Positions 1 to 64,000 of a DNA stretch of 64,000 bases are shown piece by piece. The notes beneath the pieces are model-generated. The model was not told the origin of the DNA, searched no databases, and saw only the letters and a program-made list of their open reading frames with translations. A program made the position numbers and the translations under genes. Where the stretch lies: NCBI RefSeq assembly GCF_030718995.1, contig NZ_CP132204.1, forward strand, positions 2,418,001-2,482,000. The letters run 5' to 3'. The first letter of the stretch is position 1. Each line of letters starts with the position of its first letter. This DNA comes from Arthrobacter oryzae. GTDB lineage: Bacteria > Actinomycetota > Actinomycetes > Actinomycetales > Micrococcaceae.

Positions 1-753
1 CCCAACGAAGCTTTCATGGCGTGGGGCTGGCGCCTGCCGTTCCTCCTCGCGCTGCCGCTGGCACTCTTCGGCGTCTGGATCCGCAGCCGCACGGTGGAAA
101 GCGACTCGTTCAACGAAGCGAAGGCAGCACGGACCAAGGAATTCAGCCCTGTCCGCGAGGCCTTCCGCGAGAACCGCCTCCGCATGGTCCAGGTCATCTT
201 TGTGATGGGCCTGACAGCCATGGGCTTCTACTTCCTCTCGGCCTACTTCGTCTCCTACGTGCAGACCACCGGCCACCTCAGCCGCGAACAATCGCTCATG
301 GTGAACGCCGCAGCACTGGCCCTCTACGCCATCCTCCTTCCGATCGGCGGCCGCCTCGGGGACCGCTTCGGCCGCAAGCCGATGCTCATCGTCGGCTCCC
401 TCGCCCTCGCCATTCTGTCCGTGCCGAGCTTCATGCTGGTGACCAGCGGCAGCCTGCCCCTGGCCCTGCTGGGACAGTCCCTGTTCGTGGTGGCGCTCTG
501 CATCTACGGCGGCGGTTGCTACACCTTCTTCGTCGAGATCTTCACCACCCGCACCCGCTTTACCTCGGCAGCCATCAGCTACAACGGCGCCTACGCCCTC
601 TTCGGCGGCACCGCACCGTTCATCGGCACCGCCCTCGTCGGAGGAACCGGAGTGCCGCACGCGCCGGGCTTCTACATGGCGGCCGCAGCCGTCGTCGTAC
701 TCCTCCTGGTGCTGTTCACCAAGGTGCCCGAAACCCGCGGACGCATGGGCTAA
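1..753 (+). CDS. MFS transporter, metabolite:H+ symporter type (C-terminal part)
   Basis: The reading frame is open from the first base, so the true start lies left of the window; 250 residues are visible. A conserved WGWRLPF segment begins the visible part, followed by about seven hydrophobic membrane segments and the cytoplasmic loop motif DRFGRKP, typical of the metabolite:H+ symporter branch (ProP/ShiA-like) of the major facilitator superfamily. The stop is followed after 42 nt by an M20 amidohydrolase and then an amidase on the same strand, so import of an amide, ureide or carbamoyl amino acid is a reasonable inference. The substrate cannot be read from the sequence. Confidence 0.9.
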   Translation, partial: PNEAFMAWGWRLPFLLALPLALFGVWIRSRTVESDSFNEAKAARTKEFSPVREAFRENRLRMVQVIFVMGLTAMGFYFLSAYFVSYVQTTGHLSREQSLMVNAAALALYAILLPIGGRLGDRFGRKPMLIVGSLALAILSVPSFMLVTSGSLPLALLGQSLFVVALCIYGGGCYTFFVEIFTTRTRFTSAAISYNGAYALFGGTAPFIGTALVGGTGVPHAPGFYMAAAAVVVLLLVLFTKVPETRGRMG

Positions 754-795
754 GCCCCACCCGCCCTCTTCACAGCAATACACAAAGGACTTCCC

Positions 796-2028
796 ATGAC
801 TTCTGCAGCTTTCCTCTCCGACTTCCACCACGTGGCCAGCATCGGGGCCACGCCCAACAACGGCGTCGACCGCCAGGCGGCCACGGCCGAGGACGCCCTG
901 ACGCGCGACTGGTTCGCTGCCTGGGTGCACGACGCCGGGTGGGAACTGCGCGTGGACGGCATCGGCAACATGTTCGGGCTGGTGGAGTGGACGCCGGGTG
1001 CTCCCTACGTGCTGATCGGATCGCACCTGGACAGCCAGCCGCTGGGCGGCCGCTTCGACGGCGCCTACGGAGTGATCGCCGCACTGCACGCGGCACGCTG
1101 GCTGGCTGCGGAGGTTGCGGAGGGCGGTGCATCGCCCCGCTTCAACCTCGCGGTGGTGAACTGGTTCAACGAGGAGGGCGGCCGGTTCGCACCGAGCATC
1201 ATGGGAAGTTCTGTTTTCGCCGGCCTGCTGGAGCGGGAGCGGATGCTCGACGTCCGGGACCTGCAGGGCGTCACGGTCCGCGAAGCCCTGGATGGCATCG
1301 GATACCTGGGTGCCGCCGAGGGACCGGACGTGGCGGGCTACGCGGAGATCCACATTGAACAGGGCCGGATCCTGGAGCGCGAGGGCATCAACATCGGCCT
1401 GGTGGACAGCAGCTGGTACACGCAGAAGCTGGACATCGAGGTGCTGGGGGAGCAGTCCCACACGGGTGCCACCGCCATGGCCGACAGGCACGACGCGCTG
1501 GTGGCGGCATCGAAGATCATCCTGATGGTGCACGACGTCACTGGCGACTTCGAGGACGAGGCCCTGGTTTCCTCCGTGGGCCAGCTGACCCTGGAACCGA
1601 ACTCCCCGATCGTGGTGGCACGCAGGGTGCACCTCGTGGCGGACCTGCGCTCGGGCGACCCGGAGATCGTCCAGGCCGCCCGGGCCACCCTGCTGGAGAA
1701 GATCGAGGTCCTGGCCCGCGAACACGACATCAAGGTCAACGTAAAGGACTTCGACATCCGCCCCATCCGCCGCTTCCCTGAAGCCGGCCTCGAGCTGGCC
1801 GACAAGGTCGCAGCCAACCTGGGGCTGTCCACCCGGCGGATCCAGACCATGGCCGGCCACGACTCCGTCGCGATGAACACGGTGGCGCCATCCGTCATGT
1901 TGTTCATCCCCAGCGTGGACGGTGTCTCGCACTGCGAACGCGAGTTCACCACGGACGAGGACATGGTGGCCGGCGTAGACATGCTGACCGGTGTGGCGCG
2001 GGAGCTCGTTGGCGGAGCGCTGGCGTGA
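796..2028 (+). CDS. Zn-dependent M20-family hydrolase (allantoate amidohydrolase / N-carbamoyl-L-amino acid hydrolase type)
   Basis: 410 aa, the usual family length. Metal-binding and catalytic signatures are present in order: GSHLDS (H77), GGRFDGAYG (D88), WFNEEGGRF (E126, E127), HIEQG (H186) and a C-terminal AGHDS motif near residue 355. The family hydrolyses the amide or carbamoyl bond of allantoate, ureidoglycine or N-carbamoyl amino acids with two divalent metals, in the cytoplasm. AAGGA lies just upstream of the ATG. The stop overlaps the GTG start of the following amidase by 4 nt, showing translational coupling. Exact substrate is unresolved between the family members. Confidence 0.9.
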   Translation: MTSAAFLSDFHHVASIGATPNNGVDRQAATAEDALTRDWFAAWVHDAGWELRVDGIGNMFGLVEWTPGAPYVLIGSHLDSQPLGGRFDGAYGVIAALHAARWLAAEVAEGGASPRFNLAVVNWFNEEGGRFAPSIMGSSVFAGLLERERMLDVRDLQGVTVREALDGIGYLGAAEGPDVAGYAEIHIEQGRILEREGINIGLVDSSWYTQKLDIEVLGEQSHTGATAMADRHDALVAASKIILMVHDVTGDFEDEALVSSVGQLTLEPNSPIVVARRVHLVADLRSGDPEIVQAARATLLEKIEVLAREHDIKVNVKDFDIRPIRRFPEAGLELADKVAANLGLSTRRIQTMAGHDSVAMNTVAPSVMLFIPSVDGVSHCEREFTTDEDMVAGVDMLTGVARELVGGALA

Positions 2029-3482
2029 CGGAGCTGCACTACCTTGACGCCACCACGGCCCTGCGGCTCTTCCGTACCAGGGAGCTCTCCCCGGTGGAGC
2101 TGATGGAAGCCGTGATTGCACGGACCGAAGCCGTCAACGGGGAAATCAATGCCCTGACGGAAACGCTCTTCGAGGAAGCCCTGCCCGCGGCCCGGCAAGC
2201 GGCCGCCAAGTACGCCCGCGGCCGGGACATTACACCGCTGCTGGGCTTGCCGGTGGCCGCCAAGGAAAAGCACGGGCTCAAGGGCCGGCGGCTTTCGCAG
2301 GGACTCATGTCCCGGAAGGACGAGCTGGCTGCGGAGGACCACCCGGTCATCGACCGGATCCGGCGTGCGGGCGGCATTATCCACGCCCGCACCACCACGC
2401 CCGAATACAGCTGCGCCACTGTCACCCACAGTCAGCTGTGGGGAGTCACCCGAAACCCGTGGAACCTGCAGTTGTCGCCCGGAGGATCCTCGGGCGGTTC
2501 GGGGGCCGCACTGGCCGCCGGGCTGGCGCCGCTGGCCACGGCCTCGGACATCGCCGGTTCAACCCGGCTGCCGGCGTCATTCACGGGAACGGTGGGCTAC
2601 AAGGCGCCGTACGGGCGGATCCCCGGACTGGCGCCGCTGTCCGCCGACCACTACCGCGGCGACGGGCCCATGGCCCGGACCGTCGCGGACACCGCCCTGC
2701 TGGCCAACGTCATGGCGGGAAGGCATCCGGGGGACCACACGTCACTCGCGGACTCGCCCGGGATGGCGGTCCCGGGACGGGAAACGCCCGACGGCGGGAC
2801 TTCCGTCGCGGAGTCCGTCGCCGGGATGCGAATCGCCTTGTGCATCCGCCTGGGGAACTATCCGGTGGCGCCCGACGTCGAGGCCAACACCCGCGCCGTG
2901 GCAGCCGCCTTGCGGGACGCAGGAGCTGTCATTGAGGAGGTCGGGCTGCCGTGGACCACGGAGTCCATCAGCCGCACGATGTTCACGCACTTCGGCTACC
3001 TGCTCGGCCCGGCCATGGAGGACGAAACCCAAGGGACAACGGAACTCCTGGCACCCTACACCCGCCGCTTTATGGCGGACGCCCGGCGGGCGGCTGCAGA
3101 AAACCGCTACCTGGACGGCATCCGCGCCGAGACGCGCCTGCAGGCTGAGCTGGCCGCCGCGATGGCCGGTTTTGATGCCCTGATCTGCCCCGCGTCCGCC
3201 GTCGCGGCCCTGGATGCGGACGGCATGTACCTTGAGGGGATCGACGCCGGCGGGCTGCAGCTCGAGCACTACTGGCAGGGGCATATGACAGCGCCGTTCA
3301 ACATCGCCAACCGCTGCCCGGTGCTGGCTGTGCCCAGCGGCATGGCGGACTGCGGCATCCCCACCGGCGTGCAGGTCGTGGGGCACCCCTACGACGACGC
3401 CACGGTGTTCACAGTTGGTTCGGCCGTGGAGGCGTTGCGGCCCTGGGCGGCGAGACGGCCGGACATTCTGGCGATGGCGTAG
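2025..3482 (+). CDS. amidase (amidase-signature family)
   Basis: 485 aa. The amidase-signature Ser-cisSer-Lys triad is visible: K80 in PVAAKEKHG, the GGSSGGS loop at 153-159 (cis-Ser) and nucleophile S179 in DIAGSTR. The GTG start overlaps the stop of the M20 hydrolase (GTGA), so the two are translated together. The family hydrolyses carboxamides to acid and ammonia. With the transporter and M20 enzyme it probably completes a nitrogen-scavenging pathway for a ureide or amide; the substrate is not deducible. The gene converges on the adenylate kinase gene with only 4 nt between stops. Confidence 0.9.
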   Translation: MTELHYLDATTALRLFRTRELSPVELMEAVIARTEAVNGEINALTETLFEEALPAARQAAAKYARGRDITPLLGLPVAAKEKHGLKGRRLSQGLMSRKDELAAEDHPVIDRIRRAGGIIHARTTTPEYSCATVTHSQLWGVTRNPWNLQLSPGGSSGGSGAALAAGLAPLATASDIAGSTRLPASFTGTVGYKAPYGRIPGLAPLSADHYRGDGPMARTVADTALLANVMAGRHPGDHTSLADSPGMAVPGRETPDGGTSVAESVAGMRIALCIRLGNYPVAPDVEANTRAVAAALRDAGAVIEEVGLPWTTESISRTMFTHFGYLLGPAMEDETQGTTELLAPYTRRFMADARRAAAENRYLDGIRAETRLQAELAAAMAGFDALICPASAVAALDADGMYLEGIDAGGLQLEHYWQGHMTAPFNIANRCPVLAVPSGMADCGIPTGVQVVGHPYDDATVFTVGSAVEALRPWAARRPDILAMA

Positions 3483-3486
3483 CGGC

Positions 3487-4077
3487 TCAGTCGGGCACAG
3501 TTGAAGGGAATGACTCCCGGAGTGCTGCGAGCAGTTGGTCGAAGACCTCGTCCTCGCTGCCCATGCCGTCCACGCTCAGGAGGATCCCGCGCGCTGAGTA
3601 CATCTCGGCCACCGGCGCGGTCTCGCGGTAGTACAGCTTCAAGCGGTGCCGGATAACATCCTCGGTATCGTCGCTGCGTCCGGTCAATGTGGCCCGCTGG
3701 AGGACGCGGCGGACGAGTTCAGTATCGTCCGCCGTCAATTGCAGTGCCACATCCAGGGACTGCCCTAAGGCGGTAAGCATCGCGTCCAGTTCAGCCAGCT
3801 GAGAGGTGTTGCGGGGATACCCGTCCAGCAGGAAACCGTCCCGCACGTCGTCCTGGTCCAAGCGGTCACGCACCATGCGGTTTGTCAGGCCGTCCGGGAC
3901 GAGATCGCCCCCGTCCAGATGCGCCTTGACGTCCCGACCCAGCGGCGTCAGGTTCTTCACATGTTCGCGGAAAACATCTCCGGTGGACACCCCGGTGATG
4001 CCCAGGTGCCGTGACAGGCGGTCCGCCTGGGTACCTTTTCCGCAGCCCGGAGGACCAATAATCAGCATTCGCAGCAT
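3487..4077 (-). CDS. adenylate kinase-family nucleoside monophosphate kinase (short, LID-less)
   Basis: 196 aa from the ATG at 4077, chosen because AAGGAG lies 8 nt before it; a GTG three codons upstream abuts that sequence. P-loop GPPGCGKGTQ at the N-terminus, TGDVFR in the NMP-binding region, LDGYPRN and a GRSDD stretch are adenylate kinase signatures. The zinc-type LID insert of long bacterial enzymes is absent, as in short actinobacterial adenylate kinases. Housekeeping adk normally sits in the ribosomal-protein/secY locus; this copy stands alone beside catabolic genes, so it may be a paralogue. It catalyses phosphate transfer between ATP and AMP or a related NMP. Confidence 0.85.
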   Translation of the reverse strand: MLRMLIIGPPGCGKGTQADRLSRHLGITGVSTGDVFREHVKNLTPLGRDVKAHLDGGDLVPDGLTNRMVRDRLDQDDVRDGFLLDGYPRNTSQLAELDAMLTALGQSLDVALQLTADDTELVRRVLQRATLTGRSDDTEDVIRHRLKLYYRETAPVAEMYSARGILLSVDGMGSEDEVFDQLLAALRESFPSTVPD

Positions 4078-4264
4078 CGAGTCCACTCCTTGGTGCTGTT
4101 GAAGGGTGTCCCTCCATGGTGTCCGGCGGGACGCGGCAGCACAAGGGAAGCGGTGCAGCGCCGGACCCGTAACCCAATTGTGAGCAAAGCCCGCGGCGAT
4201 CCTGCGCTAACCCGGAGGCTGGGCGGGTAGCTTCGGTGCACCACTAGATGGAAGGTGTACCGAA

Positions 4265-4369
4265 ATGACGATCACTGACTACTTCTCAGGCGTAGCCATC
4301 ATGCTTGGATCCCTGATAGCCGCAGCGGGGCTATCAGCCGGGATCATCCGCGCCAGGTCCCACCACTAG
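4265..4369 (+). CDS. putative 34-aa single-pass membrane peptide
   Basis: A short frame begins MTITDYFSG and holds one hydrophobic stretch (about residues 9-28, Ala/Gly/Ile/Leu rich) ending in a basic tail (IIRARSHH). A GGAAGG-type ribosome binding site lies about 9 nt upstream. It sits alone between divergent adk and the DJ-1/PfpI gene. I recognise no family. The arrangement of ribosome site, hydrophobic helix and charged tail supports a real small membrane protein, but such short frames also occur by chance. Confidence 0.4.
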   Translation: MTITDYFSGVAIMLGSLIAAAGLSAGIIRARSHH

Positions 4370-4455
4370 GAGTCCAGGCAAGAGGGGACGGTGCTCCACC
4401 ACTTACCGCCCACAAGGCTGGGCGTAGGGTGGAAGTCGGACGATAGGAGCATTTC

Positions 4456-5232
4456 ATGAAGAAAATCCTCATGGTACTGACCAGCGTTTCCGAGATCGGC
4501 GATACCGGAGAGAAGACCGGCTACAACGTGGCCGAGGCGGCGCATCCCTGGAAGGTCTTCAAGGATTCAGGGCATTTCGTCGACTTCGCGTCCGTCCGGG
4601 GCGGCCAGCCCCCGCGCGACGAGGTGGACTCAGGCGATCCCATCCAGGTTGCCTTTACGGAGGACGAGACCACGCGCGCCGGTCTCTACAACACTGCCCG
4701 CGTCGACGTCGTTGATCCCGAACAGTACGACGCCGTCTACCTCGTGGGAGGCCACGGCACCATGTGGGACTTCCCCGACAGCGAAGGCTTGCAGAACCTC
4801 GTAGCCAGCGTCTACAACGCCGGCGGCGTGGTGGGCGCTGTCTGCCACGGGCCGGCCGGACTGCTGAACGTCGAACTGGCCAACGGCTTTCGGCTGGTCG
4901 AGGGCAGGAAGGTCGCTGCCTTCACCAACGACGAGGAGGTCGCCGCAGGGAAGGACAAGGTCATCCCGTTCTTCTTGGCAGACCGGCTTGAGGAACAGGG
5001 CGCCACGCACGTCTCCGCTGGTGTCTTTGAAGAGAAGGTCGTGGTGGACGACCGGCTGGTGACCGGCCAGAACCCGGCGTCAGCGGCCGGCGTCGCCAAG
5101 GAGATGGAGAAGCTCCTGGCAGAGGTCATCCACAAGGAAAAAGCCGAGGAACAGCACGATGCGGAGGCTCTGCGCGCCGAGAAGGACGCCGAGAAGAACG
5201 CCAAGAAGGCTGCCGCGGAGGCGGAGCACTAA
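4456..5232 (+). CDS. DJ-1/PfpI-family type 1 glutamine amidotransferase-like protein
   Basis: 258 aa. The N-terminal 225 residues match the DJ-1/PfpI/Hsp31 fold: KKILMVLTS first strand, GGHGTMWDFP, and the nucleophile elbow AVCHGPAGL holding the catalytic Cys. Family members act as glyoxalase III, deglycase-like or chaperone-like stress proteins. The last 35 residues form a highly charged Glu/Lys/Ala helix (KAEEQHDAEALRAEKDAEKN), longer than in typical members. ATAGGAG lies 8 nt before the ATG and a TAGGGT hexamer further upstream could be its -10. It ends into a strong bidirectional terminator. Confidence 0.88.
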   Translation: MKKILMVLTSVSEIGDTGEKTGYNVAEAAHPWKVFKDSGHFVDFASVRGGQPPRDEVDSGDPIQVAFTEDETTRAGLYNTARVDVVDPEQYDAVYLVGGHGTMWDFPDSEGLQNLVASVYNAGGVVGAVCHGPAGLLNVELANGFRLVEGRKVAAFTNDEEVAAGKDKVIPFFLADRLEEQGATHVSAGVFEEKVVVDDRLVTGQNPASAAGVAKEMEKLLAEVIHKEKAEEQHDAEALRAEKDAEKNAKKAAAEAEH

Positions 5233-5264
5233 CGCCCGCAGCGGGCCAGCTTCCGGGCAAAGCA

Positions 5265-5302
5265 GAGGCCCCGGGTTTTCATCGAAGAAAACCCGGGGCC
5301 TC
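5265..5302. terminator. bidirectional intrinsic terminator
   Basis: A perfect 16-bp inverted repeat (5265-5280 with 5287-5302) surrounds a 6-nt loop. The stem contains GGCCCCGGGTTTTC, so either strand gives a GC-rich stem with a U/A-rich section. It separates the DJ-1/PfpI gene from the convergent tRNA-Ser gene. Confidence 0.85.
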
Positions 5303-5308
5303 GCTCAT

Positions 5309-5398
5309 TGGCGGTGACGGTGGGATTTGAACCCACGTTGGCTTTTACACCAAACAACATTTCGAGTGTTGCACCTTCGGCCGCTCGGACACGTCACC
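5309..5398 (-). tRNA. tRNA-Ser(CGA)
   Basis: The minus strand folds into a class II tRNA: acceptor GGTGACG/CGTCACC, anticodon stem CAACA/TGTTG with loop CTCGAAA (anticodon CGA, reading UCG), a long variable arm (TTGGTGTAAAAGCCAA), TTCAAATC T-loop and discriminator G. The 3' CCA is encoded at 5309-5311, unlike the other three tRNAs of the window. Confidence 0.95.
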
Positions 5399-5503
5399 AA
5401 CCTGAATAGGTTACCGGAGCAAGGCTCGCTTCCCCAAAACGAGGGCGCGCCGGGAACTAATGTCTTCCGCGGACACAGTGCGGGGACTAGATTCGTAAGC
5501 AAG

Positions 5504-6532
5504 ATGATCACTTCCCAGCAGCACGCCCAAGCCCGCTCCCAAGCCAAGGCCTATTGGACCGTCGGCCACGAAAAAGGCGAGCTCCGCACCGAGGAGCTGT
5601 CCGCGCCGGGTCCCGGCGAAGCCTTGGTCCGTGCCCTGTACTCGGGTATCAGCAAGGGAACCGAGACGGTGGTCCACTGCGGCCACGTGCCGCCCAGGGT
5701 CGCGGAGCAAATGCGGGCACCCCTCCAGGAGGGCTCGTTCCCTTCGCCGGTGAAGTTCGGCTACCTGTCCGTGGGAATCGTGGAGGAAGGCCCCGCGGAC
5801 TGGGTGGGCCGCACGGTGTTCTGCCTGCATCCGCACCAGGACCGCTACATCGTTCCGGTCGAGTCCCTGACGGTGGTCCCGGAGAACGTCCCTGCCCGTC
5901 GGGCTGTCCTCACCGGAACCGTGGAAACCGCCGTCAACGCGCTGTGGGAAGCCGGACCGCGCCTGGGCGACCGCGTTGCAGTGGTGGGCGCCGGGCTCGT
6001 CGGCGGCATGGTGGCCACCCTTCTGCGGACGTTCCCGCTGCAACGCCTCCAGCTGATCGACGTCGATCCCGCGAAGCGCGCCTTCGCCGACGCCCTTGGC
6101 GTCGAGTTCAGCCACCCCGACGACGCCCTCGCCGACTGCGACATCGTCATCCACTGTTCAGCATCCCAGGAAGGGCTCGAACGGAGCCTGCAGCTGGTGG
6201 GCGACGAAGGGGACGTCATCGAGATGTCCTGGTACGCCGACCGCAAAGTCACCATCCCGCTGGGGGAGGACTTCCACGCCCGTCGGCTTTCCATCCGCGC
6301 CAGTCAGGTGGGCGTGGTGGCCCGAGCCCGCCGCCACCGCCGGACCAACGCCGACCGCCTCGCGCTCGCTGTGTCCCTGCTCAGCGATCCCGTCTACGAC
6401 ACGTTCCTGACGGGGACGTCCCCCTTTGCGGAACTTCCCGCCGTCGTCCACGAACTGGCCGAAGGCCGGCGTGACGCGCTCTGCCACGTCATCGAGTACC
6501 CATCCGAAACCGCCGCCGAAGACAAGAGGTAA
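5504..6532 (+). CDS. MDR-family zinc-type alcohol dehydrogenase-like oxidoreductase (pterin-like cluster)
   Basis: 342 aa from the ATG at 5504; the frame is open further left but that region overlaps the tRNA. A GroES-like N-terminal half carries YSGISKGTE, and the nucleotide-binding half carries VVGAGLVGGMVA, a Rossmann fold followed by an acidic LIDVD strand end typical of NAD preference. The usual structural-zinc four-Cys loop is absent. Family enzymes oxidise or reduce an alcohol/carbonyl; the closest described shape I know is the BchC/threonine-dehydrogenase-like group. The stop is 3 nt before the TTG start of the PTPS-fold gene, so the two are co-transcribed and probably coupled. A TAGATT hexamer at about 5488-5493 may be the -10. 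Confidence 0.85.
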   Translation: MITSQQHAQARSQAKAYWTVGHEKGELRTEELSAPGPGEALVRALYSGISKGTETVVHCGHVPPRVAEQMRAPLQEGSFPSPVKFGYLSVGIVEEGPADWVGRTVFCLHPHQDRYIVPVESLTVVPENVPARRAVLTGTVETAVNALWEAGPRLGDRVAVVGAGLVGGMVATLLRTFPLQRLQLIDVDPAKRAFADALGVEFSHPDDALADCDIVIHCSASQEGLERSLQLVGDEGDVIEMSWYADRKVTIPLGEDFHARRLSIRASQVGVVARARRHRRTNADRLALAVSLLSDPVYDTFLTGTSPFAELPAVVHELAEGRRDALCHVIEYPSETAAEDKR

Positions 6533-6535
6533 CCG

Positions 6536-6934
6536 TTGTTCAGCCTGACCGTCCGCCGCCACTTCATGATTGCCCACAGCCTTCCCCGGGAAGCCTTCGG
6601 GCCCGCCCAGGGCCTGCACGGGGCCACCTTCGTGGCGGAGGTGACCTTCCGCCGTCGGACGCTGAACGACGACGCCATCGTCCTGGACATCGGCGCCGCC
6701 GGTGGGCTCATCGAAGAAGTACTGGCGGGCCTGAACTACAAGAACCTGGACGAGCACCCTGACTTTGCCGGGAAGCTGAGCACCACCGAGGCACTGGCGC
6801 AGTACATCGCCGAGGCCGTCGCAGCCAAGGTCCGCGGCGGCGTGGACGGCCGGGAGCTGGCCGGACTGGCTGTCACGCTCCGGGAGAACCCGGACGCCTG
6901 GGCGTCGTTCTCCCTTGACTTCGACGCCGAGTAG
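6536..6934 (+). CDS. 6-pyruvoyl-tetrahydropterin synthase / QueD-fold protein lacking catalytic residues
   Basis: 132 aa, family length, TTG start with AAGAGG upstream. The tunnelling-fold (T-fold) pattern is clear: FMIAHSL (H14), LHGATF (H28) and LRENPDAW (E117). Compared with E. coli QueD from memory, the catalytic Cys27 is Ala24, zinc ligand His33 is Ala30, and the Asp70-His71 pair is Asn67-Tyr68. Two of three zinc ligands and the pterin-anchoring Glu remain. It may therefore bind a pterin-like ring without carrying out the QueD or PTPS reaction. It sits between the MDR dehydrogenase (3-nt gap) and a glycosyltransferase (20-nt overlap). I recall similar HGATF-type proteins in Streptomyces next to the same neighbours, which would make this a conserved subfamily of unknown role. 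Confidence 0.82.
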   Translation: MFSLTVRRHFMIAHSLPREAFGPAQGLHGATFVAEVTFRRRTLNDDAIVLDIGAAGGLIEEVLAGLNYKNLDEHPDFAGKLSTTEALAQYIAEAVAAKVRGGVDGRELAGLAVTLRENPDAWASFSLDFDAE

Positions 6935-8069
6935 CGCGGCAGTGCCTGGGTCCGGAGGGGCTAGCCTGGCGGTCCGGCTGATCGTGCCGGGCAATGTGCG
7001 GCACAACTCCGGGGGAAATGCGTACAACGCCGCCCTGGCCCGCGGGCTCACCGGACTCGGGGCAGCGGTGGACATCCTCCCCGTTGACGGCCACTGGCCG
7101 GTGGGCAGCGGGGAAGAACGACGGCGGCTGGCCGGCGTGCTGCTTGAAGGTGGCCCCGAAGGGGCGGCCGGCGAACCGGTGACCATCGTGGACGGCCTGA
7201 TTGCGCTGGGTGCGCCGCACGCTTTGGAAGAGGCCGCTGCGGCCGGGAAGCAGGCCTGGATCCTGGTGCACATGACCCTCCCGGAGCACCCGGACCTGGA
7301 GGGGCGTGCCCTGGCCGCCGCTGCAGGCGTCATCTGCACAAGTTCGACGGCGGCCGCCGAGCTCCGGTCCCGGCACGGTTCAGCGCCGAACGGTTCAGCC
7401 CCGATCCACGTAGCGCTGCCCGGCACCTCTGCCGCTCCACTGGCGGCAGGCTCCAGCCCACCCCACGTGGTGGCCGTGGCAGCCCTGCTGCCGAACAAGG
7501 ACCAGCTCCTGCTGCTGGAGGCACTCGCCGGGATCAGGGATCTGCGCTGGACCGCCGCTCTGGTGGGTTCCGACTCCGCGGATCCGGCGTACGCGGACGC
7601 CGTCCGCGGCGCGATCATCCGGCTGGGGCTGGCAGACCGGGTCTCCGTTCGCGGGGAGCTCACCGGGCAGGCCTTGGAGGCGGAGTGGGACCGCGCGGAT
7701 CTCAGCCTGCTGATTTCGCGGGCAGAAGCCTACGGAATGGTGGTCACCGAGTCCCTGGCCCGCGGAATCCCGGTGGTGGTGCGGGCCGGCACCGGCGCCG
7801 TCGAGGCGCTCGCAGCCGGATCGCCTGGCCGGTCAGAAGCTCCCGACGGCGGTGCAGCTGCCGACGGCGGTGCGGAACGCGCCCTGCCGGGCGCCGCCGT
7901 CGTGCTGGGCACGGACCCTGCGCCGCTGGAGGCTGCACTGCGTACCTGCCTTACCGACCCGGAGCTTCGCTCACGCTGGCGCGAAGCGGCCCAGGCCGCA
8001 CGGAAACGGCTGCCGGGCTGGGACGCCACGGCCAGGATCGTGCTGGACGCCATCGCAGCGGCTAGCTGA
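6915..8069 (+). CDS. GT4-family glycosyltransferase (pterin-like cluster)
   Basis: 384 aa if the TTG at 6915 is used; this overlaps the PTPS-fold gene by 20 nt. A GTG at 6942 is an alternative and the first 18 residues look unconserved (Ser/Gly/Ala). The GT-B fold is visible: N-terminal VRLIVPGNVRHNSGGNAYN, inter-domain VAALLPNKDQLLLLEAL, and the C-terminal donor-site EX7E-like block AEAYGMVVTESLARG. GT4 enzymes move a sugar from a nucleotide-sugar to an acceptor with retained configuration. A low-complexity Gly/Ala/Asp insert (about 305-335) interrupts the C-terminal domain. The position after dehydrogenase and PTPS-fold protein suggests glycosylation of a small heterocycle. The 3' end overlaps convergent tadA by 8 nt. 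Confidence 0.85.
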   Translation: MTSTPSSAAVPGSGGASLAVRLIVPGNVRHNSGGNAYNAALARGLTGLGAAVDILPVDGHWPVGSGEERRRLAGVLLEGGPEGAAGEPVTIVDGLIALGAPHALEEAAAAGKQAWILVHMTLPEHPDLEGRALAAAAGVICTSSTAAAELRSRHGSAPNGSAPIHVALPGTSAAPLAAGSSPPHVVAVAALLPNKDQLLLLEALAGIRDLRWTAALVGSDSADPAYADAVRGAIIRLGLADRVSVRGELTGQALEAEWDRADLSLLISRAEAYGMVVTESLARGIPVVVRAGTGAVEALAAGSPGRSEAPDGGAAADGGAERALPGAAVVLGTDPAPLEAALRTCLTDPELRSRWREAAQAARKRLPGWDATARIVLDAIAAAS

Positions 8070-8568
8070 TCTGCCGGTGTCCAGCGAAGAAATCCCGGAG
8101 CAGCGTGGCACACTCCTGCTCACGGACTCCTGCGTAGACCTCCACCCAGTGGTTGAGGCGGCGTTCACGAAGAATGTCGAACACCGAGCCGGCGGCACCC
8201 GCTTTCTCGTCCCATGCCCCGAAGACCACCCGAGGAATCCGTGCCAGGACAATGGCTCCGGCGCACATGGCGCAGGGCTCCAGGGTCACCACAAGGGTGC
8301 AGTCCGCCAGCCTCCAGCCGTCACCTGGCGTACCGCCCCGGGCACCGATTTCCTGCAGCCGGGCGGCCGCCTCACGGATAGCCACCATTTCGGCGTGCGC
8401 GGTGGGGTCGCCGTGCGCCTCCCGTTCGTTCCTCCCGGTTCCCAGGACATCGCCGTCGGGACCGATGACGACGGCGCCGATCGGCACGTCCTCGGTGCCC
8501 AGCGCCCGCCGCGCTTCCGCGAGGGCAAGGCCCATCCACTGGGCATGGCGCGGCTCCGGGGAAGTCAT
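8062..8568 (-). CDS. tadA: tRNA-specific adenosine deaminase
   Basis: 168 aa. The cytidine/deoxycytidylate deaminase-type zinc site is complete: HAE (H58, catalytic E60) and PCAMC (C99, C102). The family deaminates A34 of tRNA-Arg(ACG) to inosine; that substrate tRNA is encoded in this same window at 27377-27450. The ATG at 8568 is directly preceded by a TATCAT hexamer and a 6-nt gap, implying a leaderless transcript. Nucleobase deaminases share the fold, but length and the DVPIGAVV start favour TadA. Confidence 0.92.
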   Translation of the reverse strand: MTSPEPRHAQWMGLALAEARRALGTEDVPIGAVVIGPDGDVLGTGRNEREAHGDPTAHAEMVAIREAAARLQEIGARGGTPGDGWRLADCTLVVTLEPCAMCAGAIVLARIPRVVFGAWDEKAGAAGSVFDILRERRLNHWVEVYAGVREQECATLLRDFFAGHRQIS

Positions 8569-8574
8569 GGCTCA

Positions 8575-8608
8575 ATGATAGTTTCGAAGATACGGCAGGC
8601 GCAGGCAA
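8575..8608 (-). promoter_or_regulatory. predicted SigA-type promoter of tadA (leaderless)
   Basis: On the minus strand TTGCCT (8603-8608) and TATCAT (8575-8580) are separated by 18 nt, and the -10 hexamer ends 6 nt before the tadA ATG. Initiation about 7 nt after the -10 would start the RNA at the ATG. Prediction from sequence only. Confidence 0.6.
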
Positions 8609-8611
8609 CGG

Positions 8612-9409
8612 ATGAGCTTGGGAGACGACGTGAAGACCTTTACTGACCACTTCAACGATCGGTGGGGGCGGTGGGTCATGCCTTACGCGGCCCTCTGGAT
8701 CACCATGCTGGTTGGCGGTGTGATCGTTGTGACCCTGGCGTTCCTGGGCGCCGAGGTCTACGACGACGTGGTGGACGAGGCCGGACTCGCCAACCTCGAC
8801 AAGCCTGCGCTTGCGCTGTCAGAGGACCTGAGGACCCCGTGGCTGAATTCCGCCGTCACTGCCTTCACCAACGTTGGCGGCGGGATCGGCATGCCGATCG
8901 TCGGCAGCGTCCTGACGGCGTGGCTGACGTTCGCCGGACGCACCTGGCGCCCCCTCATCCTGGTGGGCGGTGCAGCGGCTGCTTCGGTCAGCGCCACCAC
9001 GTTTGGCAAGAAGCTCGTTGGCCGCACCCGCCCCGACCATACAGACGCCGTGCCGCCCTACGAAGATTCGCCGTCGTTCCCCAGCGGGCATACGCTCAAC
9101 ACCACCGTCGTGATCGGGCTGGTGGTCTACCTGGCGTGCCTCCAGATCCAGCGGACCATTGCGCGGGTGTCCATGATCACGGCTGGCTCCCTGTTCATCA
9201 TTGCCATGGGGCTGAGCAGGGTGTTCCTTGGCCATCACTGGCTGACGGATGTGATCGCCGGGTGGCTCCTTGGCCTCGCCTGGGTGGGCATAGTGATCCT
9301 GGCCCACAGGCTCTTCCACCACATCCGGCACCGCGAGCACGCAGGACCGGCGCCGACGTTCGACCACCCGGTACTCCGGGAGGAACCGGGTGCGCACCGC
9401 AGCGGGTGA
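8612..9409 (+). CDS. PAP2-family membrane phosphatase
   Basis: 265 aa from the ATG at 8612; a GTG at 8630 has a better-placed GGGAGACG ribosome site and may be the real start. The three phosphatase motifs are present: KKLVGRTRP, PSFPSGHT and SRVFLGHHWLTD. About five membrane helices are visible. Family enzymes dephosphorylate membrane lipids such as phosphatidic acid, PGP or undecaprenyl diphosphate at the membrane surface. It is divergent from tadA and followed by upp after 12 nt, though upp seems to have its own promoter. Confidence 0.9.
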   Translation: MSLGDDVKTFTDHFNDRWGRWVMPYAALWITMLVGGVIVVTLAFLGAEVYDDVVDEAGLANLDKPALALSEDLRTPWLNSAVTAFTNVGGGIGMPIVGSVLTAWLTFAGRTWRPLILVGGAAAASVSATTFGKKLVGRTRPDHTDAVPPYEDSPSFPSGHTLNTTVVIGLVVYLACLQIQRTIARVSMITAGSLFIIAMGLSRVFLGHHWLTDVIAGWLLGLAWVGIVILAHRLFHHIRHREHAGPAPTFDHPVLREEPGAHRSG

Positions 9410-9415
9410 TAGTTT
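9407..9415 (+). promoter_or_regulatory. predicted extended -10 promoter of upp
   Basis: TGA-TAGTTT forms an extended -10 element ending 6 nt before the upp ATG, the same spacing as at tadA. No convincing -35 is seen. The element overlaps the last codons of the PAP2 gene. Confidence 0.5.
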
Positions 9416-9421
9416 TGACGC

Positions 9422-10057
9422 ATGCGCACACTCGTCGTGGACCACCCGCTGGTCGCTCACAAGCTAACCGTTCTGCGGGACAAAAACACCCCCTCCCCGG
9501 TCTTCCGGCAACTCACCGAGGAGCTTGTCACGCTCCTTGCCTATGAGGCCACCCGGGACGTCCGCACCGAGCCCGTCACCATCGAAACTCCCGTCAGCAC
9601 AACAGTGGGCACCGCGTTCACCAAGCCCACGCCGCTGGTGGTTCCCATCCTCCGCGCAGGCCTGGGCATGCTCGAGGGCATGACCAAGCTCGTGCCCACG
9701 GCCGAGGTCGGCTTCCTGGGGATGGCCCGTGACGAGGAAACCCTGGACATCATCACCTACGCCGAGCGCCTCCCCGAGGACCTCACGGACCGGCAGATCT
9801 TCGTCCTGGACCCTATGCTCGCCACCGGCGGCACGCTGCGCGAAGCCATCAAGTTCCTCTTTAAGCGGGGCGCCTCGGACGTGACGTGCATCTGCCTCCT
9901 GGCCGCACCCGAGGGACTGGCCAAGCTTGAGGAAGAGCTCTCCGAGGCCAACGTGACCATCGTCCTGGCGTCCATTGACGAGAAGCTCAACGAGAAGTCC
10001 TATATCGTGCCCGGGCTCGGCGACGCCGGAGACCGCCTTTACGGCATCGCCGGCTAG
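9422..10057 (+). CDS. upp: uracil phosphoribosyltransferase
   Basis: 211 aa, family length. Motifs: PILRAGLGM and the PRPP-binding loop [12 protein letters not shown], plus the C-terminal [12 protein letters not shown] uracil-binding segment. It makes UMP from uracil and PRPP in pyrimidine salvage in the cytoplasm. No Shine-Dalgarno sequence precedes the ATG, in agreement with a leaderless start. Confidence 0.97.
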
Positions 10058-10152
10058 TTTCCGGCTGACGCCGCCGGACGTCGCCGGCTGACGTCGCCGC
10101 CGGAGGCGGGCGCCTCTTCCCGTTTCCGGCGGCCGCAGCTAGCCTGTGGCCC

Positions 10153-10530
10153 ATGGACTGGAAACTTGAACTGGTGTTCGTCCCGGTGTCCGATGTGGAC
10201 CGGGCCAAGGATTTTTACGTCAACAAGGTGGGCTTCAACGCCGACTTCGACGAACGTCCCATGGATGGCATCCGCTTCGTCCAGCTGACCCCACCCGGCT
10301 CGGCCTGTTCCATCGCCATTGGCGAGGGCCTCAGTGATGCTCCTCCTGGCACTGCCCCCAACCTCCAGATGGTGGTGGGGGACATCCGGGCGGCGCACCA
10401 ACAGCTGAAGGAAAACGGAGTGGACGTCAGCGACATCGACATCCAGGACTGGGGACACTTCGTCTACTTCGCCGATCCCGACGGCAACAAGTGGGCAGTC
10501 CAGTACCTGCCCAACCGCCCGAACGGCTAA
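10153..10530 (+). CDS. VOC-family (glyoxalase/bleomycin resistance-like) protein
   Basis: 125 aa with the two beta-alpha-beta-beta-beta halves of a VOC fold: WKLELVFVPVSDVDRAKDFY at the start and a C-terminal HFVYFADPDGNKW motif. Members bind a metal and act as lyases, dioxygenases or drug-binding proteins; the substrate is unknown. A TAGCCT hexamer ends 7 nt before the ATG and no ribosome site is seen, so it is probably leaderless. Confidence 0.85.
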   Translation: MDWKLELVFVPVSDVDRAKDFYVNKVGFNADFDERPMDGIRFVQLTPPGSACSIAIGEGLSDAPPGTAPNLQMVVGDIRAAHQQLKENGVDVSDIDIQDWGHFVYFADPDGNKWAVQYLPNRPNG

Positions 10531-10575
10531 GTCACACAATCCTCCGCCGCCGCCAGGTGGGGGAGGATGGAAGGC

Positions 10576-11280
10576 ATGAGCTTTCATCCCGACGCCACCG
10601 CCCCGGCCGCCCGCGCATCATCCGCCGCCACCCTGACCGCGCGCGCAGTACTGTTCGACATGGACGGAACGCTGGTTGATTCCACGGCGATTGTGGAGCA
10701 GGTGTGGGGCGAATTCGCGGCCCGGTACGGCCTGGATATCGCCGAGATCCTCCGTACCTCGCACGGTGTCCAGGCCGGGGATACGGTGCGGCGGTTTGCG
10801 CCTCCAGGCACTGACGTTGTGGCCTTGACCGCCGAACTCGGCGCCATGGAGCGGGTTCGCACCGAAGGAATCGTCGCCCTGCCCGGCGCCGCTGAACTGC
10901 TGCGCAGCCTCCCGGTGGATGCCGTGGCGCTGGTGACTTCAGCGGACCGGATCCTGGCGGATATCCGGATGGGTGCCGCGGGCCTGGCCATGCCGGCCAC
11001 CGCCGTCACGGCCGACCTTGTCACCCGGGGCAAGCCGCACCCGGAAGGCTACCTCCGTGCCGCCGAACTGCTCGGCGTGGACCCGGCCGATGCTGTGGTT
11101 TTTGAGGACGCTCCCGCAGGGATTGCCGCCGGACTTGCCGCCGGGATCCGGACCGTTGCCATCGGGACCAACACCGGTCCGTTGCCGGACGGCGTTCTGC
11201 ACCTGCCCGATTACTCCGCGGTGTCCGTGGCAGTGGACGTGGACGACGCCGGAGCCAGGGCGATCCGCTTCCGGTTCTGA
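10576..11280 (+). CDS. HAD-superfamily (subfamily IA) sugar-phosphatase-like hydrolase
   Basis: 234 aa from the ATG at 10576, placed 9 nt after a GGGAGG ribosome site; the ATG at 10567 touches that site and is less likely. Motif I is FDMDGTLVDS, motif II VTSA, motif III lysine in GKPHPEGY and motif IV VVFEDAPAG. The helical cap sequence after motif I resembles 2-deoxyglucose-6-phosphate or other sugar phosphatases. A short Ala-rich N-terminal extension precedes the domain. It dephosphorylates a small phosphorylated metabolite; the substrate is inferred only by class. Confidence 0.88.
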   Translation: MSFHPDATAPAARASSAATLTARAVLFDMDGTLVDSTAIVEQVWGEFAARYGLDIAEILRTSHGVQAGDTVRRFAPPGTDVVALTAELGAMERVRTEGIVALPGAAELLRSLPVDAVALVTSADRILADIRMGAAGLAMPATAVTADLVTRGKPHPEGYLRAAELLGVDPADAVVFEDAPAGIAAGLAAGIRTVAIGTNTGPLPDGVLHLPDYSAVSVAVDVDDAGARAIRFRF

Positions 11281-11364
11281 CGGCTAAACGGCTCTTCGGT
11301 GGTCCGGCTCTGCTTGGTCAAGTACTCTCAGGAGGGACGGATGACTCTATCTTGGGGGGATAGG

Positions 11365-11733
11365 ATGACCGAGATTCCAATTGACGGCGCCCGGGGCACC
11401 GTGGAACTGCGACACGGCGTTTTACATGTGCGGTGGATTCCAGACCTGGCCATCTGCGAGGAAGCGGCTGTGGCCGTCATGTCGGCCGTCAACGAGCTGA
11501 GCCGCGGGCGTTCGTTTCCGATGCTGGTGGACATGGCTGCGACGGCGTCCATGAGCCGCGGTGCCCGGCGTGTTTTTGCCCGTCCCAGTTCGGTGGCAAA
11601 GGTGGCGCTCCTCGGAGCATCCCCGGTGGACCGCACAATCGCCAACTTCTTCCTCGGTATTCACGCTCCTGCGGCTCCGACGCGGTACTTCACCTGTGCG
11701 AAGGAAGCCATGGGTTGGCTTAAGGAGGCTTAG
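11365..11733 (+). CDS. STAS/SEC14-like small cytoplasmic protein
   Basis: 122 aa from the ATG at 11365, preceded by GGGGGATAGG; an in-frame ATG at 11341 with GAGGGACGG is also possible. The pattern TVELRHGVLHVRWIPD, then a helical region and FPMLVDM, then SRGARRVFARP resembles the single-domain STAS/SEC14-like proteins common in Arthrobacter. I do not know a reaction for it. No partner kinase or anti-sigma gene is adjacent, so a regulatory role is only suggested by the fold. It converges on the GT2 gene. Confidence 0.6.
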   Translation: MTEIPIDGARGTVELRHGVLHVRWIPDLAICEEAAVAVMSAVNELSRGRSFPMLVDMAATASMSRGARRVFARPSSVAKVALLGASPVDRTIANFFLGIHAPAAPTRYFTCAKEAMGWLKEA

Positions 11734-11755
11734 GCGCTAAAACCAGCGATGGTGT

Positions 11756-12661
11756 TCACCGGGCCAGTCCCGAGCGAAGCGCTGCTACGGGAATGCGGCC
11801 GCCGGCCAGGTTCCGGGTGAGGCGGACGATGCCGCGCAGGTCGGCGAGGGCCGTCTGCACGAGATCCACGCCGGCGTCGGCAGCGCTTGCCCAGTCCACA
11901 GGGACCTCGTGCACACGGAGTCCGCATCGTTCGGCAAGGACAAGGAGTTCGGTGTCGAAGAACCACTCATCGTCCGCAGTGTAGGGAAGAATGTGCCGGC
12001 CAAGATCTGCGCGGATGGCCTTGAAACCGCATTGCGCATCGCTGAAACGTGCTCCCATCAGCACATACAGGAGAAGGTTGTAGCTGCGGGAAATGAACGC
12101 CCGCCAGCGTCCGCGGACCACCCGGGACGTCCGCGCCAGCCGGGTTCCAGCCGCCACATCCGAATGTCCGGAAAGCAGCGGAGCCACCAGCGGAGCGAGC
12201 GCGGCGAGGTCGGTGGAAAGATTCACGTCCATGTAGGCCAGCACGGGGGAAGGCGAGTCCAGCCACACAGTGCGCAGGGCGTTTCCCCGGCCCCTGGCGG
12301 ACAGCCGGACAACCGCGACTTCACGGAGTTCCCGAGCCACACGCTCGGCGGCTTGGAGGGTGCCGTCGGTGCTGGCATTGTCCGCCACGGTAATCCGGAA
12401 GGGGTACGGAAAAGTGGCGAGCAGGTAGGCGTGCAGCCGCCTCAACGACGGCTCCACATCCTGTTGCTCGTTGAACACCGGGATGACCACATCCAGGACC
12501 GGGATGTCGGTTCCTGCTGCTGCCATGGCCCGTGTGTCAACAGGGGAACGGCGGATGGATCCCGGTCCGGGAAGCATCGGTGCCCTTTCGTGCGAGGCAT
12601 CGACGGCGGCCCGCGGGTGCGGGCGCGGCAGGGTTCCCGTGGCCTGGTGTGTGAGCGTCAT
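11756..12661 (-). CDS. GT2-family glycosyltransferase (dolichyl-phosphate sugar synthase-like)
   Basis: 301 aa. After a poorly conserved 50-residue N-terminal extension, the GT-A core shows VLDVVIPVFNEQQDVEPSL, DNASTDGT and the acidic metal site YMDVNLSTD. The AQCGFKA and DDEWFFDTELL segments are those of polyprenyl-phosphate mannose/glucose synthases. Such enzymes charge a lipid carrier with sugar at the inner membrane face for cell-wall glycan or protein glycosylation. No C-terminal membrane segment is present, so it would be a soluble or peripheral enzyme. Confidence 0.88.
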   Translation of the reverse strand: MTLTHQATGTLPRPHPRAAVDASHERAPMLPGPGSIRRSPVDTRAMAAAGTDIPVLDVVIPVFNEQQDVEPSLRRLHAYLLATFPYPFRITVADNASTDGTLQAAERVARELREVAVVRLSARGRGNALRTVWLDSPSPVLAYMDVNLSTDLAALAPLVAPLLSGHSDVAAGTRLARTSRVVRGRWRAFISRSYNLLLYVLMGARFSDAQCGFKAIRADLGRHILPYTADDEWFFDTELLVLAERCGLRVHEVPVDWASAADAGVDLVQTALADLRGIVRLTRNLAGGRIPVAALRSGLAR

Positions 12662-12788
12662 GGTTCAACAATGGGGCCGCTGCATTTGAAGGATTTAGGC
12701 CAAAGCTGTGCACCTGCTGTGGAGTTGCCGGAGGCCCCGAATCCGCATGGATTCGAGGCCTCCGGTAAAACGGGACAAGCCGGCTGGC

Positions 12789-13577
12789 TTAGTACCAGTT
12801 GTTGGCGTAGTGGAAGTTCAGGGCATCGCAGGGGGAACCGTACCGTTCCTTAACGTAGTTCAGGCCCCAGTTGATCTGCGTGCGGAAGTTGGTGCGGTAG
12901 TCCGCTCCGGCACTGGCCATCTTTTCGGCCGGCAGGGACTGGACAACGCCGTACGCGCCGCTGCTGGGATTGGTCGCCGTGGTCTTCCAGTCGGATTCCT
13001 TGGTCCACAGCGTGACCAGGCACTGCATCTGGTCGGCAGCCCAGCCGTAGCTTCCGAGCTGCGAAGCGGCATATGCCTGGGCCGCCGCGGGGTCGTCAAC
13101 TGCAACGGGCGGTGCAGGGGCAGGGGCAGGCGCGGGTTCGGGAGCCGGTGCAGGGGCAGGCGCAGGTGCGGCTGCCTCCGGTGCGGCCTCAGGAGCCTCC
13201 TGCTCTGCCGTCTTTTCCTCTGACGATTGCGGAGTCACGCTGACGGAGGCCGGGGCTGGCATGGCGGATACCAGGATTTTTTCGAATGCGAGCTTCGACT
13301 CGATATCGGCCGAGGTTGATGCGCTTTCAGCACCTGAGGCCGATGTTGAGGGCGCTGTGGGCTCGGAAGCCTGGCCGGCGGCGCCGACACCAATCAGCAC
13401 GGCGCAGGCCGTGGCCACTACTGCGGCCCGGCGGCCGGACCCCTGCAGGCCGGCGGTGAACCGGGACGGCGGGGATGCCTTGGTAGCCGGTTCGGCGCGG
13501 TGGCGTGACCGTGCCGCAGGCGCTGCAGCGTTGGCGGAGTTTGTATCAGGGCATACTTCTGGCGTGGATTCAGTCAT
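12789..13577 (-). CDS. secreted lytic-transglycosylase-like protein under c-di-AMP riboswitch control
   Basis: 262 aa. A long basic N-terminus leads to one hydrophobic export segment (about 50-70), then an Ala/Pro-repeat linker (about 120-155), then a C-terminal domain of about 105 residues with AASQLGSYGWAADQMQCL, the likely catalytic Glu in TKESDW, and an INWGLNYVKERYG segment, as in small actinobacterial transglycosylase-SLT proteins. It would cleave peptidoglycan glycan strands outside the membrane. GAGAGG lies 5 nt before the ATG, at the very 3' end of the riboswitch. The two domain cysteines could form a disulfide. Confidence 0.82.
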   Translation of the reverse strand: MTESTPEVCPDTNSANAAAPAARSRHRAEPATKASPPSRFTAGLQGSGRRAAVVATACAVLIGVGAAGQASEPTAPSTSASGAESASTSADIESKLAFEKILVSAMPAPASVSVTPQSSEEKTAEQEAPEAAPEAAAPAPAPAPAPEPAPAPAPAPPVAVDDPAAAQAYAASQLGSYGWAADQMQCLVTLWTKESDWKTTATNPSSGAYGVVQSLPAEKMASAGADYRTNFRTQINWGLNYVKERYGSPCDALNFHYANNWY

Positions 13578-13585
13578 GGTTGCCT

Positions 13586-13765
13586 CTCGATGCCGGCGGA
13601 GTTAGCTGTCGGGTTCGGATGAGGTCACACCCGGCCGCACGGAACTTCACGTGTCGGCTTCACCCCAAGGGCTGCTGCTGCAGCATGCCCGGAGACCTGG
13701 GTCCCCCGCCTCTGCCTGATCATGAGGAAATCCGGGTAGCGGCAGAGTTTGGCGTCCATCCGGAT
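13586..13765 (-). promoter_or_regulatory. ydaO/yuaA-type c-di-AMP riboswitch
   Basis: Reading the minus strand from about 13765, the conserved blocks of the actinobacterial ydaO class appear in order: AACTCTGCCG, GGCAGAGGCGGGGGACCCA, TTGGGGTGAAGCCGAC and, near the gene, GAACCCGACAGCTAACTCCGCCGGC. AACTCTGCC pairs with GGCAGAG. The element ends just before the ribosome site of the transglycosylase-like gene. This riboswitch class binds c-di-AMP and normally turns expression off; in actinobacteria it often precedes cell-wall hydrolase (rpf, NlpC, SLT) genes. The remaining 136 nt upstream (to 13901) probably holds the promoter. Confidence 0.88.
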
Positions 13766-13901
13766 ATGCGGCCCGAACGATGGCCGCACCCTAAAAACCG
13801 TACAGGAGATCGGCGCTTAAGTCACATTTCGGTAACGAGGATCACGTGTGCGGCGCGTTGACTTGCGCTGGAACTGACTGCGCAGCGCTGCCGGCGCGGG
13901 G

Positions 13902-15434
13902 CTAGGCTGCCGCAGGTTCGCCAGGGAGGCGCAACGCGAATTCCGTACGGCCCGGGCGGGAGTTCACCTCCACGGTGCCGCCGTGTGCCTCCACGATCGA
14001 CTGCACAATCGACAGTCCAAGTCCGCTGGTTCCCTCGGCGGCCGCGGCCCCGCCAACACCAGGTGCCGATGCGGCTCCGGCCGGGCTGGTGCGCGCGGCG
14101 TCCGCCCGGGCAAACCTGGCGAAGACCCGGTCCACGAATTCCGGCGGGATCCCCGCCCCGTTATCCGTCACGGTCAGCACGGCACTGCCGTCGGCCGACC
14201 TCATCACCCCGGTGACCACCGTGGTTCCAGGGTCCGTGTGCTTGCGGGCGTTGGATAGGAGGTTGGCCAGCACCTGATGCAGCTGTTTGGCGTCCCCGCG
14301 GACCACCACGGGCTCATCGGGCAGTTCGAGCTGCCAGATGCGGTCCGGTGCCATGACCTTCTCGTCGCTGACAGTTTCCACCGCCAGCTGCGTCAGGTCC
14401 ACATCGCTGATCTTGAGCGGCTGGCCTTCATCCAGCCGGGCCAGGAGCAGGAGGTCCTCCACCAGTGTGGTCATCCGTTCGGACTGGCTCTGCACCCTGG
14501 CGAGGGACTTCTTGCCGTCCGGGGTGAAGTCCTCGGTCATCCGCATGAGTTCCGTGTAGCCGCGGATGGCGGTGAGCGGCGTGCGCAGTTCGTGCGATGC
14601 GTCGGCCACGAACTGGCGCACCTTGGTCTCGCTCTGCTGCCGTGCCTCCAGGGCTTTGGCGACGTTGTCCAGCATGAGGTTCAGCGCGTGGCCCACGCTG
14701 CCCACTTCAGTTCCGGGATGGGCGTTCGACGGCGGCACGCGCACCGCAAGTGCCACCTCGCCGGCGTCGAGCGGCAGCTGGGAAACCTGCGTGGCCACTT
14801 CGGACAGCTGTTCGAGCGGTTTCATGGTCCGGCGGATCAGCACCGTTCCTGCCATGCCGATCAGGACCAGCCCGCCGAGGGAAACGAACACAAAGGTCCA
14901 CACCAGTGAGCTGAGCGTGTTCTGCTTTTCGGCGAGGGGGAGGCCGGTGACGATCACATCTCCATACGGGGCTTCCACCGCCACCAGGCGGTAGGACCCG
15001 GTGGACAGGGTCCGGTCAACGGGCACTCCGTCGTGTTCGAGCGCCAACAGGACCTGGTCATCCGCGGGGGACAGGGATGCGCGGGTAGCGTCACTGGCCA
15101 GGAAGCCGGAACTGCTGACGTTCCCGTCATCGATGCGGGCGAACAGGGTGCCGATCCCCTGGCCCCGTGCATCCAGGGGATCGGGCCTGTTGCTGGGGTT
15201 GCCCTGCGGCGGACGGCCGAAATCACTGGACCGCCGGGATGCCTCCGTGAGCTGCTTGTCCAGCTGCTGCGTCAGGAACGAATCCATGGAGGCGTAGCTG
15301 AAGAGACCCACCGCCCCGCAAATGGCAACAAGCAGTGCCATGGCCACCAGGACCAGGCGGGTGCGCAGGTGCCAGGTCGAAGGATCAAGCCAGCGGCGGC
15401 GGTCGCGGCGGATTTCACCCGAGAGGGTGGGCAC
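13902..15434 (-). CDS. two-component sensor histidine kinase
   Basis: 510 aa. Order: membrane helix about 25-47, extracytoplasmic sensor about 48-175, second helix about 178-200, HAMP about 201-262, HisKA dimerisation domain with phospho-acceptor H281 in ASHELRTPL, and HATPase domain with the N-box, DNGAGIP and TSGLGLSIV. The insert between the G-boxes (about 445-470) is Ala/Gly rich. The GTG start is 3 nt after the stop of the response regulator, so the pair is an operon. It autophosphorylates in response to an envelope signal that cannot be identified; overall resemblance is to TcrY/TrcS-type actinobacterial kinases. Confidence 0.93.
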   Translation of the reverse strand: MPTLSGEIRRDRRRWLDPSTWHLRTRLVLVAMALLVAICGAVGLFSYASMDSFLTQQLDKQLTEASRRSSDFGRPPQGNPSNRPDPLDARGQGIGTLFARIDDGNVSSSGFLASDATRASLSPADDQVLLALEHDGVPVDRTLSTGSYRLVAVEAPYGDVIVTGLPLAEKQNTLSSLVWTFVFVSLGGLVLIGMAGTVLIRRTMKPLEQLSEVATQVSQLPLDAGEVALAVRVPPSNAHPGTEVGSVGHALNLMLDNVAKALEARQQSETKVRQFVADASHELRTPLTAIRGYTELMRMTEDFTPDGKKSLARVQSQSERMTTLVEDLLLLARLDEGQPLKISDVDLTQLAVETVSDEKVMAPDRIWQLELPDEPVVVRGDAKQLHQVLANLLSNARKHTDPGTTVVTGVMRSADGSAVLTVTDNGAGIPPEFVDRVFARFARADAARTSPAGAASAPGVGGAAAAEGTSGLGLSIVQSIVEAHGGTVEVNSRPGRTEFALRLPGEPAAA

Positions 15435-15437
15435 CGC

Positions 15438-16178
15438 TCAATCCGCCGGTTTGATGACGTAGCCCGCGCCGCGGACAGTGTGGATCATCGGCGGGTGCGT
15501 GGCATCCACCTTCTTGCGCAGGTAGGAAATGTAGAGTTCCACGATGTTCGCCTGGCCGCCGAAGTCGTAGTCCCACACGCGGTCAAGGATCTGGGCCTTG
15601 CTGACCACGCGCTTGGGGTTTTCCATCAGGTAGCGGAGGAGTTCGAACTGAGTGGCCGTGAGCTGCAGTTCCTCCCCGGCCCGGGTGACTTCGCGGGTGT
15701 CGATATTGAGCACGAGGTCGCCCACCACCAGTTCAGCGGTGTCCATGGCGGCCGCTCCGGAACGCTGGACCAGCCGGTGCAGGCGGAGGAGCACTTCTTC
15801 CATGCTGAAGGGCTTGGTGACATAGTCGTCCCCGCCGGCGGCCAGGCCGAGGATGCGGTCCTGGACGGCGTCCTTCGCAGTCAGGAAGAGCGCAGGCACC
15901 TCCGGCGCGAAGGCGCGGATCCTGGTGAGCAGCTCAACGCCGTCGAACCCGGGGAGCATCACATCCAGCACCAGGACATCCGGGCGGAACTCCTTGGCCA
16001 GTTTCACAGCTTCGGGGCCGTCCCCTGCGACAGCAACGGACCAGCCTGCCATGCGCAGGCCCATGCTCATGAGCTCGGAGAGGCTGGGTTCGTCGTCAAC
16101 CACCAGGGCGCGGATGGGGGAGCCGTCCGGATGAGTGAGCTGGGGAAGGTTGTTAGTCATGGAGTGCGAAGTGGCCAT
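15438..16178 (-). CDS. OmpR/PhoB-family response regulator
   Basis: 246 aa. Receiver domain about 22-135 with acidic pocket VVDDE, phospho-acceptor D72 in LVLDVMLPG and the conserved Lys in VTKPFS. The winged-helix DNA-binding domain follows (about 148-243), ending HTVRGAGYVIKPAD. The gene is first in the operon with the adjacent kinase. The start used is the ATG at 16178; an internal Met at residue 7 is an alternative. Confidence 0.94.
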   Translation of the reverse strand: MATSHSMTNNLPQLTHPDGSPIRALVVDDEPSLSELMSMGLRMAGWSVAVAGDGPEAVKLAKEFRPDVLVLDVMLPGFDGVELLTRIRAFAPEVPALFLTAKDAVQDRILGLAAGGDDYVTKPFSMEEVLLRLHRLVQRSGAAAMDTAELVVGDLVLNIDTREVTRAGEELQLTATQFELLRYLMENPKRVVSKAQILDRVWDYDFGGQANIVELYISYLRKKVDATHPPMIHTVRGAGYVIKPAD

Positions 16179-16235
16179 GGGACAACTCTCCGATCTGCGG
16201 TTTAGCCGGCGCTATGGGGATCCTGTGGGCCAGCT

Positions 16236-16493
16236 GTGAATCCCAGCCTAGCGAGCTGGACGCACCCGCGGGCCCCCTTCCCGGCCGGTTCGGCTGCACT
16301 GGACTCGGATGTGGCGGTGAGCAATCAGCAGCAAAGGCGCCAGCAGGCTGGCGGAGCCTCCGCCAGCACCCTGACCGTGGCTGACATCGTGAGCGGCGCC
16401 AAGGTAAGAATCGTGGCCTCGAAGGACGCCGAGAGCTTCCCGGCCGAGTCCGTCCGGCTGGTGGCTGCGACGCTGACGGGCCAGTCCAACTGA
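16236..16493 (+). pseudogene. possible remnant of a secreted-protein gene
   Basis: An 85-codon frame whose last 40 residues (TLTVADIVSGAKVRIVASKD and onward) look like the C-terminal beta-rich repeat of DUF5666-like periplasmic proteins, while the first half looks like random coding. No ribosome site or signal peptide is seen. Its position directly upstream and divergent from the response regulator suggests the decayed remainder of a gene once next to the two-component system. It could equally be non-coding. Confidence 0.3.
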
Positions 16494-17024
16494 GCCGGCC
16501 GGGCCGCGGGAGTGGAAATTTTTCCGTGAAGTCCGGACGGGGGCTGGACATGTGCCATAAGCGGGTACCGGCATTTCAGCAATACCCTTGCCGCTGAATT
16601 TTTGCCTTGGAAAACGGCAGCTGGGGAAAGAATATTCGGCAATGAGGAAATTCTGATCGATCGTTCTGAAAAACACCTGTTATTTTATTGGCATTTGAGA
16701 ATCGTGATTTGAGCCACAATGCGGGATTTCGTCTCACGATGCGGACGATAGCGTCCATTGTTACTTGCAAGTTTTCATTGTTACGTTGCACACTTCAATT
16801 GTGAACAAGAACTCAACAGCACCTGCAGCCGCAGAATCCTGGACCAGCCCACCTGCTGGCGAAGACATGCGCTGTTGTCGAATGCACGCCTAACTTTCCT
16901 ACCCCGAGAAGTTTTTAGGCATTCGCCCTTAGCCCAGCGTCGGGCGCCCCTCCCCAGATCTCATTGCGGGGAAAGACAGCATTCGAGCCGCGATGACGGC
17001 CATTCACATTGAGGTAAGCATTCC
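16494..17024 (+). other. 531-nt AT-richer intergenic leader of the receiver-less regulator gene
   Basis: From about 16560 to 16830 the sequence is visibly richer in A+T than the surrounding coding DNA (for example TGTTATTTTATTGGCATTTGAG). It contains a pair of direct repeats (see 16756-16790) and a GTG-started 30-codon frame (16801-16893) ending MRCCRMHA. I recognise no RNA family. The likely role is the promoter and control region, perhaps with a long 5' UTR, of the gene at 17025. Confidence 0.5.
16756..16790. repeat. direct repeats CATTGTTAC(G)TTGCA
   Basis: CATTGTTACTTGCA begins at 16756 and CATTGTTACGTTGCA begins at 16776, a period of 20 bp or about two helical turns. Two direct half-sites on one face of the helix is how OmpR-type winged-helix proteins usually bind, so this is a candidate operator for the regulator encoded at 17025. 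Binding is inference. Confidence 0.55.
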
Positions 17025-17897
17025 ATGTCAGTTGCATCTGGATACGTCCACATCTCCGTCCGAAACGCCAACAAAGGCGGCCAGCCGTCCGGTCTCCGGC
17101 AGGGATTCGGTGCCCGCCCGGCGTTTGCTCCGGCAGCTCCCGGCAACAGCTTCCCTGCGCCCGGCTACGCGCCGCAGGGCTACAACCCGAACTCCTACGG
17201 CCAGCTCCGTGCCGTTCCCGCCGCCGAGTCCGCACCGCAGACGGAGCCCACCCCCGTGATTGCACCGGCCAACGGCAGCGCCGTCCGCCCCGTGGCGAAC
17301 GAAAATGTTGCCCGTGGATTTGTCCTCTACATGGGCATTGACGAGGAAACCGCAGCAGCAGCCGGTACCTCCATTGCCAAGCTCGCCCAGGAAATCCGCG
17401 CTTACGCACAGTCCCTCGTCTCCGGCGCGGAGAGCTACGCTGCCGTGGCGGTTGCCCCTGCCAGCGCCCCGGGTACCGCGCTCGACGTCGTGCGGTCCAC
17501 CTTCGGCGACCCCACCGTCAACTCCCGCCAGCGCACCGAAACCGCCCGCCTGCCCCAGCCGCAGGATCCCCGGCCGTCGGGCGTCCTCATCGACCTGGCC
17601 CGCCGCGAAGTGCACCTCGACGGCGAATCCCTGAACCTCACGTTCAAGGAGTTCGAACTCCTCAACTACCTCGTGGAAAACGGCACCCGTACCGTAGGCC
17701 GCGACGAACTGCTCGAAGGTCTGTGGCGCAACGCCGAAGAGGTTCCTAACGAGCGCACCATCGACGTCCACATCCGCCGCCTCCGCTCCAAGCTGGGCCG
17801 CCTCGCCAACACCGTCCGTACGGTCCGCGGCCAGGGGTACCGGTTCTACGAGCACCCGGAGGTTGTGGTCTGGGCCGCTCCGGAATACTCGATCTAG
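17025..17897 (+). CDS. winged-helix transcriptional regulator with OmpR-type DNA-binding domain and no receiver
   Basis: 290 aa. Residues 1-90 are Pro/Gly/Ala/Asn rich and look disordered. Residues about 95-160 form a small ordered region (ENVARGFVLYMGIDEETAA). The C-terminal about 185-282 is a complete OmpR/PhoB winged helix: LTFKEFELLNYLVENGTRTV, the recognition helix NERTIDVHIRRLRSKLG and wing TVRGQGYRFYEHPE. No phospho-acceptor receiver domain exists, so activity is not controlled by a partner kinase in the usual way. GAGG sits 10 nt before the ATG. The long AT-rich leader and direct repeats upstream suggest autoregulation. Targets are unknown. Confidence 0.85.
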   Translation: MSVASGYVHISVRNANKGGQPSGLRQGFGARPAFAPAAPGNSFPAPGYAPQGYNPNSYGQLRAVPAAESAPQTEPTPVIAPANGSAVRPVANENVARGFVLYMGIDEETAAAAGTSIAKLAQEIRAYAQSLVSGAESYAAVAVAPASAPGTALDVVRSTFGDPTVNSRQRTETARLPQPQDPRPSGVLIDLARREVHLDGESLNLTFKEFELLNYLVENGTRTVGRDELLEGLWRNAEEVPNERTIDVHIRRLRSKLGRLANTVRTVRGQGYRFYEHPEVVVWAAPEYSI

Positions 17898-17912
17898 TCT
17901 TAGCTCCGCGTA

Positions 17913-17948
17913 AAAGCGCCCGTTCCCTTTCTTGGGGACGGGCGCTTT
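17913..17948 (+). terminator. intrinsic terminator
   Basis: A stem AAAGCGCCCGT-TCCC pairs with GGGGACGGGCGCTTT around a short TTTCTT loop and is followed by CGCTTTCG. It ends the regulator transcript 15 nt after the stop codon. Confidence 0.8.
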
Positions 17949-18065
17949 CGCTTTCGCAGCACGATCCCTCGGGGGTATGTGCCTCCGGCTTAGTTCCTAT
18001 GGCCCTGTTGGCTCCATGTGGGGCGGCGTAGGCTCTGAGCGTCCATCCGACGATCAGGAGGAGCT

Positions 18066-18269
18066 ATGTCTGTTGCACGTATTACCACCCTGAGTGCTAA
18101 CTCGAAGACCTCGTTCGATGCTGCCATCAAAGAGGGGATTGACCGGGCCAATAAGACGTTGCGAAACGTCACCGGGGCGTGGGTCAAGGAACAGAAGATC
18201 GAAATCGCGGACGGCGCCGTCGTCGCCTGGCACGTCGTGCTGGAAGTGACCTTCGTGCTGGACGACTGA
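18066..18269 (+). CDS. dodecin (flavin-binding dodecameric protein)
   Basis: 67 aa, exact dodecin length. The pattern VARITTLSANSKTSFDAAIKEG, then the short helix and the C-terminal strands (WHVVLEVTFVLDD) match the dodecin fold. Dodecins form hollow 12-mers that store or buffer FMN, riboflavin or CoA. AGGAGGAGCT directly precedes the ATG and a TAGGCT hexamer about 35 nt upstream may be its -10. It is monocistronic in appearance. Confidence 0.92.
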   Translation: MSVARITTLSANSKTSFDAAIKEGIDRANKTLRNVTGAWVKEQKIEIADGAVVAWHVVLEVTFVLDD

Positions 18270-18314
18270 CCCCGGTGCAGGGCGGCCGTGGCCCGGTGGC
18301 CAGGGCCGCCGCAC

Positions 18315-18320
18315 TAGGAT
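18315..18320 (+). promoter_or_regulatory. predicted -10 of a leaderless SixA-like gene
   Basis: TAGGAT ends 6 nt before the ATG at 18327, and no ribosome binding site is present. No clear -35 is visible. Confidence 0.5.
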
Positions 18321-18326
18321 TGGTGC

Positions 18327-18854
18327 ATGAGCGAGCATCACATCAGGCGGCTGGTCCTCATGCGGCACTCCAAGGCCGATTGGCCCGGGGGCGTGCCGGA
18401 CCACGAGCGGCCGCTGGAAGAGCGCGGCCACCGCGAGGCGCCCCTCGCCGGCAAATGGCTGCGCAAACACGGAGTCGTTCCAGACTTCATTCTCTGTTCC
18501 AGCGCGCTCCGGACCCGGCAGACGTGCACGTGGGTGTGCGCGGAACTGGGCGACCAGGCCCCGACGCCGAAACTCGAGGACGGCCTCTACGGCGCGTCCG
18601 CGCTGCGCATGCTGACGGTGATCAACCACGTCCCGGACACCGTGACCACACTGATGGTGATTTCCCATATGCCCGGAGTGCAGGACCTTGCCATGCACCT
18701 GGCGTCACGCGATTCCAACCACGATGCCTACATGGACGCCGCCACAAGGTTTCCCACCAGCGGCCTGACCGTGCTGGAAACCGAAAAGACCTGGGCTGAG
18801 CTGGACGGCCAGGACGCCCGGCTCACGCACTTCAAGGTGCCGCGGGCGCACTAA
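18327..18854 (+). CDS. SixA-like histidine phosphatase
   Basis: 175 aa. The catalytic phosphohistidine motif is RLVLMRHSKADW near the N-terminus, with the second conserved Arg in SSALRTRQT and the later His in VISHMPGVQDL. SixA proteins dephosphorylate phosphohistidine on signalling or PTS proteins; the wider branch also contains small-molecule phosphatases. About 175 residues is the size of a SixA-type protein rather than a phosphoglycerate mutase. There is no obvious partner gene. Confidence 0.88.
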   Translation: MSEHHIRRLVLMRHSKADWPGGVPDHERPLEERGHREAPLAGKWLRKHGVVPDFILCSSALRTRQTCTWVCAELGDQAPTPKLEDGLYGASALRMLTVINHVPDTVTTLMVISHMPGVQDLAMHLASRDSNHDAYMDAATRFPTSGLTVLETEKTWAELDGQDARLTHFKVPRAH

Positions 18855-18943
18855 CGGCTTTCCCGCCGTCTTCATGGTCAGCGCGGGGTTTGTGATGTTT
18901 ACTGGAGATATTCGTCGGCGGCCCAGGTTAGAAGGAGATCATC

Positions 18944-19765
18944 GTGGACTCAGGACAGCTTGTGGGGATCATTATCGGCGTTGTTGTGGTGGTTGCGATC
19001 ATCGCAGCGGTGCTGTTCTTCAACCGGCGGCGAAAAGTGGAGGCGGACAGGAAGCGCGCCGCGGAAATGCGTGAAAAAGCCAAGGCAGACGAGCTTGGAG
19101 CTCGGGACCGCGAGGCCAAAGCCGCCCGTGCCGAGGCCGATGCCAAGCAGGCCGAGGTTGAGGCGGAACGGCTGCGCCGGGACGCCCGTGAGAAGCAAGC
19201 GGAAGCCGAACGCGTGCGGGCTGCGTCGCAGGAGCAGCTCCGCAAAGCCGATGAGGTTGATCCGGACGTCGTCACCGCCGACCGGCGCGACGTCGACGAC
19301 CGCCATGACGCCGAGCGTGACACAGTCCGGCGCGACGCCGACCTGCACCACGCCGACCACCACCACGCCGAGCATGACGCCGACAGGCGCGTTGAGACTG
19401 CTCCTGCCCAGCCGCTGACGCGTGCAGAAGCCGGAACCCGCGGCCGCGGGGACAACGTTCCGGCCGCCGCTGCCCCCGGGACAGCTGAAACCCGCACTCC
19501 TGAAGCACACATCCCTGAACCCCACACCCCTGAAACCCGCACCGCACAACCGGGCACGACGGAACCGGGCACACCCCGGCAGCAGGACGACGCCGGCCGT
19601 GCCGCCTCCGAACGCACCGATGCTGAACACACAGCTGCTGAACGCACCGCTTCCGAACGCGAGGCTGCTGAGCGTGCTGCTGCCCAGCGCGACGCCGCCA
19701 AGCGTGACGCCGGTCCTGATCGCGGGGCGGACGGGGCTCCCGGAGAGCGCCCGCGGAACCTCTGA
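18944..19765 (+). CDS. membrane-anchored coiled-coil protein with low-complexity charged tail
   Basis: 273 aa from a GTG preceded by GAAGGAG. One membrane helix (about 5-26) is followed by basic RRRK, then a charged heptad-like helix to about residue 105 (Ala/Glu/Arg/Lys), a His/Asp-rich stretch (about 125-147, DLHHADHHHAEHD), and tandem short repeats of the types PExHxPE/TPETRT and AERTASERE. Part of the tail is encoded by imperfect DNA repeats. I recognise no family function. The anchor and long helix suggest a structural or scaffold role at the inner membrane; the His cluster could bind metal. Confidence 0.7.
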   Translation: MDSGQLVGIIIGVVVVVAIIAAVLFFNRRRKVEADRKRAAEMREKAKADELGARDREAKAARAEADAKQAEVEAERLRRDAREKQAEAERVRAASQEQLRKADEVDPDVVTADRRDVDDRHDAERDTVRRDADLHHADHHHAEHDADRRVETAPAQPLTRAEAGTRGRGDNVPAAAAPGTAETRTPEAHIPEPHTPETRTAQPGTTEPGTPRQQDDAGRAASERTDAEHTAAERTASEREAAERAAAQRDAAKRDAGPDRGADGAPGERPRNL

Positions 19766-19810
19766 GCCAGCGTCCTCTGACGCGCAAGCCCTGAACCGGC
19801 AGCCCGGAGC

Positions 19811-20899
19811 GTGAACCTTCGCCATTCCGCCCTTGCGGTCCTCGTGGCCGTCCTGTGGGGCGCCAACTTCGTTGCGATCGACCTTGGCCTGCACGCCAAC
19901 GGCACCGAAGTGCCGCCGATGCTCTTTGTCGCTATGCGCTTCGTGCTGGTGGTCTTCCCCTGGATCTTCTTCATCCGCAGGCCCGATGTCAGCTGGCGGG
20001 CCATCCTCGGTGTCGGCCTCTTCATGAGCGCCGGACAATTCGGCCTCCTCTACCTGGCCATGGCTCTGGGCATGCCCGCAGGGCTTGCCTCGCTGGTCCT
20101 GCAGGCGCAAGTGCTGCTGACCGTTCTGCTGGCGGCCGGAATCCTTGGCGAGCGTCCTAGCGGCAGGCAATTCGCCGGCGTCGTCCTCGGGGTGGCCGGA
20201 CTCGCGGTGGTAGCGGTCGGCCGCAGCATGGTGGCGCCGGTCCTCCCCCTGATCATCGTCCTGGCGGCGGCGCTGTCCTGGGCTGCAGGAAATATCGTGG
20301 CCCGGCAGGCGAAGGCTTCCTCCGGACTGGGGCTGGTGGTGTGGTCGGGAGCCGTGGTTCCGCTGCCGCTCATCGGCCTGTCACTGCTGATCGACGGGCC
20401 GGCTGCCGTGGGCTCCACTCTGGCGGGACTGGAACTGGTGACCATCCTCAGCGCCATCTACACGGCCGTTCTCGGTTCGCTGGTGGGCTACGGAATCTGG
20501 AACTGGCTCCTGGGCATCTACCCCTCATCCGCGGTGGTCCCCTTTACGCTGCTTGTCCCGGTGGTAGGCATGACGACGGCGTGGCTGGTCCTGGGCGAGG
20601 TCCCTTCAGCGGCCGAGGTTGCCGGCGGACTCCTGCTGCTTGCCGGCGTGGCCATCGCCGTTCTCCGGCCCGGCAGTCAGGGCGCCACCCCTGGCCAGCG
20701 ACGGTGGCATGCTCAACGCCGCGATGTGGCCTTTGCTGGCGACTTGGGCGACGGTTTGGGCGCAGACTTAGGCGCAGCGGACTTGGGAACAGGCCGGGCC
20801 GCACGCGCGGCGGGGGCCTTGGCCGTGGACGACGCCGATGCGGGCCGCTTGGCAGGGGCCCGGACGGCACCTGACGCGGACGCCGGAACCCGCCCGTAG
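19811..20899 (+). CDS. EamA/DMT-family transporter with unusual C-terminal extension
   Basis: Residues 1 to about 295 form a normal ten-helix DMT transporter with two EamA repeats (AVLWGANFVAIDLGL and ALSWAAGNIVARQAK mark their starts). Family members export amino acids or other metabolites; the substrate is not known. The frame then runs on for about 65 residues of Gly/Ala/Asp-rich sequence that lies antisense to the end of the gene at 20713-21405. EamA proteins usually end near residue 295-310, so this tail may come from loss of the original stop. GTG start with CGGAGC just upstream. Confidence 0.85.
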   Translation: MNLRHSALAVLVAVLWGANFVAIDLGLHANGTEVPPMLFVAMRFVLVVFPWIFFIRRPDVSWRAILGVGLFMSAGQFGLLYLAMALGMPAGLASLVLQAQVLLTVLLAAGILGERPSGRQFAGVVLGVAGLAVVAVGRSMVAPVLPLIIVLAAALSWAAGNIVARQAKASSGLGLVVWSGAVVPLPLIGLSLLIDGPAAVGSTLAGLELVTILSAIYTAVLGSLVGYGIWNWLLGIYPSSAVVPFTLLVPVVGMTTAWLVLGEVPSAAEVAGGLLLLAGVAIAVLRPGSQGATPGQRRWHAQRRDVAFAGDLGDGLGADLGAADLGTGRAARAAGALAVDDADAGRLAGARTAPDADAGTRP

Positions 20900-21405
20900 G
20901 TGGTCCCCGCAGCCGCGCGGGAGCCCGGCCGGGCAACCGGCCGCCGGGCGGCGGTTCCGGGGCTGCGCCGTCCGGATCGGGTGCGTCCTGCCTGGCTCCG
21001 TCCGGATCGGAGCCGCTTACCGGCCGGCCACACAGCGCCCGCGAACAGAACCAGGAGCGTCCCCGCCCCGGTGACCGCAGCGAGGTAGAAGTAGATGTCC
21101 GAGTCCTGGGTGGTTACAGCCGCTCCCAGCGCATCCGGCGCCGCGGTGAAAGCCAGACCCCACATACGCAGGAACGCGATGGCGAAGCCGATGAACAGGC
21201 TGGTGCCGATGCCGCCCGTCAGCAGGGCAAGGTGGCGTCCCCGTGCCACCACCTGGATGACGCAGGCAAGGTAGCCCACGGCCACCGCCCCGAGGAACGT
21301 GAACAGCACGGCCTCTTCGAGCGTTATCGCGGTCAGCACCAGGAGCCCCGCGGCGGCACAGGCCGCTGCGATGGCTATCCGTCCGCTGTTACCCATGTGG
21401 CGCAT
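20713..21405 (-). CDS. four-helix membrane protein with basic Ala/Pro/Lys tail
   Basis: 230 aa. Residues 1 to about 130 hold four hydrophobic helices (about 9-27, 30-52, 60-80 and 105-127). The rest is strongly basic and low in complexity (KRLRSGRSQAGRTRSG, KSAAPKSAPKPSPKSPAK). I recognise no family. The last 187 nt overlap the tail of the convergent EamA gene. A basic tail on the cytoplasmic side could bind nucleic acid or acidic lipid, but this is speculation. Confidence 0.7.
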   Translation of the reverse strand: MRHMGNSGRIAIAAACAAAGLLVLTAITLEEAVLFTFLGAVAVGYLACVIQVVARGRHLALLTGGIGTSLFIGFAIAFLRMWGLAFTAAPDALGAAVTTQDSDIYFYLAAVTGAGTLLVLFAGAVWPAGKRLRSGRSQAGRTRSGRRSPGTAARRPVARPGSRAAAGTTYGRVPASASGAVRAPAKRPASASSTAKAPAARAARPVPKSAAPKSAPKPSPKSPAKATSRR

Positions 21406-21429
21406 GTGACTTATCTTCCCCGATGCGGG

Positions 21430-22047
21430 CTACTTCCGGACGTAGCCACGCATGATTGCCATAATGGCCGCGACGCTTTGTTCGCGGGTGCGTTCAGGGT
21501 TGTAGGTCTGGCGGTCCAGTCCCACCACGAAGCACGCGCCGAAGATGGCAGTCTCCAGGCTGCCCCGGGAGATGGACTCGTCGACGGGGTACCGGGCGGC
21601 CACGTCCTCGATGGCGGCGCCGATAACCTCCAGCAGGCGGCTCCGGAGCTCCGCGAAGGTATCCTGCCATTCACTGGGAATCCGCCAGTTCTCGCTGACC
21701 CAGAGCCTGGCAAACGACGGATATTCGGCCATGAAGTCCATCGCCTGGCCGATCATCGCGTCCATGGCGTGCAAAGGATCGGCGGAAGGATCCTGCACGC
21801 TCACCAGACGGGCGTGGAGGATGTCCACGCCATGGCGCAGCAGTTGGGCGATCAAATCGGACTTGCTGCCGAAGTTGTAATACACCGTCCCTTTCGAGAC
21901 GCCTGCTGCGGCCGCGATCTCGTCCACGGTGACGCCGGCCGCTCCGCGTTGGCCAATCAGCTCCATGGAGGCATCGAACAGCTTCTGCTTCGTGGCATTG
22001 GTCCGGGCCGGCCGGAGCTTCTTTTCGCCGGCCTCCTGCATGCTCAT
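21430..22047 (-). CDS. TetR-family transcriptional regulator
   Basis: 205 aa. The helix-turn-helix is VTVDEIAAAAGVSKGTVYYNF. The C-terminal part holds the variable ligand pocket, with an FMAEYPSFARLWVSE region. Its ATG overlaps the YhgE stop by 4 nt (ATGA), so it is the last gene of the degenerate-ATPase/YhgE operon. A perfect palindrome of TetR type lies inside the promoter spacer of that operon (24854-24869), so it most likely represses itself and the two membrane-system genes. Confidence 0.92.
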   Translation of the reverse strand: MSMQEAGEKKLRPARTNATKQKLFDASMELIGQRGAAGVTVDEIAAAAGVSKGTVYYNFGSKSDLIAQLLRHGVDILHARLVSVQDPSADPLHAMDAMIGQAMDFMAEYPSFARLWVSENWRIPSEWQDTFAELRSRLLEVIGAAIEDVAARYPVDESISRGSLETAIFGACFVVGLDRQTYNPERTREQSVAAIMAIMRGYVRK

Positions 22048-24080
22048 ACGGCGATCTCCGGTTTCAGGGACTTCAAGGTCCAGAACTTGTGCTTGTGGAC
22101 GGCCAGCGTTGACAGCGCGGCCCCCAGCACAGTGTAGCCAAGCAGGCCCGCCACGGTGGGCAGGATCATGGACAGGTCCGCGCCGTAGATCAGGTGGCGC
22201 ATGCCGGTCACCACGTAACCCATGGGGAGGACCTCGTGCACCACGTGCAGGGGCTGGGGCGTCGTCTGCCACGGGAACGTGCCGCCGGAAGAAACCAGCT
22301 GGAGCACCAGCAGGATCAGCACCACCAGCTTCCCCGGGGAACCGAGCAAGGCAACGATGCCCTGGATGATGGCACTGAACGCCATTGCCGCCGCCAGCAT
22401 GAACAGCCACATCAGCACCGGGTGGGCGGGGTTGAGGCCGAGCGCCAGGTCCACCACCAGGGTGAGCAGGCTCGCCTGGATGACGGAGACGGCCAGGAAA
22501 GGCAGCCAGCCGCCGAGCGCGATCTTCCAAGCCGGCGCGTTGGAGGCCAGTGCCCGCTGGGTGACGGGCCGCATGGCCTGGATCAGCATGAAGATGCCGA
22601 TCCAGAGCGCCAGGGTCAGGAAGAAGGGTGCCAGGCCTGCCCCGTAGGACCCGGCCTTCGCCTGTGAGACGTTGCTGACGGCCACGGGATCGGCCATGAC
22701 CTGTGACAGGCTGCTCTTCTGGGCGTCATCCGGATGAGGCACCTGGCCGGCGCCCTTCGCCAGTTCGGAGGCCAGGGTGGCCGCTCCGGAAGCAGCCGTT
22801 GCGGCGCCGTCCTCAAGCTGCGCCGCACCGCCGTCGAGCGTCTTGGCTCCTTCGGCCAGCTTCGCGGTGCCGTCAACGGCGCTTTGCTCGCCCGCGGCCA
22901 AGGCGGAGGACCCGGTGCGGAGCTGGTCAGCGCCCGAGGACGCCTGGGAGATGGCGCCGGTCAGGGCGGGCGTGGCCGCCGCCAGCTTGGCCGCGCCGTC
23001 GCTCACGGCGGCCGAGCCGTCCGCCAGTTGCTGGATCTGCGCCGCGTCGGACTGAAGCTTGGCCTTGGCGTCGGCCACGGGGCCGGAGGCCGCCGCTGTG
23101 TCGAAGTCCGCCAGGATGCTGTCCGCCTGCGCCTGGGTGATGATCCCGGCGGCCATCAGCCTGCCGTTGGACTCCACCACCCGGTTGCGCAGGCCTTGGT
23201 CCGCCGCGTCCAATTGCCCGACGACGTCCTGCACCTTCGTGTTCAGCGTCGCGTTCCCGGCGGCCACCTGGGCGGCGCCTGCTGCCAGCTTTTGCGAATC
23301 GGCCGGCAGGGAAGCAGTCTTGTCCTCGAGCTGGCCGAGCCCGTCGCTGAGCCGCGCCGCACCGGCATCCAGCTGGCTGGCGCCGTCGCGCAGCTTGACC
23401 TGCCCCGCGTAGAGCTCGCCGGCGCCGGTGCTCAGCTGCGCGGTGCCGCCATGCAGGGTCACCGTGCCGTCATGGAGCTTGCTGACGCCGTCGGACAGCT
23501 GCCCGGCGCCGTCGGCCGCCTTGGCCATCCGGGTATGGATCGTGCCGAAACCGGTGAGCAGCTGGTTCGCGGTTTCCTGGCCCACTTCCTTGGCCACGCT
23601 TGAGTGGACGGCAGTGGTCAGCTTGTCCACGATAGTGCTCAGCAGGTAGTTGTTGGCGTCGTTCGTGGTCACGTTCAGCATGGCTTGGCTGGCGGCGTCG
23701 AAGCTGCCCGGGGAGACGAGGTTGGCGGAGAAATCCTTGGGGATCTTCAGGGCGAAGGCGTACTTTCCGCTGCTCACCCCCTGATCCGCCTCGTCGGCTG
23801 AGTCCACGGACTGCCAGTTGAACACGTGCCCGTCAATCAGGCTGTCCGCAACGTCCCGTCCGGCCTGCAGCCGCGCTCCGTCGCCGGAGGTGGCGCCCGT
23901 ATCCTCCACCACCAGGGCGGCGTCGATCTGGTCCAGGTTGCTGTACGGATCCCAGTTGGCGTAGAGGTACACCGCGCCGTAGAGCAGCGGGACCATGGTC
24001 AGGGCAAGGATGGTCAGCTTGGGCAGCAGCCCGCCGGTCATGCGCTTGAGTTCGGAGCGGGCCAGCCGCAGCACAGTCAC
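22044..24080 (-). CDS. YhgE/Pip-family membrane protein
   Basis: 678 aa. One helix at about 20-42 (LTMVPLLYGAVYLYANWDPYSN), then a large extracytoplasmic region and about five C-terminal helices (about 485-670). The extracellular part contains many 7-residue repeats of the L-x-D-G-x-x type (about 195-260 and 350-425), as in YhgE and phage-infection protein (Pip). The C-terminal half resembles ABC-2 type permeases. The GTG start overlaps the ATPase-like gene (GTGA) and the stop overlaps tetR. In Gram-positive bacteria, relatives are linked to phage receptor function and type VII-like secretion or lipid export; the role here is open. Confidence 0.88.
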   Translation of the reverse strand: MTVLRLARSELKRMTGGLLPKLTILALTMVPLLYGAVYLYANWDPYSNLDQIDAALVVEDTGATSGDGARLQAGRDVADSLIDGHVFNWQSVDSADEADQGVSSGKYAFALKIPKDFSANLVSPGSFDAASQAMLNVTTNDANNYLLSTIVDKLTTAVHSSVAKEVGQETANQLLTGFGTIHTRMAKAADGAGQLSDGVSKLHDGTVTLHGGTAQLSTGAGELYAGQVKLRDGASQLDAGAARLSDGLGQLEDKTASLPADSQKLAAGAAQVAAGNATLNTKVQDVVGQLDAADQGLRNRVVESNGRLMAAGIITQAQADSILADFDTAAASGPVADAKAKLQSDAAQIQQLADGSAAVSDGAAKLAAATPALTGAISQASSGADQLRTGSSALAAGEQSAVDGTAKLAEGAKTLDGGAAQLEDGAATAASGAATLASELAKGAGQVPHPDDAQKSSLSQVMADPVAVSNVSQAKAGSYGAGLAPFFLTLALWIGIFMLIQAMRPVTQRALASNAPAWKIALGGWLPFLAVSVIQASLLTLVVDLALGLNPAHPVLMWLFMLAAAMAFSAIIQGIVALLGSPGKLVVLILLVLQLVSSGGTFPWQTTPQPLHVVHEVLPMGYVVTGMRHLIYGADLSMILPTVAGLLGYTVLGAALSTLAVHKHKFWTLKSLKPEIAV

Positions 24081-24814
24081 TTGGCATCCTCTGTTTCGGT
24101 TTCGGGGGTGGAGTTTTTGTCCACATCAAGGGACTCGGAGGCCGTTTTGCCCACGTTATCTGGACAAAAACTCCCGGGTGCGGGGGAGCGGGGAACGGCG
24201 TTGCCGATCACCGCGGCGGTGCCCGTCCAGTCGTCCGGGAGGGCAGCAACGGTGGCGACGACGGCGAGGGGCCGGCCGCCGTCGTACGCCAGTTCCTCGA
24301 GCCGCGGCAGCCAGTCCGCGGGATCCGCGCTGTGCCGGTCGGGGGAGTCCACCACGAGGAGGTCCGTGTGCGGGTTGGCGAGTGCCAGGGCTGTGAGCAG
24401 TTCGATGCGCCGGGCCGGGGCAAGCTGCTCGGTCCACAGGCCGGCGATGTCCTCGAACCGGTTGACCTTGAGCCACGGTTTGCTGGGCAGGGCGCCGCGG
24501 TAGCGCCGGGGGATCAGGGCGAGGTCTTCTGTCACGAGGTCCCGCACGCTCAGGTGCTGTTCGGGCTCATTGACCCCCGGGGCGTCCACGAGGGAACTGG
24601 CCAGCCGGAGGCCCCTGGTCTTCGGCAGGCCGTCCCAGAGGAGCTCGCCGGACGACGGTTTCATCCGGCCGCTGACGGTGAGCGCCAGCGCAGTCCGATG
24701 GTCCTGGCGGGCGCCGGAAACCAGCACAAGCTCGCCGCGCCGTGCCTGGAACGACGTGGGCGGGAGCAAATCATCCCGCCGGCCTTTCACATGAAGCTGT
24801 CGAACCGAGAGCAT
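24077..24814 (-). CDS. degenerate ABC-transporter ATPase-like protein
   Basis: 245 aa from the ATG at 24814, with GAAAGG 6 nt upstream; a TTG ten codons earlier has no ribosome site. The overall order matches an ABC ATPase: LVSGARQDHRTALALTVSGR at the P-loop position, a Q-loop-like region, LAPARRIELLTALALANP at the signature position, and LLVVDSPD at Walker B. However, the P-loop lacks GxxGxGK[ST], the LSGGQ signature is replaced and the Walker B glutamate is Ser. The last 30 residues are partly encoded by a dispersed palindromic repeat (24110-24174). It is coupled to YhgE and probably works as a non-hydrolysing or regulatory partner. Confidence 0.75.
   Translation of the reverse strand: MLSVRQLHVKGRRDDLLPPTSFQARRGELVLVSGARQDHRTALALTVSGRMKPSSGELLWDGLPKTRGLRLASSLVDAPGVNEPEQHLSVRDLVTEDLALIPRRYRGALPSKPWLKVNRFEDIAGLWTEQLAPARRIELLTALALANPHTDLLVVDSPDRHSADPADWLPRLEELAYDGGRPLAVVATVAALPDDWTGTAAVIGNAVPRSPAPGSFCPDNVGKTASESLDVDKNSTPETETEDAK
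24110..24174. repeat. dispersed palindromic repeat, copy A (inside a CDS)
   Basis: Perfect 14-bp arms GGAGTTTTTGTCCA (24110-24123) and TGGACAAAAACTCC (24161-24174) flank a 37-nt centre. The right arm, extended to 20 nt (24154-24173), is identical to the reverse complement of 29661-29680 in copy B. It lies in frame in the 3' end of the ATPase-like gene and encodes its Ser/Asp/Asn-rich tail. Confidence 0.8.
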
Positions 24815-24843
24815 GGAAGCCTTTCGCAGTGGGTACTGCGTCA

Positions 24844-24872
24844 AGGCTAACTAAACTGACTGGTCAGTTCAA
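24844..24872 (-). promoter_or_regulatory. promoter with embedded TetR-type operator
   Basis: On the minus strand TTGAAC (24867-24872) and TAGCCT (24844-24849) are exactly 17 nt apart. The spacer holds the palindrome AACTGAC-TG-GTCAGTT (24854-24869), with perfect 7-bp arms. A repressor bound there would block RNA polymerase, and the only regulator in the operon is the TetR protein at its 3' end. Confidence 0.75.
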
Positions 24873-24906
24873 ATAGATTGGAGTCGATGTGATCAACCAG
24901 TCAGGC

Positions 24907-24958
24907 CGAACGGGCACTTGAGGCCCCGAATCCGCGAGCGGCCTCAAGTGTCCGTTCG
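24907..24958. repeat. long inverted repeat between operons (terminator-like)
   Basis: A 19-bp stem with one G-U pair (24907-24925 with 24940-24958) closes a 14-nt loop. It lies just past the stop of the flavoprotein gene (minus strand) and before the divergent side of the TetR operon promoter. There is no U-run on either side, so it is not a classical intrinsic terminator, though it could stop transcription or protect an mRNA end. Confidence 0.65.
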
Positions 24959-24966
24959 CGCTGTGC

Positions 24967-26430
24967 TTAGAGGCCGTACTCCTCGAGCAGGCGCAGCCAC
25001 ACCTCGCTGACGGTGGGGTAGGAGGGAACGGCATGCCACAGCCGGTCCAAGGGCACTTGGCCCACCACGGCAATGGTGGCGGCGTGGAGGAGCTCGGCCA
25101 CATCCGGCCCGGCGAAGGTGGCGCCGAGAAGCACCTTCCTGTCCTCGTCCACCACCAGCTGGGCCCAGCCCTCATAGTGTTCGGAATGCAGTGACGACCC
25201 TGCCACGCTGATAGGGAGTTCCACGGAGGAGGCGTTGTAGCCGTCCTTTTCTGCCTGCTGGACGGACCTGCCCACGCTCGCCAGCTCGGGATCCGTGAAC
25301 ACCACGTTGGGCACGGCGTGGTCGTTGGCTGTCTGCGCGAAGCGGCTCCACGGCTCCGGCGTCCCGTGCAGCTCACCCTTGGCACGCGCCGCGATGGCAT
25401 CTCCGGTGGCGCGCGCCGAGTACTTGCCCTGGTGCGTCAGCATGACCTTGCCAGCGGCGTCTCCCACGGCGTAGAGCCAGCCGCCGTTCCCGCCGTTCTC
25501 CCCGTCGATGCCTTCCACCAGGCCGGTGGTGTCCGTACGAAGCGGCGGCACCGGGCCGTCGCCCGTTCCGAGTCCCACTGTTTCAAGGCCCAATCCGCCA
25601 AGTGCGGGACGGCGGCCGGTGGCCACGAGGAGCCGTTCGGCCCGGACGGTCCCGCCGTCGGCCAGCTCGACGGCGAATGAACCGTCCCCATTCCGGCTGA
25701 CCCGCTGCGTGCCGGAGTTGAGGCGGACGTCCACGCCGTCAGCCCGGAGGCCGGCCAACACCAGGTTCGCGGCATCCTCCGGGTACATGCTGAGCAGCCC
25801 GCGGCGGGCCACGAGCGTCACGGCCGAGCCCAGCCGGGCGAATGCCTGCGCCAGCTCGGTACCGGCCACACCGCCGCCGAGGACCGCCAGGCTCCCCGGT
25901 ACGCTGCGTGCGGAGGTGGCCTCCCGGGTGGTCCAGTAGTCGAGCCCCGCCAGGCCGTCGACCGGCGGCACAGCGGGGGCCGAACCGGTTGACAGCACGA
26001 CGGCGTGCCGCGCCGTGAGCTGGTAGCTGACCCCGTCCAGCCCGGCTACTTCGACCGCCCGCGGGCCGCTCAGCCGGCCACGGCCGCGGATCAGTTCGAT
26101 CCCGGTGTCCTCCACCCATTTGACCTGGCCGTCGTCCTGCCAGTTGGACGTGAAGTAGTCGCGGCGCTTCAGGACAGCGGAGGCATCCAGGGTGCGGGTG
26201 ACCGCTTCCCCGGCGCCGGGGACCGTCTGTGCGCCGTGGAGGGCAGTACCGGGGCGCAACAGTGCCTTGGACGGCATGCAGGCCCAGTAGGAGCATTCGC
26301 CCCCCACGAGCTCCGCTTCGACAAGAACCGCGGTCAGGCCGCCCTGGACCACGCGGTCCGCGACATTTTCCCCCACGGCTCCGGCACCGATCACAATGAC
26401 ATCGAATTCGCGTTCAACTCTGGCCGTCAT
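24967..26430 (-). CDS. FAD/NAD(P)-dependent pyridine nucleotide-disulfide oxidoreductase
   Basis: 487 aa. N-terminal FAD fold VIVIGAGAVGENVADRV, the redox-active disulfide GGECSYWACMPSKALL (CxxxxC), the NAD(P) fold LAVLGGGVAGTELAQAF, the FAD-binding YAVGDAAG and a C-terminal dimerisation domain. This is the family of dihydrolipoamide dehydrogenase, mercuric reductase and mycothione reductase. The usual C-terminal His-Glu catalytic pair (HxHPTxxE) is not visible; the end reads HAVPSYPTVSEVW, so His is offset and the exact substrate is unclear. Transcription is separate from the TetR operon. Confidence 0.88.
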   Translation of the reverse strand: MTARVEREFDVIVIGAGAVGENVADRVVQGGLTAVLVEAELVGGECSYWACMPSKALLRPGTALHGAQTVPGAGEAVTRTLDASAVLKRRDYFTSNWQDDGQVKWVEDTGIELIRGRGRLSGPRAVEVAGLDGVSYQLTARHAVVLSTGSAPAVPPVDGLAGLDYWTTREATSARSVPGSLAVLGGGVAGTELAQAFARLGSAVTLVARRGLLSMYPEDAANLVLAGLRADGVDVRLNSGTQRVSRNGDGSFAVELADGGTVRAERLLVATGRRPALGGLGLETVGLGTGDGPVPPLRTDTTGLVEGIDGENGGNGGWLYAVGDAAGKVMLTHQGKYSARATGDAIAARAKGELHGTPEPWSRFAQTANDHAVPNVVFTDPELASVGRSVQQAEKDGYNASSVELPISVAGSSLHSEHYEGWAQLVVDEDRKVLLGATFAGPDVAELLHAATIAVVGQVPLDRLWHAVPSYPTVSEVWLRLLEEYGL

Positions 26431-26569
26431 GGCACCAGACTACGCCCGGCGCCGCGCCGGCAAACGCGTCCTGTTGTGCGGGGGAGCTTAACAGAAGGTG
26501 GGACATCCAATATTGTTGCTGTGACCCACTCCTCGCGCAGTGGCTCAGGACACTTGGTTAGGGGAACCC

Positions 26570-27298
26570 ATGAGTACATCCGGCATAGCTTCACAGGCGC
26601 GGTTCAGTGCACAGGCCCGGCTCCGCGCGCTTCAGTCGGACATTATGGACCTCATCCTGGAGCGTGAGCTTGATGCGGGTGATCCGCTTCCCACCGAAAA
26701 CGAACTGGCCGCGGCACTGGGCGTGGGACGCAATACCCTGCGTGAATCCCTCAAGGTCCTTCAGGCGCTCGGCGTTGTGGAAATCCGGCACGGATTCGGC
26801 ATGTTTGTGGCGCCCAGCAACTTTGATGCACTGGCGGACGGCATGACGTTCCGCGGCAGGCTGTCGCTGCGCCACAAGGGCGATGAGGCCCTGGAGTTGG
26901 TGGATGTCCGGCAGGCGCTGGAATCGGGCCTGATCGGCGGGGCCATGGACTCGATGACTTCCAGCCAGCTGGCAGCAGTTGAGGAGTCCGTGGTCCGCAT
27001 GGAGGAACTGGCAGCCGCAGGGCAGACGTTTGTGGAAGCGGACGCGGAGTTTCACCGGCGGTTGTTCGAACCGCTCAACAACGCACTGCTGGTCAGCCTG
27101 CTCGCCGTTTTCTGGAAGGTGTACCGGCAGATCAACGTGGAGGTCGGCGCTGGCGCCGAGGACCTTACCGAGACGGCGGCTGTGCATCGCGGGATCTTTG
27201 AAGCAGTGGCCGGCGGGGATAAGGCCCTCGCTGCTGAACGGCTCAACCGCCATTTCGACGGCATTCGTCATCGCATCTACGAAGTAATAGGGAAGTAG
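26570..27298 (+). CDS. FadR/GntR-family transcriptional regulator (FCD domain)
   Basis: 242 aa from the ATG at 26570, which has AGGGGAACCC upstream; a more distant in-frame ATG lacks a ribosome site. The winged helix is PLPTENELAAALGVGRNTLRESL with wing EIRHGFGMFV. Residues about 100-235 form an all-helical FCD ligand domain with the metal-site pattern D..(E)FHRRL..., VHRGIF and RHFDGI. Such proteins repress sugar-acid, amino-acid or carboxylate catabolism and release on binding the substrate. No catabolic operon is adjacent, so its targets are elsewhere or include pckG, which has a palindrome upstream. Confidence 0.9.
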   Translation: MSTSGIASQARFSAQARLRALQSDIMDLILERELDAGDPLPTENELAAALGVGRNTLRESLKVLQALGVVEIRHGFGMFVAPSNFDALADGMTFRGRLSLRHKGDEALELVDVRQALESGLIGGAMDSMTSSQLAAVEESVVRMEELAAAGQTFVEADAEFHRRLFEPLNNALLVSLLAVFWKVYRQINVEVGAGAEDLTETAAVHRGIFEAVAGGDKALAAERLNRHFDGIRHRIYEVIGK

Positions 27299-27331
27299 CC
27301 CGCGTGTGCGCGGTCCGCAACAAACTGAAAC

Positions 27332-27370
27332 AAAAAAGATCCGCACCGGCGAACCGGTGCGGATCCTTTT
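27332..27370. terminator. bidirectional intrinsic terminator
   Basis: A perfect 12-bp stem GATCCGCACCGG/CCGGTGCGGATC with loop CGAA is flanked by AAAAAA on the left and CTTTT on the right. It serves both the FadR gene (plus) and tRNA-Arg (minus). Confidence 0.9.
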
Positions 27371-27376
27371 CTATTG

Positions 27377-27450
<74 letters not shown>

Positions 27451-27550
27451 ATTCTCGGCTCCGGGAGTTTTTCGTTCACCCCCGAACCTCGAATTACTTT
27501 ACGCGAGTTGGCGCGGAGTTCCAAATCGAACGGCATGTAATCTAGCCGAC

Positions 27551-27562
27551 TAGACCGGTCTA
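27551..27562. promoter_or_regulatory. palindrome TAGACCGGTCTA upstream of pckG
   Basis: A perfect 12-bp palindrome in the 430-nt space between the FadR gene and pckG, 166 nt before the pckG ATG. A related half (GGTCTAGA) recurs at about 27673. It is a candidate operator for a regulator of gluconeogenesis; the protein that binds is unknown. Confidence 0.45.
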
Positions 27563-27728
27563 TGTGACCTTACTCACAAAAAGGGTCATTTTGGGGTCTC
27601 CAGTTCCTTGATTTTCCGCGGTTTTTGGTTTTCCGGCCTCGGGACATCCCATGTCTGACCCGAAATTTGCAGTGGTCTAGAGCCCTAGCATTTAGGACAC
27701 ACCACTGAACCCGAGGAAGGGAACCGCA

Positions 27729-29561
27729 ATGGGCGATCTCGCACGACTGCCGCTGCTTGAGAAAGCACCCACCACACATGCTGGCCTGCTGGCATGGGTC
27801 GAAGAGGTTGCAGAACTTACCCAGCCGGACCGGATCCACTGGGTTGACGGTACGGAAGAGGAATACACCCGGCTCACGGACGAACTGGTCGACGCCGGAA
27901 CTCTGACCAGGCTGAACCCGGAACTGTTCCCTAACTCGTTCGCCGCATTCTCCGATCCCGCCGACGTGGCCCGTGTCGAGGAGCAGACCTTCATCTGCTC
28001 CGAGAACGAGCGCGATGCCGGCTTCACCAACAACTGGATGGCACCGGCCGAGATGAAGCAGAAGCTTCGCGGCCTGTTTGCCGGCTCCATGCGTGGCCGC
28101 ACCATGTACGTCATCCCGTTCGTCATGGGCCACCTTGACGCGGAAGACCCCAAGTTCGGCGTCGAGATCACCGACAGCGCCTACGTTGTAGCTTCCATGC
28201 GCATCATGGCCAACATCGGCACTGCAGTGCTGGACAAGATCACCGCATCGAATGCCTTCTTCGTTCCCGCCCTGCACTCCCTCGGCGCTCCGCTCGCTCC
28301 GGGCCAGGCGGACGTCGCATGGCCGTGCAACCCGGACAAGTGGATTGTCCACTTCCCGGAAGAGCGTTCCATCTGGTCCTTCGGCTCCGGCTACGGCGGA
28401 AACGCCCTCCTGGGCAAGAAGTGCTACGCCCTGCGCATCGCCTCCGTGATGGCCCGCGACGAGGGCTGGCTTGCCGAGCACATGCTCATCCTCAAGCTCA
28501 CGTCGCCGGAGAAGAAGTCGTACTACATGTCCGCGGCCTTCCCCTCCGCCTGCGGCAAGACCAACCTCGCACTGCTGGACCCGACCATCGAAGGCTGGGA
28601 AGTCGAAACCCTCGGTGACGACATCACCTGGATGCGGATCGGCAAGGAAGGCGAACTGCGCGCCACCAACCCGGAGGCCGGCCTGTTCGGTGTTGCCCCG
28701 GGCACCGGCTGGGGAACCAACCCCAACGCCATGCGCGCCATCGCCAAGGGCCACAGCATCTTCACCAACGTCGCCCTCACGGACGACGGCGGGGTGTGGT
28801 GGGAAGGCATGACCGAGGACGTTCCGGCGCACCTTACCGACTGGGAGGGCAACTCCTGGACTCCTGATTCGGACAAGCCTGCCGCCCACCCGAACTCCCG
28901 CTTCTGCACGCCGATCTCGCAGATCGACATGCTGGCCGAGGAGTACTACAGCCCCGAAGGTGTGGAGCTTTCCGCCATCCTCTTCGGCGGCCGCCGCAAG
29001 ACCACGGTTCCCCTGGTGACCCAGGCCCGTAGCTGGACCAACGGCATTTTCATGGGCTCCACGCTCTCCTCCGAGACCACGGCCGCAGCTGCCGGCCAGG
29101 TCGGCAGGCTTCGCCGCGACCCGATGGCCATGCTCCCGTTCATCGGCTACGACGCCGGCGACTACCTGAAGCACTGGATCAGCGTCTCAGGCAAGGCCAA
29201 CCCGGAGCGCCTGCCGCATATCTTCCTGGTCAACTGGTTCCGCCGCACCGCCGACGGCGACTTCGCCTGGCCCGGCTTCGGCGACAACGCCCGTGTGCTC
29301 AAGTGGGCCATAGAGCGTCTCGAAGGCAAGGCCGACGCCGTGGAGACCCCGATCGGCTTCGTGCCGACAGGCGACTCGCTGGACCTCACCGGCCTGGATC
29401 TCACCCACGCCCACGTGGAAGACGCCGTCCGCGTGGACCGCGAGGAGTGGGACGCCGAGCTGGCCTCCATCGAAGAGTGGTACGCCAAGTTCGGAGACTC
29501 CCTGCCGGAGGCCCTGCGCGCCGAGCTCGAAGCCCTGAAGGAGCGCATGGCTGACCACTAG
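27729..29561 (+). CDS. pckG: phosphoenolpyruvate carboxykinase (GTP)
   Basis: 610 aa, standard for the GTP-dependent enzyme. The P-loop (kinase-1) is [11 protein letters not shown], followed by kinase-2 GDDITWM, the [12 protein letters not shown] substrate region and [12 protein letters not shown]. It converts oxaloacetate and GTP to PEP, GDP and CO2, the entry step of gluconeogenesis, in the cytoplasm. GAGGAAGGG lies 7-8 nt before the ATG. The upstream region has a perfect palindrome (27551-27562) and a TAGCAT hexamer near 27685. A 22-bp terminator follows. Confidence 0.98.
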
Positions 29562-29586
29562 CAGTCAGCCGCAGCGAACAGCTATA

Positions 29587-29636
29587 ACGACGGCGGCGCC
29601 GCACCTTTCCGGAAAAAGGTGCGGCGCCGCCGTCGT
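29587..29636 (+). terminator. pckG terminator
   Basis: A perfect 22-bp inverted repeat (29587-29608 with 29615-29636) with loop CCGGAA, starting 26 nt after the pckG stop. Confidence 0.9.
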
Positions 29637-29660
29637 GCGTCAACACTCCCGCCATACTGC

Positions 29661-29723
29661 GAGTTTTTGTCCAGATAACGGGAGCAAATGGCCCCTCAAG
29701 TCGCTCTATCTGGACAATAACTC
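29661..29723. repeat. dispersed palindromic repeat, copy B (intergenic)
   Basis: Arms GAGTTTTTGTCCAGATA (29661-29677) and TATCTGGACAATAACTC (29707-29723) pair over 17 positions with one mismatch. The left 20 nt are the exact reverse complement of part of copy A at 24154-24173. It lies between the pckG terminator and the hmp stop codon. Confidence 0.8.
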
Positions 29724-29737
29724 CGGGGAGGAGCGGA

Positions 29738-30898
29738 TTAGGAAGCCAGCCAGATGTCCGGGCCGAAGACTTCGTAGTGGATCTTCGTTGCGGGGATGCC
29801 TGCGTTGATGGCCTCGTTGCGGATGTGCTTCATGAACGGAAGGGGTCCGCACAGGTACAGCGACGCGTTGGCGGGCAGGTCCACCTCACGCAACGACATA
29901 AAACCGGCGTTGGAACCGGCCTGGGGCTCTTCCAGCCAGAGCTGGAGGTCGGCACCCTCGAGGCGTTCGACGTCGTCCGTCATCTGCCCGCGCAGGGCCC
30001 AGCTGTCCAGGGTGCTTTCGGCGTGCAGCACCAGGACCCGGCGGTCGGATCCGGCCTCGGCGAGCGACCGCAGGATGGAGGCCGTGGGCGTGCAGCCGAT
30101 GCCGGCGGAGGCCAGGACCACGGGGCCGTCGCCGTCCTTGAGCGTGATCTCGCCGTACGGGTTGGAGATCTCGAGGATGTCGCCAACCTCGACGCCGTGG
30201 TGCAGCACCGGGGATACCTCGCCGCCGTCGTCCAGTTTGGTGGTGAAGGTGCGGCTGGTGCCGGCGTCGTCCGAGAGGGAGTACTGGCGGACCTGGCGCA
30301 GGCCGTCCGGCAGCTGGACCTTGACGCTGACGTACTGCCCGGGGAGGGCGGCGGTGACGGGGGTGTCATCGGCCGGTTCCAGGGTGAAGGTCATGGCGCC
30401 GGTGCCGGCGGGTGTCTTGGCGGCGACCCGCCACGGGGTCCACATCTTGTCGTTGGCCTGGCTGGCGTAGAGGCCCTTCTCGATCTTGATGAGGGCATCA
30501 GCCATGAGCCAGTACACCTCAGTCCATGCCTCGGCGATTTCGGGGGTGATGACTTCCGCGAGGTCCTCGGCAATGGCGGCGAAGAGGTGCTCGTAGACCA
30601 CCTGGTACTGGGGTTCGGTGATCCCCAGGGAGGCGTGCTTGTGGGCAATCCGGGAGAGCACGGTTTCCGGGAGGGTGCCGGGGTTGTTCACCAGGTGCGT
30701 GGCGAAAGCGGCGATGCTTCCGGCCAGGGCCTGCTGCTGGTTGCCTGAGCGCTGGTTGGAGCGGCTGAACAGACCGTCCAGCAGTTCCGGGTGGGCGGCG
30801 AAGAGCCGTGCGTAGAACTTGGGGGTGATGTCGCCGATGCGGGAGCCGACGAGCGGCAGGGTGGCCTCGATGACAGGGCGGGATTTGTCCGAGAGCAT
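29738..30898 (-). CDS. hmp: flavohemoprotein nitric oxide dioxygenase
   Basis: 386 aa. Globin domain about 1-138 with the proximal His region RIAHKHASLGI, FAD-binding domain about 150-255 with RQYSLSD, and NAD-binding domain with VLASAGIGCTPTASIL and the C-terminal YLCGPLPFM. It converts NO and O2 to nitrate using NADPH and FAD. AGGAG lies 8 nt before the ATG. Two palindromic boxes (30947-30974) overlap its predicted promoter, and nsrR is next upstream, so NO-controlled repression is likely. Confidence 0.97.
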   Translation of the reverse strand: MLSDKSRPVIEATLPLVGSRIGDITPKFYARLFAAHPELLDGLFSRSNQRSGNQQQALAGSIAAFATHLVNNPGTLPETVLSRIAHKHASLGITEPQYQVVYEHLFAAIAEDLAEVITPEIAEAWTEVYWLMADALIKIEKGLYASQANDKMWTPWRVAAKTPAGTGAMTFTLEPADDTPVTAALPGQYVSVKVQLPDGLRQVRQYSLSDDAGTSRTFTTKLDDGGEVSPVLHHGVEVGDILEISNPYGEITLKDGDGPVVLASAGIGCTPTASILRSLAEAGSDRRVLVLHAESTLDSWALRGQMTDDVERLEGADLQLWLEEPQAGSNAGFMSLREVDLPANASLYLCGPLPFMKHIRNEAINAGIPATKIHYEVFGPDIWLAS

Positions 30899-30946
30899 GT
30901 GTGACTCCTGAGGTAAGGGCCCGGGGCCTTCGTCCGGACCGCGATC

Positions 30947-30974
30947 AATACATGTATTTGAAATACGAGTATTT
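30947..30974 (-). promoter_or_regulatory. tandem NsrR-type operator boxes before hmp
   Basis: AATACATGTATT (30947-30958) is a perfect 12-bp palindrome; AAATACGAGTATTT (30961-30974) is a near-perfect second one, two nt further. NsrR/Rrf2 sites are AT-rich dyads of this kind. They lie 49-76 nt before the hmp start, in the promoter region. The assignment to NsrR rests on gene adjacency. Confidence 0.65.
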
Positions 30975-31024
30975 GTACCTCAGTTCTACACGTCGTAGAA
31001 AACATTTCCAAATTGGGGCGGGGC

Positions 31025-31474
31025 TCAGAGTCCGGGCCGGAGCCCGATCGCCTGGAACACCGGCTCCATCTGGCGCGTGCCGGGGAGGGTGGACACCACG
31101 ATGTCGTCCAGCTCCCGGTAGAAGGCTTCCCGCGCACGCGCCAGGGCGCCGCGGAGCTTGCATTCGTTGATGAGTGGACAGTCGCCGTTCACGGAATGGC
31201 AGTCGGCCGGATCGGCACGGGTGTTCAGCTGCCGCAGGAGCTGGCCCACGGTGGCCCGGCGTCCGGCCGCGTTGAGCCTCGAACCGCCGTTGCGGCCCCG
31301 CTCGACGTCGATCACGCCAAGTTCGCGGAGCCTGGCCATGGCCTTGCTGACGTGGTTGTAGGGAGTGCCCACGGCGTCGGCGATGCTCTGGGTGGTCAGC
31401 AGGTTGCCGTCCGGCGCCGCCGACAGCACCATCATGGCGCGAAGGCTCACATCCGCAAAGGCGTTGATCTTCAT
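31025..31474 (-). CDS. nsrR: Rrf2-family NO-sensing repressor
   Basis: 149 aa. The Rrf2 winged helix starts MKINAFADVSLRAMM, with recognition region TPYNHVSKAMARLRELG. Three cysteines C92, C99 and C105 (CHSVNGDC, then PLINEC) form the [4Fe-4S] ligand set typical of NsrR. NO destroys the cluster and relieves repression of hmp, the next gene downstream. It follows a hypothetical gene and a phosphomannomutase gene by short gaps (20 and 9 nt), so it may be co-transcribed with them. Confidence 0.92.
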   Translation of the reverse strand: MKINAFADVSLRAMMVLSAAPDGNLLTTQSIADAVGTPYNHVSKAMARLRELGVIDVERGRNGGSRLNAAGRRATVGQLLRQLNTRADPADCHSVNGDCPLINECKLRGALARAREAFYRELDDIVVSTLPGTRQMEPVFQAIGLRPGL

Positions 31475-31494
31475 GTCAGCAACCCACTGGAGGT

Positions 31495-31965
31495 CTAGTC
31501 CACCCAGATGGCGGGTTCGCTGGAATCAGCTGCAAGCTGGCCGAATTCCCATTCGCGTGACTCTGCGTTGGGTTCATAGGGCAGGACGGCGGCGAACACG
31601 GATCCGTCGCGGTGCTCGGCCGCGACGTGGATGGCATCCGTGTCCTCCTCCAGCAGGGTGATGTCACAGACCACGGCCGCGGCACGGAAATCGTCCCGGT
31701 TCTGCCGGAGCAGTTCGGTGAGGTCGCTGATCATCGTGTCGGCATCGAACTCGTCCTCGGAGCCGTCCTCGGCGTCAGCCGGCGTGACGGCGACAAGGCG
31801 CACCTCGCCGTCGTTTTCCACCACCAGGGCGAACGGCAGGAACCCGCCGTTGCGCCCGAGCTGTTCCTGTGCCGCGCCGACTCCGGTGCCCAGCAGGTTT
31901 TCCAGGTCGGTGGCCGTGGCTTCGGGCACCGAGTCCCGCCAGGAGGTTCCGGGAAGTTCAGTCAT
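31495..31965 (-). CDS. hypothetical acidic protein between phosphomannomutase and nsrR
   Basis: 156 aa, soluble, rich in Asp and Glu, no signal or membrane segment. The sequence suggests an alternating alpha/beta fold (GGFLPFALVVENDGEVRLVAV, then FRAAAVVCDITL, then HVAAEHRDGSVFAAVLPYE). I recognise no characterised family. The gene lies 9 nt after the phosphomannomutase stop and 20 nt before nsrR, so it is almost certainly in that operon. Confidence 0.75.
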   Translation of the reverse strand: MTELPGTSWRDSVPEATATDLENLLGTGVGAAQEQLGRNGGFLPFALVVENDGEVRLVAVTPADAEDGSEDEFDADTMISDLTELLRQNRDDFRAAAVVCDITLLEEDTDAIHVAAEHRDGSVFAAVLPYEPNAESREWEFGQLAADSSEPAIWVD

Positions 31966-31974
31966 GCGGGGGGC

Positions 31975-33393
31975 CTAGCCGTTGACCAGGGCCAGCACGC
32001 GGTCCCGGATGCGTTCCATGGTTTCCCGGTCCGCGGCCTCGGCGTTCAGGCGGAGGAACGGTTCCGTGTTGGACGGGCGCAGGTTGAACCACCAGCTGCC
32101 GTCGCGGGCAGTGAAGGTGCTGCCGTCCAGCAGGTCGATCTCTACGTCTTCGCCGGCAAAGTCGGCGCGGACACGCTCCACGGCTGCTGCCTTGTCCTCA
32201 ATTTCGGAGTTGATTTCCCCGGAGGACACGTACGGCTCGTACTCGTGGCCGAGTTCGGACAACGGGCGGTCCTGCTCGCCGAGGGCGGCCAGGACATGCA
32301 TCGCGGCAAGCATGCCGGTGTCCGCGTTCCAGAAATCGCGGAAGTAGAAGTGTGCGGAGTGCTCGCCGCCGAAAACGGCGCCTTCCTCGGCCATCACTGC
32401 CTTGATGAATGAATGACCAACGCGCGTGCGGACCGCGCGGCCGCCGTCGTGCGCCACGAGTTCCGGGACGGCCTTGGACGTCAGCAGGTTGTGGATGATG
32501 GTGGGCGTTTCCTCCCCCTGCGCCTTGGCGCGCGCGATTTCGCGGCGGGCCACCATTCCGGTGATGGCCGACGGCGACACGGGGTTGCCCTTCTCGTCGA
32601 TCACAAAGCAGCGGTCGGCATCGCCGTCGAACGCCAGCCCGATGTCCGCGCCGTGTTCGACGACGGCGGCCTGGAGGTCCAGCAGGTTTTCCGGCTCGAG
32701 CGGGTTGGCCGGGTGGTTCGGGAACGAACCGTCCAGTTCGAAGTACAGGGGGATGATGTCGAACGGCAGCTTGGGCAGGAGGGCGTCGCCGAGTACCGCG
32801 GGGGTGGTCAGTCCGGCCATGCCGTTGCCGGCGTCGACAACCACCTTCAGGGGGCGGGATCCCGTGAGGTCCACGAGCTTGCGGAGGTACTCGGAGTAGT
32901 CCTTCAGGACGTCGTGGACGCCGATGAGGCCGCGCTGGGCGGCGGCCGGGATGGATCCGGCGTGGAGGTAGTCCTCCGCGCGGGCCTGGATTTCCTTCAG
33001 GCCGGATTCCGAGGAGATCGGCTGGGCGCCGGCCTTGGACATTTTGATGCCGTTGTACTCGGCGGGATTGTGGCTGGCGGTGAACGTGGCACCGGCCGCG
33101 TTGAGTGCACCGCAGGCGTAGTAGAGCTCGTCGGTGGAAATGAGGTCCAGGAGCTGGACGTTGGCTCCGCGGGTGGCGGCACCGTTGGCGAATGCCTTGC
33201 TGAACTCAGGGGAGGAGGGGCGCATGTCCCCGCCCACCAGGACGGTCTGGCCCTCGAGGTTCAGGACGTCCACGAAGGCGGCACCTACGGCTTCGACGAT
33301 TTCGGCGGTAATCGACTCGCCCACAATGCCACGCACGTCGTAGGCCTTGAACGATGCCGAAAGGTCAAAAGTCTTTGTCTGGTCGCTAGTCAC
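31975..33393 (-). CDS. manB: phosphomannomutase/phosphoglucomutase
   Basis: 472 aa from the GTG at 33393; an ATG three codons earlier (33402) overlaps the predicted -10. Catalytic phosphoserine loop TASHNPAEYNG, metal loop FDGDADRC, sugar loop GEHSAH and phosphate loop RPSNTEPFLRL are all present. It interconverts hexose-6- and hexose-1-phosphates (mannose and/or glucose) for nucleotide-sugar and cell-wall synthesis. It is the first gene of an operon with a hypothetical gene and nsrR, and is divergent from recQ. Confidence 0.92.
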   Translation of the reverse strand: MTSDQTKTFDLSASFKAYDVRGIVGESITAEIVEAVGAAFVDVLNLEGQTVLVGGDMRPSSPEFSKAFANGAATRGANVQLLDLISTDELYYACGALNAAGATFTASHNPAEYNGIKMSKAGAQPISSESGLKEIQARAEDYLHAGSIPAAAQRGLIGVHDVLKDYSEYLRKLVDLTGSRPLKVVVDAGNGMAGLTTPAVLGDALLPKLPFDIIPLYFELDGSFPNHPANPLEPENLLDLQAAVVEHGADIGLAFDGDADRCFVIDEKGNPVSPSAITGMVARREIARAKAQGEETPTIIHNLLTSKAVPELVAHDGGRAVRTRVGHSFIKAVMAEEGAVFGGEHSAHFYFRDFWNADTGMLAAMHVLAALGEQDRPLSELGHEYEPYVSSGEINSEIEDKAAAVERVRADFAGEDVEIDLLDGSTFTARDGSWWFNLRPSNTEPFLRLNAEAADRETMERIRDRVLALVNG

Positions 33394-33400
33394 GCGTTCC

Positions 33401-33406
33401 ATCTTA
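33401..33406 (-). promoter_or_regulatory. predicted -10 of phosphomannomutase operon (leaderless GTG start)
   Basis: TAAGAT on the minus strand ends 7 nt before the GTG at 33393. There is no Shine-Dalgarno sequence for either GTG or the nearby ATG. No strong -35 is seen. Confidence 0.45.
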
Positions 33407-33516
33407 CGTTGAAGCGCAAAATGGCTGTGGAGGAGTAGTTGCGTTACGGCAGCGGCGCGCCGCGCGGCTTTCCACATGGCCGGATGCCCGACTTCCCGGC
33501 TGTCGGAGGGGGCTGG

Positions 33517-33522
33517 GATACT
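33517..33522 (+). promoter_or_regulatory. possible -10 of recQ (leaderless)
   Basis: GATACT lies 6 nt before the recQ ATG and resembles TANNNT only loosely. The GGAGGGGG run is 15-20 nt from the ATG, too far for a ribosome site. Confidence 0.35.
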
Positions 33523-33528
33523 GAATCA

Positions 33529-35718
33529 ATGGCCAATAACCAGAATGCTGCTGTCCTGTCCGCTTCCGCCGACCTCCCCGCGGGTGGGACGGGGACCCGG
33601 GACCAGGCGCTGGAGGTGCTGCGGGGACTCGTGGGACATCCGGAGGCCAGCTTCCATGACGGGCAGTTCGAAGCCATTGAGGCGCTGGTCGACGGCGGCC
33701 GCCGGGCCTTGGTGGTCCAGCGCACCGGCTGGGGAAAGTCGGCTGTCTACTTTGTGGCGTCGCTGCTGCTCCGGCGCCGCGGCGCCGGCCCCACCCTGAT
33801 CGTTTCGCCGCTGCTCGCCCTGATGCGGGACCAGGTGGCGGCAGCGGCCCGGGCAGGCGTCCGTGCCGTCGCCATCAACTCCGCCAACCAGCTCGAATGG
33901 GACACTGTCCGCGAACAGCTCGCCGCCGACGAAGTGGACGTGCTGCTCGTTTCTCCGGAGCGGCTCACCAATCCTTCGTTCCGGGAGAACCAGCTGCCCG
34001 AACTGATCCGCCGCACCGGGCTCCTGGTGATTGACGAGGCACACTGCATCTCCGACTGGGGCCATGACTTCCGCCCGGATTACCGGCGCATCGCGGACCT
34101 CATCACCCAGCTGCCGGATACCGTGCCCGTGCTGGCCACCACTGCCACCGCCAACTCCCGGGTGGTCCACGACATCGAAGAGCAGTTGGGCGACGGTGTG
34201 CTGACCATCCGCGGGGCACTGGGCCGCGAATCGCTCCGGCTCGGCGTACTGAATCTTCCGGACTCCCGCGACCGGCTGGGCTGGCTGCTGACGCACCTGG
34301 CGGACCTGCCCGGCAGCGGCATCATCTACACCCTCACCGTCTCGGCGGCCGAGGATACTGCGCGACTGCTCGCCGAAGCTGGCCATGAGGTCCTCGCCTA
34401 CACCGGCCGCACCGATCCCGCTGACCGGGAACGGGCGGAACAGCTCCTGAAGGACAACCAAGTCAAGGCGTTGGTGGCAACGTCTGCCTTGGGCATGGGG
34501 TTCGATAAGCCGGACCTGGGCTTCGTGGTGCACCTTGGCGCCCCGTCCTCACCGGTGGCCTACTACCAGCAGGTGGGCCGTGCCGGACGTGGTGCGGCCA
34601 ACGCCGACGTCCTGCTCCTGCCGGGCTCCGAGGACCGCGACATCTGGCAGTACTTTGCCACGGCGTCCATGCCGTCGGAGGAAAAGGCCGCGGCTGTCCT
34701 CACGGCCCTGGCCGAGGCAGGCGCCGCCGTGTCCACCGTGGCCCTCGAGGCCCGCGTTGACCTGAGGCGCACACCCTTGGAACTGCTGCTCAAGGTTCTG
34801 TCCGTGGACGGCGCCGTGGAGCGGGTGGGCGGCGGCTGGCGCTCCACCGGCCAGCCGTGGACCTACGACGCCGAACGGTACACCCGCATTGCCGAGGCCC
34901 GTGTGGACGAGCAGGACTCCATGGTCATCTACCAGGACACGGCCGGTTGCCGGATGGAATACATCACCTCGGTCCTGGACGATGAGACAGCCCGTGCCTG
35001 CGGCCGCTGCGACAACTGCGCCGGGCGCTGGTTCCCCGCGGACATCTCCTCCTCGGCCACGGAGGCGGCCGGGCAGACGCTCAGCCGCGCAGGCGTGGCG
35101 CTGGAACCGCGGCTGCAGTGGCCCAGCGGGATGGACAGGCTGGGCGTAACGGTCAAGGGCAAGATCAAGCCGGAGGAAAGTCTTGCCGAAGGGCGGGTGC
35201 TGGCCCGCCTGACGGACCTCGGCTGGGGCGGTTCCCTCCGGGAAATCTTCGCCTCCGGCGCCGCGGACCGTGAGGTTGACCCCGCCATGCTGCAGGCCTG
35301 CGTCCAGGTGCTCCGGGAATGGGGTGCAGGAAACGGCCGCACCCCCGGCTGGAGCGGAGCCGGCCGCCCCGCAGCCATCGTGAGCATCCCGTCACGCAGC
35401 AAACCCGCCTTGGTCGACTCCCTGGCGCGCGGCATTTCCGGGATCGGCCGCATACCGTACCTGGGCCAGCTGCAGCTGGAACACGGCGGACCCGCCGGCG
35501 GACGCGGCGGCAACAGCGCCTACCGGCTGGCCGGAGTATGGGACCGGCTTGTGGTGGGACCGGAGCTTGAAACGGCCCTTGCCGGCATCCAGGGGCAGAG
35601 CGTCATGCTGGTGGACGACCTCACGGACAGCCGCTGGACGGTCACCGTGGCCGGGCGGGCACTGCGCCGGGCCGGGGCAGGGGCCGTGCTTCCCCTGGTG
35701 CTGGGACAGGCCGGCTAG
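33529..35718 (+). CDS. recQ: RecQ-family ATP-dependent DNA helicase with PRTase-like C-terminal segment
   Basis: 729 aa. Order: Walker A RTGWGKSA (K70), DEAH box VIDEAHCISDWGHDFRPDYR, helicase C domain with QVGRAGRG near 345-352, zinc-binding region CRMEYITSVLDDETARACGRCDNC (four Cys), a winged-helix-like segment, and then a C-terminal tail ending MLVDDLTDSRWTVTVAGRALRR. That tail has the VDDLTDSRWT signature of phosphoribosyltransferase-like domains in place of the classic HRDC domain. RecQ unwinds 3'-5' at forks and recombination intermediates. The stop codon lies inside a 14-bp tandem repeat. The start follows the predicted leaderless promoter; an upstream in-frame extension is unlikely. 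Confidence 0.92.
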   Translation: MANNQNAAVLSASADLPAGGTGTRDQALEVLRGLVGHPEASFHDGQFEAIEALVDGGRRALVVQRTGWGKSAVYFVASLLLRRRGAGPTLIVSPLLALMRDQVAAAARAGVRAVAINSANQLEWDTVREQLAADEVDVLLVSPERLTNPSFRENQLPELIRRTGLLVIDEAHCISDWGHDFRPDYRRIADLITQLPDTVPVLATTATANSRVVHDIEEQLGDGVLTIRGALGRESLRLGVLNLPDSRDRLGWLLTHLADLPGSGIIYTLTVSAAEDTARLLAEAGHEVLAYTGRTDPADRERAEQLLKDNQVKALVATSALGMGFDKPDLGFVVHLGAPSSPVAYYQQVGRAGRGAANADVLLLPGSEDRDIWQYFATASMPSEEKAAAVLTALAEAGAAVSTVALEARVDLRRTPLELLLKVLSVDGAVERVGGGWRSTGQPWTYDAERYTRIAEARVDEQDSMVIYQDTAGCRMEYITSVLDDETARACGRCDNCAGRWFPADISSSATEAAGQTLSRAGVALEPRLQWPSGMDRLGVTVKGKIKPEESLAEGRVLARLTDLGWGGSLREIFASGAADREVDPAMLQACVQVLREWGAGNGRTPGWSGAGRPAAIVSIPSRSKPALVDSLARGISGIGRIPYLGQLQLEHGGPAGGRGGNSAYRLAGVWDRLVVGPELETALAGIQGQSVMLVDDLTDSRWTVTVAGRALRRAGAGAVLPLVLGQAG

Positions 35719-35783
35719 GACAGCCCGGCCAGGACAGGCAGGCCAGGACAGCCCGGCCAGGACAGGCAGGCCAGGACAGGCCT
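35700..35783. repeat. 14-bp tandem repeat at the recQ 3' end
   Basis: Six units of a 14-bp sequence (consensus GCYAGGACAGSCSG) run without gap from 35700 to 35783, alternating between ...CCCG and ...GCAG endings. The first two units include the last recQ codons and its TAG. Variable tandem repeats like this arise by slippage. Confidence 0.8.
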
Positions 35784-35893
35784 GCCGGCACGGGCAAGAG
35801 CCGGACGGCGGGCTCGCGCGTAAGGGGCGGACTTATTCTGGCACCGCGCCAGGCCCGCCTATAGGATCGGCGAATGAGTCCAGGCCAGGAGCC

Positions 35894-37339
35894 ATGAGCG
35901 AATCCCAGAGCAACGCCGCGGCGGCGGTCCGCCAGGAATGGCAGCCGCGGCTGGCCCTGCTGGTGGCGGCGACCTTCTTCATGGAATTCCTGGACGGTAC
36001 GGTGCTGACCACGGCCATACCCAGTATTGCGGAAGATTTCGCCGTGGCTCCCGCGGACGTCAACATCACCATGACGGCCTACCTCATGACGGTGGCCATG
36101 GGGATTCCCGTGAGCGGATGGCTGGCCGAGCGCGTGGGCGCCCGGCGCGTCTTCTGTGCCGCCATCGCGGTGTTCACCATCGCCTCCCTGCTGTGCGCCC
36201 TGAGCCAGGACCTCACCATGCTCACCGTCAGCCGCGTCCTGCAGGGTGCCGGCGGCGCCATGATGGTGCCGGTGGGGACGCTCGTGGTGCTGCGCAGGAC
36301 ACCCAAGGAGGACCTGCTCCGGGCCACGGCCTACCTTGTGTGGCCAGGGCTGCTGGCGCCGGTGCTGGCACCCCTGGTGGGCGGCGCACTGACCACGTTC
36401 CTGTCGTGGCACTGGATCTTCCTGATCAACATTCCGCTGGGGCTGGCCGCCTTCGTTGCCGCCCTGAGGCTGGTTCCGCAGGGGGCGGGAGACCAGTCCC
36501 GCCGCCTTGACTGGCTGGGGCTCCTGCTGACAACGGCCGGAGTCGGTGCCCTGGTGGTGGGGCTCGAACTCGCCACTGCCCACCCCTCAGAACCTTTCGG
36601 GGCGGTCAGCGTGGCCGCCGGCTTCGTGTTCATTGCGGGAGCAGTCCTGTGGCTGCGGCGAGCCCCCAACCCCCTCTTCCAACTGAATGTGTTTGGCACC
36701 CGGACGTTCCGAGCCACGTCCACCGGCGGCTTCGTCTACCGCCTGACCATCAGCGCGGTGCCGTTCCTGCTGCCGCTGATGTTCCAGGACGGGTTCGGCT
36801 GGGATCCGCTGCACGCCGGCGTCATGGTGGCGGCGGTCTTCATCGGCAACATCGGCATCAAACCGGCAACCACGCCGCTCATCCGCAGGTTCGGTTTCAA
36901 GCCCGTCCTGGTCTTCGCCTCACTCGCGTCGGCCGTCACGTTTGCACTGTGCGCCCTGCTGGACGCCGGAACTCCGGAACCGCTGATTTTTGCCCTGCTG
37001 GTCTGCAGCGGAGCCTTCCGCTCCATCGGCTTTTCGGCCTACGCCTCCGTGCAGTACGCCGACATCATCCCCGGGCAGCTGCCGTCCGCCAACGCGATTT
37101 CGGCCACGCTGGTCCAGTTGGCGGCCGGCGCGGGCATCGCGGTCGGCGCCTTGTTCCTCCGGCTCTTCGCCGAACCAGGCGCTTTCGGGTCCGACCCCGT
37201 TGCCCCCTACCGGGGTGCGTTCGTGGCCATCGCGGTGCTGATGCTGCTCAGCACGGCGGACAGCCTGGCACTGCACCGCCAGGCCGGCGCCGACGTCAGC
37301 CGCGGGCGGTCCGCAGCCCCCAAAGCCGCGAACCCCTAG
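35894..37339 (+). CDS. MFS transporter, DHA2 (EmrB/QacA-like) drug:H+ antiporter family
   Basis: 481 aa with 14 predicted helices. Motif LDGTVLTTAIPSIAEDF in helix 1 is the DHA2 D1 motif; loop motif WLAERVGARRVF and helix-5 antiporter motif GGAMMVPVGTLVVLRR also fit. Such proteins export drugs or other lipophilic compounds by proton antiport. AGGAG lies just before the ATG. The stop overlaps the convergent CrtI-like gene by 4 nt. Substrate unknown. Confidence 0.92.
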   Translation: MSESQSNAAAAVRQEWQPRLALLVAATFFMEFLDGTVLTTAIPSIAEDFAVAPADVNITMTAYLMTVAMGIPVSGWLAERVGARRVFCAAIAVFTIASLLCALSQDLTMLTVSRVLQGAGGAMMVPVGTLVVLRRTPKEDLLRATAYLVWPGLLAPVLAPLVGGALTTFLSWHWIFLINIPLGLAAFVAALRLVPQGAGDQSRRLDWLGLLLTTAGVGALVVGLELATAHPSEPFGAVSVAAGFVFIAGAVLWLRRAPNPLFQLNVFGTRTFRATSTGGFVYRLTISAVPFLLPLMFQDGFGWDPLHAGVMVAAVFIGNIGIKPATTPLIRRFGFKPVLVFASLASAVTFALCALLDAGTPEPLIFALLVCSGAFRSIGFSAYASVQYADIIPGQLPSANAISATLVQLAAGAGIAVGALFLRLFAEPGAFGSDPVAPYRGAFVAIAVLMLLSTADSLALHRQAGADVSRGRSAAPKAANP

Positions 37340-38976
37340 GATTCCGCCGGAACGCCGGGCGTCGCCGAGAACTGCGGCTCCGCCGCGCCCGCCTCCAGCA
37401 CCGCCATGGCGGCGTTGTGGCCGCCAATGGCGCTGACGGCTCCGCCGCGCCGGGCTCCGGAGCCGCAGAGCAGGATCCGGGGATCGTCCGTGGCCACACC
37501 CCAGCGCCGGGCGGGAGTGTCCAGCAGGGCATCGTCCTCGGCGAACGGCCAGTCAAGGCCGCCGTGGAAAATGTTGCCGCGGGGCATGCCCACGGCGCGC
37601 TGGATATCCAGCGTTGTCTTCGTTTCGATGCACGGCGTGCCGCCCGTGCCGGTGAGCAGCAGGTCCTCGATCGGTTCCGCCAGCACAGAGTTGAGGGATC
37701 GTACGACGGCGGCCTGCAGCACCGCCCGCATCTCCTCGTTGTTTTCCGCAGTGATGAGCCTGTCCGGAACGTGAAGCCCGAAGACGGTCAGCGTGTGGGC
37801 GCCGGAAGCCTGCAGTTCCGGCGAGAGGATGGACGGATCGGTCAGCGAATGGCAGTAGATTTCGCAGGGCAGCGGGTCCGGGACGGTTCCCTTTTCGGCG
37901 GTAAGGTAGGCGTCGTCCAGCTGCGTCCACGTCTCATTGATGTGGAACGTTCCGCCGAAGGCCGCCTCCGGGCCGATGCTGCGGTCCAGCAGCCGGGGCA
38001 GGCGCTCGAGCAGGAGGTTCACCTTGACCTGGGAACCCTCGCGCCGGTGGTTGGGGTTCCCCGGCTCACCGCCGCCCGTGCCGCGCAATCTGGCCAGCAC
38101 GGCAGGCGCCACGTTGGACAGCACCCACCCGGCCGAGGCGCAGCGTTCCCCGCCGTCATGTCGGTAGTCCACCGCTCCGCCGGGACGGATGCCCCTGACC
38201 TCGGCGGACGTCAGGATGGTGGCGCCGGCTTCGCGGGCGGCCCGTTCCAGCTCACCGGACACGGCCCCCATGCCGCCGATGGGAACATCCCAGTCTCCGG
38301 TCCCGCCGCCCAAGAGGTGGTACAGGAAACAGATGTTCTGCTGCAGGTCCGCGCTGTCAGCCCGGGCAAACGTGCCGATCAGGGCGTCGGTCAGGACCAC
38401 GCCGCGCACCAGGTCGCTGTCCAGCCCGCGGGTAATGGCCTCGCCAAGCGGCCGCTCGATCACCGCTTCCCACACGTCACCCGCACCGGCGGCTTCGGCG
38501 AGTTTCCTGGCTTCGGAGCGGGTGGGCAGCGGCGAGGTCATTGTGGGCCACAGTGCTCCGGTGAGCTTCCGGCATTCCGCATAGAAGCGCTCAAAAGCCG
38601 CGGCCTCGGCGGCGGGGGCACCCACCGACGCGAAGGACAAGGCGGTGGCCTCCGCGTCCGCGTTGTCGATCAGGAGCCCGGTGCCGGGACTGCCCGGGTC
38701 CGGCGTGTAGGACGAGTAGCGGCGCCGTGCCAGTCGGATGCGCAGGCCCAGGTCGTCCATGATTTCCTGCGGGAGCAGGCTCACCAGGTAGGAGTACCGC
38801 GAAAGCCGGGCGTCGACGCCGTCGAACGCCTGGGCGGAAACGGCCGCTCCGCCGGCGTGGTCCAGTTTTTCCAGCAGCAGGACATCCCGGCCGGCCCGGG
38901 CCAGGTAGGCGGCGGCCGCCAGGCCGTTGTGCCCGCCACCGACAATGACCACGTCATGCTTACTGCTGCTCGCCAT
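37336..38976 (-). CDS. phytoene dehydrogenase-like NAD(P)/FAD-dependent oxidoreductase
   Basis: 546 aa. FAD fold VVIVGGGHNGLAAAAYLA with LLLEK, a substrate domain and the C-terminal FAD motif LLCGSGARRGGAVSAIGGHNAA. This matches the COG1233 (CrtI/retinol-desaturase/PYROXD2-like) family of flavin oxidoreductases. No other carotenoid-synthesis gene is nearby, so the substrate remains open. No ribosome site of note; ATG at 38976 is the only start that includes the whole Rossmann strand. Confidence 0.9.
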   Translation of the reverse strand: MASSSKHDVVIVGGGHNGLAAAAYLARAGRDVLLLEKLDHAGGAAVSAQAFDGVDARLSRYSYLVSLLPQEIMDDLGLRIRLARRRYSSYTPDPGSPGTGLLIDNADAEATALSFASVGAPAAEAAAFERFYAECRKLTGALWPTMTSPLPTRSEARKLAEAAGAGDVWEAVIERPLGEAITRGLDSDLVRGVVLTDALIGTFARADSADLQQNICFLYHLLGGGTGDWDVPIGGMGAVSGELERAAREAGATILTSAEVRGIRPGGAVDYRHDGGERCASAGWVLSNVAPAVLARLRGTGGGEPGNPNHRREGSQVKVNLLLERLPRLLDRSIGPEAAFGGTFHINETWTQLDDAYLTAEKGTVPDPLPCEIYCHSLTDPSILSPELQASGAHTLTVFGLHVPDRLITAENNEEMRAVLQAAVVRSLNSVLAEPIEDLLLTGTGGTPCIETKTTLDIQRAVGMPRGNIFHGGLDWPFAEDDALLDTPARRWGVATDDPRILLCGSGARRGGAVSAIGGHNAAMAVLEAGAAEPQFSATPGVPAES

Positions 38977-39035
38977 GGGGCCATCCTGCCACCCGGTTCC
39001 GCGTTTGGCCGGAAACGCAACGTGCCGGGGAACGC

Positions 39036-39062
39036 AAAAGGCCCCGGTCCAGGACCGGGGCC
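39036..39062 (-). terminator. tRNA-Ser(GCT) terminator
   Basis: An 11-bp stem GGCCCCGGTCC/GGACCGGGGCC is followed on the minus strand by CTTTTGCG, immediately after the tRNA 3' end. Confidence 0.85.
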
Positions 39063-39067
39063 AAACG

Positions 39068-39155
39068 CGGAGACGGGGGGATTTGAACCCCCGGTGGAGT
39101 TGTGCCCCACACTTCATTAGCAGTGAAGCCCATTCGGCCGCTCTGGCACGTCTCC
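39068..39155 (-). tRNA. tRNA-Ser(GCT)
   Basis: Minus-strand class II fold: acceptor GGAGACG/CGTCTCC, anticodon stem CTTCA/TGAAG with loop CTGCTAA (anticodon GCT, reading AGC and AGU), long variable arm, T-loop TTCAAAT and discriminator G. CCA is not encoded. Confidence 0.95.
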
Positions 39156-39256
39156 AATTGCTATTCCTAGCCCACCAAGGATACGCAGAACGGGCCATCC
39201 AGTGCAAAACGGTGGGAAAGGCCGTTCAGATTAGTGCAGATTCGGTGCCGGCGGTG

Positions 39257-41560
39257 CTAGCTGCCGGAGCGTCCCGCCAGGGAGCGCCACAGGAAGTGCT
39301 GGCTCCGGCTCTGCAAAGCGGCCGCCTGCCGGTTGTCCGAGGCGCCGGCATGTCCGCCTTCCAGGGCCTCGTGGAACCAGACGTTGGGGATGCCCATGGC
39401 CTGCATCCGGGCGGCCATCTTGCGGGCCTGCACGGGGCCCACGCGGTCATCGGAGGTTGCGGTCCAGATGAAGGTTTCCGGGTAATCCACGCCGTCGCGG
39501 AGGAGGTGGTACGGCGAGAACGTCCGGATGAACTCCCACTCTTCGGCAACGTCCGGGTCCCCGTATTCGGCGATCCAGGAGTAGCCGGCGGACAGCTTGG
39601 TGTAGCGGCGCATGTCCAGCAGCGGCACGCCGCAGGACACGGCACCGAACAGTTCCGGGTACCTGGTGAGCATGTTGCCCACCAGCAGGCCGCCGTTGGA
39701 GCCGCCCACGCAGCCGAGGCGTTCCTTGGAGGTGACTCCGCGCGAGATCAGGTCCCTGGCTACGGCTGCGAAGTCCTCGAACGCGCGGTGGCGCTTTTCC
39801 TGCAGGGCTGCGCGGTGCCACGAGGGTCCGTATTCGCCGCCGCCGCGGATGTTCGCCACCACGTAGACGCCGCCGCGGCTGTGGGCGGGACCGGCGTCGC
39901 CCTCGGGACCGCCCTCACCGGCATCCGGTGCGGTCGTTCGGCGTTCCAGCCACGCCCGGCCGATCGCTCCGCTGTAGGCCGGCGTGCGGGAGACCTCAAA
40001 TCCGCCGTAGCCGGACAGCTGCGTGGGGTTCTGGCCGTCGAGCACCAGGTCCTTGGACGCCACCTGGAAGTACGGGACCCGCGTCCCGTCCTCCGAGACC
40101 GCGAAATGCTGCTGGACTTCGTAGGCGGAGTCGTCAAAATAGGACGGTGAGGTACGGACCACCTCGTGTGCGCTCACCACGTCGCCGTTGTCGCCGCGGC
40201 GCAGCGTCCCCCGGGTAAGCGTGCTGGGCGTGGTGAAGCCGGTGGCCACGAGCCAGAAGTCGTTCCCCGCGCCGGGGGATTCGCCTTCCGGTACGGTCAC
40301 GCTGCCGCCGGTCCCGTCGTCGTTGTGCTCCTCGTCAACCTCGACGCTGTCGTCCTCGTCGTCGACGGCGAACGCGTTGACGTCATGCAGCGGCGGGCAC
40401 GCGTCAAGGAGCGTGGAAGCCCAGGCGGAGCCGCTGCCGGGCCGTTCGGGGTCCAGGACGCGGATCTCGGAGGAGACGTCCCGCAGGAGGTTCAGGAGCA
40501 GGAAGTTCCGGGTCCAGCTCCAGGACTGCAGCGACGTGTGCGCATCCGGGGTGAACAGGACCACGAGGTCGCGGCTGCCGGCAAGGTAGTCCTCGAAGTT
40601 CGCGGCGAGCAGGGAGCCGGCGGGGTAGGTGCGGCCGTTGACGGCCCAGTCGCCCTGCGGCCGGAACAGCAGCCACTCACGGTGCACGCTCAGGTTTACG
40701 TCGGTGGGGGCGTCGATGGCAACCCAGGATCCGTCACGCAGCACGGACGTGCTCTTGTTGAAGAAGCTGATCCAGTCCATGGCGAAGGTCCGCTCAAACC
40801 CCGGGGTGGAATCATGGGCCACCAGCGCCATCATGTGGTCTTCCGGGATTTCGAACACCCGCTCGGCCGTCAACAGCGACCCGCCGCGGGCGAGCTTGAC
40901 GGCGGTGCTGGCGTAGGACGACGAGGTCTTGGGCATGCCTTCCGCGGTGCTGGAGACCAGCAGCGTGTCCCGGTCCAGCCAGGAGGCGTTGCCCTTGGCA
41001 GTGGGCAGGTCGAACCCTCCGGCTGCCGGGTCCACGAACGTGCGGGTTTCGACGTCGAACTCCCGGTAGCGGTTGGCGTCGCCGCCGTCGGGGGAGAGGG
41101 CCAGCAGCGCCAGCCGGTGCGGTTCGCCGGGAGCGGGGCGCAGGAAGTTGGCGCCGTGGAACACCCACTCCTCACCTTCGACGGTGGCCAGCGCGTCGAC
41201 GTCCAGCAGCACGTCCCATTCCGGCTGCCCGCTCTTGTAGCTCTCCCAGGACGTCCGGCGCCACAGCCCCTTCGGGTTCTGCCCGTCCCGCCAGAAGTTG
41301 TAGTACCAGTCGCCGTGCTTGCCCACCATGGCGATCTTGTCCGTGGAGTCCAGCACTTCCAGGATGCGGCCCTCGAGCCTCGCGTAGTCGGCGTCTTCAA
41401 GCAGGTCCTCGGTTCGGGCGTTCTGTTCACGGACCCAGGCCAGCGGTTCCTCGCCGTAGATCTCCTCAAGCCAGATATTCTCGTCAGTCGGTTCGGGCGC
41501 TTTCCCGGAGGCGGAAGAGGCGCCGGACACGGGCGGGTGATCAGCTGCTGTGGTGGTCAT
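39257..41560 (-). CDS. S9-family prolyl oligopeptidase-like peptidase
   Basis: 767 aa from the ATG at 41560. Residues about 25-460 form the N-terminal beta-propeller region of prolyl oligopeptidase; the C-terminal about 300 residues are an alpha/beta hydrolase with the nucleophile motif GGSNGGLLVG, a C-terminal TSDDRVGPVQARK Asp region and EGGHAGASD supplying the catalytic His. It cleaves proline-containing or other short peptides in the cytoplasm. The loop with DDEDDSVEVDEEHNDD (about 390-405) is unusually acidic. Divergent from the FAD/NAD(P)-binding gene with 61 nt between. Confidence 0.92.
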   Translation of the reverse strand: MTTTAADHPPVSGASSASGKAPEPTDENIWLEEIYGEEPLAWVREQNARTEDLLEDADYARLEGRILEVLDSTDKIAMVGKHGDWYYNFWRDGQNPKGLWRRTSWESYKSGQPEWDVLLDVDALATVEGEEWVFHGANFLRPAPGEPHRLALLALSPDGGDANRYREFDVETRTFVDPAAGGFDLPTAKGNASWLDRDTLLVSSTAEGMPKTSSSYASTAVKLARGGSLLTAERVFEIPEDHMMALVAHDSTPGFERTFAMDWISFFNKSTSVLRDGSWVAIDAPTDVNLSVHREWLLFRPQGDWAVNGRTYPAGSLLAANFEDYLAGSRDLVVLFTPDAHTSLQSWSWTRNFLLLNLLRDVSSEIRVLDPERPGSGSAWASTLLDACPPLHDVNAFAVDDEDDSVEVDEEHNDDGTGGSVTVPEGESPGAGNDFWLVATGFTTPSTLTRGTLRRGDNGDVVSAHEVVRTSPSYFDDSAYEVQQHFAVSEDGTRVPYFQVASKDLVLDGQNPTQLSGYGGFEVSRTPAYSGAIGRAWLERRTTAPDAGEGGPEGDAGPAHSRGGVYVVANIRGGGEYGPSWHRAALQEKRHRAFEDFAAVARDLISRGVTSKERLGCVGGSNGGLLVGNMLTRYPELFGAVSCGVPLLDMRRYTKLSAGYSWIAEYGDPDVAEEWEFIRTFSPYHLLRDGVDYPETFIWTATSDDRVGPVQARKMAARMQAMGIPNVWFHEALEGGHAGASDNRQAAALQSRSQHFLWRSLAGRSGS

Positions 41561-41621
41561 GCGCCCTACGAAACAGCATCGGCGCGCAGCTAGCAAGTCA
41601 CATGCGGATACTCTGGAAGGC

Positions 41622-43607
41622 GTGGGCACATCGCAAAGCATCCGGACGGCAATCATAGGGGCCGGACCCCGCGGCACCAGTGTCCTGGAGCGGCTCCTGG
41701 CCAATTGGCGGCTCAGGAACCCCTCTTCAACCGGGTCTTCCGGACCGCAGAGCGCCGCGGGCCTCCCCGCCGCCGGCCTCCACATCGACGTGGTGGACCC
41801 GTACCCGGCCGGGCCGGGCCACGTGTGGCAGCCCGGCCAGTCCCGGCTGTACCTGATGAACACGCAATCGTTTTATCCCACGGTCATTCCCGAGGACCCT
41901 GAACTGGCCGCACCGGTGGCCGGCAGCACCTTCGAGAAATGGCGGGCAGCCCAGGCGCGCAGCCCCCACCCTTCGCTCACTGAGGACGAACGCCGGGAAC
42001 TCGCCAGCCTCGGAGCCCGGGATTTTCCGAGCCGCGCCCTGTACGGCCGCTACCTCCGCGCCACCCTCGACGAGTTGCTCGCGCACCTTCCGGAGGGCGT
42101 CACCGTCCAGTTCCACCGCACCACCGCCACCGCCGTGCGGCCGGCAGGAGACGGAACGTTCGACGTCGAACTCGGGGACGGCGGGCTGCTCACCGTCAGT
42201 TCCGCGGTGCTGGCGCTGGGACACCTTGACGCCAGGCTCAACGCCGAGCAGCGCGAGCTCCACGCTGGCGCAAGCCAGCTGGGGCTCCTGTACGTGCCCC
42301 CGGCGGTTCCTGCCGACGTCGACTGGTCCGTGGTGCCGGCAGGCCAGTCGGTGCTGGTCCGCGGCATGGGGCTGAACTTCTTCGACGTGATGGGCCAGCT
42401 CACCGAAGGCCGCGGCGGGAAGTTCGTGGCAGCGGACGGCAACGGCACGGCCCGACTTGCGTACATCCCGTCCGGCGACGAGCCGGTGATCATTGCCGCT
42501 TCCCGGCGCGGGACACCGTACCGGGCCAAAGCCGACCTTGCCGGGTACTACCCGTCCGGTGTGACGCTCCGGTACTGCACCGAGGCTGCCGTGGGGCGGT
42601 TCGCGGCCGCGGGAATCACACCCGCCTTTGACCATGACCTCTGGCCCCTGCTCCAGCGGGACGCGCTCTGGGCCTACTACTCCACCCTGGTCCGGACCAG
42701 CCCGGACGCCGTCACCGAGCCCGAAGCCTTCCTGGCACTGCTCCAGGAAGCGATGCGGCCGCACGCCCACAGCGTTTCCCGCTGGGAAGCCGAAGCGGAA
42801 GCCCTGGTTGCGCGGCACGTGGCGCGCAACCAGCGACTGAACCTTCCCGGGCTGGCGGCACCCTTGGCGGGACGTAGTTTCGCTTCGCAGTCGGAGGTGG
42901 ATGCCGCCGTCGTCGACTACCTGCTCGATGACGCCCGGCGCTCGGCGCTGGGGGAGGACGACCCCGTGAAGATGGCCATCGGGGCGCTGCACCACGGCCG
43001 GGCGGTGCTGAAATCGGCGGTGGCCGACGGCGGCATCACCGACGAGTCCTGGGTCGCCGGCCTGCGGGGCTGGTTTGAGTCGTTCGTCGAAGGGCTGGCC
43101 AGCGGCCCGCCGGCCATCCGGGCGGAACAGCTCGCGGCGCTCGCCCGGGCCGGAGTGGTGGGTTTCGTGGGACCGGACCCGAAGTTTTCGCTGGACCGGT
43201 CCGCCGGTACCTTCACGGCCGCATCCCCGTGGGTGCGGGACGGTGCGGTCCACGCGCATGCGATGATCGAGGCGCTCGCTCCCGCCAATAGGGTCACCGT
43301 CAACGTTTCCCCGGTGCTGGAGCAGCTCCTCGCCGACGGCCTGGTCCGGCCCCGGCTGATGATGACCGTGGAAGGGGCGCCGGTGGAGACCACAGGGCTG
43401 GATGTCAGCCCGCACCCTTACCGTCCGGTGGGCGCCAACGGATCCGTCACCGAGGGGCTGTATGTGCTGGGCCTGCAGCTGTCCGCCGCGCAGTGGGGCA
43501 CGGCAATCGCCGCGGAAGCGCGGCCGCAGGACGGGCCCGTGTACCGCAGCGGCCAGCGCACGCTCCGGGACGCCGACGAGATTGCCCGCCACATCCTCGA
43601 CCGCTGA
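41622..43607 (+). CDS. FAD/NAD(P)-binding protein (NAD_binding_9 family)
   Basis: 661 aa from the GTG at 41622, chosen because GGAAGG is 4 nt upstream and longer frames would overlap the divergent peptidase start. The N-terminal RTAIIGAGPRGTSVLERL is the FAD fold of COG4529-type proteins; a second block LVRGMGLNFFDVMGQLTEGRGG fits the same family. The C-terminal part includes VLGLQLSAAQWGTAIAAE. Relatives are annotated as hydroxyacylglutathione-like or lysine/ornithine N-monooxygenase-like proteins, but no reaction is known for this branch. Confidence 0.82.
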   Translation: MGTSQSIRTAIIGAGPRGTSVLERLLANWRLRNPSSTGSSGPQSAAGLPAAGLHIDVVDPYPAGPGHVWQPGQSRLYLMNTQSFYPTVIPEDPELAAPVAGSTFEKWRAAQARSPHPSLTEDERRELASLGARDFPSRALYGRYLRATLDELLAHLPEGVTVQFHRTTATAVRPAGDGTFDVELGDGGLLTVSSAVLALGHLDARLNAEQRELHAGASQLGLLYVPPAVPADVDWSVVPAGQSVLVRGMGLNFFDVMGQLTEGRGGKFVAADGNGTARLAYIPSGDEPVIIAASRRGTPYRAKADLAGYYPSGVTLRYCTEAAVGRFAAAGITPAFDHDLWPLLQRDALWAYYSTLVRTSPDAVTEPEAFLALLQEAMRPHAHSVSRWEAEAEALVARHVARNQRLNLPGLAAPLAGRSFASQSEVDAAVVDYLLDDARRSALGEDDPVKMAIGALHHGRAVLKSAVADGGITDESWVAGLRGWFESFVEGLASGPPAIRAEQLAALARAGVVGFVGPDPKFSLDRSAGTFTAASPWVRDGAVHAHAMIEALAPANRVTVNVSPVLEQLLADGLVRPRLMMTVEGAPVETTGLDVSPHPYRPVGANGSVTEGLYVLGLQLSAAQWGTAIAAEARPQDGPVYRSGQRTLRDADEIARHILDR

Positions 43608-43641
43608 CCCTGCCGTCCCGCACCACCTGCGCCCCACCACG

Positions 43642-43776
43642 GACGCTCTCTCACCTCCTGCACCTTTTGGGGCGACGCTCTCTCACTTCCCGTCGCTTTT
43701 TCCCAGACGCTCTCTCACTTTCTTCGACGCAGTGAGAGAGCGTGGCAGGGGAACCGGCAGGAGGTGAGAGAGCGTC
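43642..43776. repeat. cluster of five GACGCTCTCTCAC repeats
   Basis: Direct copies lie at 43642-43654, 43674-43686 and 43706-43718; inverted copies at 43732-43743 and 43764-43776. Centres are about 32 bp apart for the direct and inverted sets. Direct and inverted copies can pair into alternative hairpins. The cluster lies between two convergent genes and holds no coding frame. Confidence 0.85.
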
Positions 43777-43793
43777 GCAGGGACACAAGAAAC

Positions 43794-43849
43794 ATGCCCC
43801 GCCTCCGGAGCCGGGAACCGCAAGGATTCCCGGCCCGGCGACGGGGCAT
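43794..43849 (-). terminator. terminator of the nuclease/nucleotidase gene
   Basis: Outer arms ATGCCCCG (43794-43801) and CGGGGCAT (43842-43849) pair, with an inner GCCGGGAA/TTCCCGGC stem. It begins 26 nt after the stop at 43875 on the minus strand. Confidence 0.75.
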
Positions 43850-43874
43850 GCTCATTCTCTGTCAGGCTGCGAAA

Positions 43875-46800
43875 CTAGCCCTTCAGGCAGTTCTGGTATT
43901 GGAGCCAGGCCAGGCCGTACTTGATCCACCCCGCAAAGTCGTACCAGTTGGTGGGCGGTACGGGGGCTGTGCAGACCGGCGGGACGGGGCCGCTGTCAGC
44001 AACCTGCACCGCGGCCTTGACCACGGTCCCCGATTCAGCTGCGGTGAGCACCAGGGTGCCGGGGCCTGCCGCCGCACCGGCCGGGACCTTCACGTCCACG
44101 GTCGCGGCCCCGGCGGACACCGGGATGGTGCCGAGCTGGGTTACCGTGCCTGCAGCATCCGTGAAGGAGGCCGCCAGCGAGGTGTTGACCGGGCTGCCCA
44201 GCGACGTGAGATCCAGCTTGGAGACTGCCAGCGTGATGGAGTCACCAGCCTTGACCTCGGCCGCCGTGGTGTTCACCACGGCAACAGTGCGGCGGGCGAA
44301 GTCCGGCGCTGCAGGGTTGTGCTCCTGCAGGTACTTGATCCACGCATCACGGTCCACGAGGCCCGAGTCCTCGGTGCCGGCGCCCTCCTTGAAAATCCGG
44401 AAGTTGTCGCCGCCGGTTGCCAGGAAGCTGAAGGTGCCGATCCGGTAGGACTTGGCCGGATCGATGAGCGAACCGTTGACCCGGATGGACGTGATGCGGT
44501 CACCCGCGGCGCGCGCGGCGTCGTAGGTGTAGTTGACGTTCTTGGACAATCCCAGCTGCTGGTAGGCGCGGCTCGGGACCGTGCCGTCCGGGTTGGTCTG
44601 CCACTGCTGTTCCAGGAGCGTCTTGAACTGTGCCCCGGTCAGGGAGGTGGTCCAGAGGTTGTTCACGAACGGAAGCACGGCATTCGCCTCCGCGTAGGTG
44701 ATGGTTCCGTCCGGCGCGAAGTACAGCTCGTTGCGCAGGCCGCCGGGGTTTACGACGCCGATTTCGGCGGCCCCGAGGTCAGGCGCCTTGAGTGCATCCA
44801 CGAGTGAGTCGGCCACGAGGTTGCCGAGGGTCGATTCGTTCGCGCGGTCGTCACGGGACGCCGGGCTGGTGGCCGTGGCGGGCGTGAAGGCCGTGGTGAT
44901 ATCGGCGGTGACCTTGCCGACCGGCTGGTTTCCGATCACGGCGGCGTCGGCGATCGCCTTGTCAACGATCACCTTGACTGCAGCCACTCGCGGGTACTTG
45001 GCCACCAGGTCCGCGGCCGTCTCCGTGGTGGTGGGCACAGTGCGCTTGACGTTGCCGGCTTTGTATCCGGTGACCTGCATGCTCGCGGTATCCACTGTCA
45101 GCTGGATCTGGCCGATGAACTCGCCGTAGCTGCCGGTCTGGACGATGGGGCGGGTTTTGCCGGTCGGCTGGCCGCCGGCATCGAGGACCGGGGCATCCCA
45201 CGCGTACTGCTTGTGCGTGTGGCCGGTGAAGATGGCGTCCACTTCGGGAGAGGTTTCGTTGACAAGCTTGGCGAAGGGGCCGCCGGCGGCGACTTCCTGC
45301 TCCAAAGTGGAACCGTCGGGTGTGCCGGACCCGGCGCCGTCGTGGTTTTCCACGATGATGACGTCGGCAAGCTTGTCGGCAGTGATCTTTGCGGCAACAC
45401 GGTTGATCGCGTCAACGGGATCGCCGAAATCAAGCTCGGTGATGCCTGCGGGCGTGACCAGCGATGGCACTTCCTGGGTGACGGTGCCGATCACGGCCAC
45501 CTTGACGCCGTTCATCTCCAGCACCGTGTATTCCGGCAGGGCCGGTTCCGTGGTGCCCTTCTTGTAGACGTTGGCGCCGAGGTACGGGAATTTTGCGTTC
45601 GTACCGCCCGCCACAACGCGGTCGCGCAGGTCCGCCCAGCCGCCGTCGAACTCGTGGTTGCCCACAGCGGAGGTGCGCAGCTCGAGGGCGTTCAGCACAT
45701 CGATGGTGGGCTGGTCCTTGGCGACAGCCGAGGCGAACAGCGAGGCTCCGATGTTATCTCCGGCGGACAGGAAAGCGGTGGCCCCCGGCGCGGCGGCTTC
45801 CCGGAGCTTTTCGATGGTGGCGGCGAACAGGACCGTGTTGGAGTCGATGCGTCCGTGGAAATCGTTGATGCCCAGGAAGTTCAGGTCCGCGCTGGCAGGT
45901 GTGGCCGGCAGGTCAACGCCCACCACCACGGGATCGTGGTCGCTGGCCCGGAACTGGTCCGGCGCATAGTAGTTCGTCACATTGTTGTTATACCGGCTGT
46001 ACTCCAGAGCAACGGACTCCACGGAGTTGATGTTCCAGATGTCGGCGCCGGTGACCACCGAGTTCGCGCCCGGCGAGGCAAGGACATGGTCCAGGGAACC
46101 CACCAGGCCGCCGAACAGGTAGGAGTGCTTGGCAGAGCCGTCGGCGTTCCGGGCCTTCTCGTCCTGGTTGACGTAACCGGCGGCCGTGAGGACGTTGAGG
46201 GGATCCTCCTTGGCGTACGCGTTGAAGTCGCCCATCAGGAAGACCTTGTCCGTGCCCGTCGAGGCCTGCAGGTCGTTGGAGAATGCGAGCAGCGACTTGG
46301 CCTGCTCGGTGCGGGCCAGGTTCGAGGCGCCCTGGCCCTTGTCAGTGTCTTCGGCAGTCGCGGCTGAGCCTTTGGACTTGAAGTGGTTGGCAATGGCGAT
46401 GAACTTCTTGTCATCGGCCGCGCCGGCCGGCTTGAACACTTGGGCCAGCGGCTTGCGCGCTGTGGCGAAGGCCACGGTGTCGTTGTGGATGATGGATTCG
46501 CCCACCGGTTCCGCAACAGCCTTCTTGTAGATGAACGCGGTGCGGATCATGTCCTCGTCGGCCAGCGGGGGAGCGTTGGCAGGTGTGCGGACGTAGTCCC
46601 AGATGCCGGGCGTGGAAACGTTCAGGGCTTCCACCAGCTTGGCCAGGGCATCGTCGCGGTCCTTGCCGAACTGCGCGGAGTTCTCAACTTCCATCAGGGA
46701 CACGACGTCGGCGCCGGACTTGCCAATTGCGGCCACGATCTTGTCCTGCTGGCGCTTGAGGTTCTCGGCGTTGGCGGCACCGCGGGCGTCACAGCCGCTC

Positions 46801-48455
46801 TTGACAGTGATGGGGTTGCCGTCACGGTCGGTGTAGAACGTGCAGCCGGTGAGCATATCGCCGGTGGTGGGGAAGTAATTCAGCACGTTGAAGGAGGCAA
46901 TTTTCAGGTTGCCTCCGACGGCGGCAGGGGCTTCGGTACGGGTGGCGCCGAAGGTGGCCGGCTGGATGATGCCGGCGTTTTCCGGCGTCAGGTGGGTCAG
47001 CGGCTGGAACTTCCAGGAGTTGTTGGCGTAGCTGAGCACCACATCGGTCTGGAATGTCACCGGAGAACCGACGCGGACGGGGTCCGCGGTGGTCAGGTAG
47101 GGCAGCACCTGCGCCTTGGTGGCGGCGTCCTTGAGGAAGTTGGTGCTGGCGCCGTCGTCGAGCTTGATGCCGCGGGCGGCGTTGGCCGCCACGGTCGCCG
47201 TGTAATCGGCCGAGCCGTAAGGGGCGACGGCGGTGGGCTGTTCGAGCGGCGTGGTGCCTCCGGCAAGGCCGATTTCGCCGTACTGGTTCAGGGAGTAGTT
47301 GTCGGTGACCGTCACCGGGCCCTGGGGAGTTAGCAGCATGCCTTCGAGGGATTCTCGGAAGGCTTCCTCCGCAGGGAGGGTGAAGCCGGTGGATTTCACC
47401 TCCGGGGCGGCCTCGGCGAGCTTCTTCAGGCCGGCTGTATCCGCCACATTCACCTGGGTCATCCCGTAGAACTCACTGACGGAGCCGGTGACTTCGACAT
47501 AGTCACCCACCGCGACGGAACCTACGGTTGCGGGGGAATACACAAAGATAGCGTCCGACGCCGTGTGGTTGGCCGGCGTCAGGTCGCCGCCGGTTCCCGG
47601 GGTCTGGAGGTAGAAGCCGCTGAAGCCGCCGGTGGGGAAGGCTGCGGTCACCTTGCCGCGGGTGGTTACGGTGGTGCCGATGAACGGGCTGGCTGCGCCG
47701 GATCCCTGGATCTCGGCGATGGTCCTGGCAGCAGGGGCCGGAGGCGGATCCACGGGGTCGGGGTCCACGGGACCCGGGTCTACCGTGCCGCCCGAAGCGG
47801 TCGGGCTGATCGTGGCACTGAGGGCGAAGTCTGCCGAGTTGCTGTTGCTGTCCGCAGCGTTGGAGCGGTTCAGGCTCTTGACGTCGGTGTTGCCTGAGGG
47901 GGCCGCGGCGGCCTGGGTTTCAAAGGTGTTGGACGCGCCGTAGCCCAGCAGGTCCGCAACGTTGGCCGGTTCGATCACCGAGCCGGTGGCAAGCGGACTG
48001 AGGGCAGCGGCCTGCTTTGCGAGGATCAGGGTTCCGGCGCTTCCGGAGGGGTTCAAGCCGGTAGCCACCAGGTCGGGCGCGGGCAGCTCCGGTGCCGTGG
48101 AGGTGGCGCTGTTGGTGGAGCCCTGGATCAGGTAGTGTCCCTTCGCCGGGATGCTGCCGTTGAGGGCCGCAACTGTCGTCGGCGATGCTGTGCCGGTGGC
48201 GGAGCGGTACTGGAGGGACCAGCCGTCCAGCGTTATCGGCGCGTCGGAAGTGTTGTACAGCTCAACGAACTTATGTTTGTAGGCCGCTCCGGAGCTGCCG
48301 CCACTGAGGTAGGCCTCGTTGATAACGACCGGAGACGTGCCTGCGGAGGCCGGCGAGACCTCCACTGCGAACGCCGGCACAGCTGCCAGCGGAGCTGCGA
48401 TGAGCCCTGCCGATAACGCCGTGCCCAGCGCAATTTTCCATGGTGTGCGATTCAT
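43875..48455 (-). CDS. secreted ExeM/NucH-type endonuclease fused to 5'-nucleotidase
   Basis: 1526 aa. Signal peptide about 1-31; lamin-tail domain about 42-170 (VVINEAYLSGGSSG, KFVELYNTS); Pro/Asp linker; OB-fold-like nuclease adaptor about 245-355 (GTTVTTRGKVTAAF); endonuclease/exonuclease/phosphatase domain about 515-855 (LKIASFNVLNYFP, GDFNAYAKEDPL, ASDHDPVVVGVDL); calcineurin-like metallophosphatase about 865-1150 (FLGINDFHGRID, GNHEFDGGW, TGHTHKQY); 5'-nucleotidase C-terminal domain about 1180-1400; beta-sandwich and short aromatic tail. It would degrade extracellular DNA and then dephosphorylate the nucleotides. No sortase LPxTG motif is seen. A TAATGAGAGTTAGAGCGG leader contains the ribosome site. 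Confidence 0.93.
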   Translation of the reverse strand: MNRTPWKIALGTALSAGLIAAPLAAVPAFAVEVSPASAGTSPVVINEAYLSGGSSGAAYKHKFVELYNTSDAPITLDGWSLQYRSATGTASPTTVAALNGSIPAKGHYLIQGSTNSATSTAPELPAPDLVATGLNPSGSAGTLILAKQAAALSPLATGSVIEPANVADLLGYGASNTFETQAAAAPSGNTDVKSLNRSNAADSNSNSADFALSATISPTASGGTVDPGPVDPDPVDPPPAPAARTIAEIQGSGAASPFIGTTVTTRGKVTAAFPTGGFSGFYLQTPGTGGDLTPANHTASDAIFVYSPATVGSVAVGDYVEVTGSVSEFYGMTQVNVADTAGLKKLAEAAPEVKSTGFTLPAEEAFRESLEGMLLTPQGPVTVTDNYSLNQYGEIGLAGGTTPLEQPTAVAPYGSADYTATVAANAARGIKLDDGASTNFLKDAATKAQVLPYLTTADPVRVGSPVTFQTDVVLSYANNSWKFQPLTHLTPENAGIIQPATFGATRTEAPAAVGGNLKIASFNVLNYFPTTGDMLTGCTFYTDRDGNPITVKSGCDARGAANAENLKRQQDKIVAAIGKSGADVVSLMEVENSAQFGKDRDDALAKLVEALNVSTPGIWDYVRTPANAPPLADEDMIRTAFIYKKAVAEPVGESIIHNDTVAFATARKPLAQVFKPAGAADDKKFIAIANHFKSKGSAATAEDTDKGQGASNLARTEQAKSLLAFSNDLQASTGTDKVFLMGDFNAYAKEDPLNVLTAAGYVNQDEKARNADGSAKHSYLFGGLVGSLDHVLASPGANSVVTGADIWNINSVESVALEYSRYNNNVTNYYAPDQFRASDHDPVVVGVDLPATPASADLNFLGINDFHGRIDSNTVLFAATIEKLREAAAPGATAFLSAGDNIGASLFASAVAKDQPTIDVLNALELRTSAVGNHEFDGGWADLRDRVVAGGTNAKFPYLGANVYKKGTTEPALPEYTVLEMNGVKVAVIGTVTQEVPSLVTPAGITELDFGDPVDAINRVAAKITADKLADVIIVENHDGAGSGTPDGSTLEQEVAAGGPFAKLVNETSPEVDAIFTGHTHKQYAWDAPVLDAGGQPTGKTRPIVQTGSYGEFIGQIQLTVDTASMQVTGYKAGNVKRTVPTTTETAADLVAKYPRVAAVKVIVDKAIADAAVIGNQPVGKVTADITTAFTPATATSPASRDDRANESTLGNLVADSLVDALKAPDLGAAEIGVVNPGGLRNELYFAPDGTITYAEANAVLPFVNNLWTTSLTGAQFKTLLEQQWQTNPDGTVPSRAYQQLGLSKNVNYTYDAARAAGDRITSIRVNGSLIDPAKSYRIGTFSFLATGGDNFRIFKEGAGTEDSGLVDRDAWIKYLQEHNPAAPDFARRTVAVVNTTAAEVKAGDSITLAVSKLDLTSLGSPVNTSLAASFTDAAGTVTQLGTIPVSAGAATVDVKVPAGAAAGPGTLVLTAAESGTVVKAAVQVADSGPVPPVCTAPVPPTNWYDFAGWIKYGLAWLQYQNCLKG

Positions 48456-48828
48456 CCGCTCTAACTCTCATTAGGGTGCCCCGGGTAAGGGCTCGGTGGA
48501 ATGTGTCCGGCGTTGTGGCGCGGACAAGGGCCCGGACTTTACTCCTGGTCAAGTAGTTTCCGGCACAGCAAAACAGAGTCGAATGAACGAGCGGTTGATT
48601 CAGCGTGCATTCTGCGAGACGTCCCCCAGCGAAACGTTCACCGCCGGCCACGGGGCGGCATCGGCCCGGTCACGGCGACAATATTCTGCGGCAGTGCTTT
48701 CATTTTGTGCGTATGCCGGCCCACCCCATGTGCCGGACATGCAAAAAGAATACCGGCCAGTAGCTCTGATGGAAGCGGCTGGCCGGTATTTCTTATATCA
48801 ATTTACTTAAATGAAACCCGCGGGCGGT
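48456..48828. other. 373-nt intergenic region between nuclease and double-VOC genes
   Basis: Contains the promoter side of the nuclease gene (left) and, at 48749-48790, a 12-bp hairpin AATACCGGCCAG/CTGGCCGGTATT with AAAAAG on the left and TTCTT on the right, likely a terminator. I see no convincing gene; several short frames are shadows. Confidence 0.6.
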
Positions 48829-49650
48829 TTACGCGCCCGTGGTATCTCCCGAGGCGGTTGGATCTGCGGCGCCCTGACCGGTATCGGCCACGATCTTGAA
48901 CATGGCCCCGGTGGGGTCGGCCAGGGTTGCCAGCCGGCCGAACGGGGTGTCGTCCGGCCCGTCGATCACCTTCGCGCCGAGGCCCACGGCCTTTTCAATC
49001 GAGGCGTCGGCGTCCTCCACCGCAAAGTAGATCTGCCAGTTGGACGGAACCTCGGCAGGCAGGTAGGCGGAGGCGTCCATGATGCCCGCTTTCGCGGCGT
49101 CCCCTGCTCCCAGTGTGGTGTAGCGGAACTCGGGGGTGTCGCTCATGACGTCGGTGTCCCAGCCGAACACGTCCTCGTAGAACTTGACGGCGGTGGGGTA
49201 GTCCTTGGTGTGAAGCTCGTGCCACGCGGCCGTGCCGGGCTCGGCCACGAGCTCGTAGCCGGTCATTTCGCGCGGCTGCCAGACGCCGATGGCCGCGCCG
49301 GTGGCATCACCGAAGATTGCCATGACCCCCTGCTCCGGGACGTCCATGGGCGGCATGAAGACCTGGCCGCCATGCTCGGTCACCGCGGCGGCAGTGGCGG
49401 CGGCGTCGTCCGAACACAGATAGGTTGACCAGACGTCCGGCATTCCTGCCTGGCTTTGGTCCTTCAGCATTATGCCGGCCACCGATTTGCCGTTCTTCGT
49501 GGCAGTGATGTAGCCGCCGTACTTTTCCTGGTCGCCGGCCTGGAAGTCCCAGCCGAACAGGTCGCCGTAGAACTGCCGGGCCTTGCCGGTGTCCGATGTC
49601 ATGAGGTCGATCCAGCAGGGTGCACCGGGAGTGATGTCAGGGCTGGGCAT
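48829..49650 (-). CDS. two-domain VOC-family protein
   Basis: 273 aa made of two VOC repeats, about 8-125 (CWIDLMTSDTGKARQFYGDLFGW) and about 140-255 (WHELHTKDYPTAVKFYEDVFGW). The repeated DLF/VFGWD pattern is typical of the glyoxalase/bleomycin-resistance group seen widely in actinobacteria (COG3324). Metal binding is expected across the two halves. Substrate unknown. The C-terminal 15 residues are low-complexity Ala/Asp/Thr. Confidence 0.88.
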   Translation of the reverse strand: MPSPDITPGAPCWIDLMTSDTGKARQFYGDLFGWDFQAGDQEKYGGYITATKNGKSVAGIMLKDQSQAGMPDVWSTYLCSDDAAATAAAVTEHGGQVFMPPMDVPEQGVMAIFGDATGAAIGVWQPREMTGYELVAEPGTAAWHELHTKDYPTAVKFYEDVFGWDTDVMSDTPEFRYTTLGAGDAAKAGIMDASAYLPAEVPSNWQIYFAVEDADASIEKAVGLGAKVIDGPDDTPFGRLATLADPTGAMFKIVADTGQGAADPTASGDTTGA

Positions 49651-49798
49651 AGTGGCTCCTGTCGGGTTCGCGGCACAGAACCGCGGAGGGGTTGGTCGGT
49701 GAAGACAAAGCAGACACTATTCCGGAGCACTGACACTTTCAATGGTCGCGGTTCCATGGCCGCGGTCCGAAGCTGACTGCAACGGGACTTAAACGGAG

Positions 49799-49838
49799 GA
49801 TGCCCCCGGGTCCAGATGGTTCAGGACCCGGGGGCATC
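49799..49838 (-). terminator. tRNA-Ser(TGA) terminator
   Basis: A 15-bp stem (49799-49813 with 49824-49838; GATGCCCCCGGGTCC and complement) lies directly after the tRNA 3' end on the minus strand, 5 nt from it. Confidence 0.8.
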
Positions 49839-49843
49839 AATCG

Positions 49844-49931
49844 CGGAAGGTAAGAGATTCGAACTCTTGGTACGGGGTTACCGCACACTGGTTTTCAAGA
49901 CCAGCTCCTTCGGCCGCTCGGACAACCTTCC
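49844..49931 (-). tRNA. tRNA-Ser(TGA)
   Basis: Minus-strand class II fold: acceptor GGAAGGT/ACCTTCC, anticodon stem CTGGT/ACCAG with loop CTTGAAA (anticodon TGA, reading UCA and UCG by wobble), long variable arm, T-loop TTCGAAT and discriminator G. CCA is not encoded. Confidence 0.95.
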
Positions 49932-50054
49932 TTACCGAGTAGTGTTTCATAGGCAGTTGGCTGCGACAAAAACCATCCGGAGTGTTTGCGGGCGGGCGTG
50001 GCCGCTGCACACTATTTTTTTGTGGCAGGAAGCAGCTAGGAATCGGGAGTTCTC

Positions 50055-51038
50055 ATGAAGGCCGTCTACGTTAGCGAGGCCGGCGGGCCTGAGGTGCTCG
50101 AAGTGCGCGAGGCTCCGGATCCGGTTCCGGGCCCCGGCGAGGTGCTGATCGACGTCGTCGCCGCAGGCCTCAACCGTGCCGATGTCCAGCAGCGCCGGGG
50201 GTTCTACCCGCCGCCGCCCGGAGCGTCGGAGATCCTCGGCCTCGAAGTGTCCGGCCGCATCGCCGGCTTCGGCCCCGACGTGTCCAAGCCGTTTTCCGTC
50301 GGGGACAAGGTGGTGGCGCTGCTCGCGGGCGGCGGCTATGCCCAGAAGGTGGCGGTTCCTGCGGAACAGGTGCTGCGGATTCCCGACGGCGTGGATCTGG
50401 TCACCGCCGCTTCCCTCCCCGAGGTGGCGGCCACGGTTTACTCGAACCTGATCATGACGGCCCAGCTCCAGCCGGGGGAGACTGTCCTGATCCATGGTGC
50501 CACCGGCGGAATCGGCACCATGGCCATCCAGCTCGCCAAGGCCTTCGGCGCCAGGGTGGCCGCAACTGCCGGAACTGCGGAAAAGGTGGGTACCGCCAAG
50601 GCCTTCCTGGGCGCGGACATCGCCATCAACTACACCGAGGAGGACTTTCCCGAAGCCCTCCGTGCGCAGAACAACGGGCACGGCGCCGACGTCATCCTGG
50701 ACGTGGTGGGTGCCAAGTACCTTCGGCAGAATGTCGACGCGCTGGCGGACTACGGGCGGCTCATCGTGATCGGCCTCCAGGGCGGCACCAAGGGTGAGTT
50801 GGACCTCGGGAAGCTCCTCAGTAAGCGGGCCGCCATCATCGGTACAGCGCTGCGTCCCCGCCCGGTCGCGGAGAAGGGCGTCATTATGAACGCCGTCCGT
50901 GAAGCCGTGTGGCCGCTGCTGGCCGACGGGCGCATCCGGCCCCTGGTTGCCAAGACCTTCCCGCTGGACCAGGTCCGTGCGGCCCACGGGTACTTCGACT
51001 CCGGCGACCATGTGGGGAAAGTCCTGCTGGTCATGTAG
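50055..51038 (+). CDS. NAD(P)H:quinone oxidoreductase (MDR family, PIG3-like)
   Basis: 327 aa, no zinc-binding Cys residues, GLNRADVQQRRGFYPPPPG at the substrate-entry region and HGATGGIGTMAIQLAKAFGA at the NADPH site, as in quinone oxidoreductases and TP53I3. The reaction is one- or two-electron reduction of quinones with NADPH in the cytoplasm. GGGAG lies 6 nt before the ATG. Upstream, TATTTTTT follows the tRNA. Confidence 0.92.
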   Translation: MKAVYVSEAGGPEVLEVREAPDPVPGPGEVLIDVVAAGLNRADVQQRRGFYPPPPGASEILGLEVSGRIAGFGPDVSKPFSVGDKVVALLAGGGYAQKVAVPAEQVLRIPDGVDLVTAASLPEVAATVYSNLIMTAQLQPGETVLIHGATGGIGTMAIQLAKAFGARVAATAGTAEKVGTAKAFLGADIAINYTEEDFPEALRAQNNGHGADVILDVVGAKYLRQNVDALADYGRLIVIGLQGGTKGELDLGKLLSKRAAIIGTALRPRPVAEKGVIMNAVREAVWPLLADGRIRPLVAKTFPLDQVRAAHGYFDSGDHVGKVLLVM

Positions 51039-51058
51039 CACTAGTGGGCGGGTGATTG

Positions 51059-51116
51059 AATACCCAGTATTGCCCCGGCCGCGAAATCACGCTACTGTAA
51101 TTCCATACGCGGTATG
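51059..51116 (+). promoter_or_regulatory. padR promoter flanked by two ATAC-N3-GTAT boxes
   Basis: TTGCCC (51070-51075) and TACTGT (51093-51098) are 17 nt apart. Box 1, AATAC-CCA-GTATT (51059-51071), covers the -35; box 2, CATAC-GCG-GTATG (51104-51116), covers the predicted start of transcription. Centres are 45 bp apart. Dyad and position argue for autorepression by the PadR protein encoded next. Confidence 0.7.
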
Positions 51117-51171
51117 CACGCGTCTTGGGGGCGCGTGTATGCCGTCGTCTTATGCGACATCAGGGGGCAGC

Positions 51172-51714
51172 ATGTCCATTCGTCATAGTCTCCTCGCCCT
51201 GCTCCAGGACAAACCCCGTTACGGGTACGAGTTGAGGGTCGAGTTCGAGGACCGCACCGGCTCGGCCTGGCCGCTGAACATCGGCCAGGTCTATACGACC
51301 CTGGACCGGCTGGAGCGGGACGGATTCGTCAGGAACGACGGCGGCGATGGCGAAGGCCACGTCGTTTACAGCATCACAGACTCCGGCCGGAGCGAAGTCA
51401 CGGGCTGGTTCGGGGCTCCGGTGGGCCGCAGCAATCCTCCCCGGAACGAACTCGCCATCAAGCTCGCCCTCGCCGTGACCATTCCCGGCGTCGATGTCGG
51501 AGCCGTCATCCAGGCCCAGCGAGTCGCATCAGTGAAGGCGCTGCAGGACTACACCAAGTCGCGCCGCGATGCTTCCGCCAGCCAGCGCCGGGCGGATGTC
51601 GCTTGGCTGCTTGTGCTTGACTCGCTGATCTTCCAGACGGAAGCGGAGGTCCGGTGGCTGGACCTCTGCGAAGCCCGCATGGCGCAGCTGACGGCGCAGT
51701 CCACCCCTGGCTGA
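51172..51714 (+). CDS. PadR-family transcriptional regulator
   Basis: 180 aa. Winged helix begins HSLLALLQDKPRYGYEL and continues with the recognition region GQVYTTLDRLERDGFV; the C-terminal part is a long helical dimerisation arm (about 115-175). AGGGGG lies 7 nt before the ATG. PadR proteins are usually small repressors of efflux or stress genes. Here no ABC transporter follows; the next gene is cstA, 149 nt on, with its own predicted promoter. Two dyads flank its promoter. Confidence 0.9.
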   Translation: MSIRHSLLALLQDKPRYGYELRVEFEDRTGSAWPLNIGQVYTTLDRLERDGFVRNDGGDGEGHVVYSITDSGRSEVTGWFGAPVGRSNPPRNELAIKLALAVTIPGVDVGAVIQAQRVASVKALQDYTKSRRDASASQRRADVAWLLVLDSLIFQTEAEVRWLDLCEARMAQLTAQSTPG

Positions 51715-51863
51715 CCCTCCGGATTTACACCGTTCAACGCTCCCGGCCGACCGTTCAGCGAGGCGCGCGGAACCACCCGTCTGAAAGCAGTATCCCTGCG
51801 TCCGGGGCATTGGTATGGTGCGAAGGGGAGATCACTTTTCAGCTGGGTTCTCGAGGAGGAGAC

Positions 51864-54164
51864 ATGGGCAAAATGCCGGATGGCAAGGCACGGACTGCAA
51901 TATCGGAGGACGCGCTGAAGCCTGATCCAAACCTTCCGCCAACATCGGTGGACGAGGCGGTGCTGGAGGCCGAGGAACGCAAATGGACGCCTGCGAAGAT
52001 CGCCATCTGGGCAGCAATCTCGCTGCTGGGCGGCGTGTCCTGGTTCATGCTGGCCATCATCCGAGGCGAAACGGTCAACGCGATCTGGTTCGTCTTCGCC
52101 TCCGTCTGCACGTACCTGATCGGCTACCGCTTCTACTCCAAGGTGATCGAACGCTACATCACCAGGCCGAACGACCGCCGTGCCACTCCTGCCGAATACA
52201 AGGCGGACGGCAAGGACTACGTCCGGACTGACCGCAACGTACTATTCGGCCACCACTTCGCCGCCATCGCAGGCGCCGGCCCGCTGGTTGGCCCCGTCAT
52301 TGCGGCCCAGATGGGCTACCTGCCCGGCACCATCTGGATCATTATCGGCGTCGTACTGGCCGGAGCGGTACAGGACTACCTGGTCCTGTTCTTCTCCATG
52401 CGCCGCGGCGGCCGCTCGCTGGGCCAGATGGCGCGTGAGGAACTCGGCGTGATCGGCGGCACCGCCGCCCTGATCGCCACCCTGCTGATCATGGTGATCA
52501 TCGTGGCCATCCTCGCCCTCGTCGTCGTGAATGCCCTGGGCGAGAGCCCGTGGGGTGTCTTCTCGGTGGGCATGACCATCCCCATCGCCCTCTTCATGGG
52601 TGTCTACCTGCGCTTCCTGCGGCCCGGCAAGGTCATGGAAGTTTCGCTGATCGGCTTCGTGCTGCTCATGGCCGCCATCATCGGCGGCGGCATCGTGGCG
52701 GAAACCGAGTGGGGCGCCGCGTTCTTCACCCTGGACAAGGTGACCATCGCCTGGGGCCTCATTGTTTACGGATTCATCGCCGCAATCCTTCCCGTCTGGC
52801 TCCTGCTGGCGCCCCGGGACTACCTCTCCACGTTCATGAAGATCGGCGTGATCGTCATGCTCGCGCTGGCCATCATTGTGGTCCGACCCGAAATCACAGT
52901 GCCCGCCTTCAGCGAATTCGCGAGCCGGGAGAACGGTCCGGTCTTCCCCGGAGCCCTCTTCCCGTTCCTGTTCGTCACCATAGCCTGCGGCGCATTGTCC
53001 GGATTCCACGCCCTGATTTCCTCCGGCACCACCCCGAAGCTGATCGAAAAGGAACGCCAGACCCGCCTGATCGGCTACGGCGGCATGCTGATGGAGTCCT
53101 TCGTGGCCATCATGGCCCTCGTCGCAGCCATCTCCATCGACCGCGGCCTGTACTTCGCCATGAACTCCCCGGCCGCCCTGACCGGCGGCACGGTGGAAAC
53201 TGCCGCCACCTGGGTCAACAGCCTGGGCCTTGCCGGGGTGAACATCACTCCGGACCTTCTGGCGGAGACTGCCAGGAACGTGGGCGAGGAAAGCATCGTG
53301 TCCCGCACCGGCGGCGCACCCACGCTGGCCGTGGGCCTGGCCCACATCATGCAGCAGTTCATCGGCGGCACGGCCATGATGGCGTTCTGGTACCACTTCG
53401 CCATCATGTTCGAAGCGCTGTTCATCCTGACCGCCGTTGACGCCGGCACCCGCGTGGCCCGCTTTATGCTGCAGGACTCCATCGGCAACTTCATCCCGAA
53501 GTTCAAGGAGCACTCCTGGCGGCCGGGAGCCTGGCTTTGCACGGCCATCATGGTGGGCGCCTGGGGTGCGGTGCTCCTGATGGGTGTCACTGACCCGTTG
53601 GGTGGCATCAACACGCTGTTCCCGCTGTTCGGTATCGCCAACCAGCTGCTCGCGGCCATTGCACTGTCGGTCTGCCTGGCCATCGCGGCCCGCCGGGCGT
53701 CGTTCAAGTACCTGTGGATTGTGGCCCTTCCGCTGACCTTCGCGGCCGTCGTGACCATCACCGCCAGCTTCCACAAGATCTTCTCGCCGGTTCCGGCCGT
53801 GGGTTACTTCGCCAACAACGCGGCGTTCTCCAAGGCCCTGGCTGACGGGAAGACGGAATTTGGCACGGCCAAGACGGTTGCTGCCATGGAGGCCGTGGTC
53901 CGCAACACCATGATCCAGGGCTGGCTGTCGGTGATCTTCGTGGTGCTGAGCATCATTGTCATCATCACGGCCTTGGTGGCCACGATGAAGGCGTTCCGCA
54001 ACGCGCGGGACGGCGTGGCCCACACCGACCACGAGGACCGGGCTGTGCCATCCCGGGCCTACGCGCCGTCGGGGTTCATCCCCACTCCCGCTGAACGCGA
54101 ACTCATGGCCGAGTGGGACAAACTTCCCGCCGACCTGCGGCTCGAAAAGTCAGCACACCACTGA
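51864..54164 (+). CDS. cstA: carbon starvation protein A, pyruvate/peptide transporter family
   Basis: 766 aa with about 16-17 helices, the size of CstA/BtsT. Conserved blocks include FGHHFAAIAGAGPLVGPVIAAQMG, SGTTPKLIEK and GIANQLLAAIAL. Family members take up pyruvate (BtsT, CstA) or peptides and are induced when carbon is scarce. Start is the ATG at 51864 with GAGGAGGAG 4-6 nt upstream. An extended -10 TGG-TATGGT lies near 51811-51819. It is followed by ybdD, the usual partner. The N-terminal 35 residues are hydrophilic and longer than in E. coli. Confidence 0.96.
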   Translation: MGKMPDGKARTAISEDALKPDPNLPPTSVDEAVLEAEERKWTPAKIAIWAAISLLGGVSWFMLAIIRGETVNAIWFVFASVCTYLIGYRFYSKVIERYITRPNDRRATPAEYKADGKDYVRTDRNVLFGHHFAAIAGAGPLVGPVIAAQMGYLPGTIWIIIGVVLAGAVQDYLVLFFSMRRGGRSLGQMAREELGVIGGTAALIATLLIMVIIVAILALVVVNALGESPWGVFSVGMTIPIALFMGVYLRFLRPGKVMEVSLIGFVLLMAAIIGGGIVAETEWGAAFFTLDKVTIAWGLIVYGFIAAILPVWLLLAPRDYLSTFMKIGVIVMLALAIIVVRPEITVPAFSEFASRENGPVFPGALFPFLFVTIACGALSGFHALISSGTTPKLIEKERQTRLIGYGGMLMESFVAIMALVAAISIDRGLYFAMNSPAALTGGTVETAATWVNSLGLAGVNITPDLLAETARNVGEESIVSRTGGAPTLAVGLAHIMQQFIGGTAMMAFWYHFAIMFEALFILTAVDAGTRVARFMLQDSIGNFIPKFKEHSWRPGAWLCTAIMVGAWGAVLLMGVTDPLGGINTLFPLFGIANQLLAAIALSVCLAIAARRASFKYLWIVALPLTFAAVVTITASFHKIFSPVPAVGYFANNAAFSKALADGKTEFGTAKTVAAMEAVVRNTMIQGWLSVIFVVLSIIVIITALVATMKAFRNARDGVAHTDHEDRAVPSRAYAPSGFIPTPAERELMAEWDKLPADLRLEKSAHH

Positions 54165-54177
54165 TGCGGGGCCGGTC

Positions 54178-54369
54178 ATGAACGCGATACTCGAAGGCTT
54201 CCGTGGCTTTGCCCGGTACTTCGGCGGAGTCATGGGTGCGGACGCATATGCGAAGTACCTGGAGCACCATGCGGCTTCAGGACACGGGCACGCTCCCATG
54301 ACCGAACGCGAGTTCTGGCGGGACCACACGGACCGGCAGGACAGCAATCCCCAGGGACGCTGCTGCTGA
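54178..54369 (+). CDS. YbdD/YjiX-family protein, CstA partner
   Basis: 63 aa. The pattern GFRGFARYFGGVMGADAYAKYLEHH and a C-terminal MTEREFWRDH matches YbdD/YjiX, the small protein that always follows cstA-type transporters and is reported to act with them. It begins 13 nt after the cstA stop. The C-terminal GRCC is an odd pair of cysteines. Confidence 0.93.
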   Translation: MNAILEGFRGFARYFGGVMGADAYAKYLEHHAASGHGHAPMTEREFWRDHTDRQDSNPQGRCC

Positions 54370-54420
54370 CGTGCCTGTGGTGCTCAACGGCTGCTGCCGC
54401 TGTGGAACACCTGCGCCTTT

Positions 54421-54459
54421 GAGGGCGCCGCCGGATCCGTAAGGTCCGACGGCGCCCTC
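54421..54459 (+). terminator. terminator after cstA-ybdD
   Basis: A 10-bp stem GAGGGCGCCG/CGGCGCCCTC encloses a second CGGA/TCCG pair and a short loop; it starts 51 nt after the ybdD stop. It has no run of T afterwards. Confidence 0.65.
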
Positions 54460-54548
54460 GGCCGTTCCGGGACACCTTCCGTCACGGTCGGGGTCAACTG
54501 GGTTCACTGACTGGCGCCTGCGCTCGCGGCTCGTGAGAGTATGAAGCC

Positions 54549-55172
54549 ATGAGCGATCCGAACGACACTCAGCCTGCTGTTGAGGACCCCGTAGAGGGCA
54601 CCACCCTGGACAATGCGGCACCTTCCGGCCCGGCATTTAATCCCCAAGCCGCAGCCCGGCAGAAGGGGAGCAACCTCCAGGACCTGGTGGATGAGCCCGC
54701 CAAGGTGATGCGGATCGGCACCATGATCAAGCAACTGCTGGATGAAGTGAAATCGGCACCCCTGGACGAAGCCGCGCGCGGGCGCCTGGCAGCAATCCAC
54801 GAACGCTCCATCAAGGAACTCGAGGACGGGCTGGCGCCCGAACTCGTCCAAGAGCTGGAACGGATCAGCCTGCCCTTTCCGGAACAGGCCACGCCTTCGG
54901 AGGCCGAACTGCGCATTGCCCAGGCCCAGCTGGTGGGCTGGCTGGAAGGGCTGTTCCACGGCATCCAGACCGCCATCGCCGCCCAGCACGCTGCCCGCGA
55001 ACACGCCGCCGCGCAGAGGCAGCTGCGCCAGCTGCCGCCGGGGACGGTGATTGCGCCGGGTGTCGTAATTGGTGAGGACGGCGAGCCGCAGCGTGCCCGG
55101 GCACCGCATCCCGGCGCAGAGAAGCCGGGCACACCGGAAGATCCGGACCACGGTCCCGGCCAGTACCTCTAG
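54549..55172 (+). CDS. bpa: bacterial proteasome activator (Bpa/PafE)
   Basis: 207 aa. The helical core KVMRIGTMIKQLLDEVKSAP and RLAAIHERSIKELEDGL is that of Bpa, a four-helix protein that forms a 12-subunit ring on the 20S proteasome. The C-terminus ends GQYL, the HbYX-type motif that docks into proteasome pockets and opens the gate. This activates ATP-independent degradation of unstructured proteins. The N-terminal 35 residues and the Pro/Gly/Glu linker before the motif are disordered. Proteasome genes are not in this window. It is followed after 7 nt by a conserved-looking hypothetical gene. Confidence 0.93.
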   Translation: MSDPNDTQPAVEDPVEGTTLDNAAPSGPAFNPQAAARQKGSNLQDLVDEPAKVMRIGTMIKQLLDEVKSAPLDEAARGRLAAIHERSIKELEDGLAPELVQELERISLPFPEQATPSEAELRIAQAQLVGWLEGLFHGIQTAIAAQHAAREHAAAQRQLRQLPPGTVIAPGVVIGEDGEPQRARAPHPGAEKPGTPEDPDHGPGQYL

Positions 55173-55179
55173 GGTCCGC

Positions 55180-55635
55180 GTGGCATTCTTCGCAGCCGCC
55201 CGCCAGGGGCGCAAAGACGACGCCGAGCTCGGCAAAGGCCTGTGGCGGCGCGCCCACGACCGGTTCCTTCGCGGGCTTGACCGGTTCCACCAAGTGCTGG
55301 AGGGCGTGGAGGACGACGCACTGTATGCCGAGCTGGTGGAAATCGCCAACGATCTGGCCGGCCTCGCCGTGAGGGTCCGGATGGTGTGCGTCGAGGCCCA
55401 GCTGCAATCACCCAGCGACGGGCTGGACATACCAGGAGCGCTGGCGGGTGTTCACCGGTCGCTTTCCAAGGCAGGCAACTCCCTCGCCACCACGGCCGAG
55501 GCAGCGGCGATGCTTCGCCTCGCTGTCGGCCCCGTGCCGGTCGGGGCTGCCTCGGTCCGCCGCCGGGCGGAGTCGGTCTTCGAACAGATCGCCGACGCCG
55601 AACGCCGCCTTGCCGAGCAGCCGCGGGATTCCTAG
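55180..55635 (+). CDS. hypothetical helical protein downstream of bpa
   Basis: 151 aa from a GTG at 55180, with AGGG 5-6 nt upstream; a longer frame overlaps bpa. The sequence is predominantly alpha-helical with no membrane segment: ELGKGLWRRAHDRFLRGLDRFHQVLEGV, a central hydrophobic helix, and a C-terminal VFEQIADAERRLAEQ. I recognise no function. The 7-nt gap makes co-expression with bpa very likely, so a role in proteasome activation or substrate selection is possible. Confidence 0.75.
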   Translation: MAFFAAARQGRKDDAELGKGLWRRAHDRFLRGLDRFHQVLEGVEDDALYAELVEIANDLAGLAVRVRMVCVEAQLQSPSDGLDIPGALAGVHRSLSKAGNSLATTAEAAAMLRLAVGPVPVGAASVRRRAESVFEQIADAERRLAEQPRDS

Positions 55636-55712
55636 CTATTCCCGGTTAAGCGCCTAGCTTAGCGGGCCGAATGTCGCTGGCCGGACGGTGCTGTGGTTGG
55701 CAGTATTGAGCA

Positions 55713-56558
55713 ATGACTTTTTCTCCTGAACTGACTTTCAACGACGGCAACACCATTCCCCAGCTCGGCTACGGAGTGTGGCAGGTTGAGGACGACGTAG
55801 CGGAAAAGGTAGTGGTCCAGGCCTTCGAGGCCGGATTCCGCCACATCGACACCGCCAAGATCTACGGCAATGAAGCGGGCGTGGGCCGCGCCATCGAGCG
55901 CTCCGGGCTGAAGCCCGAGGACATCTTCATCACCACCAAGCTGTGGAACGCAGACCAGGGGTACGAGTCGACCCTCGCCGCCTTCGAGGCGTCCATGGAG
56001 CGGCTGGGCCTGGAAACCCTCGACCTGTACCTCATCCACTGGCAGCAGCCGAAGCAGGATAAGTACGTGGACACCTGGAAGGCGCTGATCGAGCTGCAGA
56101 AGCGGGGCCGGGTCAAGTCCATCGGTGTCTCCAACTTCACCACCGAGGGACTGCAGCGGATCATTGACGAGACCGGTGTTGTGCCGGCCATCAACCAGGT
56201 CGAACTGCACCCGTTCTTCAACCAGGCCAAACTGCGCGAATTCAACGCCTCCAAGGGCATCCTCACCCAGGCATGGTCCCCGCTGGGCCAGGGCGGGGAG
56301 CTCCTGGAGCACCCGGCCATCGCAGACATTGCAGCCAAGCACGGCGCCACACCCGCGCAGGTGGTCATTGCCTGGCACCTTGCCATCGGGAACGTGGTGA
56401 TTCCGAAGTCAGTTACGGAGTCCAGGATCCGCGAGAACTTCGCGGCATTGGACGTCACCTTGGACGAAGCCGACATCCAGGCCATCAACGGGCTGGACCG
56501 GACTGCTGAAGGAGCCGGCCGCATCGGACCGGACCCGGCCGTTTCCGACTTCGCATAA
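55713..56558 (+). CDS. aldo/keto reductase, 2,5-diketogluconate reductase type
   Basis: 281 aa. The catalytic tetrad is visible as D in HIDTAKIYGNE, Y in the same segment, K in FITTKLW and H in LYLIHWQQP. The C-terminal VIPKSVTESRIREN is the NADPH-binding block of the AKR5 group. It reduces aldehydes or ketones such as 2,5-diketo-D-gluconate with NADPH. No clear ribosome site; GTATTGAGCA immediately precedes the ATG. A 15-bp terminator follows. Confidence 0.92.
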   Translation: MTFSPELTFNDGNTIPQLGYGVWQVEDDVAEKVVVQAFEAGFRHIDTAKIYGNEAGVGRAIERSGLKPEDIFITTKLWNADQGYESTLAAFEASMERLGLETLDLYLIHWQQPKQDKYVDTWKALIELQKRGRVKSIGVSNFTTEGLQRIIDETGVVPAINQVELHPFFNQAKLREFNASKGILTQAWSPLGQGGELLEHPAIADIAAKHGATPAQVVIAWHLAIGNVVIPKSVTESRIRENFAALDVTLDEADIQAINGLDRTAEGAGRIGPDPAVSDFA

Positions 56559-56580
56559 CAGCCAACTTCACCTGAACGGT

Positions 56581-56613
56581 CACCAGGCCCCGCACTCAGT
56601 GCGGGGCCTGGTG
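56581..56613. terminator. bidirectional intrinsic terminator
   Basis: CACCAGGCCCCGCAC and GTGCGGGGCCTGGTG form a 15-bp stem with a 3-nt loop, followed on the plus strand by CGTTTCTTT. It separates the aldo/keto reductase from the convergent small gene. Confidence 0.88.
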
Positions 56614-56620
56614 CGTTTCT

Positions 56621-56869
56621 TTAAGCAGCCAGCCGGCCCTGCTCCGCGGGCACGGTGTCGATGATGGCCCACCCGTCCTCGCCGGAAACCTGCCGGCTGG
56701 CGAACCGCTCCGCCTCCGGCAGGGAGTCGAACGCTTCCGTGCGGATCAGGCCGCAGTCGGTATCAAGATAGGTGACGTGGAATTCCCGGGGCTCCGAGGC
56801 GTCGCCGCCGAGGTTCACGTGAGTGGAACCGTGAGTGATTGCGTGGCCGGTGCTGAGGTTCTTGTCCAT
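56621..56869 (-). CDS. small hypothetical protein
   Basis: 82 aa from the ATG at 56869; a TTG at 56884 with AGAGGCCGG just upstream would add 5 residues. The fold looks like a small beta-rich domain (PREFHVTYLDTDCGLIRTEAF, then LPEAERFASR and DGWAIIDTVP). I recognise no named family. The stop is directly next to the terminator, so it is a self-contained transcription unit. Confidence 0.65.
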   Translation of the reverse strand: MDKNLSTGHAITHGSTHVNLGGDASEPREFHVTYLDTDCGLIRTEAFDSLPEAERFASRQVSGEDGWAIIDTVPAEQGRLAA

Positions 56870-56908
56870 GAATCCAGTGTGCAACCGGCCTCTGACAGTA
56901 AAGGCCAG

Positions 56909-57946
56909 TCAGTCCGGCGTGTTGCGAAGCCGGAGCACTCTCTCCCTGGCCAGGTCCTCCGCCCGCCGACCTTTCTCCGCAGCCCGGGCCGCCAGCTGCC
57001 GCTGTGCGGCTGCGGACTCGCGCCGTCTCCTTGCCAGCTCGAACTCCTCGTCCACCGTCTTCAGCCGTGCACGGAGGTTCCGGGCTTCTTCGCCCAGCCG
57101 GGTCATTGCCTCCTCGGCTTCTTCGAACTCAGCTGTTCGTTGCCGGGCCTCTTCGGCTGCTGACTGGGCTGCTTCTTCCGCTTCGGCCAGGCGGGCCGCT
57201 GCCCGCTCGACGGCCGAAGGCGTGGGAGCCGGCCGTTTGGTCCCCACCGCCTCCAGGCGCGGCTTTTCCCCAGAATCCGCCGGCGATTCCCCGGCTGTCC
57301 GCTTGCCGCCCGCCCTAGCTGGCGCCGCCCAGCCGGCCTTCGGCCGCCGGGCATCCGCCGACCCCGAGACTTCCTTGGAAGGTTTTGCCGGCGCGCGGCT
57401 ATCCGACGGCGGAACCGCCGGCAGGTTCAGGACGCCGGGAACCGCTACTGCTTCGTTCAGGTCAACCCGCTCCACGCCGTCGGCCGACAGCACCCGGACC
57501 AGGCGGCCGCTTCGAATGGCCGACGCCGCTCCTTGGTCCACCGTGGCTGCCCGCAGCGTCTGCTCAACTTCGGTGGCCACCGCGCCGCTGAGCCGGCGGC
57601 CGTGCTGCTCCGCCACTTCGCGGGCCGTGCCCATCACCCGCGCGAGCAGCTGCCGCCGCTCCTGCGAGAGCGAGCGGAGGGCGCCGGCGTCGAGCACTTC
57701 TTGCGCGCCGCGCATGGCGGTGCCAAGCTCAGCGAGTTCCGCCAGCGAGCCCGGTCGATGCACGGCCAGCATGTTGACGGCCCAGGCCGCCGCCGAGGGC
57801 TTGGGCAAGGCGCGGACCGCGTCGGCGAGTTCACGTCCGCTGTCCGCAGCAGCGGTTTTTGCCGCCACAGCCCGTGCCGCGACGAATCCCTCGAGCGGCA
57901 GCTGATAGAGCGCCGAGGCAATGTCCGCCAATTGTTGCTCTCCCAT
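56909..57946 (-). CDS. coiled-coil hypothetical protein
   Basis: 345 aa. Residues 1-165 form an ordered alpha-helical domain (ALYQLPLEGFVAARAVAAK, LPKPSAAAWAVNMLA, LSQERRQLLARVMG) that recurs in Arthrobacter relatives as I recall it. Residues 170-245 are a Pro/Ser/Lys linker, and 245-340 a long Ala/Glu/Arg coiled coil. There is no membrane or signal segment. I know no function. The ATG is preceded by TATGAT with a 6-nt gap, a predicted leaderless start. Confidence 0.75.
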   Translation of the reverse strand: MGEQQLADIASALYQLPLEGFVAARAVAAKTAAADSGRELADAVRALPKPSAAAWAVNMLAVHRPGSLAELAELGTAMRGAQEVLDAGALRSLSQERRQLLARVMGTAREVAEQHGRRLSGAVATEVEQTLRAATVDQGAASAIRSGRLVRVLSADGVERVDLNEAVAVPGVLNLPAVPPSDSRAPAKPSKEVSGSADARRPKAGWAAPARAGGKRTAGESPADSGEKPRLEAVGTKRPAPTPSAVERAAARLAEAEEAAQSAAEEARQRTAEFEEAEEAMTRLGEEARNLRARLKTVDEEFELARRRRESAAAQRQLAARAAEKGRRAEDLARERVLRLRNTPD

Positions 57947-57952
57947 GCGAGC

Positions 57953-57958
57953 ATCATA
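57953..57958 (-). promoter_or_regulatory. predicted -10 of the coiled-coil gene (leaderless)
   Basis: TATGAT on the minus strand ends 6 nt before the ATG at 57946, and no ribosome site is present. No clear -35. Confidence 0.55.
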
Positions 57959-58024
57959 GGCCGTCGGCCCCTTGCGCCAGCCCGGCCGGTGAGCAAGGGT
58001 AGGAGGCATGTGGGTGGCAGAGGC

Positions 58025-60868
58025 ATGACGAATACGCCTCGCCATGCGGCATTCCTTGACGCCCGCTCCTGGCATCTCCGCGATGCAGCGGAAGCCGTGG
58101 CCGCTTACGCCGTGGACCCCCTGACCGGACTGGACCCGGACGAGGCCGCCCGCCGGCTCCGGACCGACGGGCCCAACGAACTTGCGTCCGTGCCGCCGAC
58201 GCCGTGGTGGCGAAGGATCCTGTCCCAGTTCCAGGACCCGCTGATCTACCTGTTGCTGGCCGCCATCGCCATTTCAGTCGTTGCCTGGGCAGTGGAAGGT
58301 GCCGAGGGCGTTCCGGTTGATGCTGTGGTGATCAGCGCCGTGGTCCTGTTCAATGCCGTGCTGGGCTTCGTCCAGGAAAACAAAGCCGAGACCGCCGTGG
58401 CGGCCCTGCAGGTCATGACCGCAGCCAACTCCACCGTCCTGCGCGGCGGCGAGCTGAAGATGGTGCCGTCTGCGGGCCTGGTCCGCGGCGACATCCTTGT
58501 CCTGGGCGAGGGCGACGCCGTGGGCGCGGATGCACGGCTGCTCACCGCCACCTCGCTTCGGGTCAGCGAGGCCTCACTCACCGGCGAAAGCGAACCGGTC
58601 TTCAAGGACCCGGGCACGCTGGCGGGGAACGTTCCGCTCGGTGACCGGTTGAACATGGTGTTCAAAGGAACAGCCGTCGCCCAGGGCGTGGGCAGGGCGG
58701 TGGTGACCGGAACGGCCATGGACACGGAAGTCGGAGCCATCGCCGGGATGCTTGAGCGGACCGTCGCCGAGCCCACGCCGCTGCAAAAGGAAATTTCAGG
58801 CGTGAGCCGGCTGCTGGGCACCACGGTGATCGTCATCGCCGTCGTCGTTATGGTCACAGTGGTGGCGGTTAACGGTGTCACGTCGATCAGCGATCTGGTG
58901 ACCGTGCTGCTGCTTGGTGTCTCGCTGGCAGTGGCGGCTGTCCCGGAGGGGCTGCCGGCCATCCTTTCCGTGGTGCTGGCTTTGGGCGTGCAGCGCATGG
59001 CCCGGCGCAACGCCGTCGTCAAGCAGTTGCACTCGGTGGAAACACTCGGCTCCGCCACAGTGATCGCCTCGGATAAAACGGGGACGCTGACCCGGAACCA
59101 GATGACGGTAGGCCGGATCGTCACGGCCTCAGGGGAAATGGAACTCACGGGCGTCGGCTACCGGCCCGAAGGCCGGGCACGCCAGGCAGGCCGGGAGGAC
59201 ATCGACCCGGCGGTGCTCTTTGAAGCCGGCCTGGTGCTTGCCGGCGGAACCTTCGCGAACAACGCCCAGCTGACAGAGCACGACGGCGAGTGGGAGATCC
59301 AGGGGGACCCCACCGAGGCTGCCTTCCTCGTTGCCGCCCGCAAGCTCGAGGGCGTCACGGAGCGCGTGGGGGAGTATGAACGCCACGGCGAGGTGCCGTT
59401 CACCTCGGAGCGGAAGCTCATGTCCGCGGTGGCCCACCACAAGGAACTGGGCACCGTGTCCCTGGTCACCAAAGGTGCGCCCGACGTGCTGCTCGGGCGC
59501 TGCACGGGGCTGCAGGTGGGCGAAAGCGTTGTCCCGCTGGACGGTGTTCGCCGTGAACAGGCCCTTGCCGCGGTGGATGCCTTGTCCGCGCAGGCTTTCC
59601 GGACACTCGGCGTCGCCTACCGCCGGTACGGGGACGAGGACAGGCACGAACTCGAGGTGCTGGACGAGGCGGATGAGAGCACCCTGGTGTACCTCGGCGT
59701 GGTGGGCATCATCGACCCTCCGAGGGCGGAGGCCGCCGCCGCGGTGGCCGCTGCCCAGCACGCCGGAATCCGGGTGTTGATGATTACCGGCGACCACCCG
59801 CTCAGTGCGGCGCGGATTGCAGGCGACCTGGGGATTGCCAGGGCGGGGGAGCAGGCGGTTTCCGGCGCGGAACTCGATGCGCTGGACGAAGCGGGGCTGC
59901 GCGCCGTCGCCGCGTCCAGGTCGGTCTATGCCCGGGTGGCCCCGCAGAACAAGCTGCAGATCATCGATGCCCTCCAGGCGCAGGGCAACGTGGTGGCGAT
60001 GACGGGCGACGGCGTCAATGACGCGCCGGCGCTGAAGTCCGCGGACATCGGCATCGCGATGGGCATCGCCGGGACCGAAGTGACCAAGGAAGCGTCCAAG
60101 ATGATCCTGGCCGATGACAACTTCGCCACCATCGTCTCCGCTGTCCGCCAGGGCCGCATCATCTTCGAGAACATCGAAAAGTTCCTGCGCTACCTCCTGT
60201 CCTCCAACATGGGCGAGGTGTTCACCGTGTTCCTCGGCGTGGTTTTTGCCGGGGCCCTGGGCCTGGCCGGTGCCCCGGGCGAGGCAGTAGCGCTGCCCTT
60301 GCTCGCCACCCAGATCCTGTGGATCAACCTGGTGACGGATTCCGGTCCGGCGCTCGCCATGGGGGTGGACCCGGAAATCGACGACGTCATGGCGCGCAAG
60401 CCCCGCAGGACCAGCGAGCGGATCATCGGGCGCCGGATGTGGTTCGGGATCCTTTCGGTAGGCCTCGTGATGGGGCTCGCGTCCCTTCTCGCCATCGACA
60501 TCTTCCTGCCGGGCGGGCTGGTGGAGGGCGACGAGTCCCTGCAGGTGGCGCGTACCGCCGGGTTCACCACCCTGGTGTTCGCGCAGCTGTTCAACGCGTT
60601 CAACTCCCGTTCCGAAACCTCCAGCGCGTTTCACCGCCTATTCGTCAACAAATGGCTGTGGGGTGCCGTGGCGCTCGCTGTGGTCCTGCAGGTCGCGGTG
60701 GTGGAAGTTCCGCTGCTGCAGCGGGCCTTCGGGACGGCGTCGATGGATGCCTACCAGTGGGGAGCATGTGTCCTCCTGGCATCGGCCGTCCTGGCTTTTG
60801 GCGAACTCCGCAAAGTGTCATTCAGGCTCCGGGGCGCGCGCCGGCTCGGGCGCGCGGCCGCGGTGTGA
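58025..60868 (+). CDS. cation-translocating P-type ATPase (Ca2+/P2A-like)
   Basis: 947 aa. Helix pair about 65-115, actuator motif SLTGES, phosphorylation motif SDKTGTLT (D350), nucleotide-binding KGAPDVLL, hinge GDGVNDAPAL and six C-terminal helices including the cation site region NMGEVFTVFLGVV and WINLVTDSGPALA. The pattern is that of P2A (calcium) or P2B-like pumps. The start is uncertain: a GTG at 58010 is in frame and only 3 nt after AGGAGG, and an overlapping MWVAEA reading frame (58008-58028) sits there. ATG 58025 is used. Its 3' end overlaps the convergent MFS gene by 51 nt. Confidence 0.93.
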   Translation: MTNTPRHAAFLDARSWHLRDAAEAVAAYAVDPLTGLDPDEAARRLRTDGPNELASVPPTPWWRRILSQFQDPLIYLLLAAIAISVVAWAVEGAEGVPVDAVVISAVVLFNAVLGFVQENKAETAVAALQVMTAANSTVLRGGELKMVPSAGLVRGDILVLGEGDAVGADARLLTATSLRVSEASLTGESEPVFKDPGTLAGNVPLGDRLNMVFKGTAVAQGVGRAVVTGTAMDTEVGAIAGMLERTVAEPTPLQKEISGVSRLLGTTVIVIAVVVMVTVVAVNGVTSISDLVTVLLLGVSLAVAAVPEGLPAILSVVLALGVQRMARRNAVVKQLHSVETLGSATVIASDKTGTLTRNQMTVGRIVTASGEMELTGVGYRPEGRARQAGREDIDPAVLFEAGLVLAGGTFANNAQLTEHDGEWEIQGDPTEAAFLVAARKLEGVTERVGEYERHGEVPFTSERKLMSAVAHHKELGTVSLVTKGAPDVLLGRCTGLQVGESVVPLDGVRREQALAAVDALSAQAFRTLGVAYRRYGDEDRHELEVLDEADESTLVYLGVVGIIDPPRAEAAAAVAAAQHAGIRVLMITGDHPLSAARIAGDLGIARAGEQAVSGAELDALDEAGLRAVAASRSVYARVAPQNKLQIIDALQAQGNVVAMTGDGVNDAPALKSADIGIAMGIAGTEVTKEASKMILADDNFATIVSAVRQGRIIFENIEKFLRYLLSSNMGEVFTVFLGVVFAGALGLAGAPGEAVALPLLATQILWINLVTDSGPALAMGVDPEIDDVMARKPRRTSERIIGRRMWFGILSVGLVMGLASLLAIDIFLPGGLVEGDESLQVARTAGFTTLVFAQLFNAFNSRSETSSAFHRLFVNKWLWGAVALAVVLQVAVVEVPLLQRAFGTASMDAYQWGACVLLASAVLAFGELRKVSFRLRGARRLGRAAAV

Positions 60869-62044
60869 CCGGACCAGCGTCGCAATCAGCAGCACCAGGG
60901 CTACGCCTTGCAGGGCCGCCACGGCGGCAATGAGCGCTGGAGGGGAGCCGTAGAGCGCCCCGTACAGGGCTCCGCCGGCGAGTGCGCCGGATCCTTCGAA
61001 CGCGGCAAAGATACCGTAGGCGGTCCCTTGCCTCCCCGGAACCACCAGATCGGCCACCAGCGCCTTCACCGTGGAGTCCTGGATGCCGGTGGCTGCTCCC
61101 CACACCAGCACCCCGGCCAGCACCGGTCCCATGCCCGCTGAGAACGCCAGCACCGGGACCAAAGTGACCAGTAGTGGCAGGACCAGAAGCACAGCACCTC
61201 CCGCGCGATCGTAGGCATATCCGCTGGCGAGTGCTCCAAGGGCCGCTGCCGTCATGGCAGCTGCGTAGACGAGCGGGACGGCCGGGACGGGGACTTCAAC
61301 CGCTGTCGTCAGATGGAATCCGATGACTCCGAAGGCCACCAGGCCGGCACTCCAGAAGAAGGCGGAGACGGCGAAAAGGACGAACACCGCAGAGAGGCGT
61401 TCCCTTGGCGTGGCGGCAGGACCGCTGGAGTCCGCTGCTCCCTGCGCCTCCAGCACGTCACGCGCGGCCCGCGGCCCGTGTGGTTCGGGGATGCGGCGCC
61501 GCATCCAGAAGAGGAGGGCCATGGCAAAGGCGCCGGGAACAGCCAGGACCGCGAAGGCCGGCCACAGTGCTCCGGTGGCCACGATGACGGCGGAGGCGAT
61601 CAGCGGCCCCGAAAACGCTCCGGCAAGGTCAAGGGTTTTGTGCACGGCGAAGCCGCGTCCTCGCCCGACGGGCCCGGCAACGTCGGCCAGCAGGACGGTC
61701 TTGGCGGGGCTTCTGACGGCCTTGCCCACGCGGTCGCCGATGATGAGCACGGAGGCCAGCACCAGCCCGGCGGCACCGAGGGCAGGCGTCACGGCTAGCA
61801 AGGGAATGCACAGCGCTGTCAGGGCATAGCCGGCCAGTGTGAACGTCCAGTATTTTCCCGTGCGGTCCGCCCACGGCCCAAAGACCAGGCGGAGACCCTG
61901 GGCTGCGGCTTCGGCGCCGCCGGTGACCAGCCCGACCAGCAGGGCGGAGGCACCCAACTGGGCCAGGAGCGGGCCGGCGAGCGGGCGGGCGCCGTCGGAC
62001 ACCGCATCGACAGCCAGACTGACCAGACCGAACCTGATCACCAT
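60818..62044 (-). CDS. MFS transporter (12 helices)
   Basis: 408 aa from the ATG at 62044, with GGAG upstream. Twelve predicted helices; the loop motif FGPWADRTGKYW after helix 2 and GDRVGKAVRSPAKTVL after helix 4 are typical of the multidrug or sugar-efflux-like MFS branch that includes many uncharacterised actinobacterial exporters. Substrate unknown. The 3' end overlaps the P-type ATPase gene by 51 nt, so antisense interference at the ends is possible. Confidence 0.88.
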   Translation of the reverse strand: MVIRFGLVSLAVDAVSDGARPLAGPLLAQLGASALLVGLVTGGAEAAAQGLRLVFGPWADRTGKYWTFTLAGYALTALCIPLLAVTPALGAAGLVLASVLIIGDRVGKAVRSPAKTVLLADVAGPVGRGRGFAVHKTLDLAGAFSGPLIASAVIVATGALWPAFAVLAVPGAFAMALLFWMRRRIPEPHGPRAARDVLEAQGAADSSGPAATPRERLSAVFVLFAVSAFFWSAGLVAFGVIGFHLTTAVEVPVPAVPLVYAAAMTAAALGALASGYAYDRAGGAVLLVLPLLVTLVPVLAFSAGMGPVLAGVLVWGAATGIQDSTVKALVADLVVPGRQGTAYGIFAAFEGSGALAGGALYGALYGSPPALIAAVAALQGVALVLLIATLVRSHRGRAPEPARAPEPE

Positions 62045-62190
62045 GCTCCACGGGGAGCCCGGAAGTGCCTCGCGGTGGCGGCCCGTGCGGTCGGGCGGGA
62101 GCTGTTCCACAGCCCCAGCGTTTCGGACTGCCCGCCGGAATTCAATAGCGACGGCGTGCGGAGGGCAGGCGCCCGCCGGCAGGCAGCGGA

Positions 62191-62196
62191 TAAGAT
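62191..62196 (+). promoter_or_regulatory. predicted -10 of the small membrane protein gene (leaderless)
   Basis: TAAGAT ends 6 nt before the GTG at 62203. No Shine-Dalgarno sequence is visible. Confidence 0.5.
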
Positions 62197-62202
62197 CGCA
62201 GG

Positions 62203-62610
62203 GTGACCAACTCACAGGGAGCGGAACGCTACGTCGTTCGCCGGTGGTGGAGGAGCCGGGCGCTGCCGTGGGCGGGCCTGGTGGGTGTTTCCATCATCCT
62301 GACGGCCATCTCTTTGGAGCGGACAATGTTGTCCGCCTATGAGCCCGTACCGGAGTTCGTGGAGCGACTGCGTGTGGGCAGGTTGTTGATGCTCGGTGGG
62401 TCGGCTGCGTCGATTGCAGCTGCCGTCTGGTCCCAGATCCGGCAGTATCCGCTATGGGTGACGCTGTGCGTTGCCGCCCCGGTGGCGCTCGTGGGCCTGG
62501 CCACGATGATCACCACGCCGCCATCCTTGATGCCGCAGATTATTGGTCTGTTCGCCCTGCCGGCGGCCGTGGCAGGGCTCATCGGAGGAGTCACCTTCAA
62601 ACGCAGGTGA
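62203..62610 (+). CDS. small integral membrane protein, unknown
   Basis: 135 aa with a basic N-terminus (YVVRRWWRSR) and about four helices (about 22-40, 62-78, 84-103 and 110-130), ending GGVTFKRR. I recognise no family. The gene is monocistronic in appearance and starts 158 nt from the divergent MFS gene. Confidence 0.7.
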   Translation: MTNSQGAERYVVRRWWRSRALPWAGLVGVSIILTAISLERTMLSAYEPVPEFVERLRVGRLLMLGGSAASIAAAVWSQIRQYPLWVTLCVAAPVALVGLATMITTPPSLMPQIIGLFALPAAVAGLIGGVTFKRR

Positions 62611-62724
62611 CCGTGATGACGGTGACCAGGATGCCTGTGACCGGGATGCCTTCGAGGGGCGGATCGTGGCAGCCCGGTCCTTTTGACTCTGGGGCCCGGC
62701 ACCGCGCACTGCCACACTGATGCG

Positions 62725-63816
62725 ATGAGTGGTGAGCTGCCGGTGATTCCCCCGGGCGAACGCAACGTGGCCCCCAACCTGGCGCTCCAGGCTTTACTCG
62801 TGGCCGTGCTCGTACTGTTCCTCGCCGCATGCTCTCAGCCCGGGGCCCAAAACGGGCCCACGTCCTCAGGTTCGGGAAGCCCCGCCTGCGAGCTCATTAC
62901 CCCGGAGATCGCGGCGAAGGCTATACCCGGCATCGTGCCTATGGGCCAGAACAGCCGGGCCAGGCCGTTCGGAACCAAGGCCTACCTGTGCACCTATTCG
63001 AGCAAGTCCGAGGCAGGCATGACGGCCCTGTCTGTGTCACTCACGTCGCCGGCCTCGGCCGCCGACATCGCCAAGGCGAAGTCGACGTCAGACTGCTCAC
63101 CCGTCACGGGCATCGGCGACTTCGCATGCCTCCAGTGGACGGGATATTTTCGTGGTGAGGCCGGCGGCGCGTCCGCGAATGTCGTCCTGACGGCTGTCCG
63201 GGGGAACGAGACGCTCGAAATGCCCTATGTGGCGGGCCCGCCCATGGACGGGGCCGACGCCCCGGATGGAGACGCTATGGCCCGTGCGCTTACGCAGGCG
63301 GCAGTGGACGCCGGCTGGGGCAACGGGTCCACCCTCAGCGTCCCGGCGGCCCCGCCCGTGGGTCCGCCCGCCACCACTGACAACCCGGTGTGCGCCCTGT
63401 TCAGTCCCGACGAGGTCAGGCAGGCATTCGGGGCGAGCACCCAGCCTCAGATTCTTCCGCGTGAGGTCAGTTGCCGGTACACATTCGGAGACCTGGGCAC
63501 ACCGGGCCCCGACTCCCTCGTCTTCTCGGTCGAAGTCCTCAAGGGTGCAGCCCCGGCGCTGGGCGGTCCCGGCGGACGCGGCGAGCCGCTCGACGGCATC
63601 GGGGACAAGGCGTCCTTCACTATGACAACCGAGCCGGCGGGCCCGAAGTCACTCCGTCCGGCGGGCGACGTGCCCATCACGATCCTGTCCGTGTCAGCGG
63701 TAAGGGGCCGGAACCTGGCGACATTCACCGCGCAGGTCTTGATCGCGCCGGAGGGGCCAACGGCCGAGCAGACGAAGGATCAACTCATCACGCTGTTGCG
63801 CGGCGTCGAGTTCTGA
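62725..63816 (+). CDS. secreted lipoprotein with two DUF3558-like repeats
   Basis: 363 aa from the ATG at 62725. An N-terminal basic segment leads to a hydrophobic stretch and lipobox LAAC (Cys about 38), so the mature protein is lipid-anchored outside the membrane. Two repeats follow, each starting with the C-x-L/F-x-T/S-x-(D/E) pattern (ACELITPEIAAKAIPG and VCALFSPDEVRQAFG) and containing a further Cys-x-Tyr (CTYS, CRYT), as in DUF3558 and related actinobacterial lipoproteins. Function unknown; probable surface or sensing role. Confidence 0.8.
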   Translation: MSGELPVIPPGERNVAPNLALQALLVAVLVLFLAACSQPGAQNGPTSSGSGSPACELITPEIAAKAIPGIVPMGQNSRARPFGTKAYLCTYSSKSEAGMTALSVSLTSPASAADIAKAKSTSDCSPVTGIGDFACLQWTGYFRGEAGGASANVVLTAVRGNETLEMPYVAGPPMDGADAPDGDAMARALTQAAVDAGWGNGSTLSVPAAPPVGPPATTDNPVCALFSPDEVRQAFGASTQPQILPREVSCRYTFGDLGTPGPDSLVFSVEVLKGAAPALGGPGGRGEPLDGIGDKASFTMTTEPAGPKSLRPAGDVPITILSVSAVRGRNLATFTAQVLIAPEGPTAEQTKDQLITLLRGVEF

Positions 63817-63837
63817 CGCTGCTCGGAGGTGCGGGCT

Positions 63838-64000
63838 ATGCCCAGGAAGCCGATCATCCTGCTCGGTATCGACGGGGTCCTCAACCCGGTGGCGCGGGCC
63901 GACGCCGAAGCTCCGATCAGTGATCCGGTGGCTGGCCAGGATGGAAACGTCGGGCTGCGCGGACTGGGACTCAGTCGTGTGGATTGACGACGTGCTTGGG
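63838..64000 (+). pseudogene. broken HAD-type phosphatase fragment
   Basis: The frame from 63838 reads a HAD motif I (PIILLGIDGVLNP) and then stops after 50 residues. In another frame, starting near 63925, the DNA encodes RWLARMETSGCADWDSVVWIDDVLG, which matches the C-terminal VVWIDD block of the same small HAD proteins. The expected first Asp of motif I is Gly. The parts are too close and in different frames, indicating an internal deletion plus frameshift. The gene runs out of the window, so the conclusion is limited. Confidence 0.6.

Follow-up and report, generated by a model that had tools for sequence, protein, structure and literature searches.

The locus under study lies in a 64,000-nt stretch of the Arthrobacter oryzae genome (hereafter the window) and consists of three co-directional genes encoding an MDR dehydrogenase, a protein of the PTPS/QueD fold and a glycosyltransferase (GT), referred to below as the trio (Table 1). 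The three ORFs were found at the positions and on the strand originally predicted, as was the 3-nt gap between the MDR and PTPS genes. A 20-nt overlap of the PTPS and GT genes, which had also been proposed, requires a TTG start at 6915; an in-frame GTG at 6942, near which homologues begin, leaves a 7-nt gap after the PTPS gene instead and seems the more likely start.

Table 1. Trio genes and flanking features in the window
Feature	Position	Strand	Remarks
tRNA-Ser (CGA)	5309..5398	-	upstream flank of the trio, outside its function
MDR dehydrogenase, BchC-like	5504..6532	+	weak BchC/TDH match and predicted fold; GxGxxG nucleotide site kept, Ser50 at the catalytic-zinc Cys
PTPS-IV (COG0720) protein	6536..6934	+	PF01242, 85.5 bits; FGPAQ...LHGATF motif
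GT4-type (GT-B) glycosyltransferase	6915..8069 or from 6942	+	PF00534, 61 bits; EAYGMVVTE (EX7E)
tadA-like deaminase, convergent	8062..8568	-	marks the end of the trio

The adjacency of these genes is not a product of chance. Among 80 Arthrobacter/Pseudarthrobacter loci, the MDR gene adjoins the PTPS gene at every locus with room for it (76/76) and the GT gene adjoins at 71 of 77; neighbourhood comparison of 56 loci across families and two phyla gave MDR-PTPS adjacency in 56/56, with a co-directional GT gene next in 53. The original prediction, which hinged on the three genes staying together across genomes and placed the same trio in Streptomyces, held on both counts. As for the flanks, the tadA-like gene is convergent at 77/77 Arthrobacter/Pseudarthrobacter loci with room for it, and the tRNA-Ser gene lies upstream at 44 of 74 Arthrobacter loci. 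The GT gene has been lost, with MDR-PTPS kept, at five of the 80 loci; at one of them (L108), a winged-helix (DNA-glycosylase-like) protein occupies its place.

The PTPS-fold protein is not new but belongs to an already named subfamily: FGPAQ is the published signature of PTPS-IV within COG0720 (PMC5445326). Among solved structures, it is closest to SCO6650 of Streptomyces coelicolor (PDB 3D7J), with which it shares the FGPAQ motif, the fold (TM 0.90), 52 % identity and, in Streptomyces, MDR and GT neighbours. In a PTPS tree built by a quick method, some branches of which are long, the window protein fell within a PTPS-IV core clade of 27 rows (SH-aLRT 99) spanning copies from Arthrobacter, Streptomyces, Microbacterium and proteobacterial plasmids; the sister of this core was f18, an actinobacterial family only distantly related, and canonical QueD-like proteins branched outside. 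It is the single PTPS-domain protein of the window genome. Membership of QueD/PTPS-I was ruled out by residues A24, A30, N67 and Y68, together with a QueD model score of 36.2 bits against a cut-off of 89.25 bits. One PTPS-IV copy, on a Streptomyces anthocyanicus plasmid (L136:10001-10426), has neither an MDR nor a GT gene next to it and lies beside MEKHLA and cupin genes.

QueD numbering was anchored on the E. coli QueD structures 4NTM and 4NTK. In the alignment, C27, H31, H33, D70, H71 and E110 of E. coli QueD correspond to A24, H28, A30, N67, Y68 and E117 of the window protein. The predicted losses of Cys27, His33, Asp70 and His71 are all correct, as is the retention of two zinc ligands and the Glu (His14, His28 and Glu117). 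Like QueD (PTPS-I) and PTPS-II/III, the window protein has the T-fold, two of the three zinc His and the pocket Glu, whereas the catalytic Cys, the Asp-His pair and the third zinc His are replaced, CxxxHGH giving way to F21-G22-P23-A24-Q25 followed by LHGATF. Among PTPS-IV relatives, only the distant sister family f18 still has a His at position 30 as the third zinc ligand, while its Cys and Asp-His pair have already given way to other residues; no cluster-linked homologue has either the Cys or the pair.

The residues H14, F21-G22-P23-A24, H28-G29, T31, D51, G53, Y68, L71, E85 and E117 are invariant in 23 diverse sequences, and Ala24, Tyr68, His14, His28 and Glu117 remain so across two phyla. 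This indicates a re-tooled pocket, in which the usual catalytic residues were swapped for other conserved ones and did not decay. The Arthrobacter copies are under purifying selection: the PTPS ORF is intact in 80/80 Arthrobacter/Pseudarthrobacter copies, with a median dN/dS of 0.13 relative to the window copy and 0.14 between random pairs. Given the invariant replacements, the intact ORFs and this selection, 'catalytically dead', as the protein was first described, is too strong, even though the canonical residues are indeed gone. The same figures make it extremely improbable that the trio is decaying in Arthrobacter and no longer functions there, a reading to which the loss of most partner genes in the clade (see below) and of the GT gene at 5/80 loci would lend itself. 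Less remote, but still rather unlikely, is a role of PTPS-IV as a non-catalytic binding or scaffold subunit presenting the substrate to the MDR: this would suit the loss of the catalytic Cys and the Asp-His pair, and the constancy of the MDR-PTPS pair, the highest of all (56/56) and outlasting loss of the GT (5/80), but the invariant Ala24 and Tyr68 replacements resemble a re-tooled active site.

As far as sequence goes, neither the MDR nor the GT points to any substrate. In the MDR, whose structure prediction clearly shows the MDR fold, S50, G52-T53-E54, P110-H111-Q112 and G162-x-G164-xx-G167 are invariant in 23 homologues, the last of these supplying the glycines of the Rossmann GxGxxG motif. 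The catalytic Cys of zinc-dependent ADHs is absent: SIC-GTD of TDH aligns with GISKGTE, where Ser50 is invariant. BchC is the nearest curated model, although the match is weak (46 bits, cut-off 291 bits) and, unlike in the BchC setting, no chlorophyll genes were reported beside the MDR gene. In the GT, both Glu of the EX7E motif (E271 and E279) are invariant among homologues; profile comparison placed it closest to MshA-type and other GT4 enzymes, with a far weaker match to UDP-glucose:tetrahydrobiopterin glucosyltransferase (E about 9e-12).

In annotated copies on plasmids and in genome regions, the trio genes belong to a larger cluster. MDR-PTPS-GT is joined there by GTP cyclohydrolase II together with a RibD_C protein, a creatininase-family protein or both, and further partners are a SAM methyltransferase, a flippase-like LPG-synthase-TM protein and a CDP-alcohol phosphatidyltransferase. 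The larger cluster was found in Actinomycetota, Alpha- and Gammaproteobacteria. Within 9 kb of the 56 loci, which were picked via PTPS similarity so that the counts describe carriers only, the CDP-alcohol transferase and the methyltransferase were each present at 41, cyclohydrolase II at 39, the LPG protein at 38, RibD at 28 and the creatininase at 20. Domain scans of cluster RibD proteins gave only the RibD_C reductase domain and no deaminase domain. In family f18 the gene order is RibD-MDR-PTPS-GT-methyltransferase, the GT and methyltransferase forming one ORF at three loci, and folB is divergent beside the cluster in 10/10 loci. PF00925 and PF01872, reported as common PTPS-IV neighbours (PMC5445326) though not obligatory for the subfamily, are present in the full clusters of relatives. 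The family name and part of the neighbourhood were already known before this analysis; new here are the cluster in its full extent across phyla, the cyclohydrolase/creatininase pattern described below, the intermediate sister family that retains the third zinc His and the evidence for an origin of the Arthrobacter trio by gene loss. A literature search, with most subscription journals outside its scope, returned nothing for SCO6650 by name, a metabolic model only for SCO6655 and no description of the cluster product.

The cyclohydrolase switch column was compared in the 39 clusters with this enzyme. It is non-Tyr in 20/20 clusters with a creatininase (15 Met, 3 Leu and 2 His) and Tyr in 19/19 without (Fisher p 1.5e-11, ignoring shared ancestry, the loci not being phylogenetically independent). 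An E. coli RibA fragment served as a guide in one cyclohydrolase alignment; the 39-cluster counts are independent of it. SCO6655 of S. coelicolor is reported by Spoonamore and colleagues (2006) to go no further than the formylated pyrimidine because its Tyr is replaced by Met. Deformylation of this pyrimidine is an established activity of the creatininase-family FAPy formamidase BrbF (PMC9478397). From this Tyr/creatininase pattern, both cluster designs appear to converge on the same deformylated diaminopyrimidine nucleotide. Since the cluster RibD consists of the reductase domain alone, the 2-amino group should then be retained, which, by analogy with QueD/PTPS chemistry, is the group normally bound by the pocket Glu of the PTPS fold.

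These first steps draw on the same families as the early riboflavin pathway (RibA, ArfB/BrbF, RibD), whereas lumazine and riboflavin synthases are absent among the annotated cluster neighbours and MDR, PTPS-IV, GT and methyltransferase stand in their place. Because the full cluster starts from GTP cyclohydrolase II, the evidence favours a riboflavin-type diaminopyrimidine as the starting point over a cyclohydrolase-I pterin or a deazapurine. Of the pterin- or deazapurine-like molecule that was predicted to be bound, oxidised and glycosylated, a small-molecule pathway ending in glycosyl transfer is upheld, while its pterin or deazapurine nature is less well supported. Loss of GTP cyclohydrolase I as the reason for the cluster was ruled out, the enzyme being present in all 15 genomes tested.

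The trio of the window is a reduced core of this larger cluster, the other genes having been lost in its clade. Some genera of the window's own family carry the full cluster; the window's genus and near genera carry the trio only. A tree of MDR and PTPS unites the window copy with its trio-only relatives in a single clade (SH-aLRT 88) that arises from within carriers of larger clusters; one further trimmed locus (L191) falls elsewhere. The methyltransferase profile had no match genome-wide in six trio-only genomes, against a strong match in 6/6 cluster-holding controls. In the window genome we found no creatininase, no match to the cluster-type CDP-alcohol transferase (in a search run without a positive control) and no dedicated RibD, the nearest being the housekeeping riboflavin enzyme. 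Owing to gene loss in the clade, PF00925 and PF01872 are absent beside the window trio, and only distant copies occur in the genome; compared with the published PTPS-IV systems, the window clade lacks a dedicated cyclohydrolase, reductase and methyltransferase. The trio, originally taken as a pathway unit, is indeed conserved, but it is what remains of a larger cluster.

Housekeeping metabolism probably supplies the trio. As a candidate for the missing feeder we considered, and rejected, another GTP cyclohydrolase II at 3.94 Mb of the window genome (L151:9004-11535), the second of this genome, which is fused to an acyl-CoA-dehydrogenase/monooxygenase-like domain and has a RibD_C/DHFR-like gene after it: the enzyme is Tyr-type and fused, and the neighbouring RibD_C is unlike the cluster RibD.

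From the observed gene content, conservation, adjacency, cyclohydrolase/creatininase pattern and single gene-loss clade, we infer a set of reactions, their order and a product. In this proposal, to which we give a probability of about 0.45, the trio is the core left over from a PTPS-IV pathway leading from GTP, through the cyclohydrolase-II diaminopyrimidine, to an oxidised, PTPS-IV-processed and glycosylated molecule. GTP cyclohydrolase II would open GTP to 2,5-diamino-6-ribosylamino-4(3H)-pyrimidinone 5'-phosphate, either directly with the Tyr-type enzyme or via the formylated intermediate and a creatininase-family deformylase. The RibD_C reductase, having no deaminase domain, would probably yield the ribityl compound with the 2-amino group kept, and the zinc-less, NAD(P)-dependent MDR may oxidise a side-chain hydroxyl. 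Glu117 of PTPS-IV would hold the 2-amino-4-oxopyrimidine face, and the protein, with Tyr68 and two histidines, might help to rearrange or close a ring. A sugar would come from the GT4 enzyme and a methyl group from the methyltransferase; the flippase-like protein and the CDP-alcohol phosphatidyltransferase of the fullest clusters may insert the product into the membrane or carry it across. Of these steps, the window lineage would retain oxidation, PTPS-IV processing and glycosylation alone, with supply from housekeeping riboflavin (or folate) biosynthesis. Two points weigh against this scheme: the window genome has no dedicated feeders, so that the substrate may have changed, and the divergent folB of f18 fits a pterin instead. 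In addition, pterins are among the substrates that the RibD_C fold can reduce (Rv2671), which counts against the diaminopyrimidine reading.

These points bear on an alternative that we consider unlikely, yet the closest to the proposal above, i.e. a pterin branch in which PTPS-IV and the MDR would alter the side chain of a cyclohydrolase-I product (dihydroneopterin or a relative), RibD_C would reduce the ring and the GT would form a pterin glycoside as in cyanobacteria. It is favoured by folB beside the cluster in all ten f18 loci, GTP cyclohydrolase I in 15/15 genomes tested, the kept pterin-anchoring Glu and the match of the GT profile to the tetrahydrobiopterin enzyme. Set against it are the far better fit of the GT to MshA-type and other GT4 enzymes, and clusters that encode cyclohydrolase II, not I, with a strict creatininase pattern. 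Cyanobacterial pterin glucosylation likewise uses a GT-B enzyme on a GTP-derived heterocycle, but it starts from cyclohydrolase I and its sequence link to the trio GT is general GT4 similarity only.

A very improbable role is in the synthesis of F420 (deazaflavin), to which a 2016 review assigned PTPS-IV from unpublished work (PMC5041015). FO synthesis does share riboflavin precursors; however, it requires a deaminated uracil, for which the cluster RibD lacks the deaminase domain, no FO synthase was found among the annotated cluster neighbours, and the review refers to a cofactor of archaea.

A bolder extension of the diaminopyrimidine scheme, which we regard as a long shot, is that the MDR and PTPS-IV constitute a second, cyclohydrolase-I-independent route to a pterin-like ring: C2' of the ribityl chain would be oxidised and PTPS-IV would close the ring onto the 5-amino group, the product being a new cofactor or signal that is glycosylated and, in most lineages, methylated and membrane-linked.

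PTPS-IV is a branch of a textbook enzyme family, COG0720, and has been named for more than a decade. The full cluster now offers a testable route from GTP, whose likely first intermediate is fixed by the link between switch residue and deformylase, and the stand-alone Arthrobacter trio provides a small genetic system for finding the oxidised, glycosylated product.

Two further plasmids deserve mention. One from Streptomyces (L141:9935-12520) carries a QueD-QueE-FolE cluster followed by uncharacterised genes, possibly a deazapurine pathway. The mobilizable 59-kb Microbacterium plasmid pSGAir0570_2 (L131) bears a nearly full PTPS-IV cluster near a recombinase and a Mu-type transposase, which suggests horizontal transfer.
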